Under the pieces are notes generated by a model. The model was not told the origin of the DNA, made no database searches, and saw only the letters and a list, made by a program, of their open reading frames with translations. A program made the position numbers and the translations under genes. From Rhodospirillales bacterium (GTDB lineage: Bacteria > Pseudomonadota > Alphaproteobacteria > Rhodospirillales > WMHbin7), in NCBI GenBank assembly GCA_016214125.1, contig JACRPC010000014.1:62001-126000 (forward strand): a stretch of DNA of 64,000 nucleotides, in the 5' to 3' direction. Of this stretch, positions 1 through 64,000 are shown piece by piece. Every line of letters starts with the position of its first letter. The first letter of the stretch is position 1.

Positions 1-1021
1 CCGAGCCGAAGCTGAGCCCCTGGCCCTGATCCTCGACGATGCGCGGATAGGAGGCCGGCGGATAGGTGTTCTTGAGATCGGCCAGCGCGTGAATGGGTTT
101 GGCAAAGCCGATGCCCTGCTCGGTGCAACCGACGCAGGGATGGCCGGTGCCGACCGGCCAGGAGCCCGATCCGACATCGCCGAACAGGATCGACGGGCAG
201 TTGGCGTAGGTCTCGGGACCCTTGCAGCCCAGCTTGTAGAGGCAATAGCCCTTGCGATGCCCCTCGTCGCCGAACTCGTTGGCAAAGCGCCCGGCGTCGA
301 AATGGGCGCGCCGTTCGCAATTCTCGTGGATCAGGCGCGAATAGGCGAAGAGTGGGCGGCCTTTCTCGTCGATCGCCGGCAATTTGCCGAAGGTGAGGAA
401 ATGGGCGACGGTGGCCAGGAAATTGTAGGGGTTGGGCGGGCAGCCGGGAATGGTGACCACCGGCTTGTCCTTGACGATGGCGTTGACGCCGGCGGCGCCG
501 GTGGGATTGGGCGGCGTCGAGGGCATGCCGCCCCACGACGCGCAGGAGCCGATGGCGATGATGGCGGCGGCGTCGGCCGCGCATTCCTTGGTCAGCTCCA
601 TCGCCGTGTGGCCGCCGATCTTGCAATAGATGCCGCCATCCTTGGTGGGGATGGCGCCCTCGACCACCAGCACGTATTTGCCCTTGTTGGCTTCCATCGC
701 CGCCTTGCGCGCCGCCTCGGCCTGATGGCCGGCCGCCGCGAACAGGCTTTCGTGATAGTCGAGCGAGATGATCTCGAGGATCAGCTTTTCCAAGGTCGGA
801 TGCTCGGCCCGCAGCAGCGATTCCGTGCAGCCGGTGCATTCCTGGAAATGCAGCCAGATCACCGAGGGCCGCTTGGCCGCGCCGGCCAGGGCCTGGGCGA
901 TCTGGGCGTCGGCCCCTTTGGGCAGGCCCATAGTGGCCGCCAGGGCGGTGCAGAATTGCAAGAAGCTGCGGCGGGAAACGCCGAGCTTGGCCTCAAGGGT
1001 GCTGATCGGATCCTGGTGCAT
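1..1021 (-). CDS. hupS: Uptake [NiFe] hydrogenase small subunit, 3' end cut by window start
   Basis: Small, electron-transferring subunit of a membrane-bound uptake [NiFe] hydrogenase (HupS/HyaA type) that carries Fe-S clusters and passes electrons from H2 towards the respiratory chain. About 340 codons are visible. The N-terminus has a twin-arginine signal (SRRSFLQF, Arg17-Arg18) followed by a hydrophobic stretch, so the folded subunit should be exported by Tat. The proximal cluster motif ECTGCTES (Cys62, Cys65) is present, and further on GSCASWGG, PGCPPNP and C-terminal Cys-rich segments (ENCERR, YKLGCKG, HPCVGCTE) fit the medial and distal clusters. The start ATG at 1021 follows an AGG/GGGG purine stretch. 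Only some tens of C-terminal residues, including any membrane anchor, are missing. The large subunit gene hupL is expected next, outside the window. A sigma-54 promoter lies 170 bp upstream. Confidence 0.95.
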   Translation of the reverse strand, partial: MHQDPISTLEAKLGVSRRSFLQFCTALAATMGLPKGADAQIAQALAGAAKRPSVIWLHFQECTGCTESLLRAEHPTLEKLILEIISLDYHESLFAAAGHQAEAARKAAMEANKGKYVLVVEGAIPTKDGGIYCKIGGHTAMELTKECAADAAAIIAIGSCASWGGMPSTPPNPTGAAGVNAIVKDKPVVTIPGCPPNPYNFLATVAHFLTFGKLPAIDEKGRPLFAYSRLIHENCERRAHFDAGRFANEFGDEGHRKGYCLYKLGCKGPETYANCPSILFGDVGSGSWPVGTGHPCVGCTEQGIGFAKPIHALADLKNTYPPASYPRIVEDQGQGLSFGS

Positions 1022-1077
1022 GTCCCCAACCTTTCGCTTTCGCGTGTTCGGCCTAACGCCGTTCCGACAAAACCAAT

Positions 1078-1107
1078 ACCCGACCGGACCCAAGGGTCCG
1101 GCCGGGT
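1078..1107 (-). other. Strong hairpin in the hupS leader
   Basis: Two 14-base arms, ACCCGACCGGACCC (1078-1091) and GGGTCCGGCCGGGT (1094-1107), pair completely apart from one G-U wobble in the minus-strand RNA, across a 2-base loop. It lies between the sigma-54 promoter and the hupS start. In the minus-strand RNA it is followed by AUUGGUUUUG, so it could be an attenuator, an mRNA-protecting 5' hairpin, or a weak terminator. Its function is inference. Confidence 0.5.
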
Positions 1108-1188
1108 TTCACTATGTTGCTGTGCAACGCTCCCCTTCTCCCATCGACCGTGCTTTGTTTTGTTGTCGCGCTCGATACGGATAAGTAC

Positions 1189-1203
1189 GCAAGCGACATG
1201 CCA
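1189..1203 (-). promoter_or_regulatory. Sigma-54 (-24/-12) promoter of hupS
   Basis: On the minus strand the sequence is TGGCAT-GTCGC-TTGC, with the invariant GG and GC dinucleotides at the 12-base register required by RpoN. It matches the consensus TGGCAC-N5-TTGC except for one base. Transcription would start near 1177, giving a leader of about 155 nt. The same extended block (CCATCTGGCAT-N5-TTGCGTA) occurs before hupE. Sigma-54 control through a HupR/HoxA-type activator is well known for hup operons in other proteobacteria. Confidence 0.8.
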
Positions 1204-1279
1204 GATGGAAAAGGGCGCGGAAATCGGCGCGATTGGCGGCTTGGGGAAAGGCCGGCGGCGGGACGACCGAGTCGGGTGG

Positions 1280-1312
1280 AAAGCATTCTTCCATCAAATG
1301 GAAGAATGCTTT
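1280..1312. promoter_or_regulatory. 33-bp perfect palindrome containing TTCCA-N5-TGGAA, candidate activator site for hupS
   Basis: Two perfect 15-base arms (AAAGCATTCTTCCAT and its complement) flank CAA, directly after the hupV stop codon. The core TTCCA-TCAAA-TGGAA (1289-1303) recurs as TTCCA-GATTG-TGGAA before hupE, in both cases upstream of a sigma-54 promoter (here 86 bp from the -24 box). That placement fits an enhancer-type binding site for an NtrC-family regulator. Because it also follows hupV immediately, a role as a transcript-end hairpin is possible, though no run of U follows. Confidence 0.55.
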
Positions 1313-2767
1313 CTAGTGGACGGTGCAGACCATGCAGGGGTCGAAGGAGCGCACCACATGCTGCACCGCGATGGGGGTGGCTTCGTCATTCCCGACCGGC
1401 ACGCCCACCAAAGCCTGCTCCAAAGGCCCCGGCATACCGGCCCCGTCGCGGGGCGAGAAATTCCAGGTGGTGGGGGCGATGATCTGGTAGCGGGCGATCC
1501 GGCCATCCTCGACGGTCAGCCAATGGCCAAGCCCACCGCGCGCCGCCTCGACCAGGCCCACGCCCTGCGCCGTCTCGATCGGAACCGCCGGATGGCAGAA
1601 GGGACGATCGGGTTCCAGCTCGGCCGCCCAGCGCTCGAGCGCCGGAACAAGGCGGGCGATTTCGAGCAGGCGGGCGACGACGCGGCTTTCAACGTTGGAG
1701 CCCCTGTCCGCCCACAAGGCGCGGATCAGCGGATGGCCGGCGATCAGTTGACGGGCCAGCGCCCCCACTTCGACCGGCTGGCCGTTCAGGCGCGGCGCCT
1801 TGCACCAGCTATAGGCCTGGGGCTTGGCGAGATCGGGCCGGGTCTCGCCCTGCCCAGGATGGAGCGCGGCGCCGGCCATCCAGGCATGCGCCGGGTCTTC
1901 GACCAGCCCGGCCAGATCGAGCGGCCGCACCGCCTTGCCATCCCAAAGGCCGGCGGGAAGGAGCGCGCCCTCGGCCTCGGCATAGGCGCCGTAGCTGAGG
2001 GCCGGACCGGGCGCGCGGCCCAGTTCCGCAAGGCCGAGATCGGCGGCGATCGTCAGAAACAGGGCGGCGTCACCGCCGGCATGACGGGCGGCGAAGCGCG
2101 CGAGATCCGACCGATCGGCGAGATCGGCAAAGGCCTCCAGAGGCGCGGTGAAGAGATGCTCTTCGACATGGGCGCGGAATTCCGCCACCAGCGCCCGAAG
2201 CCGGCTGCGCTCGCCGCGATCGACCGGTTTCGAGGACCCACCCGGTTGAAGGGCCAAACTGTGCGGCCATTTCCCGGCCAGGATGCCCATGACCTGGAAG
2301 AAGCGGGCCCGCAACCGGGCCGCCGCGACAAGGGCCTGGCCGGCGCCGGGCTGGAAGCGCTGGAGGGCGCGCCCATGCCAGGGCCGGCCGGCATAGGCGG
2401 CGTGGGTGAAGTCGGGCATGAAGAACAGGTGGAAATGGACCAGATGGTCGGCGGCGTTCTCGGCGCCCAGCAGCAAATGGAAGGCGCGCCGTCCGTTGTC
2501 GGGGATCGCCAGCCCCATCGCGGCGGCCAGGGCCTTGGCGGTGGCCTGCGACTGGGCGACCGAGCAAATGCCGCAGATGCGCGGCGCCAGCACCAGGGCG
2601 TCGCTGGGCGGCTTGCCGTCGAGCATGGTTTCGAAGCCGCGAAAGAGCGGCGCGTTGACGCGGGCCGAGGCGATGCGGCCCCGATCGAGATCGAGATGGA
2701 CCTCGAGATCACCCTCGACCCGGTTGAAGGGACCGACGATCCGCCGGGCCGGCGCGGCGCCGCTCAT
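1313..2767 (-). CDS. hupV: Regulatory (H2-sensing) [NiFe] hydrogenase large subunit
   Basis: Large subunit (484 aa) of a cytoplasmic regulatory hydrogenase of the HupV/HoxC family, which binds H2 and signals to a histidine kinase rather than feeding respiration. The N-terminal NiFe motif is RICGICSVAQ (Cys65, Cys68); Gln replaces the usual His after CGICxxx, a hallmark of sensor hydrogenases. The second motif is DPCMVCTVH (Cys478, Cys481), and the protein stops directly after His484, so there is no C-terminal peptide for a maturation protease to remove, again as in HupV/HoxC. The start ATG overlaps the hupU stop (ATGA), so the subunits are translationally coupled. The assignment rests on these two features plus the adjacent hupU. 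Confidence 0.95.
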   Translation of the reverse strand: MSGAAPARRIVGPFNRVEGDLEVHLDLDRGRIASARVNAPLFRGFETMLDGKPPSDALVLAPRICGICSVAQSQATAKALAAAMGLAIPDNGRRAFHLLLGAENAADHLVHFHLFFMPDFTHAAYAGRPWHGRALQRFQPGAGQALVAAARLRARFFQVMGILAGKWPHSLALQPGGSSKPVDRGERSRLRALVAEFRAHVEEHLFTAPLEAFADLADRSDLARFAARHAGGDAALFLTIAADLGLAELGRAPGPALSYGAYAEAEGALLPAGLWDGKAVRPLDLAGLVEDPAHAWMAGAALHPGQGETRPDLAKPQAYSWCKAPRLNGQPVEVGALARQLIAGHPLIRALWADRGSNVESRVVARLLEIARLVPALERWAAELEPDRPFCHPAVPIETAQGVGLVEAARGGLGHWLTVEDGRIARYQIIAPTTWNFSPRDGAGMPGPLEQALVGVPVGNDEATPIAVQHVVRSFDPCMVCTVH

Positions 2768-3774
2768 GAGCCGCCCGGCGGTCGGTTGGCCGGCGGCACC
2801 ACGACGTGATCGGCCAGCGCGTTCTTGCGCACCCGATTGGGGGTGGCCGATTTGGAAAGCGCCGCCAGCGCCACGAACCAGGCCTTGGGCATGTCGACCG
2901 GCAGGCCGACCGGAATGCCCGCCACTTTCGGCGTTTCCTGCCAAGGCCCGATCGACTCGGTGAAGCCGGGCGAGGTGCAGTTGATGCAGGCGAACCCGGC
3001 GTTGGTGCAAGAGCCGATGCCGTTCCAGCGCCGCCGGTTGCAATCGCCCGGCGCCTGGGTGGCCTTGCAGCCTAGATTTTCCATCAGGCAGCCCTGCTGG
3101 CCGGGCGCCTGGGCGCTGGCCTTGAACTCGTAATATTCGTTGCGATTGCAGCCATGATGGGCGAGATGATCGGCAAAGAAGCGCGGCCGGTTGAAGGCAT
3201 CGAGATCGGCGGGCGCCAGCGTGCCCTCGGCCAGAGCCATGAGCGTTTCGACGATCCAGCCCGGATGCGGCGCGCAGCCGGCGATGTTGATCACCGGCAG
3301 ACCACCCTTGCCCCGCCAATCCTCGGGCAAAAGACCGCCGGCGCGAACGCCGTCGAATTGAAGGCCGGCGGCCTCGGTGACGCTGCCCGGCGTCGCCGCC
3401 ACGCCGCCAAAGGCGGCGCAGCTTCCCACCGCCACCACATGCCGCGCCACCCCGGCCAGATCGCGCAGAAGATCGGCCATCGGCCGCTCCAGGCCGGGCG
3501 CCATTTGAAAGCGGCCGCTGCCCGCCGGCCCACGCAACACCGCGCCTTCGACCACGAGCGCATCGAGGGGCTCGCGGCCGGCGCCGATTCGATCGAGAAG
3601 GTTTTGCAGATCGGCGCCGTTCTCGGCCGACAGCATCGGATGCCAGAGGGTGCGCACCCCCAGCCGTTCGCCTTGCAGAAACAGTGGCGGATCGGCATCG
3701 AGCGCGGCGTTGGCACAGCCGCCGCAGCTTGCCGCCTGAAGCCAGAGAAGCGTGAAGGGGGAAGGCGCGCTCAT
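2764..3774 (-). CDS. hupU: Regulatory (H2-sensing) [NiFe] hydrogenase small subunit
   Basis: Small subunit (336 aa) of the H2 sensor, partner of HupV. It begins MSAPSPFTLLWLQAASCGGC with the proximal cluster cysteines Cys17 and Cys20 almost at the N-terminus. It has no twin-arginine signal peptide, unlike HupS, which places it in the cytoplasm. GSCAAFGG, AGCAPHPG and the Cys-rich C-terminal half (HHGCNRNEYYEF, QGCLMENLGC, GDCNRRRW, CTNAGFACINC) provide the remaining cluster ligands. It is separated from hupE by a strong hairpin only 27 bp upstream of its start, leaving no room for a conventional promoter there. Expression may therefore be readthrough from the hupE sigma-54 promoter or start inside hupE. 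Confidence 0.95.
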   Translation of the reverse strand: MSAPSPFTLLWLQAASCGGCANAALDADPPLFLQGERLGVRTLWHPMLSAENGADLQNLLDRIGAGREPLDALVVEGAVLRGPAGSGRFQMAPGLERPMADLLRDLAGVARHVVAVGSCAAFGGVAATPGSVTEAAGLQFDGVRAGGLLPEDWRGKGGLPVINIAGCAPHPGWIVETLMALAEGTLAPADLDAFNRPRFFADHLAHHGCNRNEYYEFKASAQAPGQQGCLMENLGCKATQAPGDCNRRRWNGIGSCTNAGFACINCTSPGFTESIGPWQETPKVAGIPVGLPVDMPKAWFVALAALSKSATPNRVRKNALADHVVVPPANRPPGGS

Positions 3775-3801
3775 GGCCGAAGCTTAGCGCGCCTTGACCG
3801 C

Positions 3802-3844
3802 AAACGGCAACGGAGCGGCGCCCCGGGGCGCCGCTCCGCCGTTT
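3802..3844 (-). terminator. Strong hairpin between hupE and hupU
   Basis: A perfect 28-bp palindrome (3811-3838; arms CGGAGCGGCGCCCC and its complement) is extended by flanking AAACGG/CCGTTT arms. In the minus-strand RNA the stem is followed by UUGCCGUUUGCGG, a poor U-tract, so it may act as a partial terminator or mRNA-processing barrier that lowers hupUV relative to hupE. There is no convergent gene on the plus strand for it to serve. Confidence 0.6.
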
Positions 3845-3860
3845 CAATCGGACCTTGCGA

Positions 3861-4427
3861 TCAGCCGATCAGAAGGACGAGGCCGGCCGCCGCCACGCCG
3901 GCGCCGCCCAGGCGAACCAGCAGACCGCGCTTCATGCCCTGCGCCAGACCGACGCCCAGGCCATGCAGGAGCGCGGTGGCAACGGCGAAGCCCAGCGCGT
4001 AGAGCGCGAAGGACGAGGCGATCGGCGCCTCGGCGCCATGGGCATGGCCGTGGAAGACGGCCAGCGCGCCGACCAGAACCATACCGGCGGCCACCGGCAA
4101 GCGGGCGGCGAAGCCGACCAGCAGGCCCAGCACCAGCAGCGAACCGGCGATGCCGATCTCGACCATCGGCAGGGCAAGACCCGAGAGGCCGGCCAGCGCC
4201 CCGGCGCCCATCAGGGTGACGAAGGACAGCGGCACCAACCACAGCGCGCGACCGCCCAGTTGCGCGGCCCAAAGGCCGACCGCCACCATGGCCAGGACGT
4301 GATCGAGCCCGGCCAGCGGATGGACGAAGCCATGAGCGAAGGTGGCGCCGACGGCGCCCAGCGTGTGCGCCGAAGCGGGCAGAGCCGCCAAGACGAGAAG
4401 AGCGGCAAGGGCAAGAGTGCGATTCAT
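3861..4427 (-). CDS. hupE: HupE/UreJ-family nickel permease-like membrane protein
   Basis: A 188-aa HupE/UreJ-family protein thought to take up Ni2+ for hydrogenase assembly. It has a clear signal peptide (MNRTLALAALLVLAALPASA) followed by the family signature HPLAGLDHVLAM, in which His and Asp are implicated in metal binding, and about six hydrophobic segments. A second His cluster, FHGHAHGAE, lies near residue 115. The start at 4427 is supported by AGGAGG 7 bases upstream. It is preceded by a sigma-54 promoter matching that of hupS, which ties nickel supply to hydrogenase synthesis. It lies upstream of hupUV on the same strand. Confidence 0.92.
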   Translation of the reverse strand: MNRTLALAALLVLAALPASAHTLGAVGATFAHGFVHPLAGLDHVLAMVAVGLWAAQLGGRALWLVPLSFVTLMGAGALAGLSGLALPMVEIGIAGSLLVLGLLVGFAARLPVAAGMVLVGALAVFHGHAHGAEAPIASSFALYALGFAVATALLHGLGVGLAQGMKRGLLVRLGGAGVAAAGLVLLIG

Positions 4428-4468
4428 CCGGGTTTCCTCCTGGTCGCGTTGATTGGCTCTTAGGATAC

Positions 4469-4483
4469 GCAAGCCATATGCCA
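4469..4483 (-). promoter_or_regulatory. Sigma-54 (-24/-12) promoter of hupE
   Basis: The minus strand reads TGGCAT-ATGGC-TTGC with correct GG/GC spacing. It shares CCATCTGGCAT before and GCGTA after with the hupS promoter. The predicted start is near 4457, giving a short leader with AGGAGG before hupE. Confidence 0.8.
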
Positions 4484-4545
4484 GATGGCAAGGCGCCATC
4501 GTGATCCCATTCCGTTGTCTAACCCACTGGAATTTCACCGAGTTT

Positions 4546-4560
4546 TTCCAGATTGTGGAA
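4546..4560. promoter_or_regulatory. Inverted repeat TTCCA-N5-TGGAA, candidate activator site for hupE
   Basis: TTCCA-GATTG-TGGAA lies 63 bp upstream of the hupE -24 box, with a further TGGAA half-site at 4528-4532. The same arms and spacing occur in the palindrome before hupS. The two sites differ by 23 bp in their distance to the promoter, close to two helical turns. Assignment to a HupR/HoxA-like activator is inference; that gene is not in the window. Confidence 0.5.
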
Positions 4561-4596
4561 CCGGGGCGCTTTTGATGTCGGGCTTGGGGTGGAAAG

Positions 4597-5886
<1,290 letters not shown>

Positions 5887-5918
5887 GTTCGGCTCGTCGG
5901 CGACCTGGATAAGATGTT

Positions 5919-5947
5919 TTTACAATTGGTAGCATTGTTCTTGACAA
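5919..5947 (-). promoter_or_regulatory. Sigma-70-like promoter for the kinase at 4597-5886
   Basis: On the minus strand TTGTCA, 17 bases, TGTAAA. Its -35 box overlaps the -35 of the divergent promoter, so the two RNA polymerases would exclude each other. The start site is about 5 bp into a short leader before the ATG at 5886. Confidence 0.4.
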
Positions 5948-5970
5948 ACTCTCTTTGCCGTCTCTATAGC
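5941..5970 (+). promoter_or_regulatory. Sigma-70-like promoter for the kinase at 6231-7526
   Basis: TTGACA (5941-5946), 18 bases, TATAGC (5965-5970), a perfect -35 and a fair -10. It would give a leader of about 250 nt before the ATG at 6231. Within that leader is an inverted repeat TTGGAAC-N8-GTTCCAA (6057-6078) that could be an operator or a leader hairpin. I see no convincing gene in the 344-bp divergent region 5887-6230. Confidence 0.5.
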
Positions 5971-6230
5971 ATATAGGCAACATTACAGCTTGACCAATTT
6001 AAAGGGCGCAGCTCGTCTCACGTCATCGCTTGGAAATTTGCCGAGAGGTCCGTGCGTTGGAACGGTTTCCGGTTCCAAGGAAGCATCGACACCGAAGGGT
6101 ATTTCTGAAGACCGGATAAGGGTGCGGTACGGGATGGCCATCGGGTCGTTCGCCTGCGCCCGACGACAAGACGGTTCGTTCCGCACCGCCGACGAACGCC
6201 CGAAGGTTCTCAAGACCATCGAGGGAGCCC

Positions 6231-7526
6231 ATGAGATTGCCCAACCGGCCCGACAGCGCGATCGCGGACACCTTCGACGGATTGAAGGCGCGGGTGGCCG
6301 AGCTGGAGGCCAAGGAAGCGGCCTACCGTGACACGAGCGAGAAATTCGTCGACCTGTTGCGCAATCTGGAAGTTCACCAGGAGGAATTGCGCATCCAGAA
6401 CGAGGAACTGCAGGCGGGCCGGACCGTTCAGGAAATCGCCTTGGCGAAGTACACCGACCTGTTCGACAACTCGCCGATGGCCTATGTCGTCGTCGACAGC
6501 CAAGGCGTGATCCAGGAGGTCAATCACGCCGGAGCGCAGTTGCTGGGGTTGGAACGCCGCCGCTTGGCCGGCAAGGCGCTGGCAACCTATATCGCGCCGG
6601 CCCAACGCCAGACCTTCGACGCCCACCTGCGCGAGTTGTTCGCCAACCAGCGTGCCAAGAGTGAAAGCGTCCTTTCCAGGGGTATCGAGGACATCCCCGT
6701 CATCTTGGAAAGCAGCCTGCTCGCCGGTTCCTCGACCGGCGGCGAACCGCATGGCCTGATCGCCGCCATCGACATTTCCGGGCGCAAACGGGCCGAGCGG
6801 GAGGCCGACATCAAGAGCCGCGAGCTTGAGCGCTCGAACGCGGAACTGCAAAGCTTCGCTTACGTGGTGTCGCACGATCTTCAGGAACCGCTGCGGATGA
6901 TCGGCAGCTATGTGCAGCTTCTGGCCCGGCGCTACAAGGGCGCGCTGGATTCCGACGCCGACGAGTTCATCCATTTTGCCGTCGACGGGGTCGAGCGCCT
7001 GAGCCGGATGATCAACGATCTGCTCGATTATTCGCGGGTGGAAACGCGCGGCCGGGTGCCCGAGCCCACCGACGCCGCCCAGGCGCTCGGCGACGCGCTG
7101 GCCAATTTGGAGGCCGCCACACTGGAAAGCGGCGCCACCTGCACCGTCGGCAGCCTGCCCTGGGTGATGGCCGATCCGCACCAACTTGGCCGCTTGTTTC
7201 AGAATCTGATCGGCAACGCCTTGAAATACCGTTCGCCCAAACGGACGCCGCGGATTCTGATCGACGCCGTCCGCCATGGGGCCGAGTGGCATTTTTCGGT
7301 GGCCGACAACGGCATCGGCATCGATCCGGCCTATTTCAACCGGTTGTTCCGCTTGTTCCAGCGTCTGCACACCCGCCAGGAATATCCGGGCACCGGCGTC
7401 GGCCTGGCGATCTGCAAGAAGATCGTCGAGCGCCATGGCGGGCGCATCTGGGTCGATTCCACCCCGGACCGGGGCAGCACCTTCTATTTCTCGCTGCCCG
7501 GCGTGCCGGCCTCGCCCTCGAACTGA
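6231..7526 (+). CDS. PAS-domain sensor histidine kinase (bacteriophytochrome-like kinase class)
   Basis: A 431-aa soluble kinase. Residues 15-65 form a coiled coil rich in Glu/Leu, 72-185 a PAS domain, then a HisKA domain with [16 protein letters not shown] (His215), the SHDLxEPLR form common in phytochrome-type kinases, and a HATPase domain with [19 protein letters not shown] and GTGVGLAI. Motifs are complete. The gene is divergent from the kinase at 4597-5886 and shares an overlapping promoter region with it. No response regulator is next to it. Its last 43 bp overlap the 3' end of the convergent PAP2 phosphatase gene. The signal sensed is unknown. Confidence 0.88.
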
Positions 7527-8185
7527 AGCGATTGGGTGCCCAGGATCGGGCGGCGCAAGAGAACGGCCAGGCCGACGGTGATCAGGCCCGCCATCACAAC
7601 ATCGCTGTAGAAATGGGCGCCCTGGATCACCCGCACCAGCCCCGTCGCCAAGCCAAAGATCAGCGCTGCCATGACCGCCCGCGGGCGCCAGGGCGGCGGC
7701 AGGATCAGGGCCAGCGCCACCGTCCAGAAGGCCACCGCCGCATGGCCGGAGGCGAACGAACAATTGTCGGCGCATTGATCGGAGAGCACAAACGGCCCGC
7801 TGAAGCGCGCCTTGCCGCCGAACTCGACGATCTGGGTCGGCCGCGCCCGTCCCCAATGATCCTTGAAGAGCGCGTTGACGATCAGCCCCGGCCCCAAGGC
7901 CAGTGTGGACCCCAGATAAAGCATCACCCGGGGCGTTACACCGAGCAGCCGGTCCTTGAGAAGGATGTTGGCAAAGCCGATGAGGGCGAGATAGCCCGCC
8001 AGTCCCAGGATGAGGGTCGGCAGCGCCTTGCGCACGAATTCGAGCGGCGCCGCGTAGCGCCAGAAGAACCAGTCCTTGGGCGAATAGAACAGGCCGGTGA
8101 CGAAGAGATCGACCGCCGGCCAGAAGGCCAGCGCCACCGCCAGGACGGCGATCAGGATGCCGATCGTCTTAGCCGCCGGGCGCAT
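7484..8185 (-). CDS. PAP2-family membrane phosphatase
   Basis: A 233-aa integral membrane phosphatase with an N-terminal membrane segment and about five further hydrophobic stretches. The three PAP2 signature motifs are visible: KDHWGRARP (K-x6-RP form), CSFASGHAA (SGH) and [12 protein letters not shown] (R-x5-HxxxD). These enzymes dephosphorylate lipid phosphates such as undecaprenyl pyrophosphate, phosphatidylglycerol phosphate or lipid A phosphates. The start ATG at 8185 lies 17 bp inside the end of the upstream glycosyltransferase gene, so the two are probably coupled. With the neighbouring GT39/83-type transferase and lptG, a role in lipid A or polyprenol-lipid processing is the best inference. 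Confidence 0.85.
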
Positions 8186-9665
8186 CGCGGTAGCCCTTGA
8201 ATCCCTCGAGCCGCCACACTTTGAGCGCGATCGCGTGGCCCGACCGGGTTTGGTGGCGCACCAGCCCCAAGGGAACCGCCCGGGCAAACCGTGCCGCCAT
8301 GGCGTCGACGTCGCCGCGCTCGCTCACCAAGAGATAGTCGCCGCCGGCCTTGTCGTCGAGCCGCATGCCGAGATCGAAGGTGTCGCGCACCTTGCCGTCG
8401 GGATTCCATTTTACCGCCGCGAAGGGATGCGGGCGGACGTAATAGATCAGCGACGCCATCAGCTTGCGTTCGTCGACGAGCAGGCGGGCGCCGGGATGGG
8501 CGGCGAGCAGATCGGAAATTTGGGCCCCCACCACCTCCCAGCCGCGCAGGCGCTTGAGAAAGTCGGTGCGCGGCGAAAGTTCCACGTGAAACGTTCGCGC
8601 CAGCGAATCGAAATTGTAGAGCAGCCCCGCCAAGACGACGTGCGCCACCACCGAAACGCGGACGAGCCACAAGACTTTGCGGTCCGCCAGCCAGGCCACC
8701 ACCAGAGGGCTGGCGGCCACATAGATCGGCGCCGCCCAATTGGCGTTGGCCCGCGACAACAGGCCCTGGACGCACATCAGGACGAACAGCGGCAGGATGA
8801 AGGCCAGCAGCAGGCGGGTTCGCGGATCGCGGATCTCCCGGCCGATCCGGGCCAGAACGATCAGCAGCACGGCGAAGAAGATCGGGCCGAAGATGCCAAA
8901 CTGGGCGCCCAGGAATTCCGCCAGCTTTTCCGGATGGAATAGGCTGCCGCCGAGATTGGCGTTGTCGCCGGTGTGGCGGTAGCTGGCGAAATTGTTGGCG
9001 AGGTTCCAGAAGAAATTGGGTGCGTAGAGCAGCAGGGCGATGGCGCCCGCCAAGGCGGGATGACGCCAGCCGGCCGCTTGGCGGGCCTCCTTGGACCAGG
9101 CAAGGTGCAGGGCGAACGAAAGGATGAAGAGGATCATCGCGTATTTGGCCAGGAGGCCAAAGCCGATCGCCAGACCGAGCAGAATCCACCAGCCCCTTTG
9201 CCCGGTCTTGAGGGCGCGGACGAGGGCAAACAGCGCCAGCGCCCAGAACATCAGAAGCGGCGGATCGGTGGTGACCAGCATCGCGGAATAGGAGACGCCG
9301 GGCAGGGTGAGAAAGACGGCACCCGCCCAAAGCCCGAGGCGCGGGCCATAAAGCGCCCGTCCGATCAAAAAGACGAACAGCGAGCCCACGCCATAGGCCA
9401 AGGTCGAGGGCAGGCGGACGCAGGCCTCGGTCTCGCCGCATACCGCTCCGGCCAAGCCGATCAGCCAGGCCACCAGGGGCGGCTTCGAGTAGTAGCCGAA
9501 GGCCGGAGTCTGCGCCCACAACCAGTATTGGGCCTCGTCGAAGGACAAATTGAGCCCGCTGCGCGCCAGCACCCAGATTCGCCAGGCGCTGACGATCAGC
9601 GCCAACGCCAGCGCCAAGCGCAACTCGAAGCCGGCGGCGGACCGGTCATTGGCAAACGCGCGCAC
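8169..9665 (-). CDS. Glycosyltransferase of the ArnT/PMT (GT39/83) membrane family
   Basis: A 498-aa polytopic membrane protein. It has the family's periplasmic-loop motif NLSFDEAQYW near residue 35 (acidic Asp-Glu pair thought to be catalytic) followed by YYSKPPLVAWL, then roughly ten membrane helices and a soluble C-terminal domain. Such enzymes move a sugar from a polyprenyl-phosphate donor to lipid A or other acceptors on the periplasmic side. GTG at 9665 is the likely start because it lies 3 bp after the lptG stop and gives the expected N-terminal helix; no ATG fits. The substrate cannot be told from sequence. Downstream it overlaps the PAP2 phosphatase gene. Confidence 0.85.
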   Translation of the reverse strand: MRAFANDRSAAGFELRLALALALIVSAWRIWVLARSGLNLSFDEAQYWLWAQTPAFGYYSKPPLVAWLIGLAGAVCGETEACVRLPSTLAYGVGSLFVFLIGRALYGPRLGLWAGAVFLTLPGVSYSAMLVTTDPPLLMFWALALFALVRALKTGQRGWWILLGLAIGFGLLAKYAMILFILSFALHLAWSKEARQAAGWRHPALAGAIALLLYAPNFFWNLANNFASYRHTGDNANLGGSLFHPEKLAEFLGAQFGIFGPIFFAVLLIVLARIGREIRDPRTRLLLAFILPLFVLMCVQGLLSRANANWAAPIYVAASPLVVAWLADRKVLWLVRVSVVAHVVLAGLLYNFDSLARTFHVELSPRTDFLKRLRGWEVVGAQISDLLAAHPGARLLVDERKLMASLIYYVRPHPFAAVKWNPDGKVRDTFDLGMRLDDKAGGDYLLVSERGDVDAMAARFARAVPLGLVRHQTRSGHAIALKVWRLEGFKGYRDAPGG

Positions 9666-9667
9666 CG

Positions 9668-10771
9668 CTAACCGTCCTCTTGGTGAAAGAGCGTCGACAG
9701 CCCCACCAGCAGGGTCACCACCGCCGGGCTCCAGGCCGCCAGGGCGGGCGGCAAGGTGTTGGAGAGCCCGAGCGCGAACACGACCTTGGAGAAGAAATAG
9801 AGCAGGAACCCGGCGCCGACGCCGCCGGCCAGACGAAGAAGAATGCCGCCGGCGCGCAAATTGGGTCTCAGGCTGAACACCGCCGCCACCATGACCATCG
9901 CGCACAGCAAGAGCGGCGACGACAGGAGCGACTGGAAATGCATGCGGTGCTTGTGCGCCGAAAAGCCCGAGGATTCGGTGAAGCGGATGAAGCCCGGCAA
10001 GTCCCAAAAGGAAATGGTTTCCGGCGAGGCGAAATTGTCCTGGATCTTCGACAGGGTGAGCGTCGTCGGCAGACGCAGGGTTGCCAGATTCTCGCTGGGC
10101 TTGCCGGGCTCCATGACCCAGACGTTCCGCAGGTCGATTTGGCCGTCGGCCAAGACGGCGGTGCTGGCGTCGAAGCGGCGCGCGAAGCGGTTCTCCTCGA
10201 TCACGAAGATACTGACGTTGCGCAGGTTGAGGTCGAAGCCGCTCTGGCGAACGTGGACGGCGTGCAGGATGATCTGCTGGTTGCGCACCGTCTCGCGCAG
10301 CCACAGGCCTCCGCCGGCGGAAAAGGCGAGCGGGTTGGACAGGCGCAGCATCATCTTGTCTTGCAAAACCTCGTAGCGGGCGAACAGCCGGGCCGCCAGG
10401 GGATTGAAAGCGACCACGTTCAAGACGCCGACGAAAAAGACGATTCCCATCACCGGGGTCAGGAACTGCCAGACGCTGACCCCGGCCGCCCGGGTGACCA
10501 CCAGCTCGCGGCTGCGGGTGAGCCGCCAGAAGACGATCATGCCGCCGATCATCACCGCGAAGGGCAACAGGATTTGGATCATCTGCGGCAGCTTGAGCAG
10601 CGCCATCTGGATGAGAAGAAGGAGGGAGACGCTGGTCTTGCCGGCGGCGCGCCGGATCAGCTCGATGATGTCGAACAGCAGCACCAGGCCGCAAATCACC
10701 GCCAGGGCCCCGAGAAAGGCCACCAGGTAGTTGCGGCCGATGTAGGCGCTAAGGATCGGCGAAAGGCGCAT
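9668..10771 (-). CDS. lptG: LPS export ABC transporter permease LptG
   Basis: A 367-aa LptF/LptG-family (YjgP/YjgQ) permease of the LptB2FG transporter that extracts lipopolysaccharide from the inner membrane and passes it to LptC. It shows the family layout of three N-terminal membrane helices (with a RELVVTRAAGVSVW coupling segment near residue 95), a periplasmic beta-jellyroll domain (about 130-260), and three C-terminal helices. It resembles LptG more than LptF by the opening MRLSPILSAYIGRNYLVAF. The usual partner lptF is not next to it; instead a GT39/83-type transferase and a PAP2 phosphatase follow, suggesting an LPS-modification operon. Confidence 0.85.
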   Translation of the reverse strand: MRLSPILSAYIGRNYLVAFLGALAVICGLVLLFDIIELIRRAAGKTSVSLLLLIQMALLKLPQMIQILLPFAVMIGGMIVFWRLTRSRELVVTRAAGVSVWQFLTPVMGIVFFVGVLNVVAFNPLAARLFARYEVLQDKMMLRLSNPLAFSAGGGLWLRETVRNQQIILHAVHVRQSGFDLNLRNVSIFVIEENRFARRFDASTAVLADGQIDLRNVWVMEPGKPSENLATLRLPTTLTLSKIQDNFASPETISFWDLPGFIRFTESSGFSAHKHRMHFQSLLSSPLLLCAMVMVAAVFSLRPNLRAGGILLRLAGGVGAGFLLYFFSKVVFALGLSNTLPPALAAWSPAVVTLLVGLSTLFHQEDG

Positions 10772-10851
10772 GTCTTTGAGAGTGGACCGAAACCGCCAAG
10801 GCGCGCAAGATAGGGGATGAATTGGCGAAAGGCGAGCAAAAAGGATCGGCG

Positions 10852-11415
10852 ATGGTGCGCTTGACCAAAATCTACACCCGGGGCGGCGACCAGGGCGAAA
10901 CCGGCCTGGGCGACGGAAGGCGGGTGGCGAAATCCGACCCCCGGGTCGAGGCTTATGGCGAGATCGACGAGGCCAACGCCGCCATCGGCCTGGCGCGCCT
11001 GCAGACCGCCGGCGAGGCCGATGCCATGCTGGCCCGCATCCAAAACGATTTGTTCGATCTGGGGGCCGATCTGTGCAAGCCGGCACGCGACGGCGAAACG
11101 CCGCCGCCGCTTCGCCTGGGCGCGTCTCATGTCGAACGGCTGGAACGGGAAATCGACGCCATGAACGTCCGCCTGGCGGCGCTTGAATCCTTCGTTCTGC
11201 CGGGTGGCACGCCGGCGGCGGCGCATCTGCATCTGGCGCGCACCATCTGCCGCCGCGCCGAACGGCGCATCGTGGCCCTGGCCGCGTTGGCCGCCGTCAA
11301 CGAACAGGCGTTGCGCTACGTCAACCGTCTGTCCGATCACCTCTTCGTCCTGGCCCGGCTGCTGAACGACGAAGGCCGCGGGGACGTGCTCTGGCGGCCG
11401 GGGGCGAACCTTTGA
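10852..11415 (+). CDS. Cob(I)alamin adenosyltransferase, PduO type
   Basis: A 187-aa ATP:cob(I)alamin adenosyltransferase, which makes adenosylcobalamin from ATP and reduced cobalamin. Family motifs are complete: the N-terminal ATP-binding segment TKIYTRGGDQGETGL, YGEIDEANAAIG, FVLPGGTPAAA, and the C-terminal RRAERR plus YVNRLSDHLFVLAR. Length is typical for PduO/MMAB enzymes. ATG at 10852 is chosen over an upstream ATG at 10822 because AAGGA sits 7 bases before it and the conserved region starts at once. It is divergent from lptG and followed by the tRNA-Val gene. Confidence 0.93.
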   Translation: MVRLTKIYTRGGDQGETGLGDGRRVAKSDPRVEAYGEIDEANAAIGLARLQTAGEADAMLARIQNDLFDLGADLCKPARDGETPPPLRLGASHVERLEREIDAMNVRLAALESFVLPGGTPAAAHLHLARTICRRAERRIVALAALAAVNEQALRYVNRLSDHLFVLARLLNDEGRGDVLWRPGANL

Positions 11416-11458
11416 TCCGCCCGCCCAGCGCCCCTGCGGCAACGGGCGACATTCCATC

Positions 11459-11488
11459 TTGCCAAGGGCGGGGGGAAGAGGCTAAAAC
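11459..11488 (+). promoter_or_regulatory. Candidate promoter of the tRNA-Val gene
   Basis: TTGCCA, 18 bases, TAAAAC. The start would be near 11495, about 37 bp before the tRNA. A G-rich hairpin (GCCGCC/GGCGGC at 11502-11520) lies in the leader. Confidence 0.35.
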
Positions 11489-11531
11489 CGCCTCGATCCG
11501 CGCCGCCTGGTTGGGGCGGCCCCATGGCAAT

Positions 11532-11606
11532 GGGCGCGTAGCTCAGCGGGAGAGCACCACGTTGACATCGTGGGGGTCACAAGTTCAATCCTTGTCGCGC
11601 CCACCA
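11532..11606 (+). tRNA. tRNA-Val (anticodon GAC)
   Basis: A complete cloverleaf: acceptor GGGCGCG/CGCGCCC, D stem GCTC/GAGC, anticodon stem CCACG/CGTGG with loop TTGACAT (anticodon GAC, reading GUC and GUU), T arm ACAAG-TTCAATC-CTTGT, discriminator A and an encoded CCA. Confidence 0.97.
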
Positions 11607-11637
11607 TTGCCGCCACCTTAACGCTTCCCCCCGGCCA

Positions 11638-12135
11638 TCAGGTGACGTGAACCGACGCAAAGGCGTCGCCGTCAAGCAGCTTTTCGATGTCGAGGATGAT
11701 GAGCAGGCTTCCATCGAGGCGGAAGACCCCGTCGGCGACGCTGCGCCAGAGGGCGTCCATGGTCGTCGGCAGCGGCTCGAAACGCTCCATCAACAGGCTG
11801 GTGACTTCGCCCACGCTGTCGATCATCAGGCTGTACAGCTCGCCCTTGCATTCGACCACCACATTCATGCCGGGCTTGTCGCTGGGCGGAAGTCTCAGGC
11901 GGCGGTGGAGATCGATGACGGTGACGATCCGGCCGCGCAGATTGATCGAACCGGAAATGATCGGGCTGGCCAAGGGCACCTGCGCCACGCGCTGATGGCC
12001 AAGGACGTCCTGGACCTTGAGGACCGGCACGCCGAACCAGTGCCCGCCCACCGTCATGGTGACATATTCCTGCTCAAGCCCGTGGGCCGGCGGCCGGGCC
12101 GCGTCGGTGGCGACCAGAGCGTTTCGTTCCGTCAT
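11638..12135 (-). CDS. cheW: Chemotaxis adaptor CheW
   Basis: A 165-aa single CheW domain, the scaffold that couples chemoreceptors to CheA. It shows the usual two beta-barrel halves: VTMTVGGHWFGVPVLKVQDVLG, INLRGRIVTVIDLHRRLRLP, LYSLMIDSVGEV and the C-terminal DGSLLIILDIEKLL. The start ATG overlaps the cheA stop (ATGA), so it is translated with cheA. No receptor, cheR or cheB is nearby. Confidence 0.93.
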   Translation of the reverse strand: MTERNALVATDAARPPAHGLEQEYVTMTVGGHWFGVPVLKVQDVLGHQRVAQVPLASPIISGSINLRGRIVTVIDLHRRLRLPPSDKPGMNVVVECKGELYSLMIDSVGEVTSLLMERFEPLPTTMDALWRSVADGVFRLDGSLLIILDIEKLLDGDAFASVHVT

Positions 12136-14777
12136 GACACCCCTCCCAGGCCTTCGGCCTGCTTGCGTTTGATCGCCTCCTGAAGCGCAATCGACACCCG
12201 GCCGTAATCGGACTTGGATACGTAGTCGTCAAAGCCGGCGGAGCGTCCCCGCGCCAGATCGCGCTCGGCGGTGTGAGCGGACAGGGCGATGAGGGGCACG
12301 GTCGACCAAACCCCGTCCTGGCGGACCGAGCGGGCGAACTCATAGCCGTTCATGCCGGGCATCTCGATGTCGCTGATGACCGCGTCGAACATCTGCCCCT
12401 CGTCGCGCAGGCTCAGGGCTTCGTCGGCCGACTTCGCCACGATGACCTGCCACCCCTCGGCCACCAATTGCGGCGTGATCAGGTTGCGGAAGAATGCGCT
12501 GTCATCGACGATCAGCAGCCGCGGGTGAGCCGGGACGTTGTCGCCGTAGGGCGTGCCCGCCGGACCGAACCAATCGGCCAAGGCGAGGCGCAGATAGTAC
12601 CCGACATCGATAACGTCGGTGGCCTTGCCGCGAATGATCGCCGTGCCGAGCACCCCCTCGCGGTCGGCGGACAACTCGACTTGCATGCGATCCTCGACGA
12701 TGTCGACGATCTCGTCGACCACCAGACCCATGCTGCGCGGACCATCGACGAACACCAGGACCGGCTGGCGGCCAGCGTTCTTCCAGACGTGATCGGCCCG
12801 CACCGGCAGGAGCGGCATCAGGTGTCCGCGGTACTGATAGACCGGCTTGCCGTGGGAATGCTCGATCTTGCCGACATTGAATTCCTCCAGGCGAGCGACC
12901 AACGCCAGGGGCACCGCCTTCAGTTCGTCGGTCTCGCCGGCTCTAAAGATCAGGAAGGTTGCCCGGTCGTCGTGGGCGCGCGGCGCCGGCGCGCCGACGG
13001 CGGCGTCCTGATTCTGGCTGCGGCTGATGGCCATCTGACTGGCCGCGGCGGCGATGCCGTTGGGGTCAAGGATCATGATGACGCTGCCATCGCCCAAGAT
13101 CGTGTTGCCGGAAAAGAGCGCAATGTCCTTGAGCATGGGCGCCACCGGCTTGACGACGATCTCTTCGGTATCGAAGACCCGATCGACGATGATCCCGAAG
13201 GTGAAGGCGCCGACCTGGCAGACCACGATGAACAGATCGTCGGACGCCTTGGAGGCGATCGGCGCCCCGTTGTCGGTGCCCCGATCGCGGTGCAGGATGT
13301 GAGCCAGGGAAATCAGGGGCAGCAGGCGGTCGCGCAGGCGCAGCACCGGGGCATCGTTCAGCCACTCGACCTTCTGCTCGGACCGCGGCGAGGCCCGAAC
13401 CAGCTCGCTGACGCTGATCTGCGGCACCGCAAAGCGCTCGCCGGCCGCTTCGATGATCAAGGCCGAGACGATCGCCAGGGTAAGCGGGATCTTGATGGTG
13501 AAGGTCGTGCCCCGTCCCACCGTCGAGGCGAAATCGATCGTGCCGCCGATGCGCTCGATGTTGGTGCGCACGACATCCATGCCGACGCCGCGCCCGGACA
13601 CGCTGGTCACCCGCTCGGCCGTGGAGAAGCCCGGCTTGAAGATGTATTGGAGAATTTGCGGCTCGGCCATGGCGCGCAATTCGGTCTCGGTGGCCAGTTC
13701 CTGCTGCATAATCCTGGCCTTGATCCGATCGACCATCAGCCCCTGCCCGTCATCGGCGATGCGGATCAGGATGTGGCCGCCCTCATGAAAGGCAGTCAGC
13801 GACAGAAGACCGGTTTCCGGCTTGCCGGTCTGCAGGCGTTGGGCAGGCGCCTCGATGCCGTGATCGATGGCGTTGCGGACCATGTGGGTGAGCGGGTCCT
13901 TGATCATCTCAAGCACCTGGCGATCGAGATCGGTTTCCGAGCCGCTCATCTGAAGATCGACCTTCTTGCCGGTCTCCTGGCACAGATCGCGCACCAGCCT
14001 GGGGAGGGTCGCCCAGGCGTTGCCGATCGGCTGCATCCGGGTGCGCATCACCCCTTCCTGGATGTCCGAAGTGATCAGGCTTAGCCGTTGCACCGGCGCG
14101 GTGAACTCGCTGTCCTTGCCGCGCACCATCTGAATAAGCTGGTTGCGGGTGAGCACGAGTTCGGAAACCAAGGTCATCAGCGATTCCAAGAGATCGACGG
14201 AAACCCGGATCGCCTGATTGGCCGTTTCGCCCGGCCGGACCTCCCGGGCGGGCGGCTCGCCCGACTCCTTATTGGCCGCGACGGGAACCCGCGCCACCGC
14301 CGGAGGTTCGGCCGCCTGGATTTCAGCCGTTTGGGCCGGGCCTTGCGGGGGCTCGTCTTGCGGAACTTGGGGTACCGGTGGCGGGATGGAAGGCGCCGCC
14401 TCGCCCGTCTTCAGGCGGTCGAGCGCGGCCAGCAGGTCGGAATCGTCGCCCTCTGGCTCCTGGCCATTCTGCTCAAGACGGCCAAGCAGCCACTTGATGC
14501 GATCGAGCGCCTGGAGGATTTCCGTAACCGCCGCCGGCGATACCGTCATCTCGGCGTCCCGAATCATCGCCAGGATGCCTTCGGCCGAATGAGCGACGCG
14601 CTCGAGCCGAGCCAAGCCAAGAAAACCGCAGGTGCCTTTGATGGTGTGCATCAAGCGGAAGATGTCCTGGAGAATGGCGGAATTGGTGGGGTCTTGTTCC
14701 AGCGCCACCACCTCGGTGTCGAGAACGGCCAGACTTTCCTGAGTTTCCGTAAGAAAATCCCGCAAGAGATCATCCAT
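12132..14777 (-). CDS. cheA: Hybrid chemotaxis-type histidine kinase CheA with two CheW-like domains and a receiver
   Basis: An 881-aa hybrid CheA. Order: Hpt domain with LMHTIKGTCGFLG (phospho-acceptor His44), a Pro-rich linker (about 130-190), dimerisation domain (NQAIRVSVDLLESLMTLVSE), HATPase domain (MVRNAIDHGIE, DDGQGL, SGRGVGMDVV, GRGTTFTIKIPLTLAI), a first CheW-like domain (about 435-580), a second CheW-like domain (about 600-740) and a C-terminal CheY-like receiver (LLIVDDSAFFR, phospho-acceptor Asp in VISDIEMPGMNG, Lys in DDYVSKSD). Catalytic motifs are intact. It overlaps cheW by 4 bp. This fused form usually belongs to alternative chemosensory pathways, but output cannot be read from the neighbours. 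The start is preceded by AGGGGG 5 bases upstream. Confidence 0.92.
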   Translation of the reverse strand: MDDLLRDFLTETQESLAVLDTEVVALEQDPTNSAILQDIFRLMHTIKGTCGFLGLARLERVAHSAEGILAMIRDAEMTVSPAAVTEILQALDRIKWLLGRLEQNGQEPEGDDSDLLAALDRLKTGEAAPSIPPPVPQVPQDEPPQGPAQTAEIQAAEPPAVARVPVAANKESGEPPAREVRPGETANQAIRVSVDLLESLMTLVSELVLTRNQLIQMVRGKDSEFTAPVQRLSLITSDIQEGVMRTRMQPIGNAWATLPRLVRDLCQETGKKVDLQMSGSETDLDRQVLEMIKDPLTHMVRNAIDHGIEAPAQRLQTGKPETGLLSLTAFHEGGHILIRIADDGQGLMVDRIKARIMQQELATETELRAMAEPQILQYIFKPGFSTAERVTSVSGRGVGMDVVRTNIERIGGTIDFASTVGRGTTFTIKIPLTLAIVSALIIEAAGERFAVPQISVSELVRASPRSEQKVEWLNDAPVLRLRDRLLPLISLAHILHRDRGTDNGAPIASKASDDLFIVVCQVGAFTFGIIVDRVFDTEEIVVKPVAPMLKDIALFSGNTILGDGSVIMILDPNGIAAAASQMAISRSQNQDAAVGAPAPRAHDDRATFLIFRAGETDELKAVPLALVARLEEFNVGKIEHSHGKPVYQYRGHLMPLLPVRADHVWKNAGRQPVLVFVDGPRSMGLVVDEIVDIVEDRMQVELSADREGVLGTAIIRGKATDVIDVGYYLRLALADWFGPAGTPYGDNVPAHPRLLIVDDSAFFRNLITPQLVAEGWQVIVAKSADEALSLRDEGQMFDAVISDIEMPGMNGYEFARSVRQDGVWSTVPLIALSAHTAERDLARGRSAGFDDYVSKSDYGRVSIALQEAIKRKQAEGLGGVS

Positions 14778-14862
14778 GTACGCCCCCTATCTCCGTGCCA
14801 AACGTCGGCAATGACGAAAAAACCTTGCGCACGTTCCGATCCGCGTCGCTCATGACCCTTGC

Positions 14863-14961
14863 CTAGCTGTGGAAGGAAAACCAAGCGAGGACCGCCAAGG
14901 GCAAAGGCAGTATCCGCAACAATGATAGGATCAGGCGCTTCACGCCGAACCGGATGGTCAT
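14863..14961 (-). CDS. Possible 32-aa small membrane protein ahead of cheA
   Basis: ATG at 14961 with AAGGGG about 8 bases upstream opens a 32-codon frame, MTIRFGVKRLILSLLRILPL followed by a second hydrophobic stretch ending FSFHS. It would make a short basic N-terminus and one membrane helix. Its ATG overlaps the stop of the preceding small frame (ATGA). A further 27-codon frame (14853-14770) bridges the gap to cheA and overlaps its start by 8 bp. The good ribosome site and coupling argue for translation, but there is no family match I recognise. Confidence 0.3.
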   Translation of the reverse strand: MTIRFGVKRLILSLLRILPLPLAVLAWFSFHS

Positions 14962-15251
14962 GGCAAATCCCCTTCACCAAGGGCCGCGATCTCGTCAGCC
15001 GGACCGAAGGACCGATCGGCGCCCCGCCGATCCCGGAGCCAAGCGGGATCGATGCGGGCCCGGACGTGGAAAGCTGGGGATGCGGTTTGGATCGACCGCG
15101 GCGAGGACGCCCCGTCCATCTCTACGAGATATGTGGCGAAGTTCGCGAGGTCGACGACCGCCGGCATCTTGATCACCACAAGAATGATAACAAAACAAAC
15201 CCAGGACCATATCGGGAAATACCGATATGTAAGAATCCGTATTACTTTCAT
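14958..15251 (-). CDS. Possible small protein with one N-terminal membrane helix, in an AT-rich island
   Basis: A 97-codon frame starting MKVIRILTYRYFPIWSWVCF and continuing with IILVVIK, a plausible single membrane helix, then a hydrophilic tail ending GEGDLP. An ATG 18 bp upstream (15269) is an alternative start; neither has a Shine-Dalgarno sequence. The first third uses AT-rich codons unlike the rest of the window, the rest is GC-rich. It could be a genuine small sensor, a remnant of a lost receptor, or chance. I recognise no family. Confidence 0.25.
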   Translation of the reverse strand: MKVIRILTYRYFPIWSWVCFVIILVVIKMPAVVDLANFATYLVEMDGASSPRSIQTASPAFHVRARIDPAWLRDRRGADRSFGPADEIAALGEGDLP

Positions 15252-15370
15252 ATATCGATGCAACGGCATGTTGTCATACCAAAATTTATTGCCACATCAT
15301 TTCAGTCTTTAGATTTACTTGCAGTCAATAAATATTTTTAAAAATTTATTGCGACGCAAAATGGTTTCAA
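15180..15370. other. AT-rich island with inverted and direct repeats upstream of cheA
   Basis: About 190 bp of markedly AT-rich sequence within otherwise GC-rich DNA. It contains a perfect inverted repeat CATATCGG-N6-CCGATATG (15208-15229), a 12-base direct repeat AAAATTTATTGC at 15281-15292 and 15341-15352, and a near-palindrome with arms AATAAAT/ATTTATT (15328-15351). It could hold the cheA promoter and operators or an IHF-type bend. The rest of the 956-bp gap 14778-15733 (15371-15733) shows no gene or structure that I can support. Confidence 0.5.
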
Positions 15371-15733
15371 TCCGGCGATTAAGGCCCTCAATTTCGGGAT
15401 GAAAATCACGCGACCGGCAAAGGAAGGGCCAAAATCGCCGGCAATTTTGATCTGCGAACCTGTCCGCACCACCTTCTATTCGTTGCGGAGTAAGCAAAAT
15501 CCAGTAGCCATCCCAGCGAGGATTGCGCCGGCGAAATTCATCCCTGGGGAGAGAAATCGGGACCGCGTGGCGATCCCTACCTAACCGCCCTTCCGTCCGT
15601 GTCGCATCGAACGCCAAGATGGAAGCCGGCGCTCGGGAGTGATGCCCGGGCGGCGTTCACCGATGGCGATTTGAGCCGGAAAAGATGCCGGTCGCCGTCG
15701 CCACTGCCAAAGCGTCGAAAGGCCGCCAACCGG

Positions 15734-16375
15734 CTAGACCATCTTCACCACGATGTCGTGCAAGGTGTTGGCGCAGTGCGCCATGCGGTCGGCGGCGTTG
15801 GCGAGATGGCGATAGATTTCCCGGCGCTTGAACATGTTGATGTGGTCCTCGCCGACGAAGAGATCGGCCAGGGCGCGGCGATAGATCTTCTCAACCCGCC
15901 GCTCGGCTTTGCGCGCCAGGTCGGCGTCGTCGGCGGCGGCCAGGGGCTGCCTTTGCAGGCGGGTGAAGCCGTTGATCAGGGCCGCCACGCCCTCCTTGAG
16001 GCGGATCGCCATTTCCAAGGTGTGCTTGTCGGGCGTCACGCCCAGCACGTCCATTTCGCTCACCGTGCTCTTGCAGAAATTCACGATCTCGTCGAGATCG
16101 TTGATGGTGCGATAGATGTCCTCGCGGTCGATCGGCGTCGAAAAGGCCTCGTTCAAGGTGTGGATGTTGCGAATCTTGACCTCGTCGGCCAGATGCTCGT
16201 CCTTTTTGATGTCCTTGCCCACCTGCATGTCGCCGGTCTCCATAAATTCGACCAGCAGATTGGCGGTGTGGCCGACCTGCACGCACTGCTCGGCCATCAG
16301 GGTGAAAAAATCGGGGGCCTTGGGAAACACCCGGTCATAGAGGCGGCGAAAGATCGAGGGTTGATCGTCCGACAT
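15734..16375 (-). CDS. DUF47/PhoU-like phosphate transport accessory protein
   Basis: A 213-aa all-helical DUF47-family protein related to PhoU, encoded beside Pit transporters in many bacteria and thought to regulate them. Typical family segments are FFTLMAEQCVQVGHTANLLVEF, KDIKKDEHLADEV and INDLDEIVNFCKSTVSEMDV. The start at 16375 is 12 bp after the pit stop with AGGAG between, so it is co-translated with pit. No membrane segment is present. Confidence 0.9.
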   Translation of the reverse strand: MSDDQPSIFRRLYDRVFPKAPDFFTLMAEQCVQVGHTANLLVEFMETGDMQVGKDIKKDEHLADEVKIRNIHTLNEAFSTPIDREDIYRTINDLDEIVNFCKSTVSEMDVLGVTPDKHTLEMAIRLKEGVAALINGFTRLQRQPLAAADDADLARKAERRVEKIYRRALADLFVGEDHINMFKRREIYRHLANAADRMAHCANTLHDIVVKMV

Positions 16376-16387
16376 CGTTGGCTCCTG

Positions 16388-17431
16388 TCATCCGAGTCCG
16401 AAAAAGCCCCGCTGCAACGCGAACAGAACGGCCCCCATCAGGGCCGATCCGGGGATGGTGTACACCCAGGTCTTGGCGATTTCCTGGGCCTTGGCCCAGC
16501 GCACGGCGCGCGGGCGCTCCGAGGCGCCGATGCCCATGATCGAGGTTGCCACGACATGGGTGGTGGAAACCGGCGCGCCCAACAGCGAAGCGCCCAGAAT
16601 GATGCCGGCCGAGGTGAGCTGGGATTCGAGCGCGTGCACCGGACGCACCCGATAGATGGCGAAGCCCAGGGTGCGCACGATCCGCCAGCCGCCGGAAAGA
16701 ATGCCCAGGGTAAGCGCGATCGAGCAGGCGAGCATGACCCAGAACGGCACCTCAAAGCTGGTTTGAAATCCGCCCAGCATCAGCACCAAGGTAAGGATGC
16801 CCATGCTTTTCTGGGCGTCGTTGGCGCCGTGGGAAAAGGCCAGGCCGGCCGAGGTCAAAAACTGGGCGTGGCGAAGCTGGTGGTTGGCCGAAGGCTTGGC
16901 GGCGCGCAAGAGGGCGTGGACGAGGCGATGGATGGCAAAGCCGCACCAAAAACCGATCAGCGGCGAAAGCACCAGCGCCAGCAGGACCTTGGTCACCCCC
17001 ACAAACTTGAAGGCGGTGAAAAGCTGGCCGAAACCCCAAACGACATGGTCGGCACCGGCCGCCACGACGACCGCCCCCACCAGCCCGCCCACCAGGGCGT
17101 GCGAGGACGACGAGGGAATGCCTTTCCACCAGGTGAGGAAGTTCCAAAGAATGGCGCCCAGAAGGCCGGCGACCAGCGTGCCCAGCGCCAGGGTGGGCGG
17201 CAGATCGCCCAGATCGACGAATTTGCCGATGGTGTTGGCGACCGCCGTGCCCCCCAGAAGGGGCCCGAGAAATTCGAAGGTGCCGACCACGACCACCGCC
17301 TGGGCCGGCGTCATGGCGCGCGACGCAATCACCGTGGCGACGATGTTGGCGGCATCGTGAAAGCCGTTGGTGTAATCGAAGAGAAGGACGATCGCCACCG
17401 CCAGGACGGTGAGGACAATCAGCGTATCCAT
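16388..17431 (-). CDS. pit: Pit-family low-affinity inorganic phosphate transporter
   Basis: A 347-aa PiT-family permease that imports metal-phosphate with protons. It carries the duplicated PiT signature: FDYTNGFHDAANIVATVIASRAM near the N-terminus and GLAFSHGANDAQKSMGIL in the second half, with about ten membrane helices and GIPSSSSHALVGG and GAPVSTTHVVATSIMG loops. ATG at 17431 gives the usual N-terminal helix; upstream in-frame codons run into the kinase gene. It forms a two-gene operon with the DUF47 protein and follows a sensor kinase gene by 22 bp, though transport control by that kinase is only a positional suggestion. Confidence 0.93.
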   Translation of the reverse strand: MDTLIVLTVLAVAIVLLFDYTNGFHDAANIVATVIASRAMTPAQAVVVVGTFEFLGPLLGGTAVANTIGKFVDLGDLPPTLALGTLVAGLLGAILWNFLTWWKGIPSSSSHALVGGLVGAVVVAAGADHVVWGFGQLFTAFKFVGVTKVLLALVLSPLIGFWCGFAIHRLVHALLRAAKPSANHQLRHAQFLTSAGLAFSHGANDAQKSMGILTLVLMLGGFQTSFEVPFWVMLACSIALTLGILSGGWRIVRTLGFAIYRVRPVHALESQLTSAGIILGASLLGAPVSTTHVVATSIMGIGASERPRAVRWAKAQEIAKTWVYTIPGSALMGAVLFALQRGFFGLG

Positions 17432-17453
17432 GGCGGGCTTTCCCGAGTGACGA

Positions 17454-19928
17454 TCATGGGACTCCGGTTTGCAAGGGCCCGACCTCGGCGTCACCGGGCA
17501 GGGTGAAAGCGACGGTTGCCCCCGGCCCCTCGGCGTCGCTCCGAATCCAAATGCGCCCGCCGTGATTTTCGACAATTTTCTTGCAGATAGCGAGCCCGAT
17601 TCCGGTGCCGCCCCCATAAGCGTTCTGGCCGTGCAGACGGTGGAAGATGCGGAACACCCGCTCGGCGTGCTCGGGGGCGATGCCGATGCCGTTGTCGGCG
17701 ACCTCGAACTGCCAGAATCCCTCCTTGCGCAGGGCGCGCAGGCGGATCTCGGGCGCGACGTCGGGCCGGCGGTATTTGACGCCGTTGGCGATCAGATTCT
17801 GGAACAGGCGCTCGATCTCACTGCCGCTGGCCCGAATCACCGGCATCTCGGTTTCGACGACGATGGTGGCGTCGCTTTCGGCCAGCGCCGAATGGAGGTT
17901 GGCGCGCACGGCGGCCAACGCGGCGCCGATGGCAACGGGTTCGCGCATCTTAAGTTCTCGGCCGATCCGCGAATATTCCAGCATGTCAAGCACCAGGGCG
18001 TTCATCCGTCGGGCGCCGTCGCGCACGAACCGGAGCATGTCGCGGGTGTCGTCGTCGAGGCGATCGACCAGACGGCGCTCGAGCAAGGTGGCGTAGCTGG
18101 TGACCGTACGCAACGGTTCGCGCAGATCGTGGCTGGCGATGTAGGCGAATTGTTCGAGTTCGGTGTTCGAGCGCAGCAGACGCTCCTCGGCCTCTTTGCG
18201 CTCGCGGATGTCGCGCGCGAACGCGTAGATGTACTCGCGCCCATCGATCGACAGGTAGGTGCCGTTGATCTCGATGGGAATGCTGGCGCCCGACTTCGCC
18301 CGCAGGCTCGTTTCAAACAACAGCGTCCCACGCTTACGCAACCGGTCCATGGCGCCGGCCCAGACCTGGGGACCAAAATTCAGATCGAGGTCGAACACCC
18401 TTTTTTGCGTCAGTTCCTGGCGGGTGAAGCCCAGGACCTTGGCGGCGGCCTCGTTGGCGTAGAGGTAGCGGGCATCGGCGGCAACCAGGAAGACCATCTC
18501 GGCACTCTGGTCGATGGCGAACTGGGTTCGCCGAAGTTCCTGCTCGGCGGCCCGCTTGGCGGTGACGTCGCGCTGAATGCCGAAGATGCCGACGATCCGA
18601 CCCTGAGGATCATAGATGGCGCTGTAATCGCCCTCGATCCAGATCGGCGTGCCGTCGAGACGCCGCTCCTCGCTCTCCATCCGCAAATGGCCGGCGGCCA
18701 GAAAATCGGCGAGCGCCTTGCGTCCGGCGTCCGGATTGTGGGCGAAGAAGGCGTTGAAGGGGCGACCCAGAAACTCGTCGCGGCGGGCGCCGTATTGCGC
18801 CAGCTTGGCGTCGTTGACCTTGACCACCTTGAAGGACCGGCCCGCCTCGTCGATCAGCGCCTGACGATCGGCGCTGCCCGCCCAATCGAACGGTCGGTCG
18901 GCTTCCATGATCGAAATGCCGTCCAAGGACTGGCGGAAGAACATGTCGTAGCGGTTTTCGCTGGCCCGGATGCGCAGATGCTGGCGCAAGAGGATTTCGA
19001 TCAACAGCGTGACGACGAGCAGGCCGGTGAGCAGCACGCCCGCCACCAGACCGACCGTGCGTTGCCAACCGGCCAGGATGTCGCTGTGGCTCATACCCAC
19101 CAGGACCTGGGCCTCGTGCTGGGCCAAGGCGTGAAAGCCGGTGATCCGGGTCACCCCATCGACCGGCGAGGTGGTGACCCGGGTGGCGTATGGCTTGCCT
19201 TCGGCGATCTCGGGGAACAGCCGGTCGTTGTCGACTCGGGTGCCGACCACCCCTTCGCGGTGGGGAAAGCGGGCGAGGATGGTGCCGTCGCGCCGCTGCA
19301 AGACGAGGACGCCGTTGGCCTCGAGCCCCAGCGACCGATAGAACTCCTCGATCAATTCCGGCGACAGGTTAAGAATGGCCTCGCCGGCAAAGGTGCCGTC
19401 GCCGCGCTCCAGACGCCGGGTGACGGGAAAGATGGTTTGCTTGACGATTCGCCCATGAAGGGGGGCGTTGATGCGGCCCCGTCGGTCGGGATTCGTTCGG
19501 TGATGCTGAAAATGGTCGCGGTCCGCGAGCGAAACCGGCGGGATCGGGAAGCGTTCGGAATAAAGACGAATGACGCCCTGCTCATCGACCAGCAGGGCGC
19601 GGGGCGCGGCGTCCAATTGATCAACCAGCCAATTCAGCCAATCCCAATCGTCCTTCGACTGACCGATGCGGTCCCAATCGGGCGAGGGGCCGACGCGGTG
19701 CGCCATCAATTCCAGGGCCAGCTCGGCACCCTCGAAAATCCGGGTGGCGTTCTCGGCCGACAGCTTGGCCAGCGACTGGACGCGTTCCTCGGCGCGGACC
19801 AACAGATCGTTGCGCAGGGCAATTTGGCTTGCCGCCGCCGCCAACACGAGCAGCATGGCGATCACCGCCCAGATGCCATGCACCCAGACCCGCGTCGAAA
19901 CCCGCGCTACAAAATCCGATCCCCGCAT
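17454..19928 (-). CDS. Membrane sensor histidine kinase with periplasmic Cache-type domain and PAS domains
   Basis: An 824-aa kinase. Membrane helix 1 (about residues 16-38) and helix 2 (about 287-310) bracket a periplasmic region with Cache-like features (LLVDEQGVIRLYSE, DRDHFQHHRT, GEAILNLSPELI). Two PAS domains follow (about 325-445 with a PAC segment ending RDVTAKRAAEQ, and 450-570), then HisKA with FAYIASHDLREPLRTV (His600) and a HATPase domain (FQNLIANGVKYR, DNGIGIAPE, GTGIGLAICK). All motifs look intact. The periplasmic domain suggests a small-molecule ligand. It lies just upstream of pit on the same strand and is divergent from the c-di-GMP gene at 20080. Confidence 0.9.
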   Translation of the reverse strand: MRGSDFVARVSTRVWVHGIWAVIAMLLVLAAAASQIALRNDLLVRAEERVQSLAKLSAENATRIFEGAELALELMAHRVGPSPDWDRIGQSKDDWDWLNWLVDQLDAAPRALLVDEQGVIRLYSERFPIPPVSLADRDHFQHHRTNPDRRGRINAPLHGRIVKQTIFPVTRRLERGDGTFAGEAILNLSPELIEEFYRSLGLEANGVLVLQRRDGTILARFPHREGVVGTRVDNDRLFPEIAEGKPYATRVTTSPVDGVTRITGFHALAQHEAQVLVGMSHSDILAGWQRTVGLVAGVLLTGLLVVTLLIEILLRQHLRIRASENRYDMFFRQSLDGISIMEADRPFDWAGSADRQALIDEAGRSFKVVKVNDAKLAQYGARRDEFLGRPFNAFFAHNPDAGRKALADFLAAGHLRMESEERRLDGTPIWIEGDYSAIYDPQGRIVGIFGIQRDVTAKRAAEQELRRTQFAIDQSAEMVFLVAADARYLYANEAAAKVLGFTRQELTQKRVFDLDLNFGPQVWAGAMDRLRKRGTLLFETSLRAKSGASIPIEINGTYLSIDGREYIYAFARDIRERKEAEERLLRSNTELEQFAYIASHDLREPLRTVTSYATLLERRLVDRLDDDTRDMLRFVRDGARRMNALVLDMLEYSRIGRELKMREPVAIGAALAAVRANLHSALAESDATIVVETEMPVIRASGSEIERLFQNLIANGVKYRRPDVAPEIRLRALRKEGFWQFEVADNGIGIAPEHAERVFRIFHRLHGQNAYGGGTGIGLAICKKIVENHGGRIWIRSDAEGPGATVAFTLPGDAEVGPLQTGVP

Positions 19929-20079
19929 CCCCCTCCTCGCCTTCCCAAACGCCCGAACGGGCCTGGGGTCGGTTTTGGATCGTCCGCCGTTATTATCGGC
20001 TTTCTCGTTCCCCTATCTTACTATAGATTGCCGGTTCGGGGGCAAGCGACATCACAAGAACGAGGATCGCACGAACACC

Positions 20080-22545
20080 ATGTCCGCAGACGCTTTGACC
20101 GGCCCGGCGGGCGGCGTTTGGGGTTTGCATCTGGTCGAACTGGTGAGCGATCTGATCGCCATCGTCCAGGACGAAACGCTGGTTTTCGTCAACCCCTCGG
20201 GCGCCCGAATCTTCGGTGCGTCGAGCCCCGCCGAGATCATCGGCCGCCGGCTGGAGCGGTTCCTCCATACCGATTACCGGCCGCTGCTGGCCGATTCCTG
20301 CGCGCCGCTGTGCGCCGAAACCGCACCGGTGCCGGTGCGCCTTCTTCGTCTCGACGGCCAACCGATCGAGGCGGAAATCACCGTGCGCGCCCTGAACGAC
20401 GGCAGCGGCGGCCTTCTGCTGCAGGCCCGCGACATGACCCAGGCGACCCGCGCCGCCGAGGGGGTTCGGGATCGTGAAGGGAAATTGGCCGGCCTGCTCG
20501 AAACGATCAAAGAGGGCATCATCACCGCCGATAGCGCCGGCCTGATTCAGTCCTTCAATCCCGCCGCCGAGGCCATGTTCGGCTACGCCAAGGCCGAGGT
20601 GATCGGCCGCAATCTAACCACCTTGATGCCCGAGCCGCACGCCACCCTTCACCCCGGCTACATCGACCGCTACCGCGCCACCGGCCGCACATGGATCATC
20701 GGCACGACGCGCGAACTGGAAGGCCGGCGCAAGGACGGCACCCTGTTCCCAGTCGAAATCAATGTGAGCGAGCTAGGCGAGGGCAAGAGCCGCCAATTCA
20801 TCGGCGTGATCCGCGACATCACCGCCCGCAAAAAGGCCGAGGAGCGCCTGACCCTGGCCGCCACGGTGTTCGAACAAGCGGCCGAAGGCATCGCCATCCT
20901 CGACGAGCGGTTTCACGTCACCACCGTCAATCCGGCCTTCACCGCCATCACCGGTTACGATTTGAGCGACATCGGCGGCCAACCGCCACCTTTCCTGCGC
21001 AACTCGTTCCAGGACGAGGCGTTTTTTGCCGCCATGTGGGGAGCCGTCACCCGCGACGGCCGCTGGCAGGGCGAATTGTGGAGCCGGCGCAAATCGGGCG
21101 AGCGTTACGCCGAGCGCCTTTCGGTGACCGCCGTTCAGGACGAGCGGACCTTTGCCAGCCACTACGTGGTGGTGAGCAGCGACGTTACCCAGCGCCGGCT
21201 CGACGAAGAACGCATCCGCTACCAGGCCAGCCACGACATGCTGACCGATCTGCCGAACCGAGCGCTGTTTCTTGACCGTCTCGCCCAGGCGATCGATCGG
21301 GCGCGGACCAACCAGCGCCAAGGCGCGTTGCTGTTTCTCGATCTCGACGGCTTCAAGCAGGTCAACGACACGCTCGGCCACGATGTCGGCGATCTCCTTC
21401 TGCGCGAGGCCAGCCGTCGGCTGGTGCACACCATTCGCGCCAACGATCTGGCGGCGCGGCTGGGCGGCGACGAATTCGTGGTCTTGATGAGCGAAATCGA
21501 GCGGCCCGACGAGGCGACGCGCCAGGCCCAGCACATCATCGAGACGCTTCGCCTGCCCTTCGATCTCGACGGGTACGAGGCTTTCATCTCGGCGCATGTC
21601 GGCATCGCCCTCTTTCCGGGCGGCATCGAGGACAGCCCGCACATGCTCCTTAAGAACGCCACCGCCGCCAAGACCCGCGCCCGCGAGCAGGGCAAGGCGG
21701 GCATCGGCTATTTCACGCCCGAAATCACCGAAGCCTTCAACGAACGCCTGGCCCTCAAGAACAGTCTGACCAAGGCCCTGGAACGGGACGAGTTCCTGCT
21801 CAACTATCAACCCAAGCTCGACCTCGGCAACGGCCGCATCATCGGCGTCGAGGCCCTTCTGCGCTGGAAAAGCCCCTGGCTGGGACCGGTGCCACCGATG
21901 AAATTCGTGCCGATCCTGGAAGAGACCGGCATGATCGTCGAGGTCGGCGAATGGGTGCTGGAGACCGCGTGCCGACAGTATCGGCAGTGGGCGGACGAAG
22001 GGCATGACGAACTCAGCATCGCCGTCAACCTGTCGGCCCGCCAATTGCGGCCCGGCATCGTCGCCACCATCGACAACATCCTGCGCCGGACCGGCATCGA
22101 TCCCAAGGGTCTGGAGATCGAGATCACCGAAAGCCTGATCATGAACGACGCCGAGATGGCGGTGAGCTTGCTGCGCCAGCTTTCGGAAATGGGCATCCGA
22201 CTGTCGATGGACGATTTCGGCACCGGCTATTCGAGCTTGAGCCATCTGCGCAAGTTCCCGCTCGACACCATCAAGATCGACCGGTCCTTCATCCAGGAGA
22301 TGACCAACAACCGCGACGATTCGGAAATCGTGCGCACCATCGTCACCCTCGGCCACGCGTTGAACCGGCGCGTGGTGGCGGAAGGCGTGGAGACGGTGGC
22401 CCAGTTGGGCCTGCTCAACACCCTCGAATGCGACGAGATTCAGGGCTATCTGTTAAGCCCGCCGGTGACGGCCGACATCATTCTCGATCTCAAGTCGAAC
22501 TCGCCGGTGCCCCGCCTCATGGCGGAAGCCGGCGCCGTTCATTGA
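20080..22545 (+). CDS. PAS-PAS-PAS-GGDEF-EAL protein with a FixL-like haem PAS signature
   Basis: An 821-aa soluble c-di-GMP enzyme. Three PAS domains occupy about residues 12-125, 135-255 and 257-380. The GGDEF domain keeps RLGGDEF (residues 462-466) and the EAL domain keeps VEALLRW (Glu591-Leu593), ITESLI, DDFGTGYSSL and KIDRSF, so either activity is possible; most such tandem proteins are phosphodiesterases or bifunctional. The second PAS resembles the FixL oxygen sensor: MPEPHATLHPGYIDRY (His191, Arg197), then IIGTTRELEGRRKDG (Arg211), matching the haem-binding His and the two distal-pocket Arg of FixL in identity and spacing. O2 sensing is therefore a specific inference. An ATG at 20080 is used because upstream codons enter the divergent kinase promoter region. 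No clear promoter is seen. Confidence 0.9.
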   Translation: MSADALTGPAGGVWGLHLVELVSDLIAIVQDETLVFVNPSGARIFGASSPAEIIGRRLERFLHTDYRPLLADSCAPLCAETAPVPVRLLRLDGQPIEAEITVRALNDGSGGLLLQARDMTQATRAAEGVRDREGKLAGLLETIKEGIITADSAGLIQSFNPAAEAMFGYAKAEVIGRNLTTLMPEPHATLHPGYIDRYRATGRTWIIGTTRELEGRRKDGTLFPVEINVSELGEGKSRQFIGVIRDITARKKAEERLTLAATVFEQAAEGIAILDERFHVTTVNPAFTAITGYDLSDIGGQPPPFLRNSFQDEAFFAAMWGAVTRDGRWQGELWSRRKSGERYAERLSVTAVQDERTFASHYVVVSSDVTQRRLDEERIRYQASHDMLTDLPNRALFLDRLAQAIDRARTNQRQGALLFLDLDGFKQVNDTLGHDVGDLLLREASRRLVHTIRANDLAARLGGDEFVVLMSEIERPDEATRQAQHIIETLRLPFDLDGYEAFISAHVGIALFPGGIEDSPHMLLKNATAAKTRAREQGKAGIGYFTPEITEAFNERLALKNSLTKALERDEFLLNYQPKLDLGNGRIIGVEALLRWKSPWLGPVPPMKFVPILEETGMIVEVGEWVLETACRQYRQWADEGHDELSIAVNLSARQLRPGIVATIDNILRRTGIDPKGLEIEITESLIMNDAEMAVSLLRQLSEMGIRLSMDDFGTGYSSLSHLRKFPLDTIKIDRSFIQEMTNNRDDSEIVRTIVTLGHALNRRVVAEGVETVAQLGLLNTLECDEIQGYLLSPPVTADIILDLKSNSPVPRLMAEAGAVH

Positions 22546-22557
22546 TCCGCCTTCGTC

Positions 22558-24990
22558 CTATTCGGTAAAGCGCTTCCACCAGCCCTTGCGCGGCGGCTGC
22601 GCCGGCTCGCTGGGGGCTTTGGGTGCAACCGGTGCCGGAGGCGGTTCGGGCGCCGGCATCGGCGGCACCACCGGCTCGGGATGGAAATGAATTTTCGGCT
22701 CGGGCCGGGGTTCGGGCCGGGGTTCGGGCCGATCATCCGGCTGACGTTCCGCAACCGGCGCTTCGGCAACCGGCGCCGTCACCGAAGACGATCCTTCCGG
22801 CGCCTGGGGCTGGGGCGGCCATTCCTCGGTCTGATAGGCAGGGGCCGGATGGACGGGCTGGCCCTCCGACCGTTCGCCGCCGCCCTCCTCGGGCGCGCCG
22901 TCACGCCGCCGCCGCCGACCGCCCCGCCGGCCACGCCGACGCCGATGGCCGCCTTCCTCGCCGCCGCCTTCCGGCCGCTCGCGATCGTCGCGGGGGTGGG
23001 AAGAGGTCCGTTCCTCACGATCCACGGCTTCCCGATCACCTTCGACCACCGCCTCGCCCTCGGCCGAAACGGGTCCCGTCGGACCGGCCGAACCCTCCTC
23101 ACCGCGCTCGCGACCGCCCCGCCGACGGCGCCGACGACGACGCTTGCGCTTGGCGCCTTCGCTTTCCTCGCCACCTTCCGGACGCTCACGCCCTTCGCGC
23201 GCCTCGTCGGAACGCGGCTGTTCGCCGTGCTCCTCCTCCTCGCCGGATTCCTCCTCCTCCGTCTCCTCGTCGATCGCCTCGTCGGCCTCGTCGGCGGCTT
23301 GAATGGTCTCGGGCTGAATCGGCCGGACCGGGCCGGTCTCGTCCGGCTTGGACGCGGTCTTGGTGCGCTCGATGCGGTGGTTGGGCGGGATCAGGCTGTC
23401 GTCGGCGACCATCAACACCCGGAACTGATAGCGGGCTTCGATGTCGGCGAGAATGGCGCGCTTGTGATTGAGGATGTAAAGCGCCACCTGGCCGGCCACC
23501 GCGACGGTGATCTCGCTTGCCCGGCGGCGCATGCCTTCTTCCTCGATGGCGCGCAGGACATGGATGGCGGTCGATTCGACCGAGCGGATATGGCCGGTGC
23601 CGCCGCAATGCGGGCACGGCAAGTTGCTGGTCTCGACCAGGCTGGGCCGCAGACGCTGGCGCGACATCTCCAGAAGGCCGAAGGCGCTGATCTTGCCGAT
23701 CTGGATGCGCGCCCGGTCGTGGCGCAGCGCTTCCTTCAGGCGGCGCTCGACCGCGTGGTTGTTGCGCTTGTCGTCCATGTCGATGAAGTCGATGACGATC
23801 AGGCCGGCCATGTCGCGCAGGCGCAGTTGGCGGGCCAATTCGTCGGCGGCCTCGAGGTTGGTCTTGAGCGCCGTTTCCTCGATGTTGCGCTCGCGGGTCG
23901 AGCGCCCGGAATTGACGTCGATCGAGACCAGCGCTTCGGTCGGGTTGATGACGATGTAGCCGCCCGAGCGCAATTGCACGGTCGGGCTGTGCATGGCGTC
24001 GAGCTGACCCTCGATCTGGAAGCGCTGCAGAAGCGGGATGCCGGGGTCCTTGTAAGGCTGGACCCGCTTGGCATGGCTGGGCATCAGCATGCGCATGAAG
24101 TCCTTGGCCGCGCGGTAGCCGTCGTCGCCCTCGACCAGCACCTCGTCGATGTCGCGCGCGTAGAGATCGCGGATCGCCCGCTTGATCAGATTGCCTTCTT
24201 CGTAGATGAGCGCCGGGGCGCTCGATTTCAGGGTGAGTTCGCGCACGCTGTCCCAGGTGCGCAGCAGATATTCGTAATCGCGCTTGATCTCGGCCTTCGA
24301 GCGCTGCGAACCCGCCGTGCGCACAATCACCGCCATGCCCTCGGGAATGTCGAGATCGCCGACGATCGATTTCAGGCGCTTGCGGTCGTTGGCGCTGGTG
24401 ATCTTGCGCGAGACGCCGCCGCCGCGCGGCGAGTTGGGCATCAGCACGCAATAGCGCCCGGCCAGCGACAGGTAGGTGGTGAGCGCCGCGCCCTTGCCGC
24501 CCCGCTCCTCCTTGACCACCTGGATCAGGAGAATCTGACGGCGCTTGATGACTTCTTGAATCTTGTACTGGCGGGTGGGCCGCAGGCGTCGGCGGCGCTC
24601 GGACTCTTCGACGCCATCGTCGCCGCCCATCACCTCGGGCGCCGCGCCTTCCTCGTCGCCCTCGCCCCGAGCACCCCCTTCGCCGCCTTCGCCGCTCTCG
24701 GATTCGGCGTTCTGCTCGGCCAGCAGGCGTTCGCGGTCGGCGACCGGAATCTGATAGTAGTCGGGATGGATCTCGCCGAAGGCCAGAAAGCCGTGCCGGT
24801 TGCCGCCATATTCGACAAAGGCGGCCTGGAGCGACGGTTCGACTCTTACGACTTTGGCAAGATAGATGTTTCCCTTGATTTGTTTCTTGGTGGAGGTCTC
24901 GACGTCGAATTCCTCAAGCCGAGTTCCACTGACCACCACCACCCGGGTTTCCTCCGGGTGGGTGGCGTCGATCAACATACGTCTGGTCAT
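22558..24990 (-). CDS. rne: Ribonuclease E
   Basis: An 810-aa RNase E/G-family endoribonuclease. It has the opening MTRRMLIDATHPEETRVVVV typical of alphaproteobacterial RNase E, an S1 domain split by an acidic insertion (about 92-130, as in the family in this class), the DNase-I-like catalytic region (VSIDVNSGRS, LIVIDFIDMDD with catalytic Asp residues) and the Zn-link CPHC (Cys459, Cys462). After residue 560 it is disordered: first a Glu-rich stretch, then Arg-rich blocks (KRKRRRRRRRRGG and HRRRRGRRGGRRRRR), then Pro-rich repeats (RPEPRPEP) and a terminal GWWKRF, expected to bind RNA and degradosome partners. It is divergent from amiC. Confidence 0.95.
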   Translation of the reverse strand: MTRRMLIDATHPEETRVVVVSGTRLEEFDVETSTKKQIKGNIYLAKVVRVEPSLQAAFVEYGGNRHGFLAFGEIHPDYYQIPVADRERLLAEQNAESESGEGGEGGARGEGDEEGAAPEVMGGDDGVEESERRRRLRPTRQYKIQEVIKRRQILLIQVVKEERGGKGAALTTYLSLAGRYCVLMPNSPRGGGVSRKITSANDRKRLKSIVGDLDIPEGMAVIVRTAGSQRSKAEIKRDYEYLLRTWDSVRELTLKSSAPALIYEEGNLIKRAIRDLYARDIDEVLVEGDDGYRAAKDFMRMLMPSHAKRVQPYKDPGIPLLQRFQIEGQLDAMHSPTVQLRSGGYIVINPTEALVSIDVNSGRSTRERNIEETALKTNLEAADELARQLRLRDMAGLIVIDFIDMDDKRNNHAVERRLKEALRHDRARIQIGKISAFGLLEMSRQRLRPSLVETSNLPCPHCGGTGHIRSVESTAIHVLRAIEEEGMRRRASEITVAVAGQVALYILNHKRAILADIEARYQFRVLMVADDSLIPPNHRIERTKTASKPDETGPVRPIQPETIQAADEADEAIDEETEEEESGEEEEHGEQPRSDEAREGRERPEGGEESEGAKRKRRRRRRRRGGRERGEEGSAGPTGPVSAEGEAVVEGDREAVDREERTSSHPRDDRERPEGGGEEGGHRRRRGRRGGRRRRRDGAPEEGGGERSEGQPVHPAPAYQTEEWPPQPQAPEGSSSVTAPVAEAPVAERQPDDRPEPRPEPRPEPKIHFHPEPVVPPMPAPEPPPAPVAPKAPSEPAQPPRKGWWKRFTE

Positions 24991-25254
24991 TCAGCAACAG
25001 TCTCCGTGTAGCCGGGCCGCGCCCATGGGCGGCACCAGCGGATGTCAGGGCGAGGCCAGCGGCGCCACCGATCGCTCCCGCGATCCGCGTCCGTTCGGAA
25101 ATGGCGTTTAGGGGGAAGGGCTGCACACCCGGCCTCGAAATTCATGCGATAAATACACCGTCCGTCGCGGGCCGAAACTCCTGGGAAGCGCGAAAGGACA
25201 CCCGCCGGTGGGCGAACGTCCCGGCCCCGGGGGAACCGCGAATGACGATTCGCT

Positions 25255-25283
25255 AACATAATGGCCGGAACCGGTTTCGACAA
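25255..25283 (-). promoter_or_regulatory. Candidate rne promoter and start of a long leader
   Basis: On the minus strand TTGTCG, 17 bases, TATGTT. The start near 25248 would give an rne leader of about 255 nt, in keeping with RNase E autoregulation through its 5' UTR. An inverted repeat GCGAAT-GACG-ATTCGC (25237-25252) lies at the transcript start. No gene is supported in 24991-25254. Confidence 0.4.
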
Positions 25284-25302
25284 CCGAATAATTTCAACAG
25301 GG

Positions 25303-25331
25303 TTGTGAAGACACCAATCGGCTTGTATATG
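25303..25331 (+). promoter_or_regulatory. Candidate promoter of amiC-mrcA
   Basis: TTGTGA, 17 bases, TATATG, with a start near 25338 and a leader of about 22 nt before amiC. It is divergent from, and spaced about 20 bp from, the rne promoter. Confidence 0.45.
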
Positions 25332-25359
25332 TAGCGCCACAGAGTTCGTCAGAGTCTCG

Positions 25360-26604
25360 ATGGGCCTTAAGTCGTTGAAATTGCTGGTATCGATTTTTGC
25401 CGCCCTGATTCTGGGGCTGCTGGCCGCCCCGGCTTTCGCCAAGCCGGCGGCGCAAGGGTTGCGCGTGGCCGAACATGAGCAACGCACCCGTCTGGTCCTC
25501 GACCTGTCCGCCAAGGCCGCCTTCGCAACGACTGTCCAGGCCGACCCGCCAAAGGTGGTGGTGGATTTCGGCGACATCGACTGGGCCGTGCCCCCAGCCG
25601 CCTTTCGCCGCCCGACCGGCCTGATCCGCAAAGTCCAATTCGAGCCGCCGGCCCGCCTGATCCTGGAAACGGCGCGCCCGGCGCAGGTGAGCAAGGTTTT
25701 CCTGATCGAGCCCAACGAGCAGTTCGGTTGGCGGTTCGTGATCGATCTGGTGGCGGCCGATGCCTCGCCGCCGCCCCCTGCGGCTTCCCCTGCCGCCAAG
25801 GCGAAGTCCGCCCCCACGCAAGCCGCCCCGACCCAAACGCCCCCCCCGCCGGCCGCCGCCAAGACCGCGCCGGCACCCGCCCCGCTCACCGATCGCAAGC
25901 CGCCGGCCAAGAAACCGGTGATCGCCATCGATCCCGGACATGGCGGCGCCGATCCCGGCGCCATCGGCGCCAGCGGCGCCTACGAAAAGAACATCACCCT
26001 GGCGATGGCGCGCGACCTTAAGGACAAGCTTGAGGCCCAGGGACGCTACACCGTGGTGCTGACGCGGGACCGCGATGTCTTCCTTCGCCTGCGCGAGCGT
26101 TCGGCCAAGGCGCGCGCCGCCGGCGCCGACCTGTTCATCTCGCTGCACGCCGACGCCCTGCCCAATCCGGCCATTCAGGGCCTGTCGGTCTACACGCTTT
26201 CGGAAACGGCGTCGGATTCCGAGGCCCAACTGTTGGCGGAAAAGGAAAACAAGGCCGACCTGATCGCCGGCATCGATCTGTCGCACGAGGCTCCGGAGGT
26301 CGCCAACATCCTGATCGACCTCGCCCAGCGCGAAACCATGAACCTGTCGGCCGTCTTCGCCGCCGGGGCGGTCGAGGAACTGGGCCGCCAGGTGCGGCTG
26401 CTGTCCAACAGCCACCGTTTCGCCGGCTTCGCGGTCTTGAAAGCCCCCGACGTGCCCTCGGTGCTGATCGAGATGGGTTATCTGTCCAACGCCCAGGAAG
26501 AGCGCTTGCTGCGCGGCCACGACTACCGCGCCAAGCTGGCCACCGGCCTGGCTCGTGCCATCGATCGCTATTTCGAGGCCCGCCGCAAGACAGGGGCCCG
26601 CTGA
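25360..26604 (+). CDS. amiC: N-acetylmuramoyl-L-alanine amidase with AMIN domain
   Basis: A 414-aa periplasmic peptidoglycan amidase that cuts the bond between MurNAc and the peptide stem, important in daughter-cell separation. It has a signal peptide (cleavage likely after LLAAPAFA), an AMIN targeting domain (about 32-130), a Pro/Ala-rich linker (about 135-180) and an Amidase_3 catalytic domain with the zinc-site segments IAIDPGHGGADPGA, a Glu in YEKNITLAMA, FISLHADA, and the catalytic Glu in SVLIEMGYLSN. The stop overlaps the mrcA start by one base (TGATG), so the two genes are coupled; rne-amiC-mrcA is a conserved alphaproteobacterial order. Confidence 0.95.
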   Translation: MGLKSLKLLVSIFAALILGLLAAPAFAKPAAQGLRVAEHEQRTRLVLDLSAKAAFATTVQADPPKVVVDFGDIDWAVPPAAFRRPTGLIRKVQFEPPARLILETARPAQVSKVFLIEPNEQFGWRFVIDLVAADASPPPPAASPAAKAKSAPTQAAPTQTPPPPAAAKTAPAPAPLTDRKPPAKKPVIAIDPGHGGADPGAIGASGAYEKNITLAMARDLKDKLEAQGRYTVVLTRDRDVFLRLRERSAKARAAGADLFISLHADALPNPAIQGLSVYTLSETASDSEAQLLAEKENKADLIAGIDLSHEAPEVANILIDLAQRETMNLSAVFAAGAVEELGRQVRLLSNSHRFAGFAVLKAPDVPSVLIEMGYLSNAQEERLLRGHDYRAKLATGLARAIDRYFEARRKTGAR

Positions 26605-29042
26605 TGGTGCGCCGCTTGGGCCGCGTTCTCATCGTTCTTCTTAGCCTGGGCGTGCTGGGCGCCATCGCCGCCGGCGCGGGCGGCCTCGTTCTCTTCTATC
26701 ATTTCGGCCGCGGCCTGCCCGATTATCACCAGCTTGCCGATTATCAGCCGCCGGTGACCACCCGCGTGCATGCCGGCGACGGTCGGCTGGTGGCCGAATA
26801 CGCCACCGAGAAGCGGGTCTTCGTGCCGGTCACCTCGATGCCGCAGCACGTCCTCGATGCCTTCCTGTCGGCCGAGGACAAGAATTTCTACAGCCATTAC
26901 GGCGTCGATCCGGTGGGGGTGGTGCGGGCCGTGGTCGTCAATCTGCGCAATTGGGGAGCCAACCGCCGTCCGGTCGGCGCCTCGACCATCACCCAGCAGG
27001 TGGCGAAGAACTTTCTTTTGGGCAACGAGGTGAGTCTGGCGCGCAAGGTGCGCGAGATGATCCTGGCCTTCCGCATCGAGCGTGCCTTTTCCAAGGAGCA
27101 CATCCTTGAACTCTATCTGAATGAAATCTATCTCGGCATCGGCTCGTACGGCGTTGCCTCGGCCGCGCTCAACTACTTCGACAAATCGCTCGACGAACTC
27201 ACCATCGGCGAAGCCGCCTTCCTGGCCGCCCTGCCCAAGGCGCCCAACAACTACCATCCCCAGCGCTTCCCCGAGGCGGCCAAGGTCCGCCGCGACTGGG
27301 CGGTCGATCGCATGCGCGAGGACGGCGCCATCACCCAGGCCGAGGCCGACCAGGCCAAGGCCGAGTCGATCCGCATGCGCGCCCGACCGGAGACCATCTA
27401 CGCCAAGGGCGCCGACTATTTCGCCGAGGAAGTGCGCCGCCAATTGGCCAAGCGCTATGGCGAGGACGCTCTCTACAAGGGCGGGCTCTCGGTCCGCACC
27501 AGCCTCGATCCGCGGTTGCAAGACATCGCCGACCGGGCGCTGCGCGCCGGCCTGATCGCTTACGATCGCCGCCATGGCTGGCGGGGCCCCCTGGCCAGGA
27601 TCGACGTTCGCCAGGCCGATTGGCCAAACCGTCTGGCCCACGCCCCCAGGCCGGGCGGTCTCGATCCTTGGGAGCCGGCGGTGGTGCTGGCGGTTTCCGA
27701 TCAGGCCGCCGAAATCGGCTTTGTCGATGCCAGCCGGGGCCGCATTCCCTTTGTCGAAATGCGCTGGGCGCGCCCGACGCTCGACGATCAATTGGTCGGA
27801 CCGCCGCCCAAGACTCCGGCCGAGGTGCTGGCGGTGGGCGACGTGGTGGCGGTCGAGCCGGTGGCCGCCGATGCCGAGGGCAAGCCCTACCCGTCCCGCA
27901 GCTTCGCGCTTCGCCAGATTCCCAAGGTCGAAGGCGCGCTGGTGGCGCTCGATCCGCACACCGGCCGCGTGCTGGCGCTTTCGGGCGGCTACGCCTACGC
28001 GAAAAGCCAATTCAACCGCGCCACCCAAGCGGCGCGCCAGCCCGGCTCCTCCTTCAAGCCCTTCATCTACCAAGCGGCGCTCGACCAAGGCTACGCGCCG
28101 TCGACCCTGATCCTCGACGCCCCCTTCGTGCTCGACCAGGGGCCGGGCCTGCCGAAATGGCGGCCGCAGAACTATTCGAACGAATTTTTCGGCCCCTCGA
28201 CCATGCGGCTGGGCATCGAGAAGAGCCGCAATCTGATGACGGTGCGGCTGGCGCAGACCATCGGCATGGACAAGGTGGCCGAATACGCCAACCGCTTCGG
28301 CATCACCAAGGACCTGCAGCAGGTGCTGTCGATGTCGCTGGGCGCCGGCGAAACCGCCCCCCTCAGCCTGACCACCGCCTACGCCATGCTGGTCAATGGC
28401 GGGCGCAAGATCACCCCCACCCTGATCGACCGCATCCAGGACCGGCGCGGCAAGACCATCTACCGGCACGACCAGCGCCCCTGCGAGGGCTGCCTGGCCT
28501 CGTTCTGGACCAACCAACCGGTGCCGCACATCCCCGACAACCGCGAGTTCGTTACCGACCCCTTGAGCGCCTATCAGATGGTGTCGATGCTGCAGGGCGT
28601 GGTCGAACGCGGCACCGGCACCGCCATCGCCCAGGTGGGCAAACCGCTGGCCGGCAAAACCGGGACCAGCAACGATTTCCGCGACGCTTGGTTCCTGGGC
28701 TTTTCTCCCGATCTGGCGGTTGGCGTGTTCGTGGGTTTCGATGATCCGCTCACCTTGGGCAGTCGCGAAACCGGCGGCGCCGTGGCGGCGCCCATCTTCC
28801 GCGATTTCATGAAGGAAGCCCTGAAGGACAAGCCGGCCATCCCCTTCCGCATACCCGCCGGCATCCATCTGGTCCGGGTCAGCGTGAAAAGCGGCCAATT
28901 GGCCAAGCCGGGCGACCGCGACATCATCCTCGAAGCCTTCAAGCCGAACCAGACCCCGGGCGAAGGCCCCGTTTTGCAAGGTATCGGCCTGGCCGCCGAG
29001 GACCGTCCCGACGGCGCCCCGGTTGCCGGCGGGTTGTATTGA
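26604..29042 (+). CDS. mrcA: Penicillin-binding protein 1A (bifunctional transglycosylase/transpeptidase)
   Basis: An 812-aa class A PBP that polymerises and cross-links peptidoglycan. An N-terminal membrane anchor (about 6-32) is followed by a GT51 glycosyltransferase domain with SAEDKNFYSHYGVD (catalytic Glu), GASTITQQVAKN and RKVREM, an OB-like insertion (about 320-430) as in PBP1A, and the transpeptidase with SSFK (nucleophile Ser482), KSRN and KTGTS. All three penicillin-binding motifs are intact. It is coupled to amiC and ends 48 bp before prfB. Confidence 0.96.
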   Translation: MVRRLGRVLIVLLSLGVLGAIAAGAGGLVLFYHFGRGLPDYHQLADYQPPVTTRVHAGDGRLVAEYATEKRVFVPVTSMPQHVLDAFLSAEDKNFYSHYGVDPVGVVRAVVVNLRNWGANRRPVGASTITQQVAKNFLLGNEVSLARKVREMILAFRIERAFSKEHILELYLNEIYLGIGSYGVASAALNYFDKSLDELTIGEAAFLAALPKAPNNYHPQRFPEAAKVRRDWAVDRMREDGAITQAEADQAKAESIRMRARPETIYAKGADYFAEEVRRQLAKRYGEDALYKGGLSVRTSLDPRLQDIADRALRAGLIAYDRRHGWRGPLARIDVRQADWPNRLAHAPRPGGLDPWEPAVVLAVSDQAAEIGFVDASRGRIPFVEMRWARPTLDDQLVGPPPKTPAEVLAVGDVVAVEPVAADAEGKPYPSRSFALRQIPKVEGALVALDPHTGRVLALSGGYAYAKSQFNRATQAARQPGSSFKPFIYQAALDQGYAPSTLILDAPFVLDQGPGLPKWRPQNYSNEFFGPSTMRLGIEKSRNLMTVRLAQTIGMDKVAEYANRFGITKDLQQVLSMSLGAGETAPLSLTTAYAMLVNGGRKITPTLIDRIQDRRGKTIYRHDQRPCEGCLASFWTNQPVPHIPDNREFVTDPLSAYQMVSMLQGVVERGTGTAIAQVGKPLAGKTGTSNDFRDAWFLGFSPDLAVGVFVGFDDPLTLGSRETGGAVAAPIFRDFMKEALKDKPAIPFRIPAGIHLVRVSVKSGQLAKPGDRDIILEAFKPNQTPGEGPVLQGIGLAAEDRPDGAPVAGGLY

Positions 29043-29090
29043 ACCCCGAAGTGCGATAAGACGCATCGCCCCAATCCTTTGGAGTTCCCG

Positions 29091-30201
29091 ATGAAGGCCG
29101 AAACCCTGGCCGCCGCGCAAAGCATCCAGCAGTCGATGGCGCTGCTGAGGAGGCATCTTTGACTGGGATCGCGCGCTTGTCCGCCTGGACGAACTGAACG
29201 CCTCGGCTGAAGACCCCGCGCTTTGGAACGATCCGGCCCGCGCCCAAAAGGTGATGCGCGAGCGCACCCGGCTGGACAGCGCCATCGGCGGCTGTCGGGC
29301 GATCGAACGCGAGTTGGCCGATCTCCTGGGCCTGATCGAACTGGCCGAAGCCGAGGGGGACGGCGCCGTTCAGGCCGACGCCGAGGCGCAACTGGCGGCC
29401 CTCAAGGGGCGCGCCCGGGCGCGCGAGCTGGAGGCCCTGCTGTCGGGCGAGGCTGACGGCAACGATTGCTTTCTCGAAGTTCATGCCGGCGCCGGCGGCA
29501 CCGAGGCCCAGGATTGGGCCGAAATCCTGGCCCGCATGTATGGCCGCTGGGCCGAGGCGCATGGCTACAAGGTCGAGTGGCTGGAGGAAAGCGGCGGCGA
29601 GGAGGCGGGCATCAAATCGGCGACCTTGCGCATTCTCGGCGCCAACGCCTATGGCTGGCTCAAGACCGAAAGCGGCGTGCACCGGCTGGTGCGCATCTCG
29701 CCCTTCGATTCCAACGCTCGGCGCCACACCAGCTTCGCCTCGATCTGGGTTTACCCGGTGATCGACGACACCATCGAGGTCAACATCTTGGAAAAGGACT
29801 GCCGGATCGACACCTACCGCGCCTCGGGGGCCGGCGGCCAGCACGTCAACAAGACCGATTCGGCGATCCGCATCACCCACATGCCGACCGGCATCGTGGT
29901 GTCCTGCCAGACCGACCGCTCGCAGCATCGCAACCGCGCCATGGCCTGGGACATGCTGCGCGCCCGCATCTACGAGATGGAATTGCAAAAACGCGAGGCC
30001 CAAGCCCAGGCTCAGGCCGACGCCAAGACCGACATCGGCTGGGGCCACCAGATCCGTTCTTACGTGCTGCAACCCTACCAGATGGTCAAGGATTTGCGCA
30101 CCGGCGTGGAGACGTCGGACACCCAGGGCGTGCTCGACGGCGATCTGGACCGCTTCATGGCGGCCTCGCTCGCCCATCGACTGGGCGGCGAAACGGCGTA
30201 G
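29091..30201 (+). CDS. prfB: Peptide chain release factor 2, programmed +1 frameshift
   Basis: RF2, which releases peptides at UGA and UAA codons. The first 23 codons (from ATG 29091, with TGGAG upstream) end at an in-frame TGA at 29160-29162; the remaining 346 codons are in the +1 frame, giving a 369-aa protein after frameshifting. The join yields [18 protein letters not shown], which continues the RF2 family sequence exactly. The stop-codon motif SPF (RISPFDSNA) and the GGQ motif ([15 protein letters not shown]) are both present. The frameshift is autoregulatory: low RF2 favours shifting. It is not a pseudogene. It is the last gene of the conserved rne-amiC-mrcA-prfB block. Confidence 0.97.
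29148..29163 (+). promoter_or_regulatory. prfB programmed +1 frameshift site
   Basis: AGGAGG (internal Shine-Dalgarno-like) then CAT, the slippery CTT codon (29157-29159) and the stop TGA followed by C. The spacing is the same as in the well-known E. coli prfB element (AGGGGG TAT CTT TGAC). Confidence 0.95.
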
Positions 30202-30246
30202 AATTCGGCGGCGGCTTTTAATCAACTCGCCGCCGGGAGACCCGCC

Positions 30247-30681
30247 ATGAAATGGGTAACGCGTTCCCACGTTCACGTCGATCGGGTGGCCTGCCCCTGG
30301 CTGATCGCCCGCTTCATCGATTCCGAGGCCCAATTCCTGTTCGTGCCGCGCACCCAGGTGCTGGAAACCGCCGAGCGCGAAGGCGCCATTTCCTTCGACT
30401 GCAAGGGGGCGCGCTACGACCATGACGGCGATCTTTGCACCTTCGACGTGCTGATCCGCGCCTATGGCTTGACCGACCCGGCCCTCTTGCGCCTGGCCGC
30501 CATCGTCAACGCCGCCGACACCGATCGCCTGGAGCGCGACCCGATCGCCGCCGGCCTGGAGGCCCTGGCGGTGGGCTTTGCCCTGCGTTATCCCGACGAC
30601 AAAGCCAATCTGCTCCACCAGTTCGATCTCTACGATTCCCTCTATGCCTGGTGCGTGCTGACGGCGGCGAAATCCAAGTGA
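30247..30681 (+). CDS. Stand-alone ChrB C-terminal-type (chromate resistance) domain protein
   Basis: A 144-aa protein matching the C-terminal domain of ChrB-type chromate-resistance proteins: KWVTRSHVHVDRVACPWLIARFID at the start, then DCKGARYDHDGDLCTFDVLI and LALRYPDDKANL-like segments (here GFALRYPDDKANLLHQFDLYD). The N-terminal regulatory part of full ChrB is absent. Its true activity is unclear; it is often found beside transporter genes. The stop overlaps the GTG start of the MFS transporter (GTGA), so they form an operon. The start at 30247 is preceded by CGGGAG. Confidence 0.8.
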   Translation: MKWVTRSHVHVDRVACPWLIARFIDSEAQFLFVPRTQVLETAEREGAISFDCKGARYDHDGDLCTFDVLIRAYGLTDPALLRLAAIVNAADTDRLERDPIAAGLEALAVGFALRYPDDKANLLHQFDLYDSLYAWCVLTAAKSK

Positions 30682-31874
30682 CTGGCGGCGGCCCGGCCCT
30701 GATTCTCGGTTTGCGCTCGGGGCTCGCCGGCCTGCTGGTGATGACCGTCCTGGTCGGACTGGGCGAGCGGCTGGCCGAACGGTTCCTGCCGATCTACATC
30801 CTGGCGATCGGCGGCGGCACATTGGCGATCGGCCTTCTTCAGGCTTTGGAGAATCTGCTGGGGGCCCTCTACGCCTTTCCCGGCGGCTGGCTGGCGCAAC
30901 GCTTTGGCGCCAGACGGACCCTTCTGGCCGTCAATCTGCTGGCGGCCGGAGGTTATGTGCTGGTGATCCTGGTGCCGCGTTGGGAAGGGGTGCTGGCGGG
31001 AGCGGCCTTGTTCGTCGCCTGGAATGCGGTGTCGCTTCCGGCCACCCTGGGACTGATCGCGCGGCTTCTGCCCCCCGAGCGACGGACGACCGGGGTTGGC
31101 CTGTATGCCCTGGTCCGGCGCGTTCCCATGGCGTTGGGGCCGCTCTTGGGCGGCGGGCTGATCGCTTGGGCGGGCGAAACGGAGGGCGTGCGGCTTGGCT
31201 TCGCGGCGGCCTTGGCGCTGACCTTGGTGGGCGCCGCCCTGCAATGGCGTTGGGTGCCCGATACGAAGGCGATCGGCGCCGAGGCCCTGCCCTTGGGTCT
31301 GGCCGGCACCTTCCGGCTGATGACGCGACCGCTGCGGACCTTGCTGCTCTCGGACATTCTGATCCGGTTTTGCGAGCAGATTCCCTATGCCTTCGTCGTC
31401 GTCTGGTGCCTGAAGACGATTGCCCAGCCGGTGAGCGCGCCGGAATTCGGCGTACTGACGGCGATCGAGATGGCGACGGCGATGCTGATCTACCTGCCCG
31501 CCGCCCATTTCGCCGATCGCTGGGGCAAAACGCCCTTCGTCGTCGTTACCTTCGCCTTCTTCACCGCCTTTCCCCTGGCCTTGCTGGCCGCCCAGTCCTT
31601 CCTGGCGCTGCTGCCGGTGTTCATGCTGCGCGGCCTCAAGGAGTTCGGCGAGCCGGCACGCAAGGCCTTGATCCTCGATCTGGCGCCCGCCGGCCACAAG
31701 CCGGCGGTGTTCGGGCTTTATTATTTGATCCGCGACTTGTTCGTTTCCGTTGCCGCCTTTGGCGGTGCCGGTTTGTGGCTCGTCTCGCCCGCCGTCAATC
31801 TGGTGTCGGCAAGCCTGTGCGGCCTGGCGGGTCTGCTGATCCTTCTCTTGGCCAATCGGCGAAGCGCCGGTTAG
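30678..31874 (+). CDS. Major facilitator superfamily transporter
   Basis: A 398-aa MFS permease with about 12 membrane helices. The loop 2-3 motif GGWLAQRFGARRTLL and its second-half equivalent FADRWGKTPFVV are clear. GTG at 30678 is the probable start: it overlaps the ChrB-domain gene stop and precedes the first helix. The substrate is unknown; pairing with a ChrB domain hints at metal or oxyanion tolerance. The last 4 bp overlap the convergent response regulator gene. Confidence 0.83.
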   Translation: MTGGGPALILGLRSGLAGLLVMTVLVGLGERLAERFLPIYILAIGGGTLAIGLLQALENLLGALYAFPGGWLAQRFGARRTLLAVNLLAAGGYVLVILVPRWEGVLAGAALFVAWNAVSLPATLGLIARLLPPERRTTGVGLYALVRRVPMALGPLLGGGLIAWAGETEGVRLGFAAALALTLVGAALQWRWVPDTKAIGAEALPLGLAGTFRLMTRPLRTLLLSDILIRFCEQIPYAFVVVWCLKTIAQPVSAPEFGVLTAIEMATAMLIYLPAAHFADRWGKTPFVVVTFAFFTAFPLALLAAQSFLALLPVFMLRGLKEFGEPARKALILDLAPAGHKPAVFGLYYLIRDLFVSVAAFGGAGLWLVSPAVNLVSASLCGLAGLLILLLANRRSAG

Positions 31875-32578
31875 CCTTCGAGTCGGGCGCCGAAACGGTA
31901 GCCAAGGCCCGGCACGGTGGCGATCAGATGGCGCCGGTTCGTCTTTTTGCGCAGACGGCTTACCAACACGTCGATCAGCCGCTCGGTGGGCGATTCCTCG
32001 CTGCGACTCACCGCGTCGAGCAGATGGCCGCGCGACAGCACCCGCCCGGGCGCCCGCGCCAAGGCGGCCATCAGATTGTATTCGCCGGGCGAAAGGGCGA
32101 TGGCCTGACCATCGGGCGCCGTTAGGGATCGATTGGCGAGATCAAGGGTGAAGCCCTCGAACCGAACCGCTTTCGAATCCGCGCCTGGCCGCTCCGCCGG
32201 ACCACCGCCCTTGGTCCGCGACAGCAGATTGCGCAGCCGAAGCGCCAATTCCTCGGGATCGAAGGGCTTGACCAGATAATCGTCGGCGCCGATCTCCAGG
32301 GCGGCCAAGCGGGAATCGCGCCCCTCGCGCGCCGTCAGCACGACGATCGGCAAGCGCGACCGCGCCCGGATCAGGCGCGCCAAGGTAAGCCCGTCCTCGT
32401 CGGGAAGGTTGAGGTCGAGCAACACCAGATCGACCGGAACCTGATCGAGCATGGCCAGCATTTCCTTGCCGCTTGAGGCGCGCGAGGTCCGAAACCCTTC
32501 CTTTTCGAGGAAGGCGGCAAGCAAGGATTGGACAAAAAGGTCGTCCTCGACGATCAGGATGTGGCTTGTATCGTTCAT
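31871..32578 (-). CDS. OmpR/PhoB-family response regulator (orphan)
   Basis: A 235-aa regulator. The receiver has the acidic pair in ILIVEDD (Asp11-Asp12 region), phospho-acceptor Asp55 in VLLDLNLPDEDG, Thr in VVLTARE and Lys in DDYLVKPFD. The C-terminal winged helix (about 135-230) has the family pattern LSPGEYNLMAALARAPGRVLSR and TERLIDVLVSRLRKK, ending in PGLGYRF. All activation residues are present. No kinase gene is adjacent, so its partner is unknown. It is divergent from the bacteriohemerythrin gene 199 bp away. Confidence 0.92.
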   Translation of the reverse strand: MNDTSHILIVEDDLFVQSLLAAFLEKEGFRTSRASSGKEMLAMLDQVPVDLVLLDLNLPDEDGLTLARLIRARSRLPIVVLTAREGRDSRLAALEIGADDYLVKPFDPEELALRLRNLLSRTKGGGPAERPGADSKAVRFEGFTLDLANRSLTAPDGQAIALSPGEYNLMAALARAPGRVLSRGHLLDAVSRSEESPTERLIDVLVSRLRKKTNRRHLIATVPGLGYRFGARLEG

Positions 32579-32681
32579 CGGATAACCGATTCTCTCATAG
32601 CGGGTTCACCTGCTTATTGGCGTCCGTTCCGAACGCGGCCCGAATCGGTCATGAACGTAGTGTCAATTGGGTCTCAGGCCT

Positions 32682-32695
32682 TTGATATAAGTCAA
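32682..32695. promoter_or_regulatory. FNR-type anaerobox upstream of the bacteriohemerythrin gene
   Basis: TTGAT-ATAA-GTCAA differs from the FNR/FixK consensus TTGAT-N4-ATCAA at one position. Its centre is about 41.5 bp before a start near 32730 if CATTAC (32718-32723) is the -10, the classic class II activation position; a second -10, TATTAT (32733-32738), is also possible. Confidence 0.6.
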
Positions 32696-32776
32696 AACCT
32701 TCAAATTGTGTGGCGATCATTACCGGATTGGGTATTATCCCGGAGGTTTTTTCAAGGGGAACGAGGAGGTGTCGCC

Positions 32777-33187
32777 ATGCCGCTCATGCAATGGAATGAC
32801 CGGATGAGTGTCGGCGTCGCGCAATATGACGAAGACCACAAGAAGCTGATTACCATGCTCAACGACCTCTTCGACGGCATGCAGGCGGGCAAGGCCAAGG
32901 ACGTTCTGGGCAAGATTCTCGATGGGCTGGTCGACTACACCAAGACCCATTTCGGCCGCGAGGAAGCGGCGATGAGCACGCATGGTTACCAGGAATACGC
33001 CGCCCATAAGAAGGAACATGACGACCTGACCAAGCAGGTGATCGAGGTTCAGAAGAAATTCCACACCGACGTTTCGGCGTCGCTCAGCATGGAGGTGATG
33101 AACTTCCTCAAGAACTGGCTGGTCAAGCACATCCAAGGCACCGACAAGAAATACGCGCCGTTCCTCAACAGCAAGGGCGTGAAGTAA
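32777..33187 (+). CDS. Bacteriohemerythrin
   Basis: A 136-aa single-domain hemerythrin that binds O2 at a di-iron site. All seven ligands are visible with family spacing: His21 (DEDHKKL), His58 and Glu62 (HFGREE), His77 and His81 (HKKEH), His118 and Asp123 (HIQGTD). ATG at 32777 follows GAGGAGGT and gives the usual opening MQWNDRMSVGV. An FNR-type box upstream suggests induction at low oxygen, which fits delivery of O2 to respiratory or methane-type enzymes, or O2 scavenging. A strong terminator follows. Confidence 0.95.
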   Translation: MPLMQWNDRMSVGVAQYDEDHKKLITMLNDLFDGMQAGKAKDVLGKILDGLVDYTKTHFGREEAAMSTHGYQEYAAHKKEHDDLTKQVIEVQKKFHTDVSASLSMEVMNFLKNWLVKHIQGTDKKYAPFLNSKGVK

Positions 33188-33211
33188 GCCCACCGTTCCG
33201 AGTTTTCGCCG

Positions 33212-34159
33212 CTATCGCCCCGTCCGGGTTCGCCCCCGGGCGGGGTTTTGCTTGTCGTGGCGTTCAAGCTCCCGCGCCTCCGCGAGGCTGGCGGCGATTT
33301 CCGCCTTCAGCCAATCGCCAAACGCCTTGACCCGCGGCTCGCCGGCCCGATCGGGGAGGCAGACGAAGTGATAACCGTGCGGCGCCGGCACCGCTGGCGC
33401 AAAGGGCCGGACCAAGGCGCCGGTCTTCATCAAATCAAGCGCCACCAGGGTGCGGCCGAACGTGATGCCCTGGCCGTCGGCGGCGGCGCGCAGGGCCAAC
33501 GTGGTGTCGTGGAAGGTTGGGCCGGGCGGCAGGCGCGCGCCTTCGAGCCCGGCCGCCTTAAGCCATGGCTCCCAGTCGAGCCCCTGGTCCTGGATGACGA
33601 CGTGATTGAGGATGTCCGCCGGACGGTTGAGGCGCCTTGCCAAAGCCGGGGCGCAGACCGGGAACACCTCTTCCAGCGCCAGCTTTTCCACCGCCAGACC
33701 CGGATAATGGCCGGCACCGTGACGGATGGCGACGTCGATGGCGCCTTGGCGCAGGTCGATCACTTCGGCACCGGTGTGCAGACCCAATTCGATCTCGGGC
33801 CGCTTGGCAAAGAAGCGCCCCAGCCTTGGCACCAGCCAACAAGCGGCGAAGGACGGCATGGCGGTGAGCGTCAGCCGACCGGCCAGTTCGCGGCGGCGCA
33901 CCTTGGCCACCGTTTGCCGCAAGCCGTTCAAAGCTTCGGCAACGCCATCGGCCAGCTCCAACCCGGCCTCGGTCAACACCAGACGGCGCGGCAGACGGCG
34001 AAACAGCAGCCGGCCCAAATCCGCCTCCAGACCCTTGATCTGCTGGCTCACCGCCGCCTGGGTGACCGCCAGTTCCTGGGCGGCGCGGGTGAAGCTGCGG
34101 TGACGGGCGGCGGCCTCGAAAACGCGCAGGGTGTGGAGCGGCGGCAGCGGGCGCGGCAT
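33212..34159 (-). CDS. LysR-family regulator, GcvA-like
   Basis: A 315-aa LysR-type regulator closest in pattern to GcvA (opening PRPLPPLHTLRVFEAAARHRSF). The N-terminal HTH is intact (FTRAAQELAVTQAAVSQQIKGLEADLG), followed by a LysR substrate-binding domain from about residue 90. It is divergent from a DUF1127 gene, a very common alphaproteobacterial arrangement, and two similar T-N11-A sites lie between them. The gcv operon is 17 kb away, so control of glycine cleavage should not be assumed. Its last codons overlap the terminator of the bacteriohemerythrin gene. Confidence 0.92.
   Translation of the reverse strand: MPRPLPPLHTLRVFEAAARHRSFTRAAQELAVTQAAVSQQIKGLEADLGRLLFRRLPRRLVLTEAGLELADGVAEALNGLRQTVAKVRRRELAGRLTLTAMPSFAACWLVPRLGRFFAKRPEIELGLHTGAEVIDLRQGAIDVAIRHGAGHYPGLAVEKLALEEVFPVCAPALARRLNRPADILNHVVIQDQGLDWEPWLKAAGLEGARLPPGPTFHDTTLALRAAADGQGITFGRTLVALDLMKTGALVRPFAPAVPAPHGYHFVCLPDRAGEPRVKAFGDWLKAEIAASLAEARELERHDKQNPARGRTRTGR
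33218..33249 (+). terminator. Rho-independent terminator of the bacteriohemerythrin gene
   Basis: Arms CCCCGTCCGGG (33218-33228) and CCCGGGCGGGG (33235-33245) pair fully with one G-U, loop of 6, then TTTTGCTT. It lies inside the 3' coding end of the convergent LysR gene. Confidence 0.85.
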
Positions 34160-34169
34160 GGCTTTATTA

Positions 34170-34184
34170 ATAAGTTGTACTTAT
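34170..34184. promoter_or_regulatory. LysR-type operator 1 (ATAAGT-N3-ACTTAT)
   Basis: A perfect inverted repeat with the T-N11-A LysR-box pattern, 10 bp upstream of the lysR start, so suited to autoregulation. Confidence 0.55.
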
Positions 34185-34247
34185 GAGAAACCCTAAGCGA
34201 TCTCGTTTGATTGGTCAAGAAAGGTGGAGGATCATTTGCCATCGTTA

Positions 34248-34262
34248 ATAAGTTTTATTTAT
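34248..34262. promoter_or_regulatory. LysR-type operator 2 overlapping the DUF1127 start
   Basis: ATAAGT-TTT-ATTTAT, nearly the same as operator 1 (within a shared TTAATAAGTT block), 78 bp away. It overlaps the first ATG (34261) of the DUF1127 gene, so bound regulator would block it. Confidence 0.5.
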
Positions 34263-34548
34263 GACAATGAGGTTTCCCTTGCGCGCCATCGGCCTTTGGC
34301 TGGCCAAAGTCTTCGATCGTCTGGAACGGGCCGGCGAGTGCCGACGTGCCCACCAGCAACTCGCCAGCCTCGATGACCGCGGTTTGGCCGATTTGGGGAT
34401 GGGACGGTGCGAAATCGAACGGGCCGTCAACGGGCCCGAGCCCGAGCCCTTAGGTAATGTGCAGCCGCGACAGGGCTTCGGCCAGATCGTCGCCGAAATG
34501 CGTCCCCTTGCGGATCAGCGGCACCCGTGGCGGCAGGCCTTCGAGTGA
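34261..34548 (+). CDS. DUF1127-domain small protein
   Basis: A 95-aa frame whose middle is a DUF1127 domain (RRAHQQLASLDDRGLADLGMGRCEIERAV, about residues 28-56), an Arg-rich motif found in small alphaproteobacterial proteins, some linked to RNA turnover and phosphate or stress adaptation. It is longer than usual (often 50-70 aa); the tail after residue 60 runs 99 bp into the convergent pseudo-receiver gene and may be unconserved. ATG 34261 or 34267 could start; neither has a Shine-Dalgarno sequence, and the first lies in a LysR-type operator. It is divergent from the GcvA-like regulator, its probable controller. Confidence 0.7.
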   Translation: MTMRFPLRAIGLWLAKVFDRLERAGECRRAHQQLASLDDRGLADLGMGRCEIERAVNGPEPEPLGNVQPRQGFGQIVAEMRPLADQRHPWRQAFE

Positions 34549-35235
34549 GGGATGGCCCCAGGTGAAGCTGGTGAGCAGCGCCACCGGCAGATTGCGGGTG
34601 GCCGGCATCGCCGCCAGCGCGCACGCCAGATCGACGCCGGAGAGATCGTCGATCACCGCCGAGGCGATGACCAGATCGGGCCTGGTGCGGATCGCGGTCT
34701 CGAAGGCCTGGAAGGGCGAGCGCACGTTCGACACCCGGTAGCCGCAGGCCGCCAATTCGCGTTCGACGATGCGCCCCATCGCCTTGTCGGGCACCACAAG
34801 GAGAACCTCGACGTTGCTGATCTTGACGCTGGCGGGATCGAATTCGGCCACCTGGCGGGCCGGCAAAGTACGCACCAGCTTGGCGCTTTCCGCGGTGCTG
34901 ACCGGTGCCTCGCCCTCGAGCACCCGGCGAATCTGGTCGAGAAAGGCCTGGATGTCGTCGATCCGCCGCTCGTCAAGCTCCTTGAGGTCGGCCAGATACT
35001 CGCTCAGGCGATGGGCGATGATGGTGACCAGCGGCTGATCGAGGGTCGAGCCGCGGGTGGCGATGGTAAGCATGTCGCGCCGCAGACGGGCCAAGCCCTC
35101 CTCGACCTTGACGGTGCGCGAGCGCAGATTGCCAAGCAGTACGTCAAGAGCGGAAAGAATGTCTTGAACTTCTTCGAGGAATTCCGACTCGACCTGCCGG
35201 TCCATGACCTCGACGCTGCCGTCCGCCTCGCTCAT
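34450..35235 (-). CDS. Helical-domain plus degenerate receiver protein
   Basis: A 261-aa protein of two parts. Residues 15-110 are helical and resemble an Hpt-like four-helix bundle, but the HxxKG phosphorylation motif is missing (the equivalent helix reads RLRRDMLTIATRGS). Residues 142-258 form a CheY-like receiver (EVLLVVPDKAMGRIVERELAACGY, LPVALLTSF, PLIRKGTHFGDDL) in which the phospho-acceptor Asp is Ser192 (LVIASAVIDDLSG) and the first acidic pair is reduced to one Asp. It should therefore signal, if at all, without ordinary phosphotransfer. I do not recognise a named family. It is 88 bp downstream of bcp on the same strand's far side, transcribed alone. Confidence 0.75.
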   Translation of the reverse strand: MSEADGSVEVMDRQVESEFLEEVQDILSALDVLLGNLRSRTVKVEEGLARLRRDMLTIATRGSTLDQPLVTIIAHRLSEYLADLKELDERRIDDIQAFLDQIRRVLEGEAPVSTAESAKLVRTLPARQVAEFDPASVKISNVEVLLVVPDKAMGRIVERELAACGYRVSNVRSPFQAFETAIRTRPDLVIASAVIDDLSGVDLACALAAMPATRNLPVALLTSFTWGHPSLEGLPPRVPLIRKGTHFGDDLAEALSRLHIT

Positions 35236-35323
35236 GATTTTGCGCCCCCATAAATTGGAGGCGCATGATAATCCGTTTATAAATTTGCTGGCAACCCGTT
35301 AACAAATATCAAGGGCGAGGCGA

Positions 35324-35788
35324 TCAAAGATCGTTTAGCGCCGCCAGAATTTCGGCCTCGTGGCCCTCGACCTTGACCTTGCGCCAGACCTTGCGGACCA
35401 CGCCCTTGGCGTCGATGAGAAAGGTCGAGCGCTCGATGCCCAGGCTCTTCTTGCCGTAAAGCACTTTTTCCTTCCACACCCCATAGGACTTGCAAAGCTG
35501 GGCCTCGGGATCGGAGACCAGCGGGAATTCGAGACCGTATTTCTGCTTGAAGCGGGCGTGGCGCTCGGTGCTATCGCGCGAAACGCCGATCACCTGCGCC
35601 TTGGCCTTGGCGAATTTGGCCTTGTTTTCCTGGAAGGCGCAGGCCTCGCGGGTGCAGCCGGGCGTGTCGTCCTTGGGATAGAAATACAGCACGACCGGCC
35701 GACCCTTGAGGCCGGAAAGGGTGAGCGGCTTGCCATCGTCGGCCATCAAGGTGAAATCGGGGGCGGGCGAACCGGCGGCAAGGGTCAT
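35324..35788 (-). CDS. bcp: Thioredoxin-dependent peroxiredoxin (BCP/PrxQ)
   Basis: A 154-aa BCP/PrxQ peroxiredoxin that reduces hydroperoxides with thioredoxin. The active site YPKDDTPGCTREAC has peroxidatic Cys45 and resolving Cys50, the typical atypical 2-Cys arrangement within one helix. The start ATG 35788 overlaps the glnE stop (ATGA), and it gives the normal family N-terminus; an upstream in-frame ATG inside glnE is unlikely. Length and motifs are complete. Confidence 0.95.
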   Translation of the reverse strand: MTLAAGSPAPDFTLMADDGKPLTLSGLKGRPVVLYFYPKDDTPGCTREACAFQENKAKFAKAKAQVIGVSRDSTERHARFKQKYGLEFPLVSDPEAQLCKSYGVWKEKVLYGKKSLGIERSTFLIDAKGVVRKVWRKVKVEGHEAEILAALNDL

Positions 35789-38763
35789 GCGGAATCTCCG
35801 GGTTGCAAGGCCGCGGCCGGGGCATCGATCAACGCCTCGTACCATCCCCGCACGCGCTGGGCCGTTTCTTCCATCTGGTGCTTGAGGCCGTCGAAATCAA
35901 CCGCGCCGGCGCCGCGCGCCAGGCAGGCCTTCAAGCCCTGGGCGGCGGTTTCCTCGCGGAAATTGACATCGACGGTCACCCGGAGCATCGCCTGCACCGC
36001 CGACCACAGACGAAAGGCGGCCTGCAGATCCTGCGCCGCCGCCGCCTCCAGCTTTCCCGCCCGCGCCAAATTGGCGAGCGCGTCGCCGGTGTTGGCCGAC
36101 AGCACCGAGGGATCGGCGTGGGCTTCGCGCAGCATCAGATACTGGGCGATGAATTCGAGATCGACCAGACCGCCCCCTCGATGCTTGATGTCCCAGAACG
36201 AACGGCCGGGATGCTCCTTCGCCATCCGCTTGCGCATGTCGGCCACGTCACGCAACAGCGCCTGGGGATCGCGCGCCCGGCCCAACGCCGCTTTGATCGC
36301 CGCCTCCACCTTGTCCCGCAAGGGGCCGGGTGGCGTAATCACCCGAGCGCGGGTGAGGGCTTGGTACTCCCAGGTCCAGGCCGATTCCGCGTGATAGCGG
36401 GCGAAGGATTCCAGGCTGACCGCCAGGGGCCCGGCGCGGCCCGAGGGCCTAAGCCGCATGTCGACCTCGTACAGGCAGCCCTCGGGTGTGAGCGCGGTGA
36501 GCGCGTTCATCAGCCTTTGCGTGAGGCGGCCGTAATAGGTGGACGGCGCAAGCGGGCGCGCGCCATCCGACTGCTCGGCCTCGGGCGGCGTTTCGTAGAC
36601 CAAGATGAGATCGAGATCGGAGGTGGCGGTCATCTCGACGCCGCCCATCTTGCCCAGCGCCAGCACCGCCAGTTCGGAGCCCGGGAAGCCGCCATGCGCG
36701 CGGACCTGTTCGGCCTCGACCAGCGGCACGAGGCGCGCCAACGCGACATCGGCCAGGGCGGTGAAAGCCCCGGCGCTGGCCAGGGCGTCGAGACGCCCCT
36801 TCAAGGTGAGAACCCCCACCCGGAATTTCTGATCGTTGGTCCAGCGGCGCAGCCGATCGAGCGATTCCTCGAAGCCGGTTTCGTGGGCAAGCAGGCCGTC
36901 CAATTCCTCGGCCCATTGCGCCGCCGGCGGCGGCGGCTCGAAAAAGCTTTGCGAAAGCACGCTGTCGAGAAGAGCGGTGTGGCGGGCCAACTGCTCGGCC
37001 AGCCGGGGCGCGTTGCCCATGATCTCGACCAGAAGATCGAGCAGCGAGGGGTTGTTGGCGAACAGCGAGAACAATTGCACCCCGGCCGGCAGACGGGCCA
37101 GGAAATCGTCGAGCTTGACGAAGGCGGCGTCGGGATTGTCGGTGCGGGCCAGCGCCGCCAGAAGCGCCGGCGTCAGTTCGGTCAGCAGCTCGCGCGCCCG
37201 GGTCGAGCGGGTGGCGCGGATGCGGCCATGATGCCAACCGCGAATGGTCGAACAAACCGCCTCGGCGTTGGCGAAACCCATGCGCGTCAGCGTGGCCAGA
37301 GTCTCGGGATCGTTCTCGATGCCGGTGAAGATCAGGCTGCCGTCGGCGCTGCCCAAATCGGGCGCGTCCTCGAACAGGCGGGCGTAATGGCCCTCGACGC
37401 GGCCGAGATGGCCGAGCAGCGTTTCGCGGAAGGTGTCGGGATTGTCGCATCCCAGGAAGACCGCCAGCTCGTTCAGCTTTTCGGGTTCCGCCGGCAAGGT
37501 CTGGGTCTGGGCGTCCTCGATCATCTGCAAACGGTGTTCGAGCGTGCGCAGGAAGCGGTAGCTGTCCTGGAGATCGCGCTTGGCCTCAAGCGACACCTGG
37601 CCCGCATCGGCCAGCGCATCGAGCGCCGCGCAGGTGCCCGACCGGCGCAACGCCGGCACGCGCCCGCCCCAGATCAATTGCTGGGTCTGGGCAAAGAACT
37701 CGATTTCGCGGATGCCGCCCCGGCCCAGCTTGATGTTGTGGCCCTCGACGGCGATGCGGGCGCCGCCACGATGGGCGTTGATCTGGCGTTTGATCGAATG
37801 GATATCCTGAATGGCGGCGAAATCGAGATTGCGCCGCCAGACGAACGGGCGAAGCGTCTTCAGGAATCCCTCGCCCGCCATCCGGTCGCCGGCCACCGCA
37901 CGGGCCTTGATCATGGCGGCGCGTTCCCAGTTCTGGCCGAAGGCCTCGTAATAGGTCTCGGCGGCCGCCAAGGCGATCGCCAAGGGCGTCGAACCCGGAT
38001 CGGGCCGCAGACGCAGATCGGTACGAAAGACATAGCCCTCGGCGGTGCGCTCCTCAAGCAGCTTCACCAGATTGCGCGCCAAGCGAACCATGAAGCCGCC
38101 GAGACTGCCCGATCCCCGGTAGGCCAGCTTCTCTTCGTCGTAAAGGACAATGAGATCGATGTCGCTTGAATAATTAAGCTCGCGGGCGCCGAGCTTGCCC
38201 ATGCCGATGATGATGACGCCGCTGTCGCGGCCCGGATCATCGGAATGGACAAGCGCCAGATCACCCGTCTGCTGCGCCTGACGCAGCAGATGGCCAAGCG
38301 CCAGATCGACGGCACGGTCGGCGAATTCCGACAGCGCGCCGGTCACCCGCTCGAGATCCCACGCCTGCGCCAGATCGGCCAGCGCGATCAACAAGGCCGC
38401 CTGACGTTTGGCGCGGCGCAGGCCGCCGGCCACCACCGAGCCGTCATTCTCGGCCGACAGAGTGGCCGATGTGACGGTGAGAAGATCCAGCCAGGCCTCG
38501 TCGGGGCCACGTTGCGCCAGATCGGCCAAGAGCGCCGGCTCGCGCACCAAGGCGTTGGCAAGGAAGGGCGAATTGCCGAACACGGCATCGAGCAACGCCT
38601 TGCCGGGAGAACTGGCGGCAAAGCCGCGAAGATAGGTTGCCAGCTCGGCATCCTCGATGCCGTCGAGACATTCCGTCCAATCCTCATAGCCATGGACCAA
38701 GCGATCGGCGCGAGCCGGCTTGGGCAGGCTGGAAATTTCGGCCAGAAGGGGCAAATGTTCCAT
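35785..38763 (-). CDS. glnE: Bifunctional glutamine synthetase adenylyltransferase/deadenylase
   Basis: A 992-aa GlnE, which adds and removes AMP on glutamine synthetase in response to PII and glutamine. Two nucleotidyltransferase domains are clear: N-terminal deadenylase with GKLGARELNYSSDIDLIVLY (about residues 190-210) and C-terminal adenylylase with GKMGGVEMTATSDLDLILVY (about 700-720), each followed by a helical GlnE domain (RGGIREIEFFAQ; RGGGLVDLEFIAQ). ATG 38763 is preferred; a TTG two codons upstream is possible. It is divergent from the YhdP-like gene and coupled to bcp. Confidence 0.95.
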   Translation of the reverse strand: MEHLPLLAEISSLPKPARADRLVHGYEDWTECLDGIEDAELATYLRGFAASSPGKALLDAVFGNSPFLANALVREPALLADLAQRGPDEAWLDLLTVTSATLSAENDGSVVAGGLRRAKRQAALLIALADLAQAWDLERVTGALSEFADRAVDLALGHLLRQAQQTGDLALVHSDDPGRDSGVIIIGMGKLGARELNYSSDIDLIVLYDEEKLAYRGSGSLGGFMVRLARNLVKLLEERTAEGYVFRTDLRLRPDPGSTPLAIALAAAETYYEAFGQNWERAAMIKARAVAGDRMAGEGFLKTLRPFVWRRNLDFAAIQDIHSIKRQINAHRGGARIAVEGHNIKLGRGGIREIEFFAQTQQLIWGGRVPALRRSGTCAALDALADAGQVSLEAKRDLQDSYRFLRTLEHRLQMIEDAQTQTLPAEPEKLNELAVFLGCDNPDTFRETLLGHLGRVEGHYARLFEDAPDLGSADGSLIFTGIENDPETLATLTRMGFANAEAVCSTIRGWHHGRIRATRSTRARELLTELTPALLAALARTDNPDAAFVKLDDFLARLPAGVQLFSLFANNPSLLDLLVEIMGNAPRLAEQLARHTALLDSVLSQSFFEPPPPAAQWAEELDGLLAHETGFEESLDRLRRWTNDQKFRVGVLTLKGRLDALASAGAFTALADVALARLVPLVEAEQVRAHGGFPGSELAVLALGKMGGVEMTATSDLDLILVYETPPEAEQSDGARPLAPSTYYGRLTQRLMNALTALTPEGCLYEVDMRLRPSGRAGPLAVSLESFARYHAESAWTWEYQALTRARVITPPGPLRDKVEAAIKAALGRARDPQALLRDVADMRKRMAKEHPGRSFWDIKHRGGGLVDLEFIAQYLMLREAHADPSVLSANTGDALANLARAGKLEAAAAQDLQAAFRLWSAVQAMLRVTVDVNFREETAAQGLKACLARGAGAVDFDGLKHQMEETAQRVRGWYEALIDAPAAALQPGDSA

Positions 38764-38831
38764 TTTCAAAGCCGCGCTTTTCCCGCAGACTGCGCGAAGC
38801 GGGGGGAAGGGTCAAGACAGGGAACGGACGC

Positions 38832-41800
38832 GTGGTTCACGGCACGGTGCGAGGGTTGTTCCAGCTAATCGGGGCGATGTTCCTGATCGTGCTGGTGGCG
38901 GTGCCGTTTTTGGTGTGGCGGCTGAGCGAAGGGCCGCTGAGCCTTTCGGTTCTTACGCCCTATATCGAAGAGGCCTTGCGGGCGCCGGACGGGTCCTTCG
39001 CCGTCAAGCTCGACGACACCGTGCTCTCCCTGGCCGGGCGCGAGCGTATACTCGACATTCGCGCCAAAGGCGTGCGGGCGCTGGGTCCGGACGGACGCCT
39101 GGTGGCGGCGGTGCCGGAAATCTCGGTGTCCTTAAGCGCGCGGGCGCTGCTGGGCGGCGTGGTCGGCGTGCGCGCGGTGCGCATCTGGCGCCCCAGCCTG
39201 AGCTTGATCCGCGAGACCAACGGTCGCATCGACATCGGCGTGACGGCCCGCGACGAAGCGGCGACCGCCGAACGCAACGTCGTCATCGAACGTCTCTTGG
39301 CCGAACTGTTGGGGCCGCCCGATTCCACGCGGCCGAGCGGCGCCCTCAATCAGGTCGAGGTGCGTGATGCCCGAATCACTCTGATCGACCGCAAGACCAG
39401 CGTCACCTGGCACGCGCCGGCCGCCGATCTCGAACTGCATCGCGATCCCGAAGGCATCGCCGGCGGCGGCACGCTGCTCTTGGAACTCGACGGGGTCACC
39501 GCCGGCCTGGCGGTCCAGGGACGCTATCGCGCCTCGGCGCGGGTCGCCGATCTGGTGGCGAATTTCGCCGAAATCGATCCCGGCAAGATCGCCCGCCGCC
39601 TGCCCGAACTCGACATGCTCGCCGCCATCGACATGCCCCTGGGCGGGATGGTCAACCTTGTCTACGACTTCACCCACGGCGTCGAACGGGTGGCGTTCGA
39701 ACTGACCGGCGGCAAGGGTCGCCTCAAGCTGCCCAAACCGATCGCCGCCGACTACGCGGTCAGCAGCCTGTTTCTCAAGGGCACGATCGAAAGGTCGTTC
39801 ACCCGTCTGGCGATCGAGGAGTTCTTTGTCGATTTGGGCGGTCCCACCGCGCAAATCCAGGCGCTGGCTGACGGATTGGGCGGGCCTCTCCGTCTGGCGG
39901 TGGAGGCCCGCGCCCAAAAGGTGCCCGCCAATTCGCTGCGCCATCTTTGGCCGGCCACGCTTGCCGCCGACCCTCGGTCCTGGGTGGCCTTCAACCTGAC
40001 CGATGGTATCGTGCACGAGGCCAACGTCCGTTTCACCACCCGCACCGACGACAAGGGCAAGACCGAGCTTGTCTCCCTCTCCGGCGGCGGCACCGTCGAA
40101 AACATCACCGTCGATTACCTGCCGCCGATGCCGAAGGTGCGGGGCGCCGCCGCCAAACTGACCTTCGATCCCAAATTCATCCGCTTGGACATCACCGACG
40201 GACGGATTCACGATCTGCGCGCCAAATCGGGGACGCTGATCTTCACCGGCTTTGAGACGCAGGACTTTGTCGCCGCCCTCGATCTCGATATCGAAGGGCC
40301 GTTTGCCGACGCCCTCAGGGTTCTGGAGTCAAAGCCCCTGGAATTTTCCCAAGCGATCGGCATTCGGCCGGAAACCGCCAAGGGTCAGGCGCGCACCCGG
40401 CTTAAGATCGATTTTCCGGTCGAGAAGGCCCTGAAGCCCAAGCAGGTGAAGGTGCTGGCGACCTCGCATCTGACCGGAGTCGCCCTGCCCAAGGTCCTGT
40501 TCGGCATGGATGTCGCCGAGGGCGAGCTCGATCTTCGGGTCGACGCCGCGACCATGGATGCGCGCGGCACCATTCGTTTGGGCACCATCGCAGCCGACAT
40601 CGATTGGCATGAAGCGTTCCAACCCGCACCCGGCACCCCGAAAAGCCGTTACCGCTTAAGCGGCGCCGTCGACGCGCAGGGACGCAAGGAGTTGGGCCTG
40701 TCCGGTCCGCCTTTCGATCCGCCCTATCTCGAAGGTCCGGTTGGCACCGACGTCATGGTATCGCTCAACGCCGAGGGCAAGGGCGAGGCGGCGGTCAAGC
40801 TCGATCTTACGGCCGCCGCGATGGCGCTGCCGCCCTTCGCCTGGACCAAGAAGGCGGGAGCCGGCGGCGCGGCCGACGTCACCTTGACCGTCGGCCTCAA
40901 AGGCGTTGCCGCCTTGCCGCGCATCCGTGTCCGGGCCGAAGGATTGGATGCGCGCGGGAGCGCCGCCTTTGCCCGCGAAGGCGGCCCTTTGAGCCGAATC
41001 GATTTTTTCCGCTTCCGGCTGGACCGCGCCGATTTGGAAGGCAGCCTGACGGTGGTCGAGGACGGTGGCTTGGCGGTCGAGGCCAAGGGCAAGAGTTTCG
41101 ATCTCCAGCGCCTGATCGAAGACAAATCGGACCCATCGGCCAAGCCGCTGCCCCTTCGGGTGGCGCTCGACGTCGAGCGGTTGTGGATTTCCGAGAAGGG
41201 CGGACTCGACCGGGTCAAAGGCGCCATGCGCCGTCAGGGCGAACGCTGGACCGACGTCGATCTCAAGGCCGAAGTCGATGGCGGCAAGCCTTTCACCTTC
41301 ACCATTCGGCCCGAGGGCAAGGGCCGGACCTTGTCCGTCGCCTCGCCCGACGCCGGTGCGGCGCTGCGCAGCCTGGCGCTTTACGAGAACATGGTCGGGG
41401 GTACGCTGGCGCTTGATGGGAAATTCGACGATGCCAAGCCCGACCGCCCCCTTGCCGGCACGCTTCGCATCGAGGATTACCATGTGATCCGCGCGCCGGT
41501 TCTCACCCGGCTGCTCACCGTGGCGGCGCTCACCGGCATCGTCGATCTCTTGAGCGGCCAGGGGGTCGGCTTTTCCAAGCTGGAAGCGCCCTTCGTGATG
41601 GCCGCCAACAAGATCACGGTGCGCGACATGCGCACCGCCGGCTTGGCGCTGGGGCTGACCGCCAAGGGCAACATCGACCTTGCCGCCGACCAATTGGCGC
41701 TGGAGGGCACCATCGTGCCGGCCTATCTGGTCAACAGCCTGCTCGGCAACATTCCCGTGCTGGGCAACATCTTCACGGGGGGCGACAAAGGCGGCGGGCT

Positions 41801-41960
41801 TCTGGCCTTCACCTACACGATGAAGGGACCGGTCGACGATCCCTCGGTCTCCGTCAATCCCTTGGCCGCATTGGCGCCGGGATTCCTGCGCAATCTGTTC
41901 GGCATTTTCGATACGCCGCCGCCCGACGCCGCCCCCGCGCCGCCTAAGCCACCCGGATGA
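38832..41960 (+). CDS. YhdP-type AsmA-family envelope protein
   Basis: A 1042-aa protein of the AsmA/YhdP (DUF3971) group, long periplasmic bridges implicated in phospholipid transport to the outer membrane. There is one N-terminal membrane helix (residues about 13-35, [21 protein letters not shown]), then a very long beta-rich periplasmic region, with the conserved DUF3971-like part near 300-500 and the AsmA-like C-terminal part ending in [20 protein letters not shown] and [23 protein letters not shown], then a Pro/Ala tail. GTG 38832 with GGGAACGG upstream is the most likely start, since earlier codons overlap glnE's promoter. The end overlaps tyrS by 17 bp. Confidence 0.85.
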
Positions 41961-43194
41961 GGGCGTGGCGCTTCTTGCCGGCGGAAATCTTGCCCTGGCC
42001 GCCCGGCAGATCCTTGATCGTCAAGGGATAGTGCTCGTCGTCGATGGTGCGGTCGTTGAGCTTGGCGCCGCCGCCCTTGATCAGCCGGCGCGCCCCGCCG
42101 TTGGAGGCGGCCAGACCCGCCCGGCGGATTACCTCGTAAAGCGCGACGCCGGCGTCGATCTCGGCCTGGCTGACGGTGGCGACCGGCAGATCGTCGCCAG
42201 CCCCACCTTCCGTAAAGGTTTTGTACGCGGTCGTCGCGGAAGCATGTGCTGCTTCGTCGCCATGGGCCAGCTTGGTCGCTTCGTTGGCGAGGATCTTCTT
42301 GGCCTCGTTGATCTCGGCTCCGCCCAGCGCCTCCAGCCGGGCGATCTCGTCCAAGGGCAGTTCGGTGAACAGCTTGAGGAACCGGCCGACATCGGCGTCT
42401 TCGGTGTTGCGCCAGAACTGCCAAAAATCGTAGGGCGACATCTTGTCGGCGTTGAGCCAGACCGCGCCCTGGGCGGTCTTGCCCATCTTGGCGCCCGAGG
42501 CGGTGGTGATGAGCGGCGTGGTCAGCCCGAACAGCTCGAGATTATCGACGCGCCGGCCCAGCTCGACCCCGTTGACGATGTTGCCCCACTGATCCGAGCC
42601 GCCCATTTGCAGGTGGCACGCATAGCGGCGCGCCAGCTCGAGGAAATCGTAGGCCTGGAGGATCATGTAGTTGAATTCGAGGAAGGTGAGCGGCTGCTCG
42701 CGCTCAAGCCGCATCTTCACCGAATCGAAGGTGAGCATGCGGTTGACCGTGAAATGACGGCCAAAATCGCGCAAGAAGGCTATGTAGGCCAGTCCGTCCA
42801 ACCAGTCGGCGTTGTTGGGCATCACGGCATCGGTGGCGCCGTTGCCGAAATCCATGTAGCGCGAGAAGACGCCCTTGATGCCCTTCATGTTCTCGGCGAT
42901 GTCGGCGTCGGTGAGCAGCTTGCGGCTTTCGTCCTTGCCCGAGGGATCGCCCACCTTGGTGGTGCCGCCACCCATCAGCACGATCGGCTTGTGGCCGGTC
43001 TTCTGCAAGAGACGCAAGAGCATGATCGAGACCAGCGAGCCGACATGCAGGCTGGGCGCCGTGCAATCGAAGCCGATATAGGCCGGCAGCACGCCCCGCA
43101 TCATCCGCGCGTCCAAGGCGGCGAAATCGGTGCATTGATGCACATAGCCGCGCGCCAGCGCCTGGTTGAGGAAATCGGAGCGATAGGTGGTCAT
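41944..43194 (-). CDS. tyrS: Tyrosyl-tRNA synthetase
   Basis: A 416-aa class I synthetase that charges tRNA-Tyr. The HIGH motif appears as PSLHVGSL (about residue 50) and KMSKS as GAKMGKTA (about 240); the Tyr-pocket segments [15 protein letters not shown] and [13 protein letters not shown] are present, and an S4 RNA-binding domain closes the protein ([29 protein letters not shown]). Complete, with the start at 43194 in an 80-bp divergent gap with anmK. Confidence 0.97.
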
Positions 43195-43274
43195 GACCGC
43201 GAACCCGCTTGCATTTCGGACCGCGCGCTCTTAGCACAAAGAGACGGGCACGACAACGCGCCCAAGGGCGATGA

Positions 43275-44366
43275 ATGGGTATTCGGGCGATGCGGGTCAT
43301 CGGATTGATGAGCGGAACGTCGCTGGACGGCATCGATGCCGCCCGGATCGACACCGATGGCGAAACGATCCAGGCCTTCGGCCCCAGCTTGACCCTGCCC
43401 TATGACGAGGATTTCCGCGACCGCCTGCGCGCCATTCTGGGCGGCGTGGGGCCGGTGGCCGAGGTCGAGCGCGATCTTACCCTTCGCCACGCCCAGGCGG
43501 TGCGCGCCTTGTTGGCCGAGAGCGGCGGCACGGTCGATCTGGTCGGATTCCACGGCCAAACCATCCTGCATCGGCCCCAGGAACGGCGCACTTGGCAGAT
43601 CGGCGATGGCGCGCTTCTGGCCCGAGAGTTGGGAATCGACGTGGTGGCGGATTTCCGCCAGGCCGATGTGGCCGCCGGCGGCCAAGGTGCGCCCTTGGTG
43701 CCGCTCTATCACGCCGCGCTGGCCTGTAATCTCGACAAGCCCTTGGCCGTGCTCAATATCGGCGGCGTCGCCAACCTCACCTATCTGGGCTCCGACGGGT
43801 CGATCCTGGCCTTCGATACCGGCCCCGGCAACGCGCTTCTTGATGATTGGATGCTGGCGCAAACCGGCCAGCCCTTCGACCAAGACGGCCGACTGGCAAG
43901 TTCCGGAATTGTCGATGCCCAAGCACTCGACCGTTTTGCCGCCCACCCCTATTTCGCCCAACCGGGACCGAAATCGCTCGACCGCGACGAATTCGCCCAA
44001 TTGGCCGGCTCGCTGGTGGCCGGAAAGAATCCCGCTGACGGCGCCGCCACCCTGGCGGCCTTGACCATCAAGGCGGTGGCGCTTGCTCTTCGCCATCTGC
44101 CCGAACGACCACGGCGCTGGGTGGTTTGCGGCGGCGGGCGGCGAAATCCCTTCCTGATGGCGGGTTTGGAAACGAAATTGGGAATCCCGGTCGAGCCGGT
44201 CGAGCGCCAAGGCTGGGATGGCGACGCGCTGGAGGCGCAAGCCTTTGGATTTCTTGCTGTTAGGGCGCTCAAAGGCCTGCCGTTGACGCTCCCCACCACT
44301 ACCGGCGCGCCGGGGCCGATGACGGGAGGGCGGGTTGTGCGGGCGGGTAGGAAAACGGGTAGCTGA
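43275..44366 (+). CDS. anmK: Anhydro-N-acetylmuramic acid kinase
   Basis: A 363-aa kinase that phosphorylates anhydroMurNAc during cell-wall recycling, giving MurNAc-6-phosphate. Family motifs: GLMSGTSLDGIDAARID, VGFHGQTILHRP, DFRQADVAAGGQGAPLVP, LNIGGVANLTYL, FDTGPGNALLDDW and VCGGGRRNPFL. Two starts are possible, ATG 43275 (AAGGG upstream) or ATG 43290, which begins the conserved part. It is divergent from tyrS, a pairing seen often in alphaproteobacteria. Confidence 0.95.
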   Translation: MGIRAMRVIGLMSGTSLDGIDAARIDTDGETIQAFGPSLTLPYDEDFRDRLRAILGGVGPVAEVERDLTLRHAQAVRALLAESGGTVDLVGFHGQTILHRPQERRTWQIGDGALLARELGIDVVADFRQADVAAGGQGAPLVPLYHAALACNLDKPLAVLNIGGVANLTYLGSDGSILAFDTGPGNALLDDWMLAQTGQPFDQDGRLASSGIVDAQALDRFAAHPYFAQPGPKSLDRDEFAQLAGSLVAGKNPADGAATLAALTIKAVALALRHLPERPRRWVVCGGGRRNPFLMAGLETKLGIPVEPVERQGWDGDALEAQAFGFLAVRALKGLPLTLPTTTGAPGPMTGGRVVRAGRKTGS

Positions 44367-44368
44367 AA

Positions 44369-44386
44369 CCACCTGAATTCGGGTGG
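44369..44386. promoter_or_regulatory. 18-bp near-palindrome before the sdh promoter
   Basis: CCACC-T-GAATTC-G-GGTGG is symmetrical except for one base pair. It lies 8 bp upstream of the sdh -35 box and 2 bp after the anmK stop, so it could be an operator for sdh or a weak anmK terminator; no U-tract follows. Confidence 0.35.
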
Positions 44387-44394
44387 GGAGCGCG

Positions 44395-44423
44395 TTGACA
44401 GCACCGCCCCGAGGCGCTAAACC
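44395..44423 (+). promoter_or_regulatory. Sigma-70-like promoter of sdhCDAB
   Basis: TTGACA (44395-44400), 17 bases, TAAACC (44418-44423). The start is near 44430, with a leader of about 55 nt. Confidence 0.6.
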
Positions 44424-44485
44424 AGCGCTGCACCGCCGAAGAGCCCTGTTCGACCGGCGAATTTCCATCGTCCGAGGCCCGCGCC

Positions 44486-44869
44486 ATGACCGCACCCAAC
44501 CGGCCGCTTTCGCCCCATCTGTCGATTTACCGCCCGCAGCTCACCACATTCCTGTCGATCACCCACCGGATGACCGGTGTGGCCCTGGCGGTGGGCACGC
44601 TTTTGCTGGCCTGGTGGCTGGGCGCCGCCGCCTATGGCCCCGAGGCCTATGCCCGCGCCCAAGGCTTCCTGGGCTCCATACTGGGCCGGCTGTTGCTGCT
44701 GGGCTGGACCTTCGCCCTTTTCTATCATCTGTGCAACGGCATCCGCCATCTGGCTTGGGATGCCGGCAAGAACTTCGAGATCAAGAAGATCTATTCCACC
44801 GGCTACATGGTCCTCGTCGCCGCGATCGCGCTGACCGCGATCGCCTGGGCGGTGGGCCTGACCCGCTAG
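44486..44869 (+). CDS. sdhC: Succinate dehydrogenase cytochrome b556 subunit
   Basis: A 127-aa membrane anchor of complex II, binding haem b and quinone with SdhD. Family motif RPLSPHLSIYRPQ at the N-terminus with SITHRMTGVAL, three membrane helices, and the haem-ligand segment FYHLCNGIRHLAWD. It is the first gene of the sdhCDAB operon. Confidence 0.96.
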   Translation: MTAPNRPLSPHLSIYRPQLTTFLSITHRMTGVALAVGTLLLAWWLGAAAYGPEAYARAQGFLGSILGRLLLLGWTFALFYHLCNGIRHLAWDAGKNFEIKKIYSTGYMVLVAAIALTAIAWAVGLTR

Positions 44870-44886
44870 GAAGGGGGTATCCAAGG

Positions 44887-45270
44887 ATGACCAGCCTTCG
44901 TTCTCCCCTGGGCCACGCCCGCGGCCTTGGTTCCGCCAAGGAGGGCGTCGCCCATTGGTGGGCTCAGCGCCTGACCGCCGTGGCCCTGGTGCCGCTTTGC
45001 CTGTGGTTCGTGATTTCGGTGATCCGCCTGGCCGGCGCCGATCTGCCGGTTCTCCAGGGCTGGCTGGCTTCGCCCGGCAACGCCGCCTTGATGGTGCTGC
45101 TGATCCTCGCGGTCTTCCACCACGCCCAGCTTGGCCTGCAGGTGGTGATCGAGGATTACGTCCATTGCGAGGCCAAGAAGATCGTGGGCATCGTCGCCGT
45201 CAAGTTCCTGGCGGCCGTCTTGGCGGTGTTCCTGGTGCTGTCGGTGATCAAGATCGGGTTCGGAGTTTAG
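44887..45270 (+). CDS. sdhD: Succinate dehydrogenase hydrophobic membrane anchor
   Basis: A 127-aa three-helix anchor. The opening [20 protein letters not shown] and the segment [17 protein letters not shown] (haem/quinone-side histidines and the conserved DY pair) are typical of alphaproteobacterial SdhD. The ATG at 44887 follows AGGAAGGG-type purines after sdhC. Confidence 0.95.
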
Positions 45271-45274
45271 GCGC

Positions 45275-47059
45275 ATGAGCATAGAGATCATCGATCACAG
45301 CTACGACGTGGTGGTGGTGGGCGCCGGCGGCGCCGGCCTGCGCGCCACGCTGGGCATGACGGCGGCCGGGCTGCGCACCGCCTGCATCACCAAGGTCTTC
45401 CCCACCCGCAGCCACACGGTGGCGGCGCAAGGCGGCATCGGCGCCGCGTTGGGCAACATGGCCGAGGACAATTGGCGCTGGCACATGTACGACACCGTCA
45501 AGGGCTCGGACTGGTTGGGCGACCAGGACGCCATCGAATACATGTGCCGCAGCGCCATTCCGGCGGTCTACGAGCTTGAGCATTTCGGGGTGCCCTTTTC
45601 CCGCACCGAGGACGGCCGCATCTATCAACGCCCCTTCGGCGGCCATATGCGCAATTTCGGCGAGGCCCCGGTGCAGCGCGCCTGCGCGGCCGCCGACCGC
45701 ACCGGCCACGCCATCCTGCACACCCTTTACCAGCAGTGCCTGAAGCACAACGCCGAGTTCTTCGTCGAGTATTTCGCGCTCGATCTGATGATGGATTCCG
45801 ACGGCACCTGCCGGGGCGTGGTGGCCTGGAACCTGGCCGACGGCACGCTGCACCGCTTCCGCGCCCATCAGACGGTGCTGGCGACCGGCGGCTATGGCCG
45901 GGCCTATTTCTCCTGCACCTCGGCCCACACCTGCACTGGCGACGGCAACGGCATGGTGGCGCGCGCCGGCCTGCCGCTCCAGGACATGGAGTTCGTCCAG
46001 TTCCACCCGACCGGCATCTACGGCTCGGGCTGCCTGATCACCGAAGGGGCGCGCGGCGAGGGCGGCTACCTCACCAATTCGGCCGGCGAGCGCTTCATGG
46101 AGCGCTACGCCCCCACCGCCAAGGACCTGGCCAGCCGCGATGTGGTCAGCCGGGCAATGACAGTGGAAATCCGCGAGGGCCGGGGCGTCGGCCAGGGCCA
46201 CGACCACATCTTCCTTCATCTCGAGCATCTGGGGCCCGAGGTGCTGCATCTGCGCCTGCCCGGCATCACCGAGACGGCGAAGATCTTCGCCGGCGTCGAC
46301 GCCACCCGCCAGCCGATCCCGGTGCTGCCGACCGTGCACTACAATATGGGCGGCATTCCCACCAATTATCACGGCGAGGTTCTGCGCCCAACGGCCAAGG
46401 ACCCCGACGCCGTCTGCCCGGGCCTGATGGCGATCGGCGAGGCCGCCTGCGTGTCGGTGCATGGCGCCAACCGGCTGGGCACCAACTCGCTCTTGGACAT
46501 CGTGGTCTTTGGCCGCGCCGCCGCGCTTCGCGCCGCCGAGACCGTCAAGGCCGGCACCGCCCACAAGCCGCTGCCCAAGGATGCGGCCGATCTGGGGCTG
46601 GCTAGGCTGGAACGGCTGCGCACCGCCAAGGGCGGGCGCAAGACCGCCGAAATCCGGCTGGAGATGCAAAGGACCATGCAGAACGACGCCGCCGTCTTCC
46701 GCACCGCCAAGACCCTGGCCGAGGGCTGCGCCAAGATGGCCGAGGTTGCGGCCAGCCTGGCCAACATCCAATTGGCCGATTCCTCGCTGATCTGGAACAG
46801 CGATCTGGTCGAGGCCCTGGAGCTGGAAAACCTGATGGCCTGCGCGCTCACCACCATCGTCTCGGCCGAGGCGCGCAAGGAAAGCCGCGGCGCCCACGCG
46901 CACGAGGATTTCCCCAACCGCGACGACGCCACTTGGATGAAGCACTCGCTGGCCTGGGTGGCGCCCGATTACAAGATCCGTCTCGATTACCGGCCGGTGC
47001 ATGCCTACACGCTCACCGACGAGGTCGAATACATCGCGCCCAAGGCGCGGGTTTACTAG
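45275..47059 (+). CDS. sdhA: Succinate dehydrogenase flavoprotein subunit
   Basis: A 594-aa catalytic subunit oxidising succinate to fumarate. It has an N-terminal dinucleotide fold ([13 protein letters not shown]), covalent FAD ligand His47 in [11 protein letters not shown], the substrate-loop [22 protein letters not shown], and [10 protein letters not shown] with [12 protein letters not shown]. Length is standard. It begins 4 bp after sdhD and lies 12 bp before sdhB. Confidence 0.97.
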
Positions 47060-47071
47060 AAGGTCGCCGCC

Positions 47072-47851
47072 ATGGTCGAATTCTCGCTGCCTGCGAATTC
47101 CAAGGTCCTGCCGGGAAAAACCCACAAGGCGCCGGCGGGAGCCAAGAAGGTGAAGACCTTCGCGCTCTACCGCTTCGATCCCGATTCGGGCAAGAACCCA
47201 AGGCTCGATCGCTACGAGATCGATCTCGAGGCCTGCGGGCCGATGGTTCTGGACGCGCTGATCAAGATCAAGAACGAGATCGACCCCACCGTCACCTTCC
47301 GCCGCTCCTGCCGCGAGGGCATTTGCGGCTCGTGCGCCATGAACATCGACGGCACCAACACGCTGGCCTGCCTGAAGCCGATCGAGGAGATCAAGGGCGA
47401 GGCCAAGATCTACCCGCTGCCGCACATGCCGGTGATCAAGGATCTGGTGGCCGATCTGAGCGTGCCCTACGCCCAATACACGGCGATCAAGCCCTGGCTG
47501 CAGGCCGACAGCGCGCCGCCGCCCGACGGCGAACGCCGGCAAAGCCCCAAGGAGCGCGAGAAGCTGGATGGCCTTTGGGAATGCATCCTCTGCTTCTGCT
47601 GCCAGACCTCGTGCCCCAGCTACTGGTGGAACGGCGATCGCTATCTGGGGCCCTCGATCCTGCTTCAGGCCTATCGCTGGCTGGTTGATTCGCGCGACGA
47701 ATTGACCGGCGAGCGCCTGGACGAGCTTGACGATCCCTACCGGCTCTATCGCTGCCACACCATTCTCAACTGCACCAACACCTGCCCCAAGGGCTTGAAT
47801 CCCGGTCAGGCGATCGGCTCGATCAAGCAGATGATCGCCGCTAGGCGGTAG
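47072..47851 (+). CDS. sdhB: Succinate dehydrogenase iron-sulfur subunit
   Basis: A 259-aa electron-transfer subunit with three clusters: [2Fe-2S] ligands in [16 protein letters not shown], [4Fe-4S] in [16 protein letters not shown], and [3Fe-4S] in [18 protein letters not shown]. Complete; it ends the operon. Only a broken XRE remnant on the other strand follows before gcvPB. Confidence 0.97.
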
Positions 47852-47854
47852 GGT

Positions 47855-48017
47855 TTACGCCAGCAGGTCGAGATCGACCGACAAGGCCTTGTCCAGGATT
47901 TTCAAGGTGGCAACGGTGCCCAACCGCTCGCCGGTCTCGATCTGCGACAGATAAGCCGGCGTGATGGCGGCGGCTTCGGCCAGCCGGCCGATCAGCGTTC
48001 TTCGCCGTCACCTTCAT
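47855..48017 (-). pseudogene. Frameshifted remnant of a small XRE-family HTH regulator
   Basis: On the minus strand a 45-codon stretch, GRLAEAAAITPAYLSQIETG then ERLGTVATLKILDKALSVDLDLLA and a stop, is a clear Cro/XRE helix-turn-helix end. The ATG at 48017 opens MKVTAK in a different frame; dropping one A near 47998 would join it as MKVTAKTLIGRLAEAA. Either a single-base frameshift killed a very short regulator or an N-terminal part has been lost. It lies 3 bp from the sdhB stop. Confidence 0.6.
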
Positions 48018-48064
48018 GCCCGCCGCTGGCGGATGTCGACCGGGATTGACGGGTCTCGGTGCCC

Positions 48065-49555
48065 TTAGTCCGCCTTCCGCCACCGCAGCACCGGGGCGCG
48101 GGCGGCCTGGGTTTCGTCCAAGCGCCGGCGCGGCGTGTGGTGGGGCGCGGCGTGAAAGAAGGCCTGGTCGCCCGCCTTGGCCCGCGCGGCCAAGGCCCGC
48201 ACCACGGCGATGAAGCGGTCGAGCCCGTCCTTGCTTTCGGTCTCGGTCGGCTCCATCAGGAGCGCGCCATGCACGACGAGCGGGAAATACATAGTCATCG
48301 GGTGGAAGCCTTCGTCGATCAGCGCCTTGGCGACATCGAGGGTGGTGACGCCGGTATCTCTCAAGAAGCGGTCGTCGAACAGCACCTCGTGCATGCAGGG
48401 CCCTTCGAAGGAAAGCGACAGCACGTCCTTCAAGCGCGCCAAGAGGTAGTTGGCGTTCAAGACGGCGTCGGACGAGGCCTGGCGCAGCCCATCCGATCCC
48501 ATCGACAGGATGTAGGCCAGGGCGCGCACGAAAACCCCGAACTGACCGTGGAACCCCTTCAGGCGCCCCAGGCTTTGCTTGGCCGGCCCCTGCCCGGCCT
48601 CTTCCACCAATTCGAAGCCGTTCGGCCCATGCACGACGAAGGGCACCGGCGCGAAAGGCGCCAGGGCCGCCGAGAGCACGGTGGGGCCGGCGCCCGGCCC
48701 GCCGCCGCCATGCGGCGTGGCGAAGGTCTTGTGCAGATTGATGTGCATGCAATCGATGCCGAGATCGGCCATGCGCACCCGCCCGACCAGGGCGTTGAAA
48801 TTGGCGCCGTCGCAATAGAAATAGGCGCCGACCTGGTGCACGGCCTTGGCGATCTCCAGTATTTGGTCTTCGAACAGGCCGCAGGTGTTGGGGTTGGTGA
48901 GCATGAAGGCGGCGACCTTGCCGTCGAGCTTGGCCTCGAGCGCCGCCAGATCGACCCGACCGCGCGCGTTGGCCGGCACCGCCACCACCTGATAGCCGCA
49001 CAGCGCCGCGGTGGCCGGATTGGTGCCATGCGCCGATTCCGGCACCAGCACGATCTGGCGCGGATTGCCCTTGGCCTCGTGGGCGGCGCGAATGGTCATC
49101 AACCCGCACAGTTCGCCATGCGCGCCGGCGGCCGGCGACATCGCCACCGCCGGAAGACCCGTGAGATCCTTGAGCCAGCCAGCCAGGCTGTCGATCAGCT
49201 CCAGCGCCCCCTGCACGGTGCTGGCCGGCTGCAAGGGATGCAGATCGCCAAAACCGGCCAGCCGCGCCATCTTCTCGCCCAGCCGGGGATTGTGCTTCAT
49301 GGTGCAAGAGCCGAGCGGATAGAAGCCGGTGTCGATGCCGAAATTCTTCTGCGACAGGCGGGTGTAATGGCGCACGACTTGCGGCTCGGACAGGCCGGGC
49401 AGCCCGATCGGGCCTTGGCGGCGCAAACCGTTCAGGCGCTGGGCCGCCGGCTGAAAAGCGGGCAGATCGATGCCGGAGCGGCCGGGCGAGTCCTGCTCGA
49501 AGATCAAAGGCTCCTCGATCAGGAGGGCGCGGTTGCCGGTGATGGTGTCGCTCAT
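48065..49555 (-). CDS. gcvPB: Glycine dehydrogenase (decarboxylating) subunit 2
   Basis: A 496-aa beta subunit of the two-subunit P-protein, which decarboxylates glycine and passes aminomethyl to GcvH. The PLP lysine is Lys276 in [35 protein letters not shown] and [17 protein letters not shown] are also typical. The start overlaps the gcvPA stop (ATGA). It is the last gene of the gcv operon. Confidence 0.96.
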
Positions 49556-50898
49556 CGCAGCGCCTCCGCCAATCCGTTCGCCAAAGCGTCGATGTCGGCG
49601 GGCTCGACCGTTTCGGTTGCCGCCACCAGAAGGAGATCGGCCAATTCAGGATGCGCCGGCCACAGGCGCGATCCCGGCACGCCGGCCAGAATGCCCTTGG
49701 CCGCCAGCCTTTCCACCACCTGATGGGCCGGCTTGGCAAGGCGGATGGCGAATTCGTTGAAGAAGCCGTCGGTCAGCACCGTCACCCCCGGAATCGCCGC
49801 CAAGCGCTCGGCGGTCGCCACGGCGCGGGCGTGATTGAGTTCGGCCAGCCCGACGAACCCGGCCTCGCCCAAAAAGGTCAAATGCATGCTGAAGGCGAGC
49901 GCGCAGAGGCCGGAATTGGTGCAGATGTTGCTGGTCGCCTTCTCGCGCCGGATGTGCTGCTCGCGGGTTGAAAGCGTCAGCACCCAGCCGCGCTGACCTT
50001 CGACATCGACGGTTTCGCCCACCAGCCGGCCCGGCATCTGGCGCACGTATTTTTCTCGGGTGGCGAATAGGCCGAGCCCCGGCCCGCCGAAATTGAGGCC
50101 GACGCCGAGCGAGGTGCCTTCGGCGACCACGATGTCGGCGCCCATGGCACCGGGCGATTCGATCAGGCCCAGAGCCAGGGGCTCGGTGACAACCACCACC
50201 AGCAGCGCGCCCGCCGCCTGACAGGCCTTGGCGAGCGGACGAAGATCGCTAATGGCGCCGAAGACGCTGGGATTTTGCACCACCACGCAGGCGGTTTTGG
50301 CGTCGATGGCGCCCAGCAAATTTTCGCCGCCGGTGGGATCGGGCGCCCGCGCCTCGATGGCAAGCCCGACATAGCGGGCCTGGGTGGCCGCCACCTTGGC
50401 GAAATGGGGATGCAGGCCGCCCGACAGCACGATCTTGGGCCTCTTGGTGATCCGCCCCGCCATCAGCACCGCCTCGGCGGTGGCGGTGGCGCCGTCATAA
50501 AGCGAGGCGTTGGCCACCTCCATGCCGGTGATCAGCGCCACTTGCGACTGAAATTCGAACAGAGCTTGCAGCGTGCCCTGGCTCACTTCCGGCTGATAGG
50601 GCGTGTAGGAGGTGAGGAATTCCCCCCGAAGCAGAAGCTGATCGAGCGCCGCCGGAATGTGGTGGCGGTAGAAACCGCCGCCCAGGAAGCAGGCGGCGCG
50701 ACCGGCGGGAAGATTCTTGGCCGCCAGGGCCGACAGAATCCTCTCGACCTCAAGTTCCGATCGATGGCCGGGTAAGGGCAGCGGCCGATCAAGCCGCGCC
50801 GCTTGGGGAACGTCGATGAACAGGTCGTCGATGGAGGCGACACCGATCGCCGCCCGCATCGCCGCCCGCTCGGCTTCGGTGAGCGGCAGGTAGCGCAT
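49552..50898 (-). CDS. gcvPA: Glycine dehydrogenase (decarboxylating) subunit 1
   Basis: A 448-aa alpha subunit of the split P-protein. The opening [55 protein letters not shown] and the C-terminal [11 protein letters not shown]-type segment (here [17 protein letters not shown]) are family features. It is 13 bp downstream of gcvH and coupled to gcvPB. Confidence 0.96.
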
Positions 50899-50911
50899 GG
50901 AAGCGGCCCGC

Positions 50912-51289
50912 CTATTCCAGGCTCTTCACATAGGCGTCGTAGGCGTCCTTGTCCATCAGTCCCGACATCTCGCCCGGCATGGCGACCCGAAGCTTGAAGA
51001 ACCAGCCGCCGCCCTCGGGCGATTCGTTGACCAGGCCCGGCTTGTCGGCGATCGCCTGATTCACTTCAATCACTTCGCCGCCGATCGGGGCATAGATCTC
51101 GCTGGCCGCCTTGACCGATTCCACCACCGCCGCCTGGGCGCCCTTGGCGAAAACGGCGCCGACCTGGGGCAATTCGACGAAAACGATATCGCCCAGCTTC
51201 TGGGCGGCGTAGGCGCTGATGCCGACCATGGCCGTGCCCATGTCAAAGCTGGCCCATTCGTGTTCGCCGGTAAAACGCAAGACGGTCAT
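50912..51289 (-). CDS. gcvH: Glycine cleavage system H protein
   Basis: A 125-aa lipoyl carrier that shuttles the aminomethyl group between P, T and L proteins. The lipoylation site is Lys60 in [15 protein letters not shown]. Start [11 protein letters not shown] and length are standard. It lies between gcvT and gcvPA in the operon. Confidence 0.97.
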
Positions 51290-51322
51290 GCCGAGTGCTC
51301 CCCCTGGTAGCGGTTGATCGTG

Positions 51323-52441
51323 TTAACCCTTAAAATAGCGATGGGCGACGAAAGGCAACTTCGCCACCTTGGCCGGGCGGGCGGTGCCACGCACCATGAG
51401 ATCGAGCGTGGTGCCCTCGGCCGCATGGTCCGTCGCCACATAGCCCATGGCGATCGGGGCGTCGAGCGATGGCGCAAAGCCGCCGCTGGTGATCTCGCCC
51501 ACCGCGCGGCCGCCGGCCAGGATCGGGGTGTGGGCGCGGGCGGGCGCCTTGCCATCCGGCCGGATGCCGACGCGCCGGCGCGCCGGGCCGTTGGCCAATT
51601 GCGCACCGATGATAGCGGCACCGGGAAAGCCGCCCTCTTCGCGCCGACGCTTGCCGATCGTCCAGGCCAGGCCCGCTTCGATGGGCGTGGTCGTCGAATC
51701 GAGATCGGACCCATAAAGGCAGAGACCGGCCTCCAGTCTTAGGGAATCGCGCGCCCCCAGCCCCACCGGCATCACGCCCGGCTGGGCCAGCAGCAGACGC
51801 GCCAGTTCCTCGGCCCGATCGACCGGCATCGCGATTTCGAAACCGTCCTCGCCGGTATAGCCGGAGCGGGTGACGAAACAGGCGATCCCCTTGATCGCCA
51901 CCGCCCGCCCACTCATGAAGGGCATGGAGGCCGTTTCGGGCGCCAACGCCGCCAAAGCCGGCGCGGCCGCCGGACCTTGCAGCGCCACCTGCGCCAACTC
52001 GGGATGAAACACCGCCTCGGTGCCGCTGCCGGTCAATCCCGCCTTCAAAAGCGCCAAATCCTCGGGCCGCCGTGAGGCGTTGACCACCAAGAAGAGACGG
52101 TCGCCATCGCGGGTGACCAGAAGATCGTCTTCGATGCCGCCCTGCTCGTTGGTGAACATCGTGTAGCGGACTCGACCTTCGGCCAGACCCAGGATGTCGC
52201 CGGGTACCAGCCGTTCCAGGGCCTTGGCCGGATCGGCGCCCACCAGCGAAATGGCGCCCATGTGCGAGACATCGAACAGCGCCGCCGCGTTCCGGCACTG
52301 GCGATGCTCGGCCAGGATGCCGGCTCGGTAGTGAACCGGCATTTCCCAGCCGGCAAAGGGAACCATGTTGCCGCCCAGTTCGCGATTGAGCGCGAAGAGC
52401 GGCGTGCGCCTTAAAGGCAGATCGGCGGTCAGAGCGTTCAT
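51323..52441 (-). CDS. gcvT: Aminomethyltransferase (glycine cleavage T protein)
   Basis: A 372-aa folate-dependent T protein that releases ammonia from aminomethyl-GcvH and makes methylene-THF. Family motifs: FAGWEMPVHYRAGILAEH, FDVSHMG, GEDGFEIAMP, LGARDSLRLEAGLCLYG. ATG 52441 has GAGG 8 bases upstream, placed just after the riboswitch expression platform; an ATG-less extension upstream would cross the aptamer. First gene of gcvT-H-PA-PB. Confidence 0.95.
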   Translation of the reverse strand: MNALTADLPLRRTPLFALNRELGGNMVPFAGWEMPVHYRAGILAEHRQCRNAAALFDVSHMGAISLVGADPAKALERLVPGDILGLAEGRVRYTMFTNEQGGIEDDLLVTRDGDRLFLVVNASRRPEDLALLKAGLTGSGTEAVFHPELAQVALQGPAAAPALAALAPETASMPFMSGRAVAIKGIACFVTRSGYTGEDGFEIAMPVDRAEELARLLLAQPGVMPVGLGARDSLRLEAGLCLYGSDLDSTTTPIEAGLAWTIGKRRREEGGFPGAAIIGAQLANGPARRRVGIRPDGKAPARAHTPILAGGRAVGEITSGGFAPSLDAPIAMGYVATDHAAEGTTLDLMVRGTARPAKVAKLPFVAHRYFKG

Positions 52442-52494
52442 GGCGTACCTCGCAAACGACAGAGTCCATCCGGGGCGGCCAAGCCGCCGGCTGC

Positions 52495-52675
52495 CCCCCT
52501 CTGTCTTGCGACCTGAAAGATTCACCAGGGCGTGCCCGGCTTACCTCGTCGGTGAGGCGGCCCATGGAACGGGCGGCCTACTTTCCAGATGCCCGCTCCC
52601 GCGCGGTCCTTTGGCCTGAGAGTTTCCGGGGGCGGTTGCTCCTTCGGCGCCGGACGGATCCGGTCTCTCCCGGGC
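52495..52675 (-). ncRNA. Tandem glycine riboswitch before gcvT
   Basis: Two glycine aptamers in series. Aptamer 1 (about 52600-52675) has GGGAGAGACC, GGCGCCGAAGGAGCAACC and AAACTCTCAGGCCAAAGGACCG. Aptamer 2 (about 52495-52592) has TCTGGAAAG, CACCGACGAGGTAAGCC and AATCTTTCAGGTCGCAAGACAGAGGGG-type 3' end; its GGAAAG/CTTTC pair is a compensatory version of GGAGAG/CTCTC. Downstream, CTCTGTC (52458-52464 on the plus strand as GACAGAG) can pair with the aptamer's GACAGAG (plus-strand 52499-52505), enclosing a hairpin and lying near the gcvT ribosome site, a likely expression platform. Confidence 0.93.
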
Positions 52676-52695
52676 GGGGTTCGTTAGGCAGGGTC

Positions 52696-52723
52696 ATCCT
52701 AATGGTCGACCGCACCCGGTCAA
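52696..52723 (-). promoter_or_regulatory. Sigma-70-like promoter of the gcv operon
   Basis: On the minus strand TTGACC, 16 bases, TAGGAT; start near 52689, a few bases before aptamer 1. Confidence 0.55.
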
Positions 52724-52749
52724 GCCGTTTGAAAAAAGGCCACGGAATT

Positions 52750-52786
52750 CGCGGAGTCGCGCCAATGGCGAGGGTGCGACTCCGCG
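52750..52786. repeat. 11-bp perfect inverted repeat upstream of the hyf-like operon
   Basis: Arms CGCGGAGTCGC (52750-52760) and GCGACTCCGCG (52776-52786), spacer 15; a further GCGACTC copy lies at 52797-52803. It sits about 100 bp before hyfB and 30 bp behind the gcv promoter. It may be an operator for the divergent genes or a leader hairpin. No convincing -35/-10 for the plus-strand operon is visible. Confidence 0.5.
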
Positions 52787-52887
52787 CCAAAGGCCCGCGA
52801 CTCGGGAAATCGGGGCCATTTTCAGGCCCTTTCTTGCATCGTCGACCAAGCGGGGCCTATCATGCGTCGAAGCCTCGCCAAGGGAGG

Positions 52888-54918
52888 ATGAAAACGCTGG
52901 CGGCCCAAGCCTTGATCGCCATCGCCTTGTTGCTGGTCCTGTGTCCGCTGGCGATCCTGGGACACCGGTTGAAGGCCATTCATGCCCTGGTCTATGGCGC
53001 CGCGACCCTGATCAGCATCCATCTGGCTGGGCTTGGCGTGATGGGCTTGTTGGACGGCGACGCGATCGGCTCTGCCGGCGTGACCTTGCCGATCGGCCTG
53101 CCTTGGCTTCGGGCGCATTTCCGCTTCGATGCGCTTTCCGCCCTGTTCCTGGTGGTGGTCAATCTCGGCACCACGGCGGCCAGCCTTTACGGCATCGGCT
53201 ATGGCGGCCACCTCGCCCACCCCAATCGGGTGACGCCGATTTACCCCCTGTTTCTGGCCGGCCTCAACCTGACGCTCTTGGCCGACGACGCCTTCGTCTT
53301 CCTGATCGGCTGGGAGTTCATGTCGGTCTCCTCCTGGCTCTTGGTGCTGGCCGATCACGAGAAGCCGGAGAACCGCGAGGCCGCCACCACCTATCTGGTG
53401 ATGGCGGTGTTGGGCAGCTTCTGCCTGTTGGGAGCGTTCGGCGTCTTGGCGATGAACGGCGAGGATTACAGCTTCGCCGCCATGCGCGGCGCGGTGCTCG
53501 ACACCGTCGAGGTGACACTGCTGGTCGGGCTGGTGCTGATCGGCGCCGGCTCGAAGGCCGGCGTGGTGCCGCTGCACGCCTGGCTGCCTTTGGCCCATCC
53601 GGCGGCGCCCAGCCATGTCTCGGCGCTGATGAGCGGGGTGATGACGAAAGTGGCGCTCTACGGCCTGGTGCGCATCCTGTTCGACTTGAACCGCCAGGCC
53701 GATTGGGAATGGGGCGCGCTCTTGATGCTGCTGGGCGCCGCCACCGCGGTGCTGGGCATCCTTTACGCCCTCATGCAGACCGACATCAAACGCATTTTGG
53801 CCTATTCAACGGTCGAGAATGTCGGCGTGGTCCTGCTGGGGCTGGGGCTGGCCCTGGCCTTCCGCGCCTCCAACGAGCCCGCCCTGGCGGCCCTGGCGCT
53901 GGCCGCCGGCTTCTACCATGTGCTTAATCACGCCGCGATGAAAACGCTCTTGTTCCTGGGCGCCGGCGCCGTGGCGGCGACGACCGCCGAGCGGAATATT
54001 GAGCGCCTGGGCGGCCTCATCCGCCTGATGCCGGTGACCGCCGTCACTTTCCTGATCGGATCGGCGGCGATCTCGGCCTTGCCGCCCCTGAACGGCTTCG
54101 TCTCGGAATGGCTGATTCTGCAGACGCTGTTCAAGGCTCCTTCGCTGCCGATGTGGACGATGAAATTCGGCGCGCCGGTGGCGGGGGCGCTTCTGGCGCT
54201 GTCGGCGGCGCTGGCAGCGGCCTGTTTCGTGCGCGCCTTCGGCATCGTCTTTCTCGGCCGCGCCCGCAGCCCGGCGACCCTTGATGCCCGCGATCCCGAC
54301 CCCTGGATGCGCGCCGCCCTGATCCTGACGGCGGGGCTGTGCCTGCTGTTGGGCATCCTGCCGGTCACCGTGACCTCGATGCTGTCCGACGTCAGTCAAA
54401 GCCTGATCGGCGTCGATCTTTCGGAATCGATCATTCAAGGTTGGCCGTGGCTGGCTCCGGTGAGCGCGGCGCGCGGCTCCTACAGCGGCACGGTGGTGGT
54501 GGCGTCGGGCCTGCTGATGATTCTCGTCACCGCCATCGTCATCAAGGGCTTCGGGACCCGCAAGATTCGCCGAGCCCCGGCCTGGGATTGCGGTCATGTC
54601 GAAGACAATCCGGCCACCCAATACACCGCTTCAAGCTTGGCGCAGCCGTTGCGCCGGGTGTTCGGCACCAGCCTGTTCGCCGCCCGCGAGCAGGTGGAGA
54701 TGCCGATGCCGGACGAAATCGCCCCAGCGCGCTTGAGCGTCCGGGTGATCGATCCGGTCTGGCAGGGGCTTTACGCGCCCGCCATCCGCGCCGTTGACTG
54801 GCTTGCCAACCGCATCAACCGCTTGCAAAGCCTGACGGTGCGCCGCCATTTGCTCTTGATGTTCCTCACCCTGATGGTGATGCTGGTGTTGGCGGCGATT
54901 AGGCGGATGCTGACATGA
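52888..54918 (+). CDS. hyfB: HyfB-like proton-translocating antiporter subunit of an Ehr/hydrogenase-4-type complex
   Basis: A 676-aa NuoL/MrpA-like membrane subunit with about 14-16 helices. Antiporter-type motifs: LIGWEFMSVSSWLLV (glutamate in helix), GSKAGVVPLHAWLPLAHPAAPSHVSALMSG, KRILAYSTVENVGVV, HVLNHAAMKTLLFL and NGFVSEWL. The C-terminal extension has the HyfB-type segment WDCGHVEDNPATQYTASSLAQPLRRVFG. It would pump ions in the membrane arm. ATG 52888 follows AGGGAGG with almost no spacer, which is unusual. It overlaps hyfC by 4 bp. The symbol is by homology to hydrogenase 4; the complex is probably not a hydrogenase (see the large subunit). Confidence 0.88.
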   Translation: MKTLAAQALIAIALLLVLCPLAILGHRLKAIHALVYGAATLISIHLAGLGVMGLLDGDAIGSAGVTLPIGLPWLRAHFRFDALSALFLVVVNLGTTAASLYGIGYGGHLAHPNRVTPIYPLFLAGLNLTLLADDAFVFLIGWEFMSVSSWLLVLADHEKPENREAATTYLVMAVLGSFCLLGAFGVLAMNGEDYSFAAMRGAVLDTVEVTLLVGLVLIGAGSKAGVVPLHAWLPLAHPAAPSHVSALMSGVMTKVALYGLVRILFDLNRQADWEWGALLMLLGAATAVLGILYALMQTDIKRILAYSTVENVGVVLLGLGLALAFRASNEPALAALALAAGFYHVLNHAAMKTLLFLGAGAVAATTAERNIERLGGLIRLMPVTAVTFLIGSAAISALPPLNGFVSEWLILQTLFKAPSLPMWTMKFGAPVAGALLALSAALAAACFVRAFGIVFLGRARSPATLDARDPDPWMRAALILTAGLCLLLGILPVTVTSMLSDVSQSLIGVDLSESIIQGWPWLAPVSAARGSYSGTVVVASGLLMILVTAIVIKGFGTRKIRRAPAWDCGHVEDNPATQYTASSLAQPLRRVFGTSLFAAREQVEMPMPDEIAPARLSVRVIDPVWQGLYAPAIRAVDWLANRINRLQSLTVRRHLLLMFLTLMVMLVLAAIRRMLT

Positions 54919-55859
54919 GCGCCGTCTGGCAAATCCTGCAGGCCCTGCTCTGCGTTGCCTTGGCGCCGCTCTTGACCGGCATCGTCCGCTGGGTCAAGGC
55001 CCGTCTGGTGGGGCGGCGCGGCGCCTCGCCGATCCAGCCCTACCGCGACCTCATCCGCCTGTTGCGCAAGGAATTGGTGCTGGCCCAGGACGCGAGCTGG
55101 TTGTTCCGCGCCGCCCCCTACTTGGTCTTCAGCCTCACCTGGCTGGCGGCGGCGATGGTGCCGGCCTTCACCACCAATTTGCTGCTGATCCCGGCCGCCG
55201 ATCTCATCACCCTGGTGGCGCTGTTGGGCGCGGCGCGCTTCTTCCTGGCCTTGGCCGGGCTCGACGTCGGCACCAGTTTCGGCGGCATCGGCACCTCGCG
55301 CGAGATGATGATCGCCTCCTTGGCCGAGCCGGCCATGCTGATGATCGTCTTCACCCTTTCGCTGTTGGCGGGCACCACCGCGCCGGCCCGTATCGTCGAT
55401 CATGTACTGGCCGGCGGTATCGGTCTGGAGGTCTCGATGGGTATGGCCTTGATCGCGCTGATCCTGGTGGCGATCGCCGAAAACGGCCGCATTCCCATCG
55501 ACAACCCAGCCACCCATCTCGAACTCACCATGGTGCATGAGGCGATGGTGCTGGAATACAGCGGCCGCCATCTGGCCTTGATCGAGGCGGCGTCGATGGT
55601 GCGTCTGCTGCTCTACGTCTCGCTCTTGGCCTGCATCTTCGCGCCCTGGGGAATCAGCCAATCGGGCAAGGGCGAGATCGGCATCCTGATCGGCCTGGCC
55701 AGCTACGGCGCCAAGATCGCGCTGGGCGCGGTGGCCCTGGGCGTCTTCGAGACCGCCATCGCCAAGATGCGGGTGTTCCGCTACGCCGACTTCCTGGGCG
55801 GCGCCCTGCTGCTTGCCGTGCTCGCCACCATCGTTCTCTACGTCTCCGAGGCGGTGTGA
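54915..55859 (+). CDS. hyfC: HyfC/HycD-like (NuoH-type) membrane subunit
   Basis: A 314-aa, eight-helix subunit equivalent to complex I NuoH and formate hydrogenlyase HycD, which links the hydrophilic module to the membrane arm. Signature segments: GRRGASPIQPYRDLIRLLRKE, GTSFGGIGTSREMMIASLAEP and AENGRIPIDNPATHLELTMVHEAMVLEYSG. Start overlaps hyfB (ATGA) and its stop overlaps hyfE by one base (TGATG). Confidence 0.92.
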   Translation: MSAVWQILQALLCVALAPLLTGIVRWVKARLVGRRGASPIQPYRDLIRLLRKELVLAQDASWLFRAAPYLVFSLTWLAAAMVPAFTTNLLLIPAADLITLVALLGAARFFLALAGLDVGTSFGGIGTSREMMIASLAEPAMLMIVFTLSLLAGTTAPARIVDHVLAGGIGLEVSMGMALIALILVAIAENGRIPIDNPATHLELTMVHEAMVLEYSGRHLALIEAASMVRLLLYVSLLACIFAPWGISQSGKGEIGILIGLASYGAKIALGAVALGVFETAIAKMRVFRYADFLGGALLLAVLATIVLYVSEAV

Positions 55860-56515
55860 TGAATTTCCATTACAGCGCGGCCCATCTGATCGGCGCCCTG
55901 GTCCTCCTCCTCGGATTCCAGCTTCTTTATCAGCGCCGCATCGCCGCGGTCATCCGCTCCTTCGCGGTGCAGGCCGCCGCGCTGGCCCTGGCGGCGGCCT
56001 GGCAGGCCTACATTCAAGATTCGCCGCATCTTTACATCACCGCCGCCATCGCCCTGGTCTTCAAGGCGATGATCGTGCCCTTCGCCCTCAACTGGCTGGT
56101 GGTGCGGCTGGGCATCCACAAGACCGTGGAGACCGCCCTGGGCATCGGTCCCACCATGATGATCGGCGTGGCGCTGGTGGCGCTGTCGATCGTCCTGGTG
56201 CTGCCGGTGACCCAGAACGCCAGCGCGCTGACGCGCGAGAATCTGGCGCTGGCGATGTCGGTGGTTCTTCTGGGCCTTCTGATGATGATCACGAGGCGCA
56301 ACGCGGTAAGCCAGGTGGTGGGCTTCATGGCGCTCGAGAACGGCCTGATCCTGGCGGCGGTGGGCGTCAAGGGCATGCCGCTGGTGGTCGAGATGTCGAT
56401 CGCCTTTTCGGTGCTGGTGGCGATGATTCTGTTCGGCATCTTCTTCTACCGCATCCGCGAGCGTTTCGATTCGCTCGACCTTCACTATCTCGAATCCTTC
56501 CGGGGCGAGCGATGA
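55859..56515 (+). CDS. hyfE: HyfE-like (NuoK-containing) membrane subunit
   Basis: A 218-aa hydrophobic protein with about seven helices. The C-terminal half is NuoK-like (FMALENGLILAAVGVKGMPLVVEMSIAF, conserved Glu in helix), and the N-terminal half carries the HyfE extension (HLYITAAIALVFKAMIVPFALNWLV). ATG 55859 is used; a GTG one codon earlier is possible. Overlaps hyfC by 1 bp and hyfF by 4 bp. Confidence 0.9.
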   Translation: MNFHYSAAHLIGALVLLLGFQLLYQRRIAAVIRSFAVQAAALALAAAWQAYIQDSPHLYITAAIALVFKAMIVPFALNWLVVRLGIHKTVETALGIGPTMMIGVALVALSIVLVLPVTQNASALTRENLALAMSVVLLGLLMMITRRNAVSQVVGFMALENGLILAAVGVKGMPLVVEMSIAFSVLVAMILFGIFFYRIRERFDSLDLHYLESFRGER

Positions 56516-57951
56516 CGCCGGTGGGTCTCATTCTGGGAACGCCGCTGCTGGCCGCCCTGGTCCTGGCCTGGATCACCGATTACCGACTGTCGAGCGCCCT
56601 TAATCTGTTGGCCTCGCTGATCACCTTCGGCGCCTCGCTGTTCCTGTTCGGCGTCCGCATTCCCGATTCGCTGTGGCTGTTCGTCGACGATTTCAACATC
56701 TACCTGGTGGTGCTGACCGCCTTCGTCGGCCTCACCACCAGCCTTTTTTCCGTCGGCTACATTGCCCGCGAGAAGGCCGAAGGGCATCTCACCGCCCGTC
56801 ACCTGCGCTTCTATCACGCCATGTATCAGGGCTTCCTCTTCACCATGCTCTTGGCCTTGCTTGCCAACAATCTGGGCGTGATGTGGGTGGCGATCGAGGG
56901 CGCGACGCTGACCACCGTCCTGATGGTGAGCCTTTATCGGACGCGGGAATCGATCGAGGCGGCCTGGAAATATTTCATCCTCTGCAGCGTCGGCATCGCG
57001 CTGGCGCTGTTCGGCATCATCCTCATTTATCTCGCCGCCCAGCCGGCGATGGGACCGGGACCCGAGGCGATGGCCTGGACCGAGGTTCTGCGCGCCGCCG
57101 GGCGCTTCGAGCCGGCTCTGATGAGCCTGGCCTTCGTCTTTCTCTTGGTCGGCTACGGAACCAAGGCCGGCCTCGCCCCGTTGCACGCCTGGCTGCCCGA
57201 CGCCCATGCCGAAGGCCCGACGCCGATTTCCGCCGTGCTGTCGGGCCTGCTTCTCAACGTCGCGCTTTACGCCCTCCTGCGCTTCAAGATGATTCTGACC
57301 GCCAACGGTGCCGCGCTCGATCCCGGTCCGCTATTGATCGGCATGGGGTTAACCTCGCTTCTGCTGGCCGGCTTCATGCTGTACCGGCGCAACGACATCA
57401 AGCGCCTGTTCGCCTATTCCTCGATCGAGCATATGGGCATCATCACCTTCGCCTTCGGCATGGGCGGCGCGGTTGCCAATTTCGCCGGCCTCCTGCACAT
57501 GACCATGCACAGCTTGGCGAAATCGGCGATCTTCTTCGCCGTCGGCATCATCAGCCAGATTGCCGGCACCAAGAAGATCGCCGACATCCGAGGGCTCACG
57601 GTCAGCCATCCGCTCTTGGGCTGGAGCTTTCTGGTGGCGGTGGCGGCCATCGCCGGCCTGCCGCCGCTCGGCATCTTCATGAGCGAGTTTCTGGTGGTCA
57701 GCTCGACCTTCGCCCGCCAACCCTGGCTGGCGGTGCCTCTTCTGATCGGGCTCTTGGTCGCCTTCGGCGCTTTGATCCTCAAGCTCACCGGGCTGGCTTT
57801 CGGCCCTCCCAGCATCGGCGCCAGCCAACGCTACCATCCGCTGGCGCTGGCCCCCTTGTTCGGCCATGTGGCGCTGGTGGCCGTGGCGGGCATCTGGTTG
57901 CCCGAGCCGCTGCTGCGCTGGTTTCAGATTGTCGCCCGGTTGTTGGGGTAG
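56512..57951 (+). CDS. hyfF: HyfF-like (NuoL/N-type) antiporter subunit
   Basis: A 479-aa second ion-translocating subunit, about 13 helices. Motifs: MWVAIEGATLTTVLMVSLYRT (helix Glu), GYGTKAGLAPLHAWLPDAHAEGPTPISAVLSGLLLN, RRNDIKRLFAYSSIEHMGIIT, HMTMHSLAKSAIFFAVG and GIFMSEFLVV. It closely follows the HyfF pattern. It ends 3 bp before the large-subunit gene. Confidence 0.9.
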   Translation: MTPVGLILGTPLLAALVLAWITDYRLSSALNLLASLITFGASLFLFGVRIPDSLWLFVDDFNIYLVVLTAFVGLTTSLFSVGYIAREKAEGHLTARHLRFYHAMYQGFLFTMLLALLANNLGVMWVAIEGATLTTVLMVSLYRTRESIEAAWKYFILCSVGIALALFGIILIYLAAQPAMGPGPEAMAWTEVLRAAGRFEPALMSLAFVFLLVGYGTKAGLAPLHAWLPDAHAEGPTPISAVLSGLLLNVALYALLRFKMILTANGAALDPGPLLIGMGLTSLLLAGFMLYRRNDIKRLFAYSSIEHMGIITFAFGMGGAVANFAGLLHMTMHSLAKSAIFFAVGIISQIAGTKKIADIRGLTVSHPLLGWSFLVAVAAIAGLPPLGIFMSEFLVVSSTFARQPWLAVPLLIGLLVAFGALILKLTGLAFGPPSIGASQRYHPLALAPLFGHVALVAVAGIWLPEPLLRWFQIVARLLG

Positions 57952-57954
57952 GCG

Positions 57955-59472
57955 ATGACCAACACCACCGTCCTTCTCGATTTCTTCCGCTACCGGCCCT
58001 CGGCGCCGAACCACCGCCCCTGGCCGCGCTATCGGCTGGAGGAAGCCGACTGGCGAACGATGATCGACATCGTGGCGGTGAGCGATTGGGACTTGCTGGG
58101 ACTGTGGGCGACGGCGGGCGAGGTTCACGCGGCGCTGCGCGAAAGCGAAAACGCCGCGGTCGTTGTGGCGTCGCTTGCCTGTCCGATGGGCCGCTACCCC
58201 GCCCTGTCGGGCGTGCGGCCGGGCGCCATTCGGCTTGAGCGGATGATCCGCGATCTTTGGGGTCTGGAGGCCGAAGGCGCCGCCGACCAGCGCCCCTGGC
58301 TCGATCACGGCCGCTGGCCCGTCGCCACCCCGCTTGGCGTGGCCGCCCCCCGCCAACCCGAACGTCTCCCCTACGCCTTCCAGACGGCCGAGGGCGACGG
58401 CATCCACCAGATTCCGGTCGGGCCGGTGCATGCCGGCATCATCGAGCCCGGCCATTTCCGCTTCCACGCCAACGGCGAGACCGTGGTGCGGTTGGAGGAG
58501 CGGCTGGGCTATGTCCACAAGGGCATCGAATCCTTGATGGCCGGCAAGACGCCCCAGGAAGCGGCGAGGCTGGCCGGGCGGATATCGGGCGACAGCACGG
58601 TGGCGCACGCCTTGGCCTTTGCCCGCGCCGTCGAGGCCGCCGCCGGCATCGAGGCGCCGCCCCGGGCCCACTGGCTGCGCGCCCTGATGGCCGAGTTGGA
58701 GCGGATCGCCAACCATCTGGGCGATTTCGGCGCCGTCTGCAACGACGCCGCCTTCGTCATCATGCTTGCCCATGCCCTCGCTCTCAAGGAAGGCGTGCTG
58801 CGCGCCGCACGCGACGTCTTCGGCCATCGCCTGATGATGGATCGGGTGGTGCCGGGCGGCGTGACGGTCGATCTCGACCGCGCCCAGGCCGAAACCCTGC
58901 GCACCCTGGTCCGCCGCCTTCGTCCCCGCTTCGCCGAACTGGAGGCGCTGTACGACGCCACGCCGTCGCTGCTCGATCGCACCGTCGGCACCGGTGTCAC
59001 CCTGGCCTCGCTGGTGCATCGCTACGCGGCCGGCGGTGTCGTCGGTCGCGCGGCGGGCCGTGCCCTCGATGGGCGGCGCATGCCCGGCTATCCGCCTTAT
59101 GACGATCTCGATTTCCAGGTGCCGCTGGAAGCCGATGGCGACGTCCACGCCCGGCTCCTGGTTCGACTGGCGGAGATCAAGGAGAGCTTGGCCCTGGTCG
59201 AGAAGATCGTCGACGGCCTGCCCGCGGGTCCCCTCATTCGGCCGGTGCCGGAACAAGCCGGCGAAGGTCTGGCGCTGGTCGAGGGCTTTCGGGGCGAGAT
59301 TCTCACCTGGGTGCGGCTTGACGAGAAGGGCCGGGTGGCGCGGTGTTTCCCGCGCGATCCGTCATGGTTCCAATGGCCGCTTCTGGAAGCGGCGATCGAG
59401 GGCAACATCGTCGCCGACTTCCCGCTCTGCAACAAATCGTTCAACTGTTCCTATTCGGGACATGATCTATGA
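57955..59472 (+). CDS. HyfG-like NuoC-NuoD fusion large subunit lacking the NiFe ligands
   Basis: A 505-aa protein with an N-terminal NuoC-like domain (about 1-125, ending MIRDLWGLEAEGAADQRPWL) fused to a NuoD/[NiFe] large-subunit domain (GPVHAGIIEPGHFRF, HKGIESLMAG, ERIANHLGDFG), the HycE/HyfG architecture. The L1 motif that should read RxCGxCxxxH is GRISGDSTVAH (Ser211, Ser214, His218). The L2 motif that should read DPCxxC is FNCSYSGHDL at the very C-terminus (Ser499, Gly502 at the ligand positions; Cys492 and Cys498 do not form CxxC). All four Cys ligands in register are absent and there is no cleavable tail, so it cannot hold a normal NiFe site. This is the hallmark of Ehr (energy-converting hydrogenase-related) complexes. 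Confidence 0.88.
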   Translation: MTNTTVLLDFFRYRPSAPNHRPWPRYRLEEADWRTMIDIVAVSDWDLLGLWATAGEVHAALRESENAAVVVASLACPMGRYPALSGVRPGAIRLERMIRDLWGLEAEGAADQRPWLDHGRWPVATPLGVAAPRQPERLPYAFQTAEGDGIHQIPVGPVHAGIIEPGHFRFHANGETVVRLEERLGYVHKGIESLMAGKTPQEAARLAGRISGDSTVAHALAFARAVEAAAGIEAPPRAHWLRALMAELERIANHLGDFGAVCNDAAFVIMLAHALALKEGVLRAARDVFGHRLMMDRVVPGGVTVDLDRAQAETLRTLVRRLRPRFAELEALYDATPSLLDRTVGTGVTLASLVHRYAAGGVVGRAAGRALDGRRMPGYPPYDDLDFQVPLEADGDVHARLLVRLAEIKESLALVEKIVDGLPAGPLIRPVPEQAGEGLALVEGFRGEILTWVRLDEKGRVARCFPRDPSWFQWPLLEAAIEGNIVADFPLCNKSFNCSYSGHDL

Positions 59473-59999
59473 GTCTGCTGCGTCTTCTTGCCCGCGCGCT
59501 TCTCAAGGGGCCGATCACCGAGGCGCCCCCCGATCCGGATCGGGCGGCGTTGGCCGATCTGGCGCAGCGCGTGGCCGAAACGGCGCGCGGACGCCTGGGA
59601 CGCAGCCTGGTGATCCGCGAGGTCGATGCCGGGTCCTGCAACGGCTGCGAATTGGAAATCCACGCTCTTGGCAACCCGCTTTACGACATCGACCGCTTCG
59701 GCATCCGCTTCGCCGCCTCGCCCCGCCATGCCGACGTGCTCCTGGTCACCGGCCCCGTCGCCCTCAACATGGCCGAAGCGCTCAAACGCACCTACGACGC
59801 CACGCCGGCGCCCAAATGGGTGGTGGCGGCCGGCGATTGCGCCAAGGATGGCGGCTGCTTCGCCGGCAGCTACGCCGTGGCCGGTGGCGTTTCGGCGATT
59901 CTTCCCGTCGATTTGGTGATTCCCGGCTGCCCGCCGACGCCGACGGCCCTGCTCTCCGGCTTGGTGGCGCTCTTGGACCAGGCGGCGAGGCGAGGGTGA
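59469..59999 (+). CDS. hyfI: HyfI-like (NuoB-type) Fe-S small subunit
   Basis: A 176-aa NuoB/HycG-family subunit expected to carry one [4Fe-4S] cluster next to the large subunit. Cluster ligands are kept: SCNGCELE (Cys57, Cys60), GDCAKDGGC and PGCPPTP. It overlaps the large-subunit gene by 4 bp (ATGA) and is followed by rlmJ with a GTGA overlap. Retention of the cluster while the partner has lost NiFe ligands suggests electron transfer still occurs. Confidence 0.9.
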   Translation: MSLLRLLARALLKGPITEAPPDPDRAALADLAQRVAETARGRLGRSLVIREVDAGSCNGCELEIHALGNPLYDIDRFGIRFAASPRHADVLLVTGPVALNMAEALKRTYDATPAPKWVVAAGDCAKDGGCFAGSYAVAGGVSAILPVDLVIPGCPPTPTALLSGLVALLDQAARRG

Positions 60000-60832
60000 A
60001 CTACCGCCACGCCTATCACGCCGGCAACGCGGCCGATGTGGTCAAGCACGCGGTCTTGGCCCTGGTGATCGAAAGTCTGAAGCGCAAGGACACCGCCTTT
60101 GCCCTGCTTGATACCCATGCCGGCATCGGCCGCTACGATCTGTGGACCGAATGGCCCAACAAGACCCACGAGTATCTGGACGGCATCGGTCGCCTTTGGG
60201 AAGCGCCCGATCCGCCGGCGGCGCTCGAACCCTACCTTGGCGTGGTGCGGGCGCTGAACGGCAAGCTTTTGCGCTTTTATCCGGGCTCGCCGGCTTTGGC
60301 CCAGGCGTTGCTCCGGCCCCAGGACCGGCTGATCCTGGCCGAACTGCATCCCGACGACGCCGCCTGCCTGAAAGCGGAATTCGCCGGCGATGCGCGGGTC
60401 GCCGTGCATCATCGCGACGGCTGGGAAGCGCTCAAGGCCTTCCTGCCGCCCAGGGAAAAACGCGGCCTGGCGCTGATCGATCCGCCCTACGAGCAGCCCG
60501 ACGAGCTGGAACGGCTGGTTGGGGCGCTGACGAAAACAAGGGCGCGCTGGCCGAATGGTGTGCTGCTGGCCTGGTATCCGATCAAGGACCGGGAAAACAT
60601 CGCTGCCTTCAAAGGCCGTTTGGGCGCGGCAATCGGTGCGCCGACGATGGCGATGGAATTGCTCACTCGCCCCGACGATGCCGCCGACCGTCTGAACGGC
60701 TCGGGCCTTGTTCTGGTCAACCCGCCCTGGCGGATCGCCGAGACGCTGGCCCTGCTGCTGCCCTGGCTTCTGGCCCGGCTCGACCAGGGCGGCGGCGCGA
60801 CACGGCTTGACTGGCTGGTGCCCGACGCCTGA
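59996..60832 (+). CDS. rlmJ: 23S rRNA (adenine-2030-N6)-methyltransferase
   Basis: A 278-aa RlmJ, which methylates A2030 of 23S rRNA. Typical start NYRHAYHAGNAADVVKH, SAM-binding DTHAGIGRYDL, FYPGSP and the catalytic DPPYE (ALIDPPYEQPDE) are present. Start is GTG 59996, overlapping the hyfI stop (GTGA); the conserved N-terminus supports it. Coupling to the Ehr-like operon is probably incidental. Confidence 0.95.
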   Translation: MNYRHAYHAGNAADVVKHAVLALVIESLKRKDTAFALLDTHAGIGRYDLWTEWPNKTHEYLDGIGRLWEAPDPPAALEPYLGVVRALNGKLLRFYPGSPALAQALLRPQDRLILAELHPDDAACLKAEFAGDARVAVHHRDGWEALKAFLPPREKRGLALIDPPYEQPDELERLVGALTKTRARWPNGVLLAWYPIKDRENIAAFKGRLGAAIGAPTMAMELLTRPDDAADRLNGSGLVLVNPPWRIAETLALLLPWLLARLDQGGGATRLDWLVPDA

Positions 60833-60855
60833 GACTGGCGCCTTCAATCGAGGAG

Positions 60856-62634
60856 ATGGGTGTGCGACGGATTTGGCGAATTCTGGTGACCCTTCTGGCC
60901 CTGCTGGGTCTTTTGACGATCGGGCTTGGCGTCGCGGCCGGCATTCTGGCCAGTCGTCTGGCCGATCATCATCATCGCCCCAGCCTGCCCGACAAGATCG
61001 TGCTCGATATCGATCTCGATCGCGGGCTTGACGATCACCCGCCGGGCGACGGCCTGGCGCGCTTCGCCAGACCCGAGCGGCCGGCTCTGCGCGATCTGGT
61101 GGAGAGCCTGGAGCGCGGCGGCACCGATTCCCGCGTGCTTGGCGTCGCGGTCCGGCTGGGCCGCGCCCATCTGGCCCTGGCGCATGTTCAGGAATTGCGC
61201 GACGCGCTGGCCCAGTTCCGCGCCAAGGGCAAATTCGCCATGGCTTTCGCCGAGAGCCTGGGCGAATTCGGCAACGCCACCGGCGAAACCTATTTGGCCG
61301 CCGCCTTCGACGAAATCTGGTTGCAGCCCTCGGGCGATGTCGGCCTCACCGGCTTCCAGATCGAGATGCCCTTCTTCAAGGGCACGCTCGACAAGCTCGA
61401 CATCACCGCCCGCGTCGGGCGGCGTCACGAATACAAGAGCGCGCCCGAGAATTTCACCGAAACCGCCATGAGCCGAGAAATGCGGGAATCGCTGTCTGGC
61501 TTGCTGGCCTCGTGGTTCGAGCAGACGGTGTCCGGCATCGCCAAGGGCCGAAGGCTTGCGCCCGAGCGGGTGACGGCGCTGGTCGATGAGGCCCCCTTCG
61601 ACGCCGAGGCGGCGCGGGCCGTCGGCCTGGTCGATCGCCTGGGCTACCGCGACGAATTCGACGACGGCCTCAAGGACCGTGCCAAGGAAGCCGAGCGCGT
61701 CGAGGCCGAGGAGTACCTGGACCAGGCCGGGCGACCGCACGCCAAGGGCCGCAAGATTGCCTTCATCCACGCTTCAGGGCCGGTGGTTTCGGGGTCGCGC
61801 GAGGATGGTCCCTTCGGCGATGGCAAATCGATCGCCGCCGACGACATCGTGGGTGCGCTCGAGGATGCCGTCGACGACAAGGCGGTGGCGGCGATTCTGC
61901 TGCGCATCGATAGCCCCGGCGGCTCCTATGTCGCTTCGGACACCATCTGGCGCGCCGTCCTCCGCGCCCGCGCCCAGGGCAAGCCGGTGGTCGCCTCGGT
62001 CGGCACCATGGCCGCTTCGGGGGGCTATTTCATCGCCATGGCCGCCGAACGCATCATCGCCCAGCCGGCCAGCATCGTCGGCTCGATCGGCGTCTTTGCC
62101 GGCAAGCCGGTGCTGGACAAGTTCTGGGCCCGCTTCGGCGTCACCTGGGACGAAACCCATATCGGCGCCAACGCCGATCTGTGGAGTCCCAACCGCGATT
62201 TCAGCCCGGCGGCCAAACGCAAGTTCGACGCCACGCTCGATCGCATCTATGCCGACTTCACCGCCAAGGCCGGCAAGGCCCGCCATTTGGAAGGCGCGGC
62301 GCTCGACCGGGCGGCGCGCGGGCGGGTCTTCACGGGCTCCCAGGGCGTCGCGGTCGGGCTGGTCGATGAACTGGGCGGGCTGGAGACCGCGCTGGCGGCG
62401 CTTCGCCAAGCGGCAAAGATCGGCTCCGAAGAGCCGGTGCAGCTCGTTCCTTTCCCCAAGCCGAAAAGCCTGATCGAAAAGCTGATGGCCGCCGCCGGGC
62501 GGGGCGGCCTGCCCTTTGGCCTGGAAGGCGCGGCGCGCTTGGCGGCACTGGTAAGACCGCTTGTCGACCATCTGGAAGCCTTGGCGCCCGGCCGCCCCGC
62601 GTCGCTTCGCCTGCCGCCCCTGGAGGCACGATGA
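60856..62634 (+). CDS. sppA: Signal peptide peptidase SppA, 67K type
   Basis: A 592-aa long-form SppA that degrades cleaved signal peptides in the membrane. One N-terminal membrane helix (about 8-33), then two tandem ClpP-like domains: the catalytic Lys194 in HEYKSAPENF and nucleophile Ser388 in MAASGGYF, forming the Ser/Lys dyad across domains. ATG 60856 directly touches AGGAG; GTG 60862 has better spacing and may be the real start. Its stop overlaps the next gene (ATGA). Confidence 0.95.
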   Translation: MGVRRIWRILVTLLALLGLLTIGLGVAAGILASRLADHHHRPSLPDKIVLDIDLDRGLDDHPPGDGLARFARPERPALRDLVESLERGGTDSRVLGVAVRLGRAHLALAHVQELRDALAQFRAKGKFAMAFAESLGEFGNATGETYLAAAFDEIWLQPSGDVGLTGFQIEMPFFKGTLDKLDITARVGRRHEYKSAPENFTETAMSREMRESLSGLLASWFEQTVSGIAKGRRLAPERVTALVDEAPFDAEAARAVGLVDRLGYRDEFDDGLKDRAKEAERVEAEEYLDQAGRPHAKGRKIAFIHASGPVVSGSREDGPFGDGKSIAADDIVGALEDAVDDKAVAAILLRIDSPGGSYVASDTIWRAVLRARAQGKPVVASVGTMAASGGYFIAMAAERIIAQPASIVGSIGVFAGKPVLDKFWARFGVTWDETHIGANADLWSPNRDFSPAAKRKFDATLDRIYADFTAKAGKARHLEGAALDRAARGRVFTGSQGVAVGLVDELGGLETALAALRQAAKIGSEEPVQLVPFPKPKSLIEKLMAAAGRGGLPFGLEGAARLAALVRPLVDHLEALAPGRPASLRLPPLEAR

Positions 62635-63461
62635 CCGGCATCGATTACGACTGGGAATACAACAACCGGCGCCGAGTGCCGAATGCCGGCGCCATCATCG
62701 AAGGCTGGAAACGGTCCAGCGCCCCGGCGCGCACCGACCATCGCCCGGCCCGGCTCGATCTGGCCTACGGCCCGGCCGCCACGCATCGTATCGATCTCTA
62801 CGAGCCCGAGGGCGGCAAGGATCGTCCCCTTATACTTTTCATTCATGGCGGCTATTGGCAGATGCTCGACAAGGCGGATTTCGCCTTCATAGCGCCCCCT
62901 TTTACCCGCCTGGGGGCACGTGTCGCGGTGGTCAACCACACGCTTTGCCCCGCCATTGCCATGGCCGGGCTGGTCGAGGAAATCCGCCAGGCCGCCGCCT
63001 GGCTTTACCGCGAATTCAAAACGCCGCTCGATGTCATAGGCCATTCGGCGGGCGGCCATCTGACCGCCATGCTGGCCGCCGTCGATTGGCCGGCCTGGGC
63101 CGGCGACCTTCCCGCCGATCTGGTCCGTTCCGGCCTTTCGGTGAGCGGCCTGTTCGATCTCGAGCCATTGCGCCACATGTATGTCAACGATGCGCTGGGT
63201 TTGGACGCTGCCGAGGCCAAACGGCAAAGCCCGATGTTCCTTACGCCCAAGCGGGTGCCGCCCTTGGTGCTGGCGGTGGGCGGATTGGAAGGGGCGGAGT
63301 TCCATCGCCAGTCCGAGGATCTGGCGAAAGCCTGGCAGGGGCGCGGTTCGGCGATCGAGGTGCTCGACCTGCCCGGTCGCGACCATTTCACCGCCTTGGA
63401 CGCGTTGATCGAGCCCGATCACGTGCTGCACCAGACCGCGCGGCGGCTGATCGGGGTGTGA
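62631..63461 (+). CDS. Alpha/beta hydrolase, kynurenine-formamidase-like
   Basis: A 276-aa alpha/beta hydrolase. It has the oxyanion-loop signature FIHGGYW, the nucleophile elbow GHSAGGH (Ser139), and the late His in GRDHFTALDAL; the HGGYW form and DYDWEYNNRRRVPN opening resemble arylformamidase/esterase-type enzymes of tryptophan catabolism. No kyn genes are beside it, so the substrate is uncertain. Coupled to sppA by a 4-bp overlap; it ends exactly where the convergent tyrA-like gene ends. Confidence 0.8.
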   Translation: MTGIDYDWEYNNRRRVPNAGAIIEGWKRSSAPARTDHRPARLDLAYGPAATHRIDLYEPEGGKDRPLILFIHGGYWQMLDKADFAFIAPPFTRLGARVAVVNHTLCPAIAMAGLVEEIRQAAAWLYREFKTPLDVIGHSAGGHLTAMLAAVDWPAWAGDLPADLVRSGLSVSGLFDLEPLRHMYVNDALGLDAAEAKRQSPMFLTPKRVPPLVLAVGGLEGAEFHRQSEDLAKAWQGRGSAIEVLDLPGRDHFTALDALIEPDHVLHQTARRLIGV

Positions 63462-64000
63462 TCACGCCTGTTTGGCGTCGATGATGCCGCGACGAATGTC
63501 GCGGGTGCGCCGGAACAGATCTTCCAGCACCTGACCCTCGCCCCAGCGGATGGCGCGCTGCAGGGCGGTCAGGTCCTCGTTGAAGCGCTGGAGCATTTCC
63601 AGCACCGCTTCCCGGTTGTTGAGAAAGACGTCGCGCCACATGATCGGATCGGAGGCGGCGATGCGCGTGAAATCGCGGAAGCCGCCGGCCGAATATTTGA
63701 TCACCTCGCCCTTCAGCGATTCCTCAAGATTGGTGGCGGTGCCGACGATGGTGTAGGCGATCAGGTGCGGCAGGTGCGAGGTGATCGCCAGCACCATGTC
63801 GTGATGGCCGGGGTCCATGATCTCGACCGTCATGCCCACCCCTTCCCACAGCGCGCGGGTGGCGTCGGTGGCGGCGGGATCGGTGCCGGGTGGCGGCGTG
63901 AGAATGCACCAACGCCCGTCGAACAGCTCGGCGAACCCGGCCTCGGGCCCCGACTTCTCGGTGCCGGCCACCGGATGGCCGGGCACCAGATGGACGCCTT
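63462..64000 (-). CDS. tyrC: Prephenate/arogenate dehydrogenase, 5' part beyond the window
   Basis: The C-terminal 179 codons of a TyrA-type dehydrogenase that makes tyrosine precursors: VPGHPVAGTEKSGPEAGFAELFDGR with the conserved His/Gly loop, then AITSHLPHLIAYTIV, SAGGFRDFTRIAASDPIMWRDVFLNN, all characteristic of prephenate dehydrogenases. The NAD-binding N-terminus is outside the window. The symbol tyrC follows common alphaproteobacterial use; tyrA is the alternative. Confidence 0.92.
   Translation of the reverse strand, partial: GVHLVPGHPVAGTEKSGPEAGFAELFDGRWCILTPPPGTDPAATDATRALWEGVGMTVEIMDPGHHDMVLAITSHLPHLIAYTIVGTATNLEESLKGEVIKYSAGGFRDFTRIAASDPIMWRDVFLNNREAVLEMLQRFNEDLTALQRAIRWGEGQVLEDLFRRTRDIRRGIIDAKQA

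Follow-up and report, generated by a model that had tools for sequence, protein, structure and literature searches.

An Ehr-type hyfBCEFGI operon without NiFe ligands in a Rhodospirillales bacterium, and its retention by a relative without complex I

The operon described here can be placed firmly, from its sequence, in the Ehr (Ech hydrogenase-related complex) kind, i.e., hyfBCEFGI without the NiFe ligands, which is already known and widespread and to which it adds a new member. It lies in a 64,000-nucleotide stretch of Rhodospirillales bacterium contig JACRPC010000014.1 (the window), and the assignment is made by subunits, motifs, and a tie to the group 4 hydrogenases, the Ehr of Geobacter and Nitrospira being likened to it by their published descriptions. 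In the passages available from the literature, Ehr was first identified in Geobacter (PMC3569383) and is reported from Geobacter, Nitrospira, Sulfobacillus, Desulfotomaculum, and ammonia-oxidising archaea; the published complexes share group 4- and complex I-like subunits, including a HyfE-like one, and mostly have no NiFe ligands, while D. ruminis EhrL is said to retain the four cysteines. By name, the hyfBCEFGI genes of Nitrospira and of Acidithiobacillus ferrooxidans, the latter described as classed non-hydrogenase by HydDB, match the window operon in gene set and order, whereas Geobacter Ehr carries seven numbers (GSU0739-45) against six genes here. The available text of a complex I mining study (PMC12361115) does not mention Ehr.

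Six open reading frames in hyfB-C-E-F-G-I order occupy positions 52888 to 59999 of the plus strand, and profile matches to hydrogenase 4 subunits uphold the place, gene set, and order given in a first-pass annotation of this DNA. The hyfB-like (676 aa, 52888..54918) and hyfF-like (479 aa, 56512..57951) antiporter-type subunits pass the cut-offs of NF005086, "hydrogenase 4 subunit B" (798 versus 667 bits, with PF00361), and NF005043, "subunit F" (778 versus 533 bits), respectively, and the hyfI/NuoB-like subunit (176 aa, 59469..59999) scores 138 bits against a cut-off of 116 for NF005012. The hyfC/NuoH-like subunit (314 aa, 54915..55859) was recognized by PF00146 and alignment, and the hyfG/NuoCD-like large subunit (505 aa, 57955..59472) by profiles, alignment, and an AlphaFold model. 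The hyfE/NuoK-like protein (219 aa, 55856..56515) reached 81 bits with NF008556, below the cut-off of 136, and gave no match in a Pfam search. Overlapping genes had been described, and 4-base overlaps are indeed present at four of the five junctions, F and G being spaced by 3 bases; the B and F starts were chosen inside longer frames, and an alternative E start lies 3 bases downstream. Genes B, C, E, F, G, and I are held in common, in equal relative order, with E. coli hyf and hyc (hydrogenase-4 and hydrogenase-3/FHL-1), but unlike these, the locus lacks HyfA, HyfD, HyfH (NuoI), HyfJ, the NiFe cysteines, and the 32-residue tail; the absence of HyfD, HyfH/NuoI, and HyfJ had been omitted earlier. 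Since NuoI is absent, the only cluster predicted is that of the NuoB-type subunit.

The large subunit has lost the NiFe site. In agreement with what had been read from the letters alone, GRISGDST stands in place of RVCGICG and FNCSYSG in place of DPCYSC: RISGDSTVAH (58579..58608) aligns with RVCGICGFAH of HycE and NCSYSG (59443..59460) with its DPCYSC, so that the RxCGxC and DPCxxC ligands of hydrogenase-4/FHL are absent and the four ligand columns read S, S, S, and G. Among 118 distinct Ehr large subunits, part of which were retrieved by motif pattern, these columns hold S116/C2, S109/A7/T1/M1, S115/A3, and G118; no ligand cysteine occurs in 116 of the 118, or in 38 of the 39 not retrieved by motif pattern. 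C498, within NCSYSG, was considered as a kept ligand and rejected, because a gap-free alignment puts it on a HycE proline. The protein ends 3 residues past NCSYSG, at the column of the HycE cleavage arginine; a missing cleavable tail, as first proposed, is thus true of the window protein but is not diagnostic of Ehr, since two cysteine-bearing group 4 proteins (L036 and L037) terminate at the same column. The replacement motifs SGDST and NKSxNxSYSG are near-fixed in Ehr, and the old active site (S211, D213, S214, K494, N497, and S499 in the former NiFe pocket) contains residues that are invariant in 118/118 and resemble neither NiFe ligands nor complex I quinone residues. NuoD His38 is replaced by Ile in 117/118 and Tyr87 by Gly in 116/118 (I163 and G212 in the window); with these quinone head-group ligands of complex I lost, any quinone would bind differently. 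The AlphaFold model of the large subunit (pLDDT 90.3) has HycE (7z0s_E, TM 0.91) as its best PDB chain, and NuoCD chains also fit it, at TM 0.80-0.89 by query among the matches listed.

A tree against HyfG and NuoD, suggested in the first-pass annotation, placed 33 Ehr rows in a single clade (100/100), sister to HycE/HyfG (97/93), with NuoD outside. The intermediate position that Ehr had earlier been given, with complex I on one side and these hydrogenases on the other, is better moved to the group 4 side, and a single, ancient loss of the NiFe site would be the simplest history. Each of the family's five genomes, including the one that the window comes from, has an orthologue, and dN/dS in two close pairs (0.06 and 0.14) points to purifying selection. 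Together with the conserved substituted motifs and the retention of most pump residues, these data support the earlier view that the operon is functional and not decaying; recent cysteine loss with frame damage, named beforehand as telling against it, was not seen in sister strains. Many Azospirillum, Bradyrhizobium, and Rhizobium carry Ehr. Rhodococcus accounted for 2 of 61 plasmid records, as candidate relatives by match, and a single scan of viral contigs gave no relative. R. johnstonii pRL11 also bears an Ehr operon.

Homologues of NuoB, NuoCD, NuoH, and NuoL/M/N, with many pump residues, are common to Ehr and complex I, and profiles and alignment substantiate the two antiporter, NuoH-like, and NuoK-like subunits and the NuoB cluster ligands first recognized from the sequence alone. 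Cysteines C57, C60, C124, and C154 of the NuoB-like subunit are the predicted ligands of one [4Fe-4S] cluster. The ion-pump motifs had been called intact, which applies to the antiporter-like subunits (E143, K223, K254, and E407 in the hyfB-like and E129, K218, and E392 in the hyfF-like protein) and to most residues of the NuoH-like subunit (E138, D196, E203, and E214) but not to its TMH5-6 loop, where NuoH E216 is changed to A and E218 to H beside a 3-residue insertion, nor to the NuoK membrane glutamates E36 and E72, with which no Glu aligns in the HyfE-like subunit or in E. coli HyfE. Most pump residues are conserved in 24/24 sampled orthologues.

Across 107 loci longer than 6 kb (106 distinct; positive controls, E. 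coli and L180/L181), NuoI, HycI, HycH/HyfJ, HypA/B, and NuoEFG were each found in none, and NuoA and NuoJ were also not found; unlike complex I, then, Ehr loci are without NuoA, E, F, G, I, and J. HyfA/HycB (1), HyfH/HycF (1), HypC (2), and FdhF-like (3, from two partial FdhF queries) matches all stayed below 80 bits, which bears out the reported absence of a HycB-like ferredoxin, a formate dehydrogenase, and maturation genes. A small XRE regulator gene lies immediately upstream in 30/62 loci. Neighbour clustering in 92 + 20 loci, where few neighbours were annotated and 2 of the 20 were true Hyf, yielded no recurrent metabolic partner; several recurrent "clusters" were rejected as spurious reverse-strand open reading frames of Hyf genes.

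Retention of Ehr where complex I is missing provides a further clue, which is new in this analysis. In the relative G046 (a 0.945-Mb draft, 33% GC), tblastn gave no match for NuoE-NuoK, and nuoB/C/D are broken fragments only, while hyfB, E, F, G, and I are full-length and hyfC spans a contig break. The search, which covered Nuo, CydAB (bd oxidase), COX1 (haem-copper oxidase), nifH, and RnfC, found none of the latter four. G046 encodes FixABCX-like proteins, a YfhL-type ferredoxin, an Nfn/Sud-like protein, GlpABC-like proteins, and fumarate reductase, the Fix-like, YfhL-like, GlpA, GlpB, and FrdC scores falling below NCBIfam cut-offs; MenA and a UbiE-like protein are present, and UbiA/B/C/G are without match. 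In G046, the Fix-like system has no nitrogenase found for it to supply, and Ehr is the sole complex I-type pump detected. The Nfn/Sud-like protein could itself consume reduced ferredoxin.

The redox partner and substrate had been called unknown at the outset, which is consistent with what is available of the literature on Ehr. As our leading, still tentative reading, we propose that Ehr is a six-subunit membrane-bound proton-translocating oxidoreductase working between a low-potential carrier and quinone, derived from a hydrogenase-3/4-type ancestor minus its NiFe site; the carrier, quinone as partner, the direction, and proton pumping are what we infer. With no NuoI/HyfH and none of the upstream modules in place, electrons would enter directly from a low-potential carrier (ferredoxin, FixX, or flavodoxin) at the single [4Fe-4S] of the NuoB-like subunit. 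They would leave to quinone at the remodelled NiFe pocket, and the energy released would pump protons via the NuoH-K-like and two antiporter-like subunits; in reverse mode, proton-motive force could drive quinol electrons onto the carrier. Against this reading stand the replaced His38 and Tyr87, the NuoK and NuoH glutamates that have no counterpart, the Nfn/Sud-like protein of G046 as a possible rival user of reduced ferredoxin, and the fact that G046 is a single draft genome, NuoD being also present in 11/12 Ehr genomes. It is possible, if doubtful, that Ehr is more specifically a stripped-down proton-pumping ferredoxin (FixX/flavodoxin):quinone enzyme with one Fe-S cluster as its electron path, and that at least one anaerobic alphaproteobacterium with a reduced genome respires fumarate by way of menaquinone with this enzyme and a FixABCX-like electron-bifurcating one in place of complex I; if true, this would be a NuoI-free bypass of complex I by two enzymes. 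In co-occurrence counts, which ignore kinship (G001-G004 are one genus and G034/G051 another), FixC homologues are enriched with Ehr (3/12 Ehr genomes versus 0/48 without; 7/51 versus 6/248 in a larger set). However, FixC was below threshold in 9/12 and 44/51 Ehr genomes, so FixABCX was rejected as a universal partner; most Ehr genomes, the window's included, being without FixC at threshold, Fix is not a general donor.

Alternatively, the reverse direction may be the normal one, proton-motive force lifting quinol electrons to ferredoxin or flavodoxin, e.g., for nitrogenase, which we consider rather unlikely. Consistent with such a role, nifH occurs in 8/12 Ehr genomes (one split) versus 8/48 without Ehr (p 0.001, confounded by kinship), and G034 and G051 combine nifH and Ehr without RnfC or FixC at the thresholds used. 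Yet G000, G011, G046, and G047 have Ehr and no nifH, whereby nitrogenase was rejected as a universal role; RnfC shows no clear association (6/12 versus 11/48, p 0.08); and G046, where the search revealed no terminal oxidase, is unlikely to have proton-motive force in surplus. It is less likely still that the old NiFe pocket serves another reductant or oxidant, namely sulfane, polysulfide, or some small organic compound, in the manner of archaeal Mbs, a sulfane reductase, and Mbx. The invariant pocket residues, fitting neither NiFe nor complex I quinone sites, would suit an alternative substrate, but no metabolic gene recurs beside the operon among the few annotated neighbours. Mbx is cited as a ferredoxin oxidoreductase related to Ehr (likened by description) in the available text of PMC6349859.

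A formate- or CO-linked Ehr, on which a separately encoded formate or CO dehydrogenase docks to feed quinone, appears improbable to a similar degree, if marginally more so. As far as the available texts go, an FDH-Ehr has been proposed for Margulisbacteria/Saganbacteria (PMC6349859), the Nitrospira nitrosa operon adjoins CODH (PMC5596200), none being seen beside the window operon, and Ehr proteins are plentiful in Geobacter during formate growth (PMC7894505); the window genome, moreover, has one Fdh-alpha above cut-off. Against this, FdhF-like neighbours are limited to the three weak matches above, and Fdh-alpha above cut-off is rarer with Ehr (2/12 versus 30/48; Fisher p 0.008), with no match in G046 at E 0.001. 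Formate dehydrogenase was rejected by these counts as an obligate partner; full-length Fdh-alpha matches under the cut-off in three Ehr genomes (G034, G047, and G051; 442-480 bits) may be formate dehydrogenases.

That Ehr is a redox-silent cation/proton exchanger, its soluble part a mere plug or regulator, is very improbable: intact antiporter-type subunits and a single predicted cluster are compatible with it, but the cluster cysteines and the old-active-site residues invariant in 118/118 would be hard to explain by a chemistry-free role. The idea that this is a genuine hydrogenase whose site is merely unusual, or else one in decay, can be set aside almost entirely, since despite HycE/HyfG as nearest kin and fold, and the automatic record name "nickel-dependent hydrogenase large subunit," it is contradicted by the ligand cysteines absent in 116/118, by the lack of adjoining maturation genes across the 107 loci, save for HypC-like matches in two cases, both weak, and by strong conservation and low dN/dS.

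In sum, the retention of Ehr without complex I in G046 may be regarded as a natural experiment and a clue to Ehr function. The motifs described here could stop the misnaming of these proteins in databases as "hydrogenase 4," "NADH-quinone oxidoreductase subunit C," or even "HypE." Collectively, SGDST/NKSxNxSYSG, the missing NuoI, and an Ehr genome without complex I narrow the question of the Ehr substrate to a few direct assays.

The Ehr operon of the window (52888-59999), which lies on contig C18 of the 3.99-Mb draft genome G000, consists of six genes on the same strand; adjacent genes overlap by 4 bases at four of the five junctions. NCBIfam and Pfam models identify the products as HyfB, NuoH/HyfC, HyfE, HyfF, NuoCD/HyfG, and NuoB/HyfI, the NCBI equivalog models for B and F bearing the name "hydrogenase 4". 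The first-pass annotation had proposed that the large subunit lost its NiFe ligands, and alignment of 118 distinct Ehr large subunits bears this out: in the four cysteine columns, defined on E. coli HycE, we found Ser in 116 and Cys in 2; Ser in 109, Ala in 7, and Thr and Met in 1 each; Ser in 115 and Ala in 3; and Gly in all 118, versus Cys in all four columns of six Cys-bearing reference proteins. Two Ehr proteins (L064 and L162) kept the first NiFe Cys alone. Residues D213, K494, S495, N497, and G502 (window protein numbering) were invariant in 118/118, a sample biased by the 79 proteins fetched with a peptide-pattern scan in which one pattern was CNKSFNCS. In the other 39, drawn from BLAST or HMM searches or being the window protein itself, the same five residues were invariant (39/39), C492 (26/39) and C498 (34/39) varied, and the ligand columns read S38/C1, S35/A3/M1, S36/A3, and G39. 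The absence of a cleavable tail was likewise confirmed, as all 118 proteins end at the HycE cleavage column, beyond which four hydrogenase-3/4 proteins carry 32 further residues; the same endpoint is found in two other Cys-bearing group 4 proteins.

Residue conservation in the cluster and pump was assessed in 24 sampled orthologues. The NuoB-type cysteines were kept, save for one orthologue with His in the last position, as were HyfB E143, K223, and E407 (24/24) and K254 (23/24), HyfF E129, K218, and E392 (24/24), and E138, D196, E203, and E214 of the NuoH-like subunit (24/24). Asn replaces NuoM K265 in HyfF (24/24), as in E. coli HyfF. The earlier claim of intact pump motifs thus stands for HyfB, HyfF, and the four NuoH-like residues, but not for NuoH E216 and E218, which are replaced in the TMH5-6 loop (E218 by His in 24/24), or for NuoK E36 and E72, whose counterparts in the HyfE-like subunit, as in E. 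coli HyfE, are non-acidic. In the sequences displayed, the TMH5-6 loop is three residues longer than that of NuoH. The NuoD quinone residues (Thermus numbering, from alignment) are replaced, His38 by Ile in 117/118 and Tyr87 by Gly in 116/118. Since most pump residues are kept and these quinone residues are not, the pump appears mostly intact, with a predicted reaction pocket of neither the hydrogenase nor the complex I type. An AlphaFold model of the large subunit (pLDDT 90.3, pTM 0.92), whose input alignment contained two true HyfG proteins, best matched HycE in the PDB (TM 0.91), with NuoCD chains of E. coli and Aquifex next; confidence was poor (pLDDT under 50) for residues 1-3, 160-165, and 502-505, a set containing I163 and G502.

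In a large-subunit tree of 43 rows rooted on NuoD, 33 Ehr proteins formed a single clade (100/100) whose sister group is HycE/HyfG (97/93); two Cys-bearing group 4 proteins branched outside both. The proposed placement between group 4 hydrogenases and complex I is more precisely one on the side of the group 4 hydrogenases, with HycE/HyfG as sister and NuoD at the root. The simplest history would be a single old loss of the NiFe site. The exact neighbor of Ehr is less sure than the clade because of the long Ehr stem, a bootstrap that had yet to converge, and two Nuo-like rows (L038 and L042) flagged as meeting long branches. These rows are odd Nuo/hydrogenase-like large subunits from the same order (L038:9500-10867 and L042:9294-11147), with C-termini SLDACPPEVDR and SLQVCPPEIER, respectively, and one Cys near the ligand place. 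The view that the complex is functional rather than decaying is supported by the conserved residues and by hyfG dN/dS values of 0.057 (G001/G002) and 0.14 (G034/G051).

Ehr occurs in all five genomes of the family and seven others of the order (12/60, including the window's own). HyfF exceeded its cut-off in 51 of 299 Pseudomonadota genomes, and four Ehr genomes (G062, G108, G173, and G215) fell under it. A large-subunit search of 32 genomes gave 27 near-full-length matches of at least 437 bits and one cut by a contig end (G203); G169 and G279 were rejected as true Hyf, judged by their tails, G297 as probably true Hyf, and G227 as a NuoD-like match only. At least 576 stretches of genome contigs encode relatives, and matches spanning 80% or more of the query occur in 61 plasmid records, of which 39 are from Rhizobium or Azospirillum. 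In plasmid records H1 and H13-H37 (e.g., NC_008384, L186), the large subunit goes under public names such as "NADH-quinone oxidoreductase subunit C", "nickel-dependent hydrogenase large subunit", and "hydrogenase expression protein HypE".

Across 107 Ehr loci longer than 6 kb (106 distinct, L030 being identical to L045; some cut by contig ends), NuoI, NuoE-G, HycI, HycH/HyfJ, and HypA/B were absent, with E. coli and the true Hyf loci L180 and L181 as positive controls. The reported lack of a HycB-like ferredoxin, formate dehydrogenase, and maturation genes extends to these loci, apart from weak matches to HyfA/HycB (L059), HyfH/HycF (L071), HypC (two), and FdhF (three). The sole recurrent neighbor, identified by eye, was a small XRE-type regulator immediately upstream of hyfB and co-directional with it, present in 30 of the 62 loci with 700 or more bases before hyfB; it frequently overlaps hyfB by a few bases (e.g., L061, L092, and L104), and an R. 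johnstonii record names it "helix-turn-helix transcriptional regulator". Some more distant loci have other HTH-like genes there (by eye), and five Bradyrhizobium loci (L062, L071, L074, L086, and L090) carry an opposite XRE copy downstream. The window has no such regulator upstream of hyfB; its divergent neighbor is gcvT (family search), preceded by two glycine riboswitch aptamers (RF00504; 52498-52682, minus strand), and an RlmJ-like frame (named by eye) and an S49 peptidase (family search) follow the operon, none with a visible functional link to it. Given no recurrent partner genes and the frequent XRE regulator, the Ehr complex appears self-contained and often locally regulated. Separately, the window starts with [NiFe] hydrogenase genes (2-1093 and 1313-3774, both minus strand): a small subunit, truncated at the window edge, that carries an RRSFLQ signal, and a small/large pair without a signal, whose large frame has RICGIC and DPCMVC and looks regulatory-hydrogenase-like by eye.

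Co-occurrence counts and their Fisher tests, none corrected for kinship, argue against formate as a general donor and lean weakly toward a link of Ehr to low-potential electron metabolism. Among the 60 relatives, Fdh-alpha exceeded its cut-off in 2/12 Ehr genomes versus 30/48 others, with full-length matches under the cut-off in Ehr genomes G034, G047, and G051. A FixC homologue (E 1e-70) was found in 3/12 (one a 206-residue piece) versus 0/48, nifH in 8/12 (including the split gene of G021) versus 8/48, and RnfC in 6/12 versus 11/48. Among the 299 Pseudomonadota, FixC homologues occurred in 7/51 genomes with HyfF above cut-off versus 6/248, the latter including the four sub-cut-off Ehr genomes.

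The reduced genome G046 of the same order (0.945 Mb of available sequence, 33% GC, 45 tRNA genes; loci L192:5000-6450 and L031) kept Ehr and lost complex I. NuoE to NuoK had no match to E. coli queries, and NuoB, C, and D were just short frames broken by stops; this was the only such case found, because G062 and G173, which lack a NuoD match, have NuoB. Its Ehr subunits are full length save hyfC, which spans a contig break, and its HyfG shares 62% identity with the G025 protein, close to the 61% of its FixC homologue; the contigs concerned have similar GC (32-38%). Searches of G046 found no citrate synthase, SucA/B, CydAB, COX1, nifH, RnfC, or Fdh-alpha. An inventory made partly by eye recovered few iron-sulfur and related proteins, namely those of a fixABCX-like operon and of a second ETF pair, along with fumarate reductase, GlpABC-like proteins, an Nfn/Sud-like fusion, and a YfhL-type ferredoxin. 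FixA, B, C, and X, the ferredoxin, GlpA, GlpB, and FrdC fell below NCBIfam cut-offs and owe their names to gene order and best match. MenA and a UbiE-like protein, with no match to UbiA/B/C/G, point to menaquinone as the quinone, and NrdD suggests an anaerobic lifestyle; the genome also encodes a membrane pyrophosphatase and succinyl-CoA:acetate transferase. Characterized FixABCX enzymes are bifurcating. The natural reading is that the Fix-like enzyme would oxidize NADH, passing electrons to menaquinone and ferredoxin, and that Ehr would couple pumping to electron transfer from ferredoxin to menaquinone. Alternatively, the Nfn-like protein may be another user of the ferredoxin.

Our literature searches found no work joining Ehr with FixABCX. 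Ehr complexes without NiFe ligands are published for Geobacter, Sulfobacillus, Nitrospira, ammonia-oxidizing archaea, and candidate phyla, the D. ruminis Ehr is said to keep four Cys, and the hyfBCEFGI set is published for Nitrospira and Acidithiobacillus; formate dehydrogenase and CODH have been suggested as partners, and the passages of these sources identify no substrate (PMC7894505, PMC13194489, PMC4378227, PMC3569383, PMC12342949, PMC10284858, PMC10432482, PMC6349859, PMC5596200, PMC7735108). The Geobacter complex has been termed "already nonfunctional" (PMC13194489); the conservation seen in this analysis argues against such a label for the clade studied. Collectively, the Ehr complex of the window is a real, functional-looking, and widespread member of a known but unsolved kind, to which this work adds the absence of NuoI, the negative formate dehydrogenase result, a fixed replacement motif, and a genome that kept Ehr without complex I.
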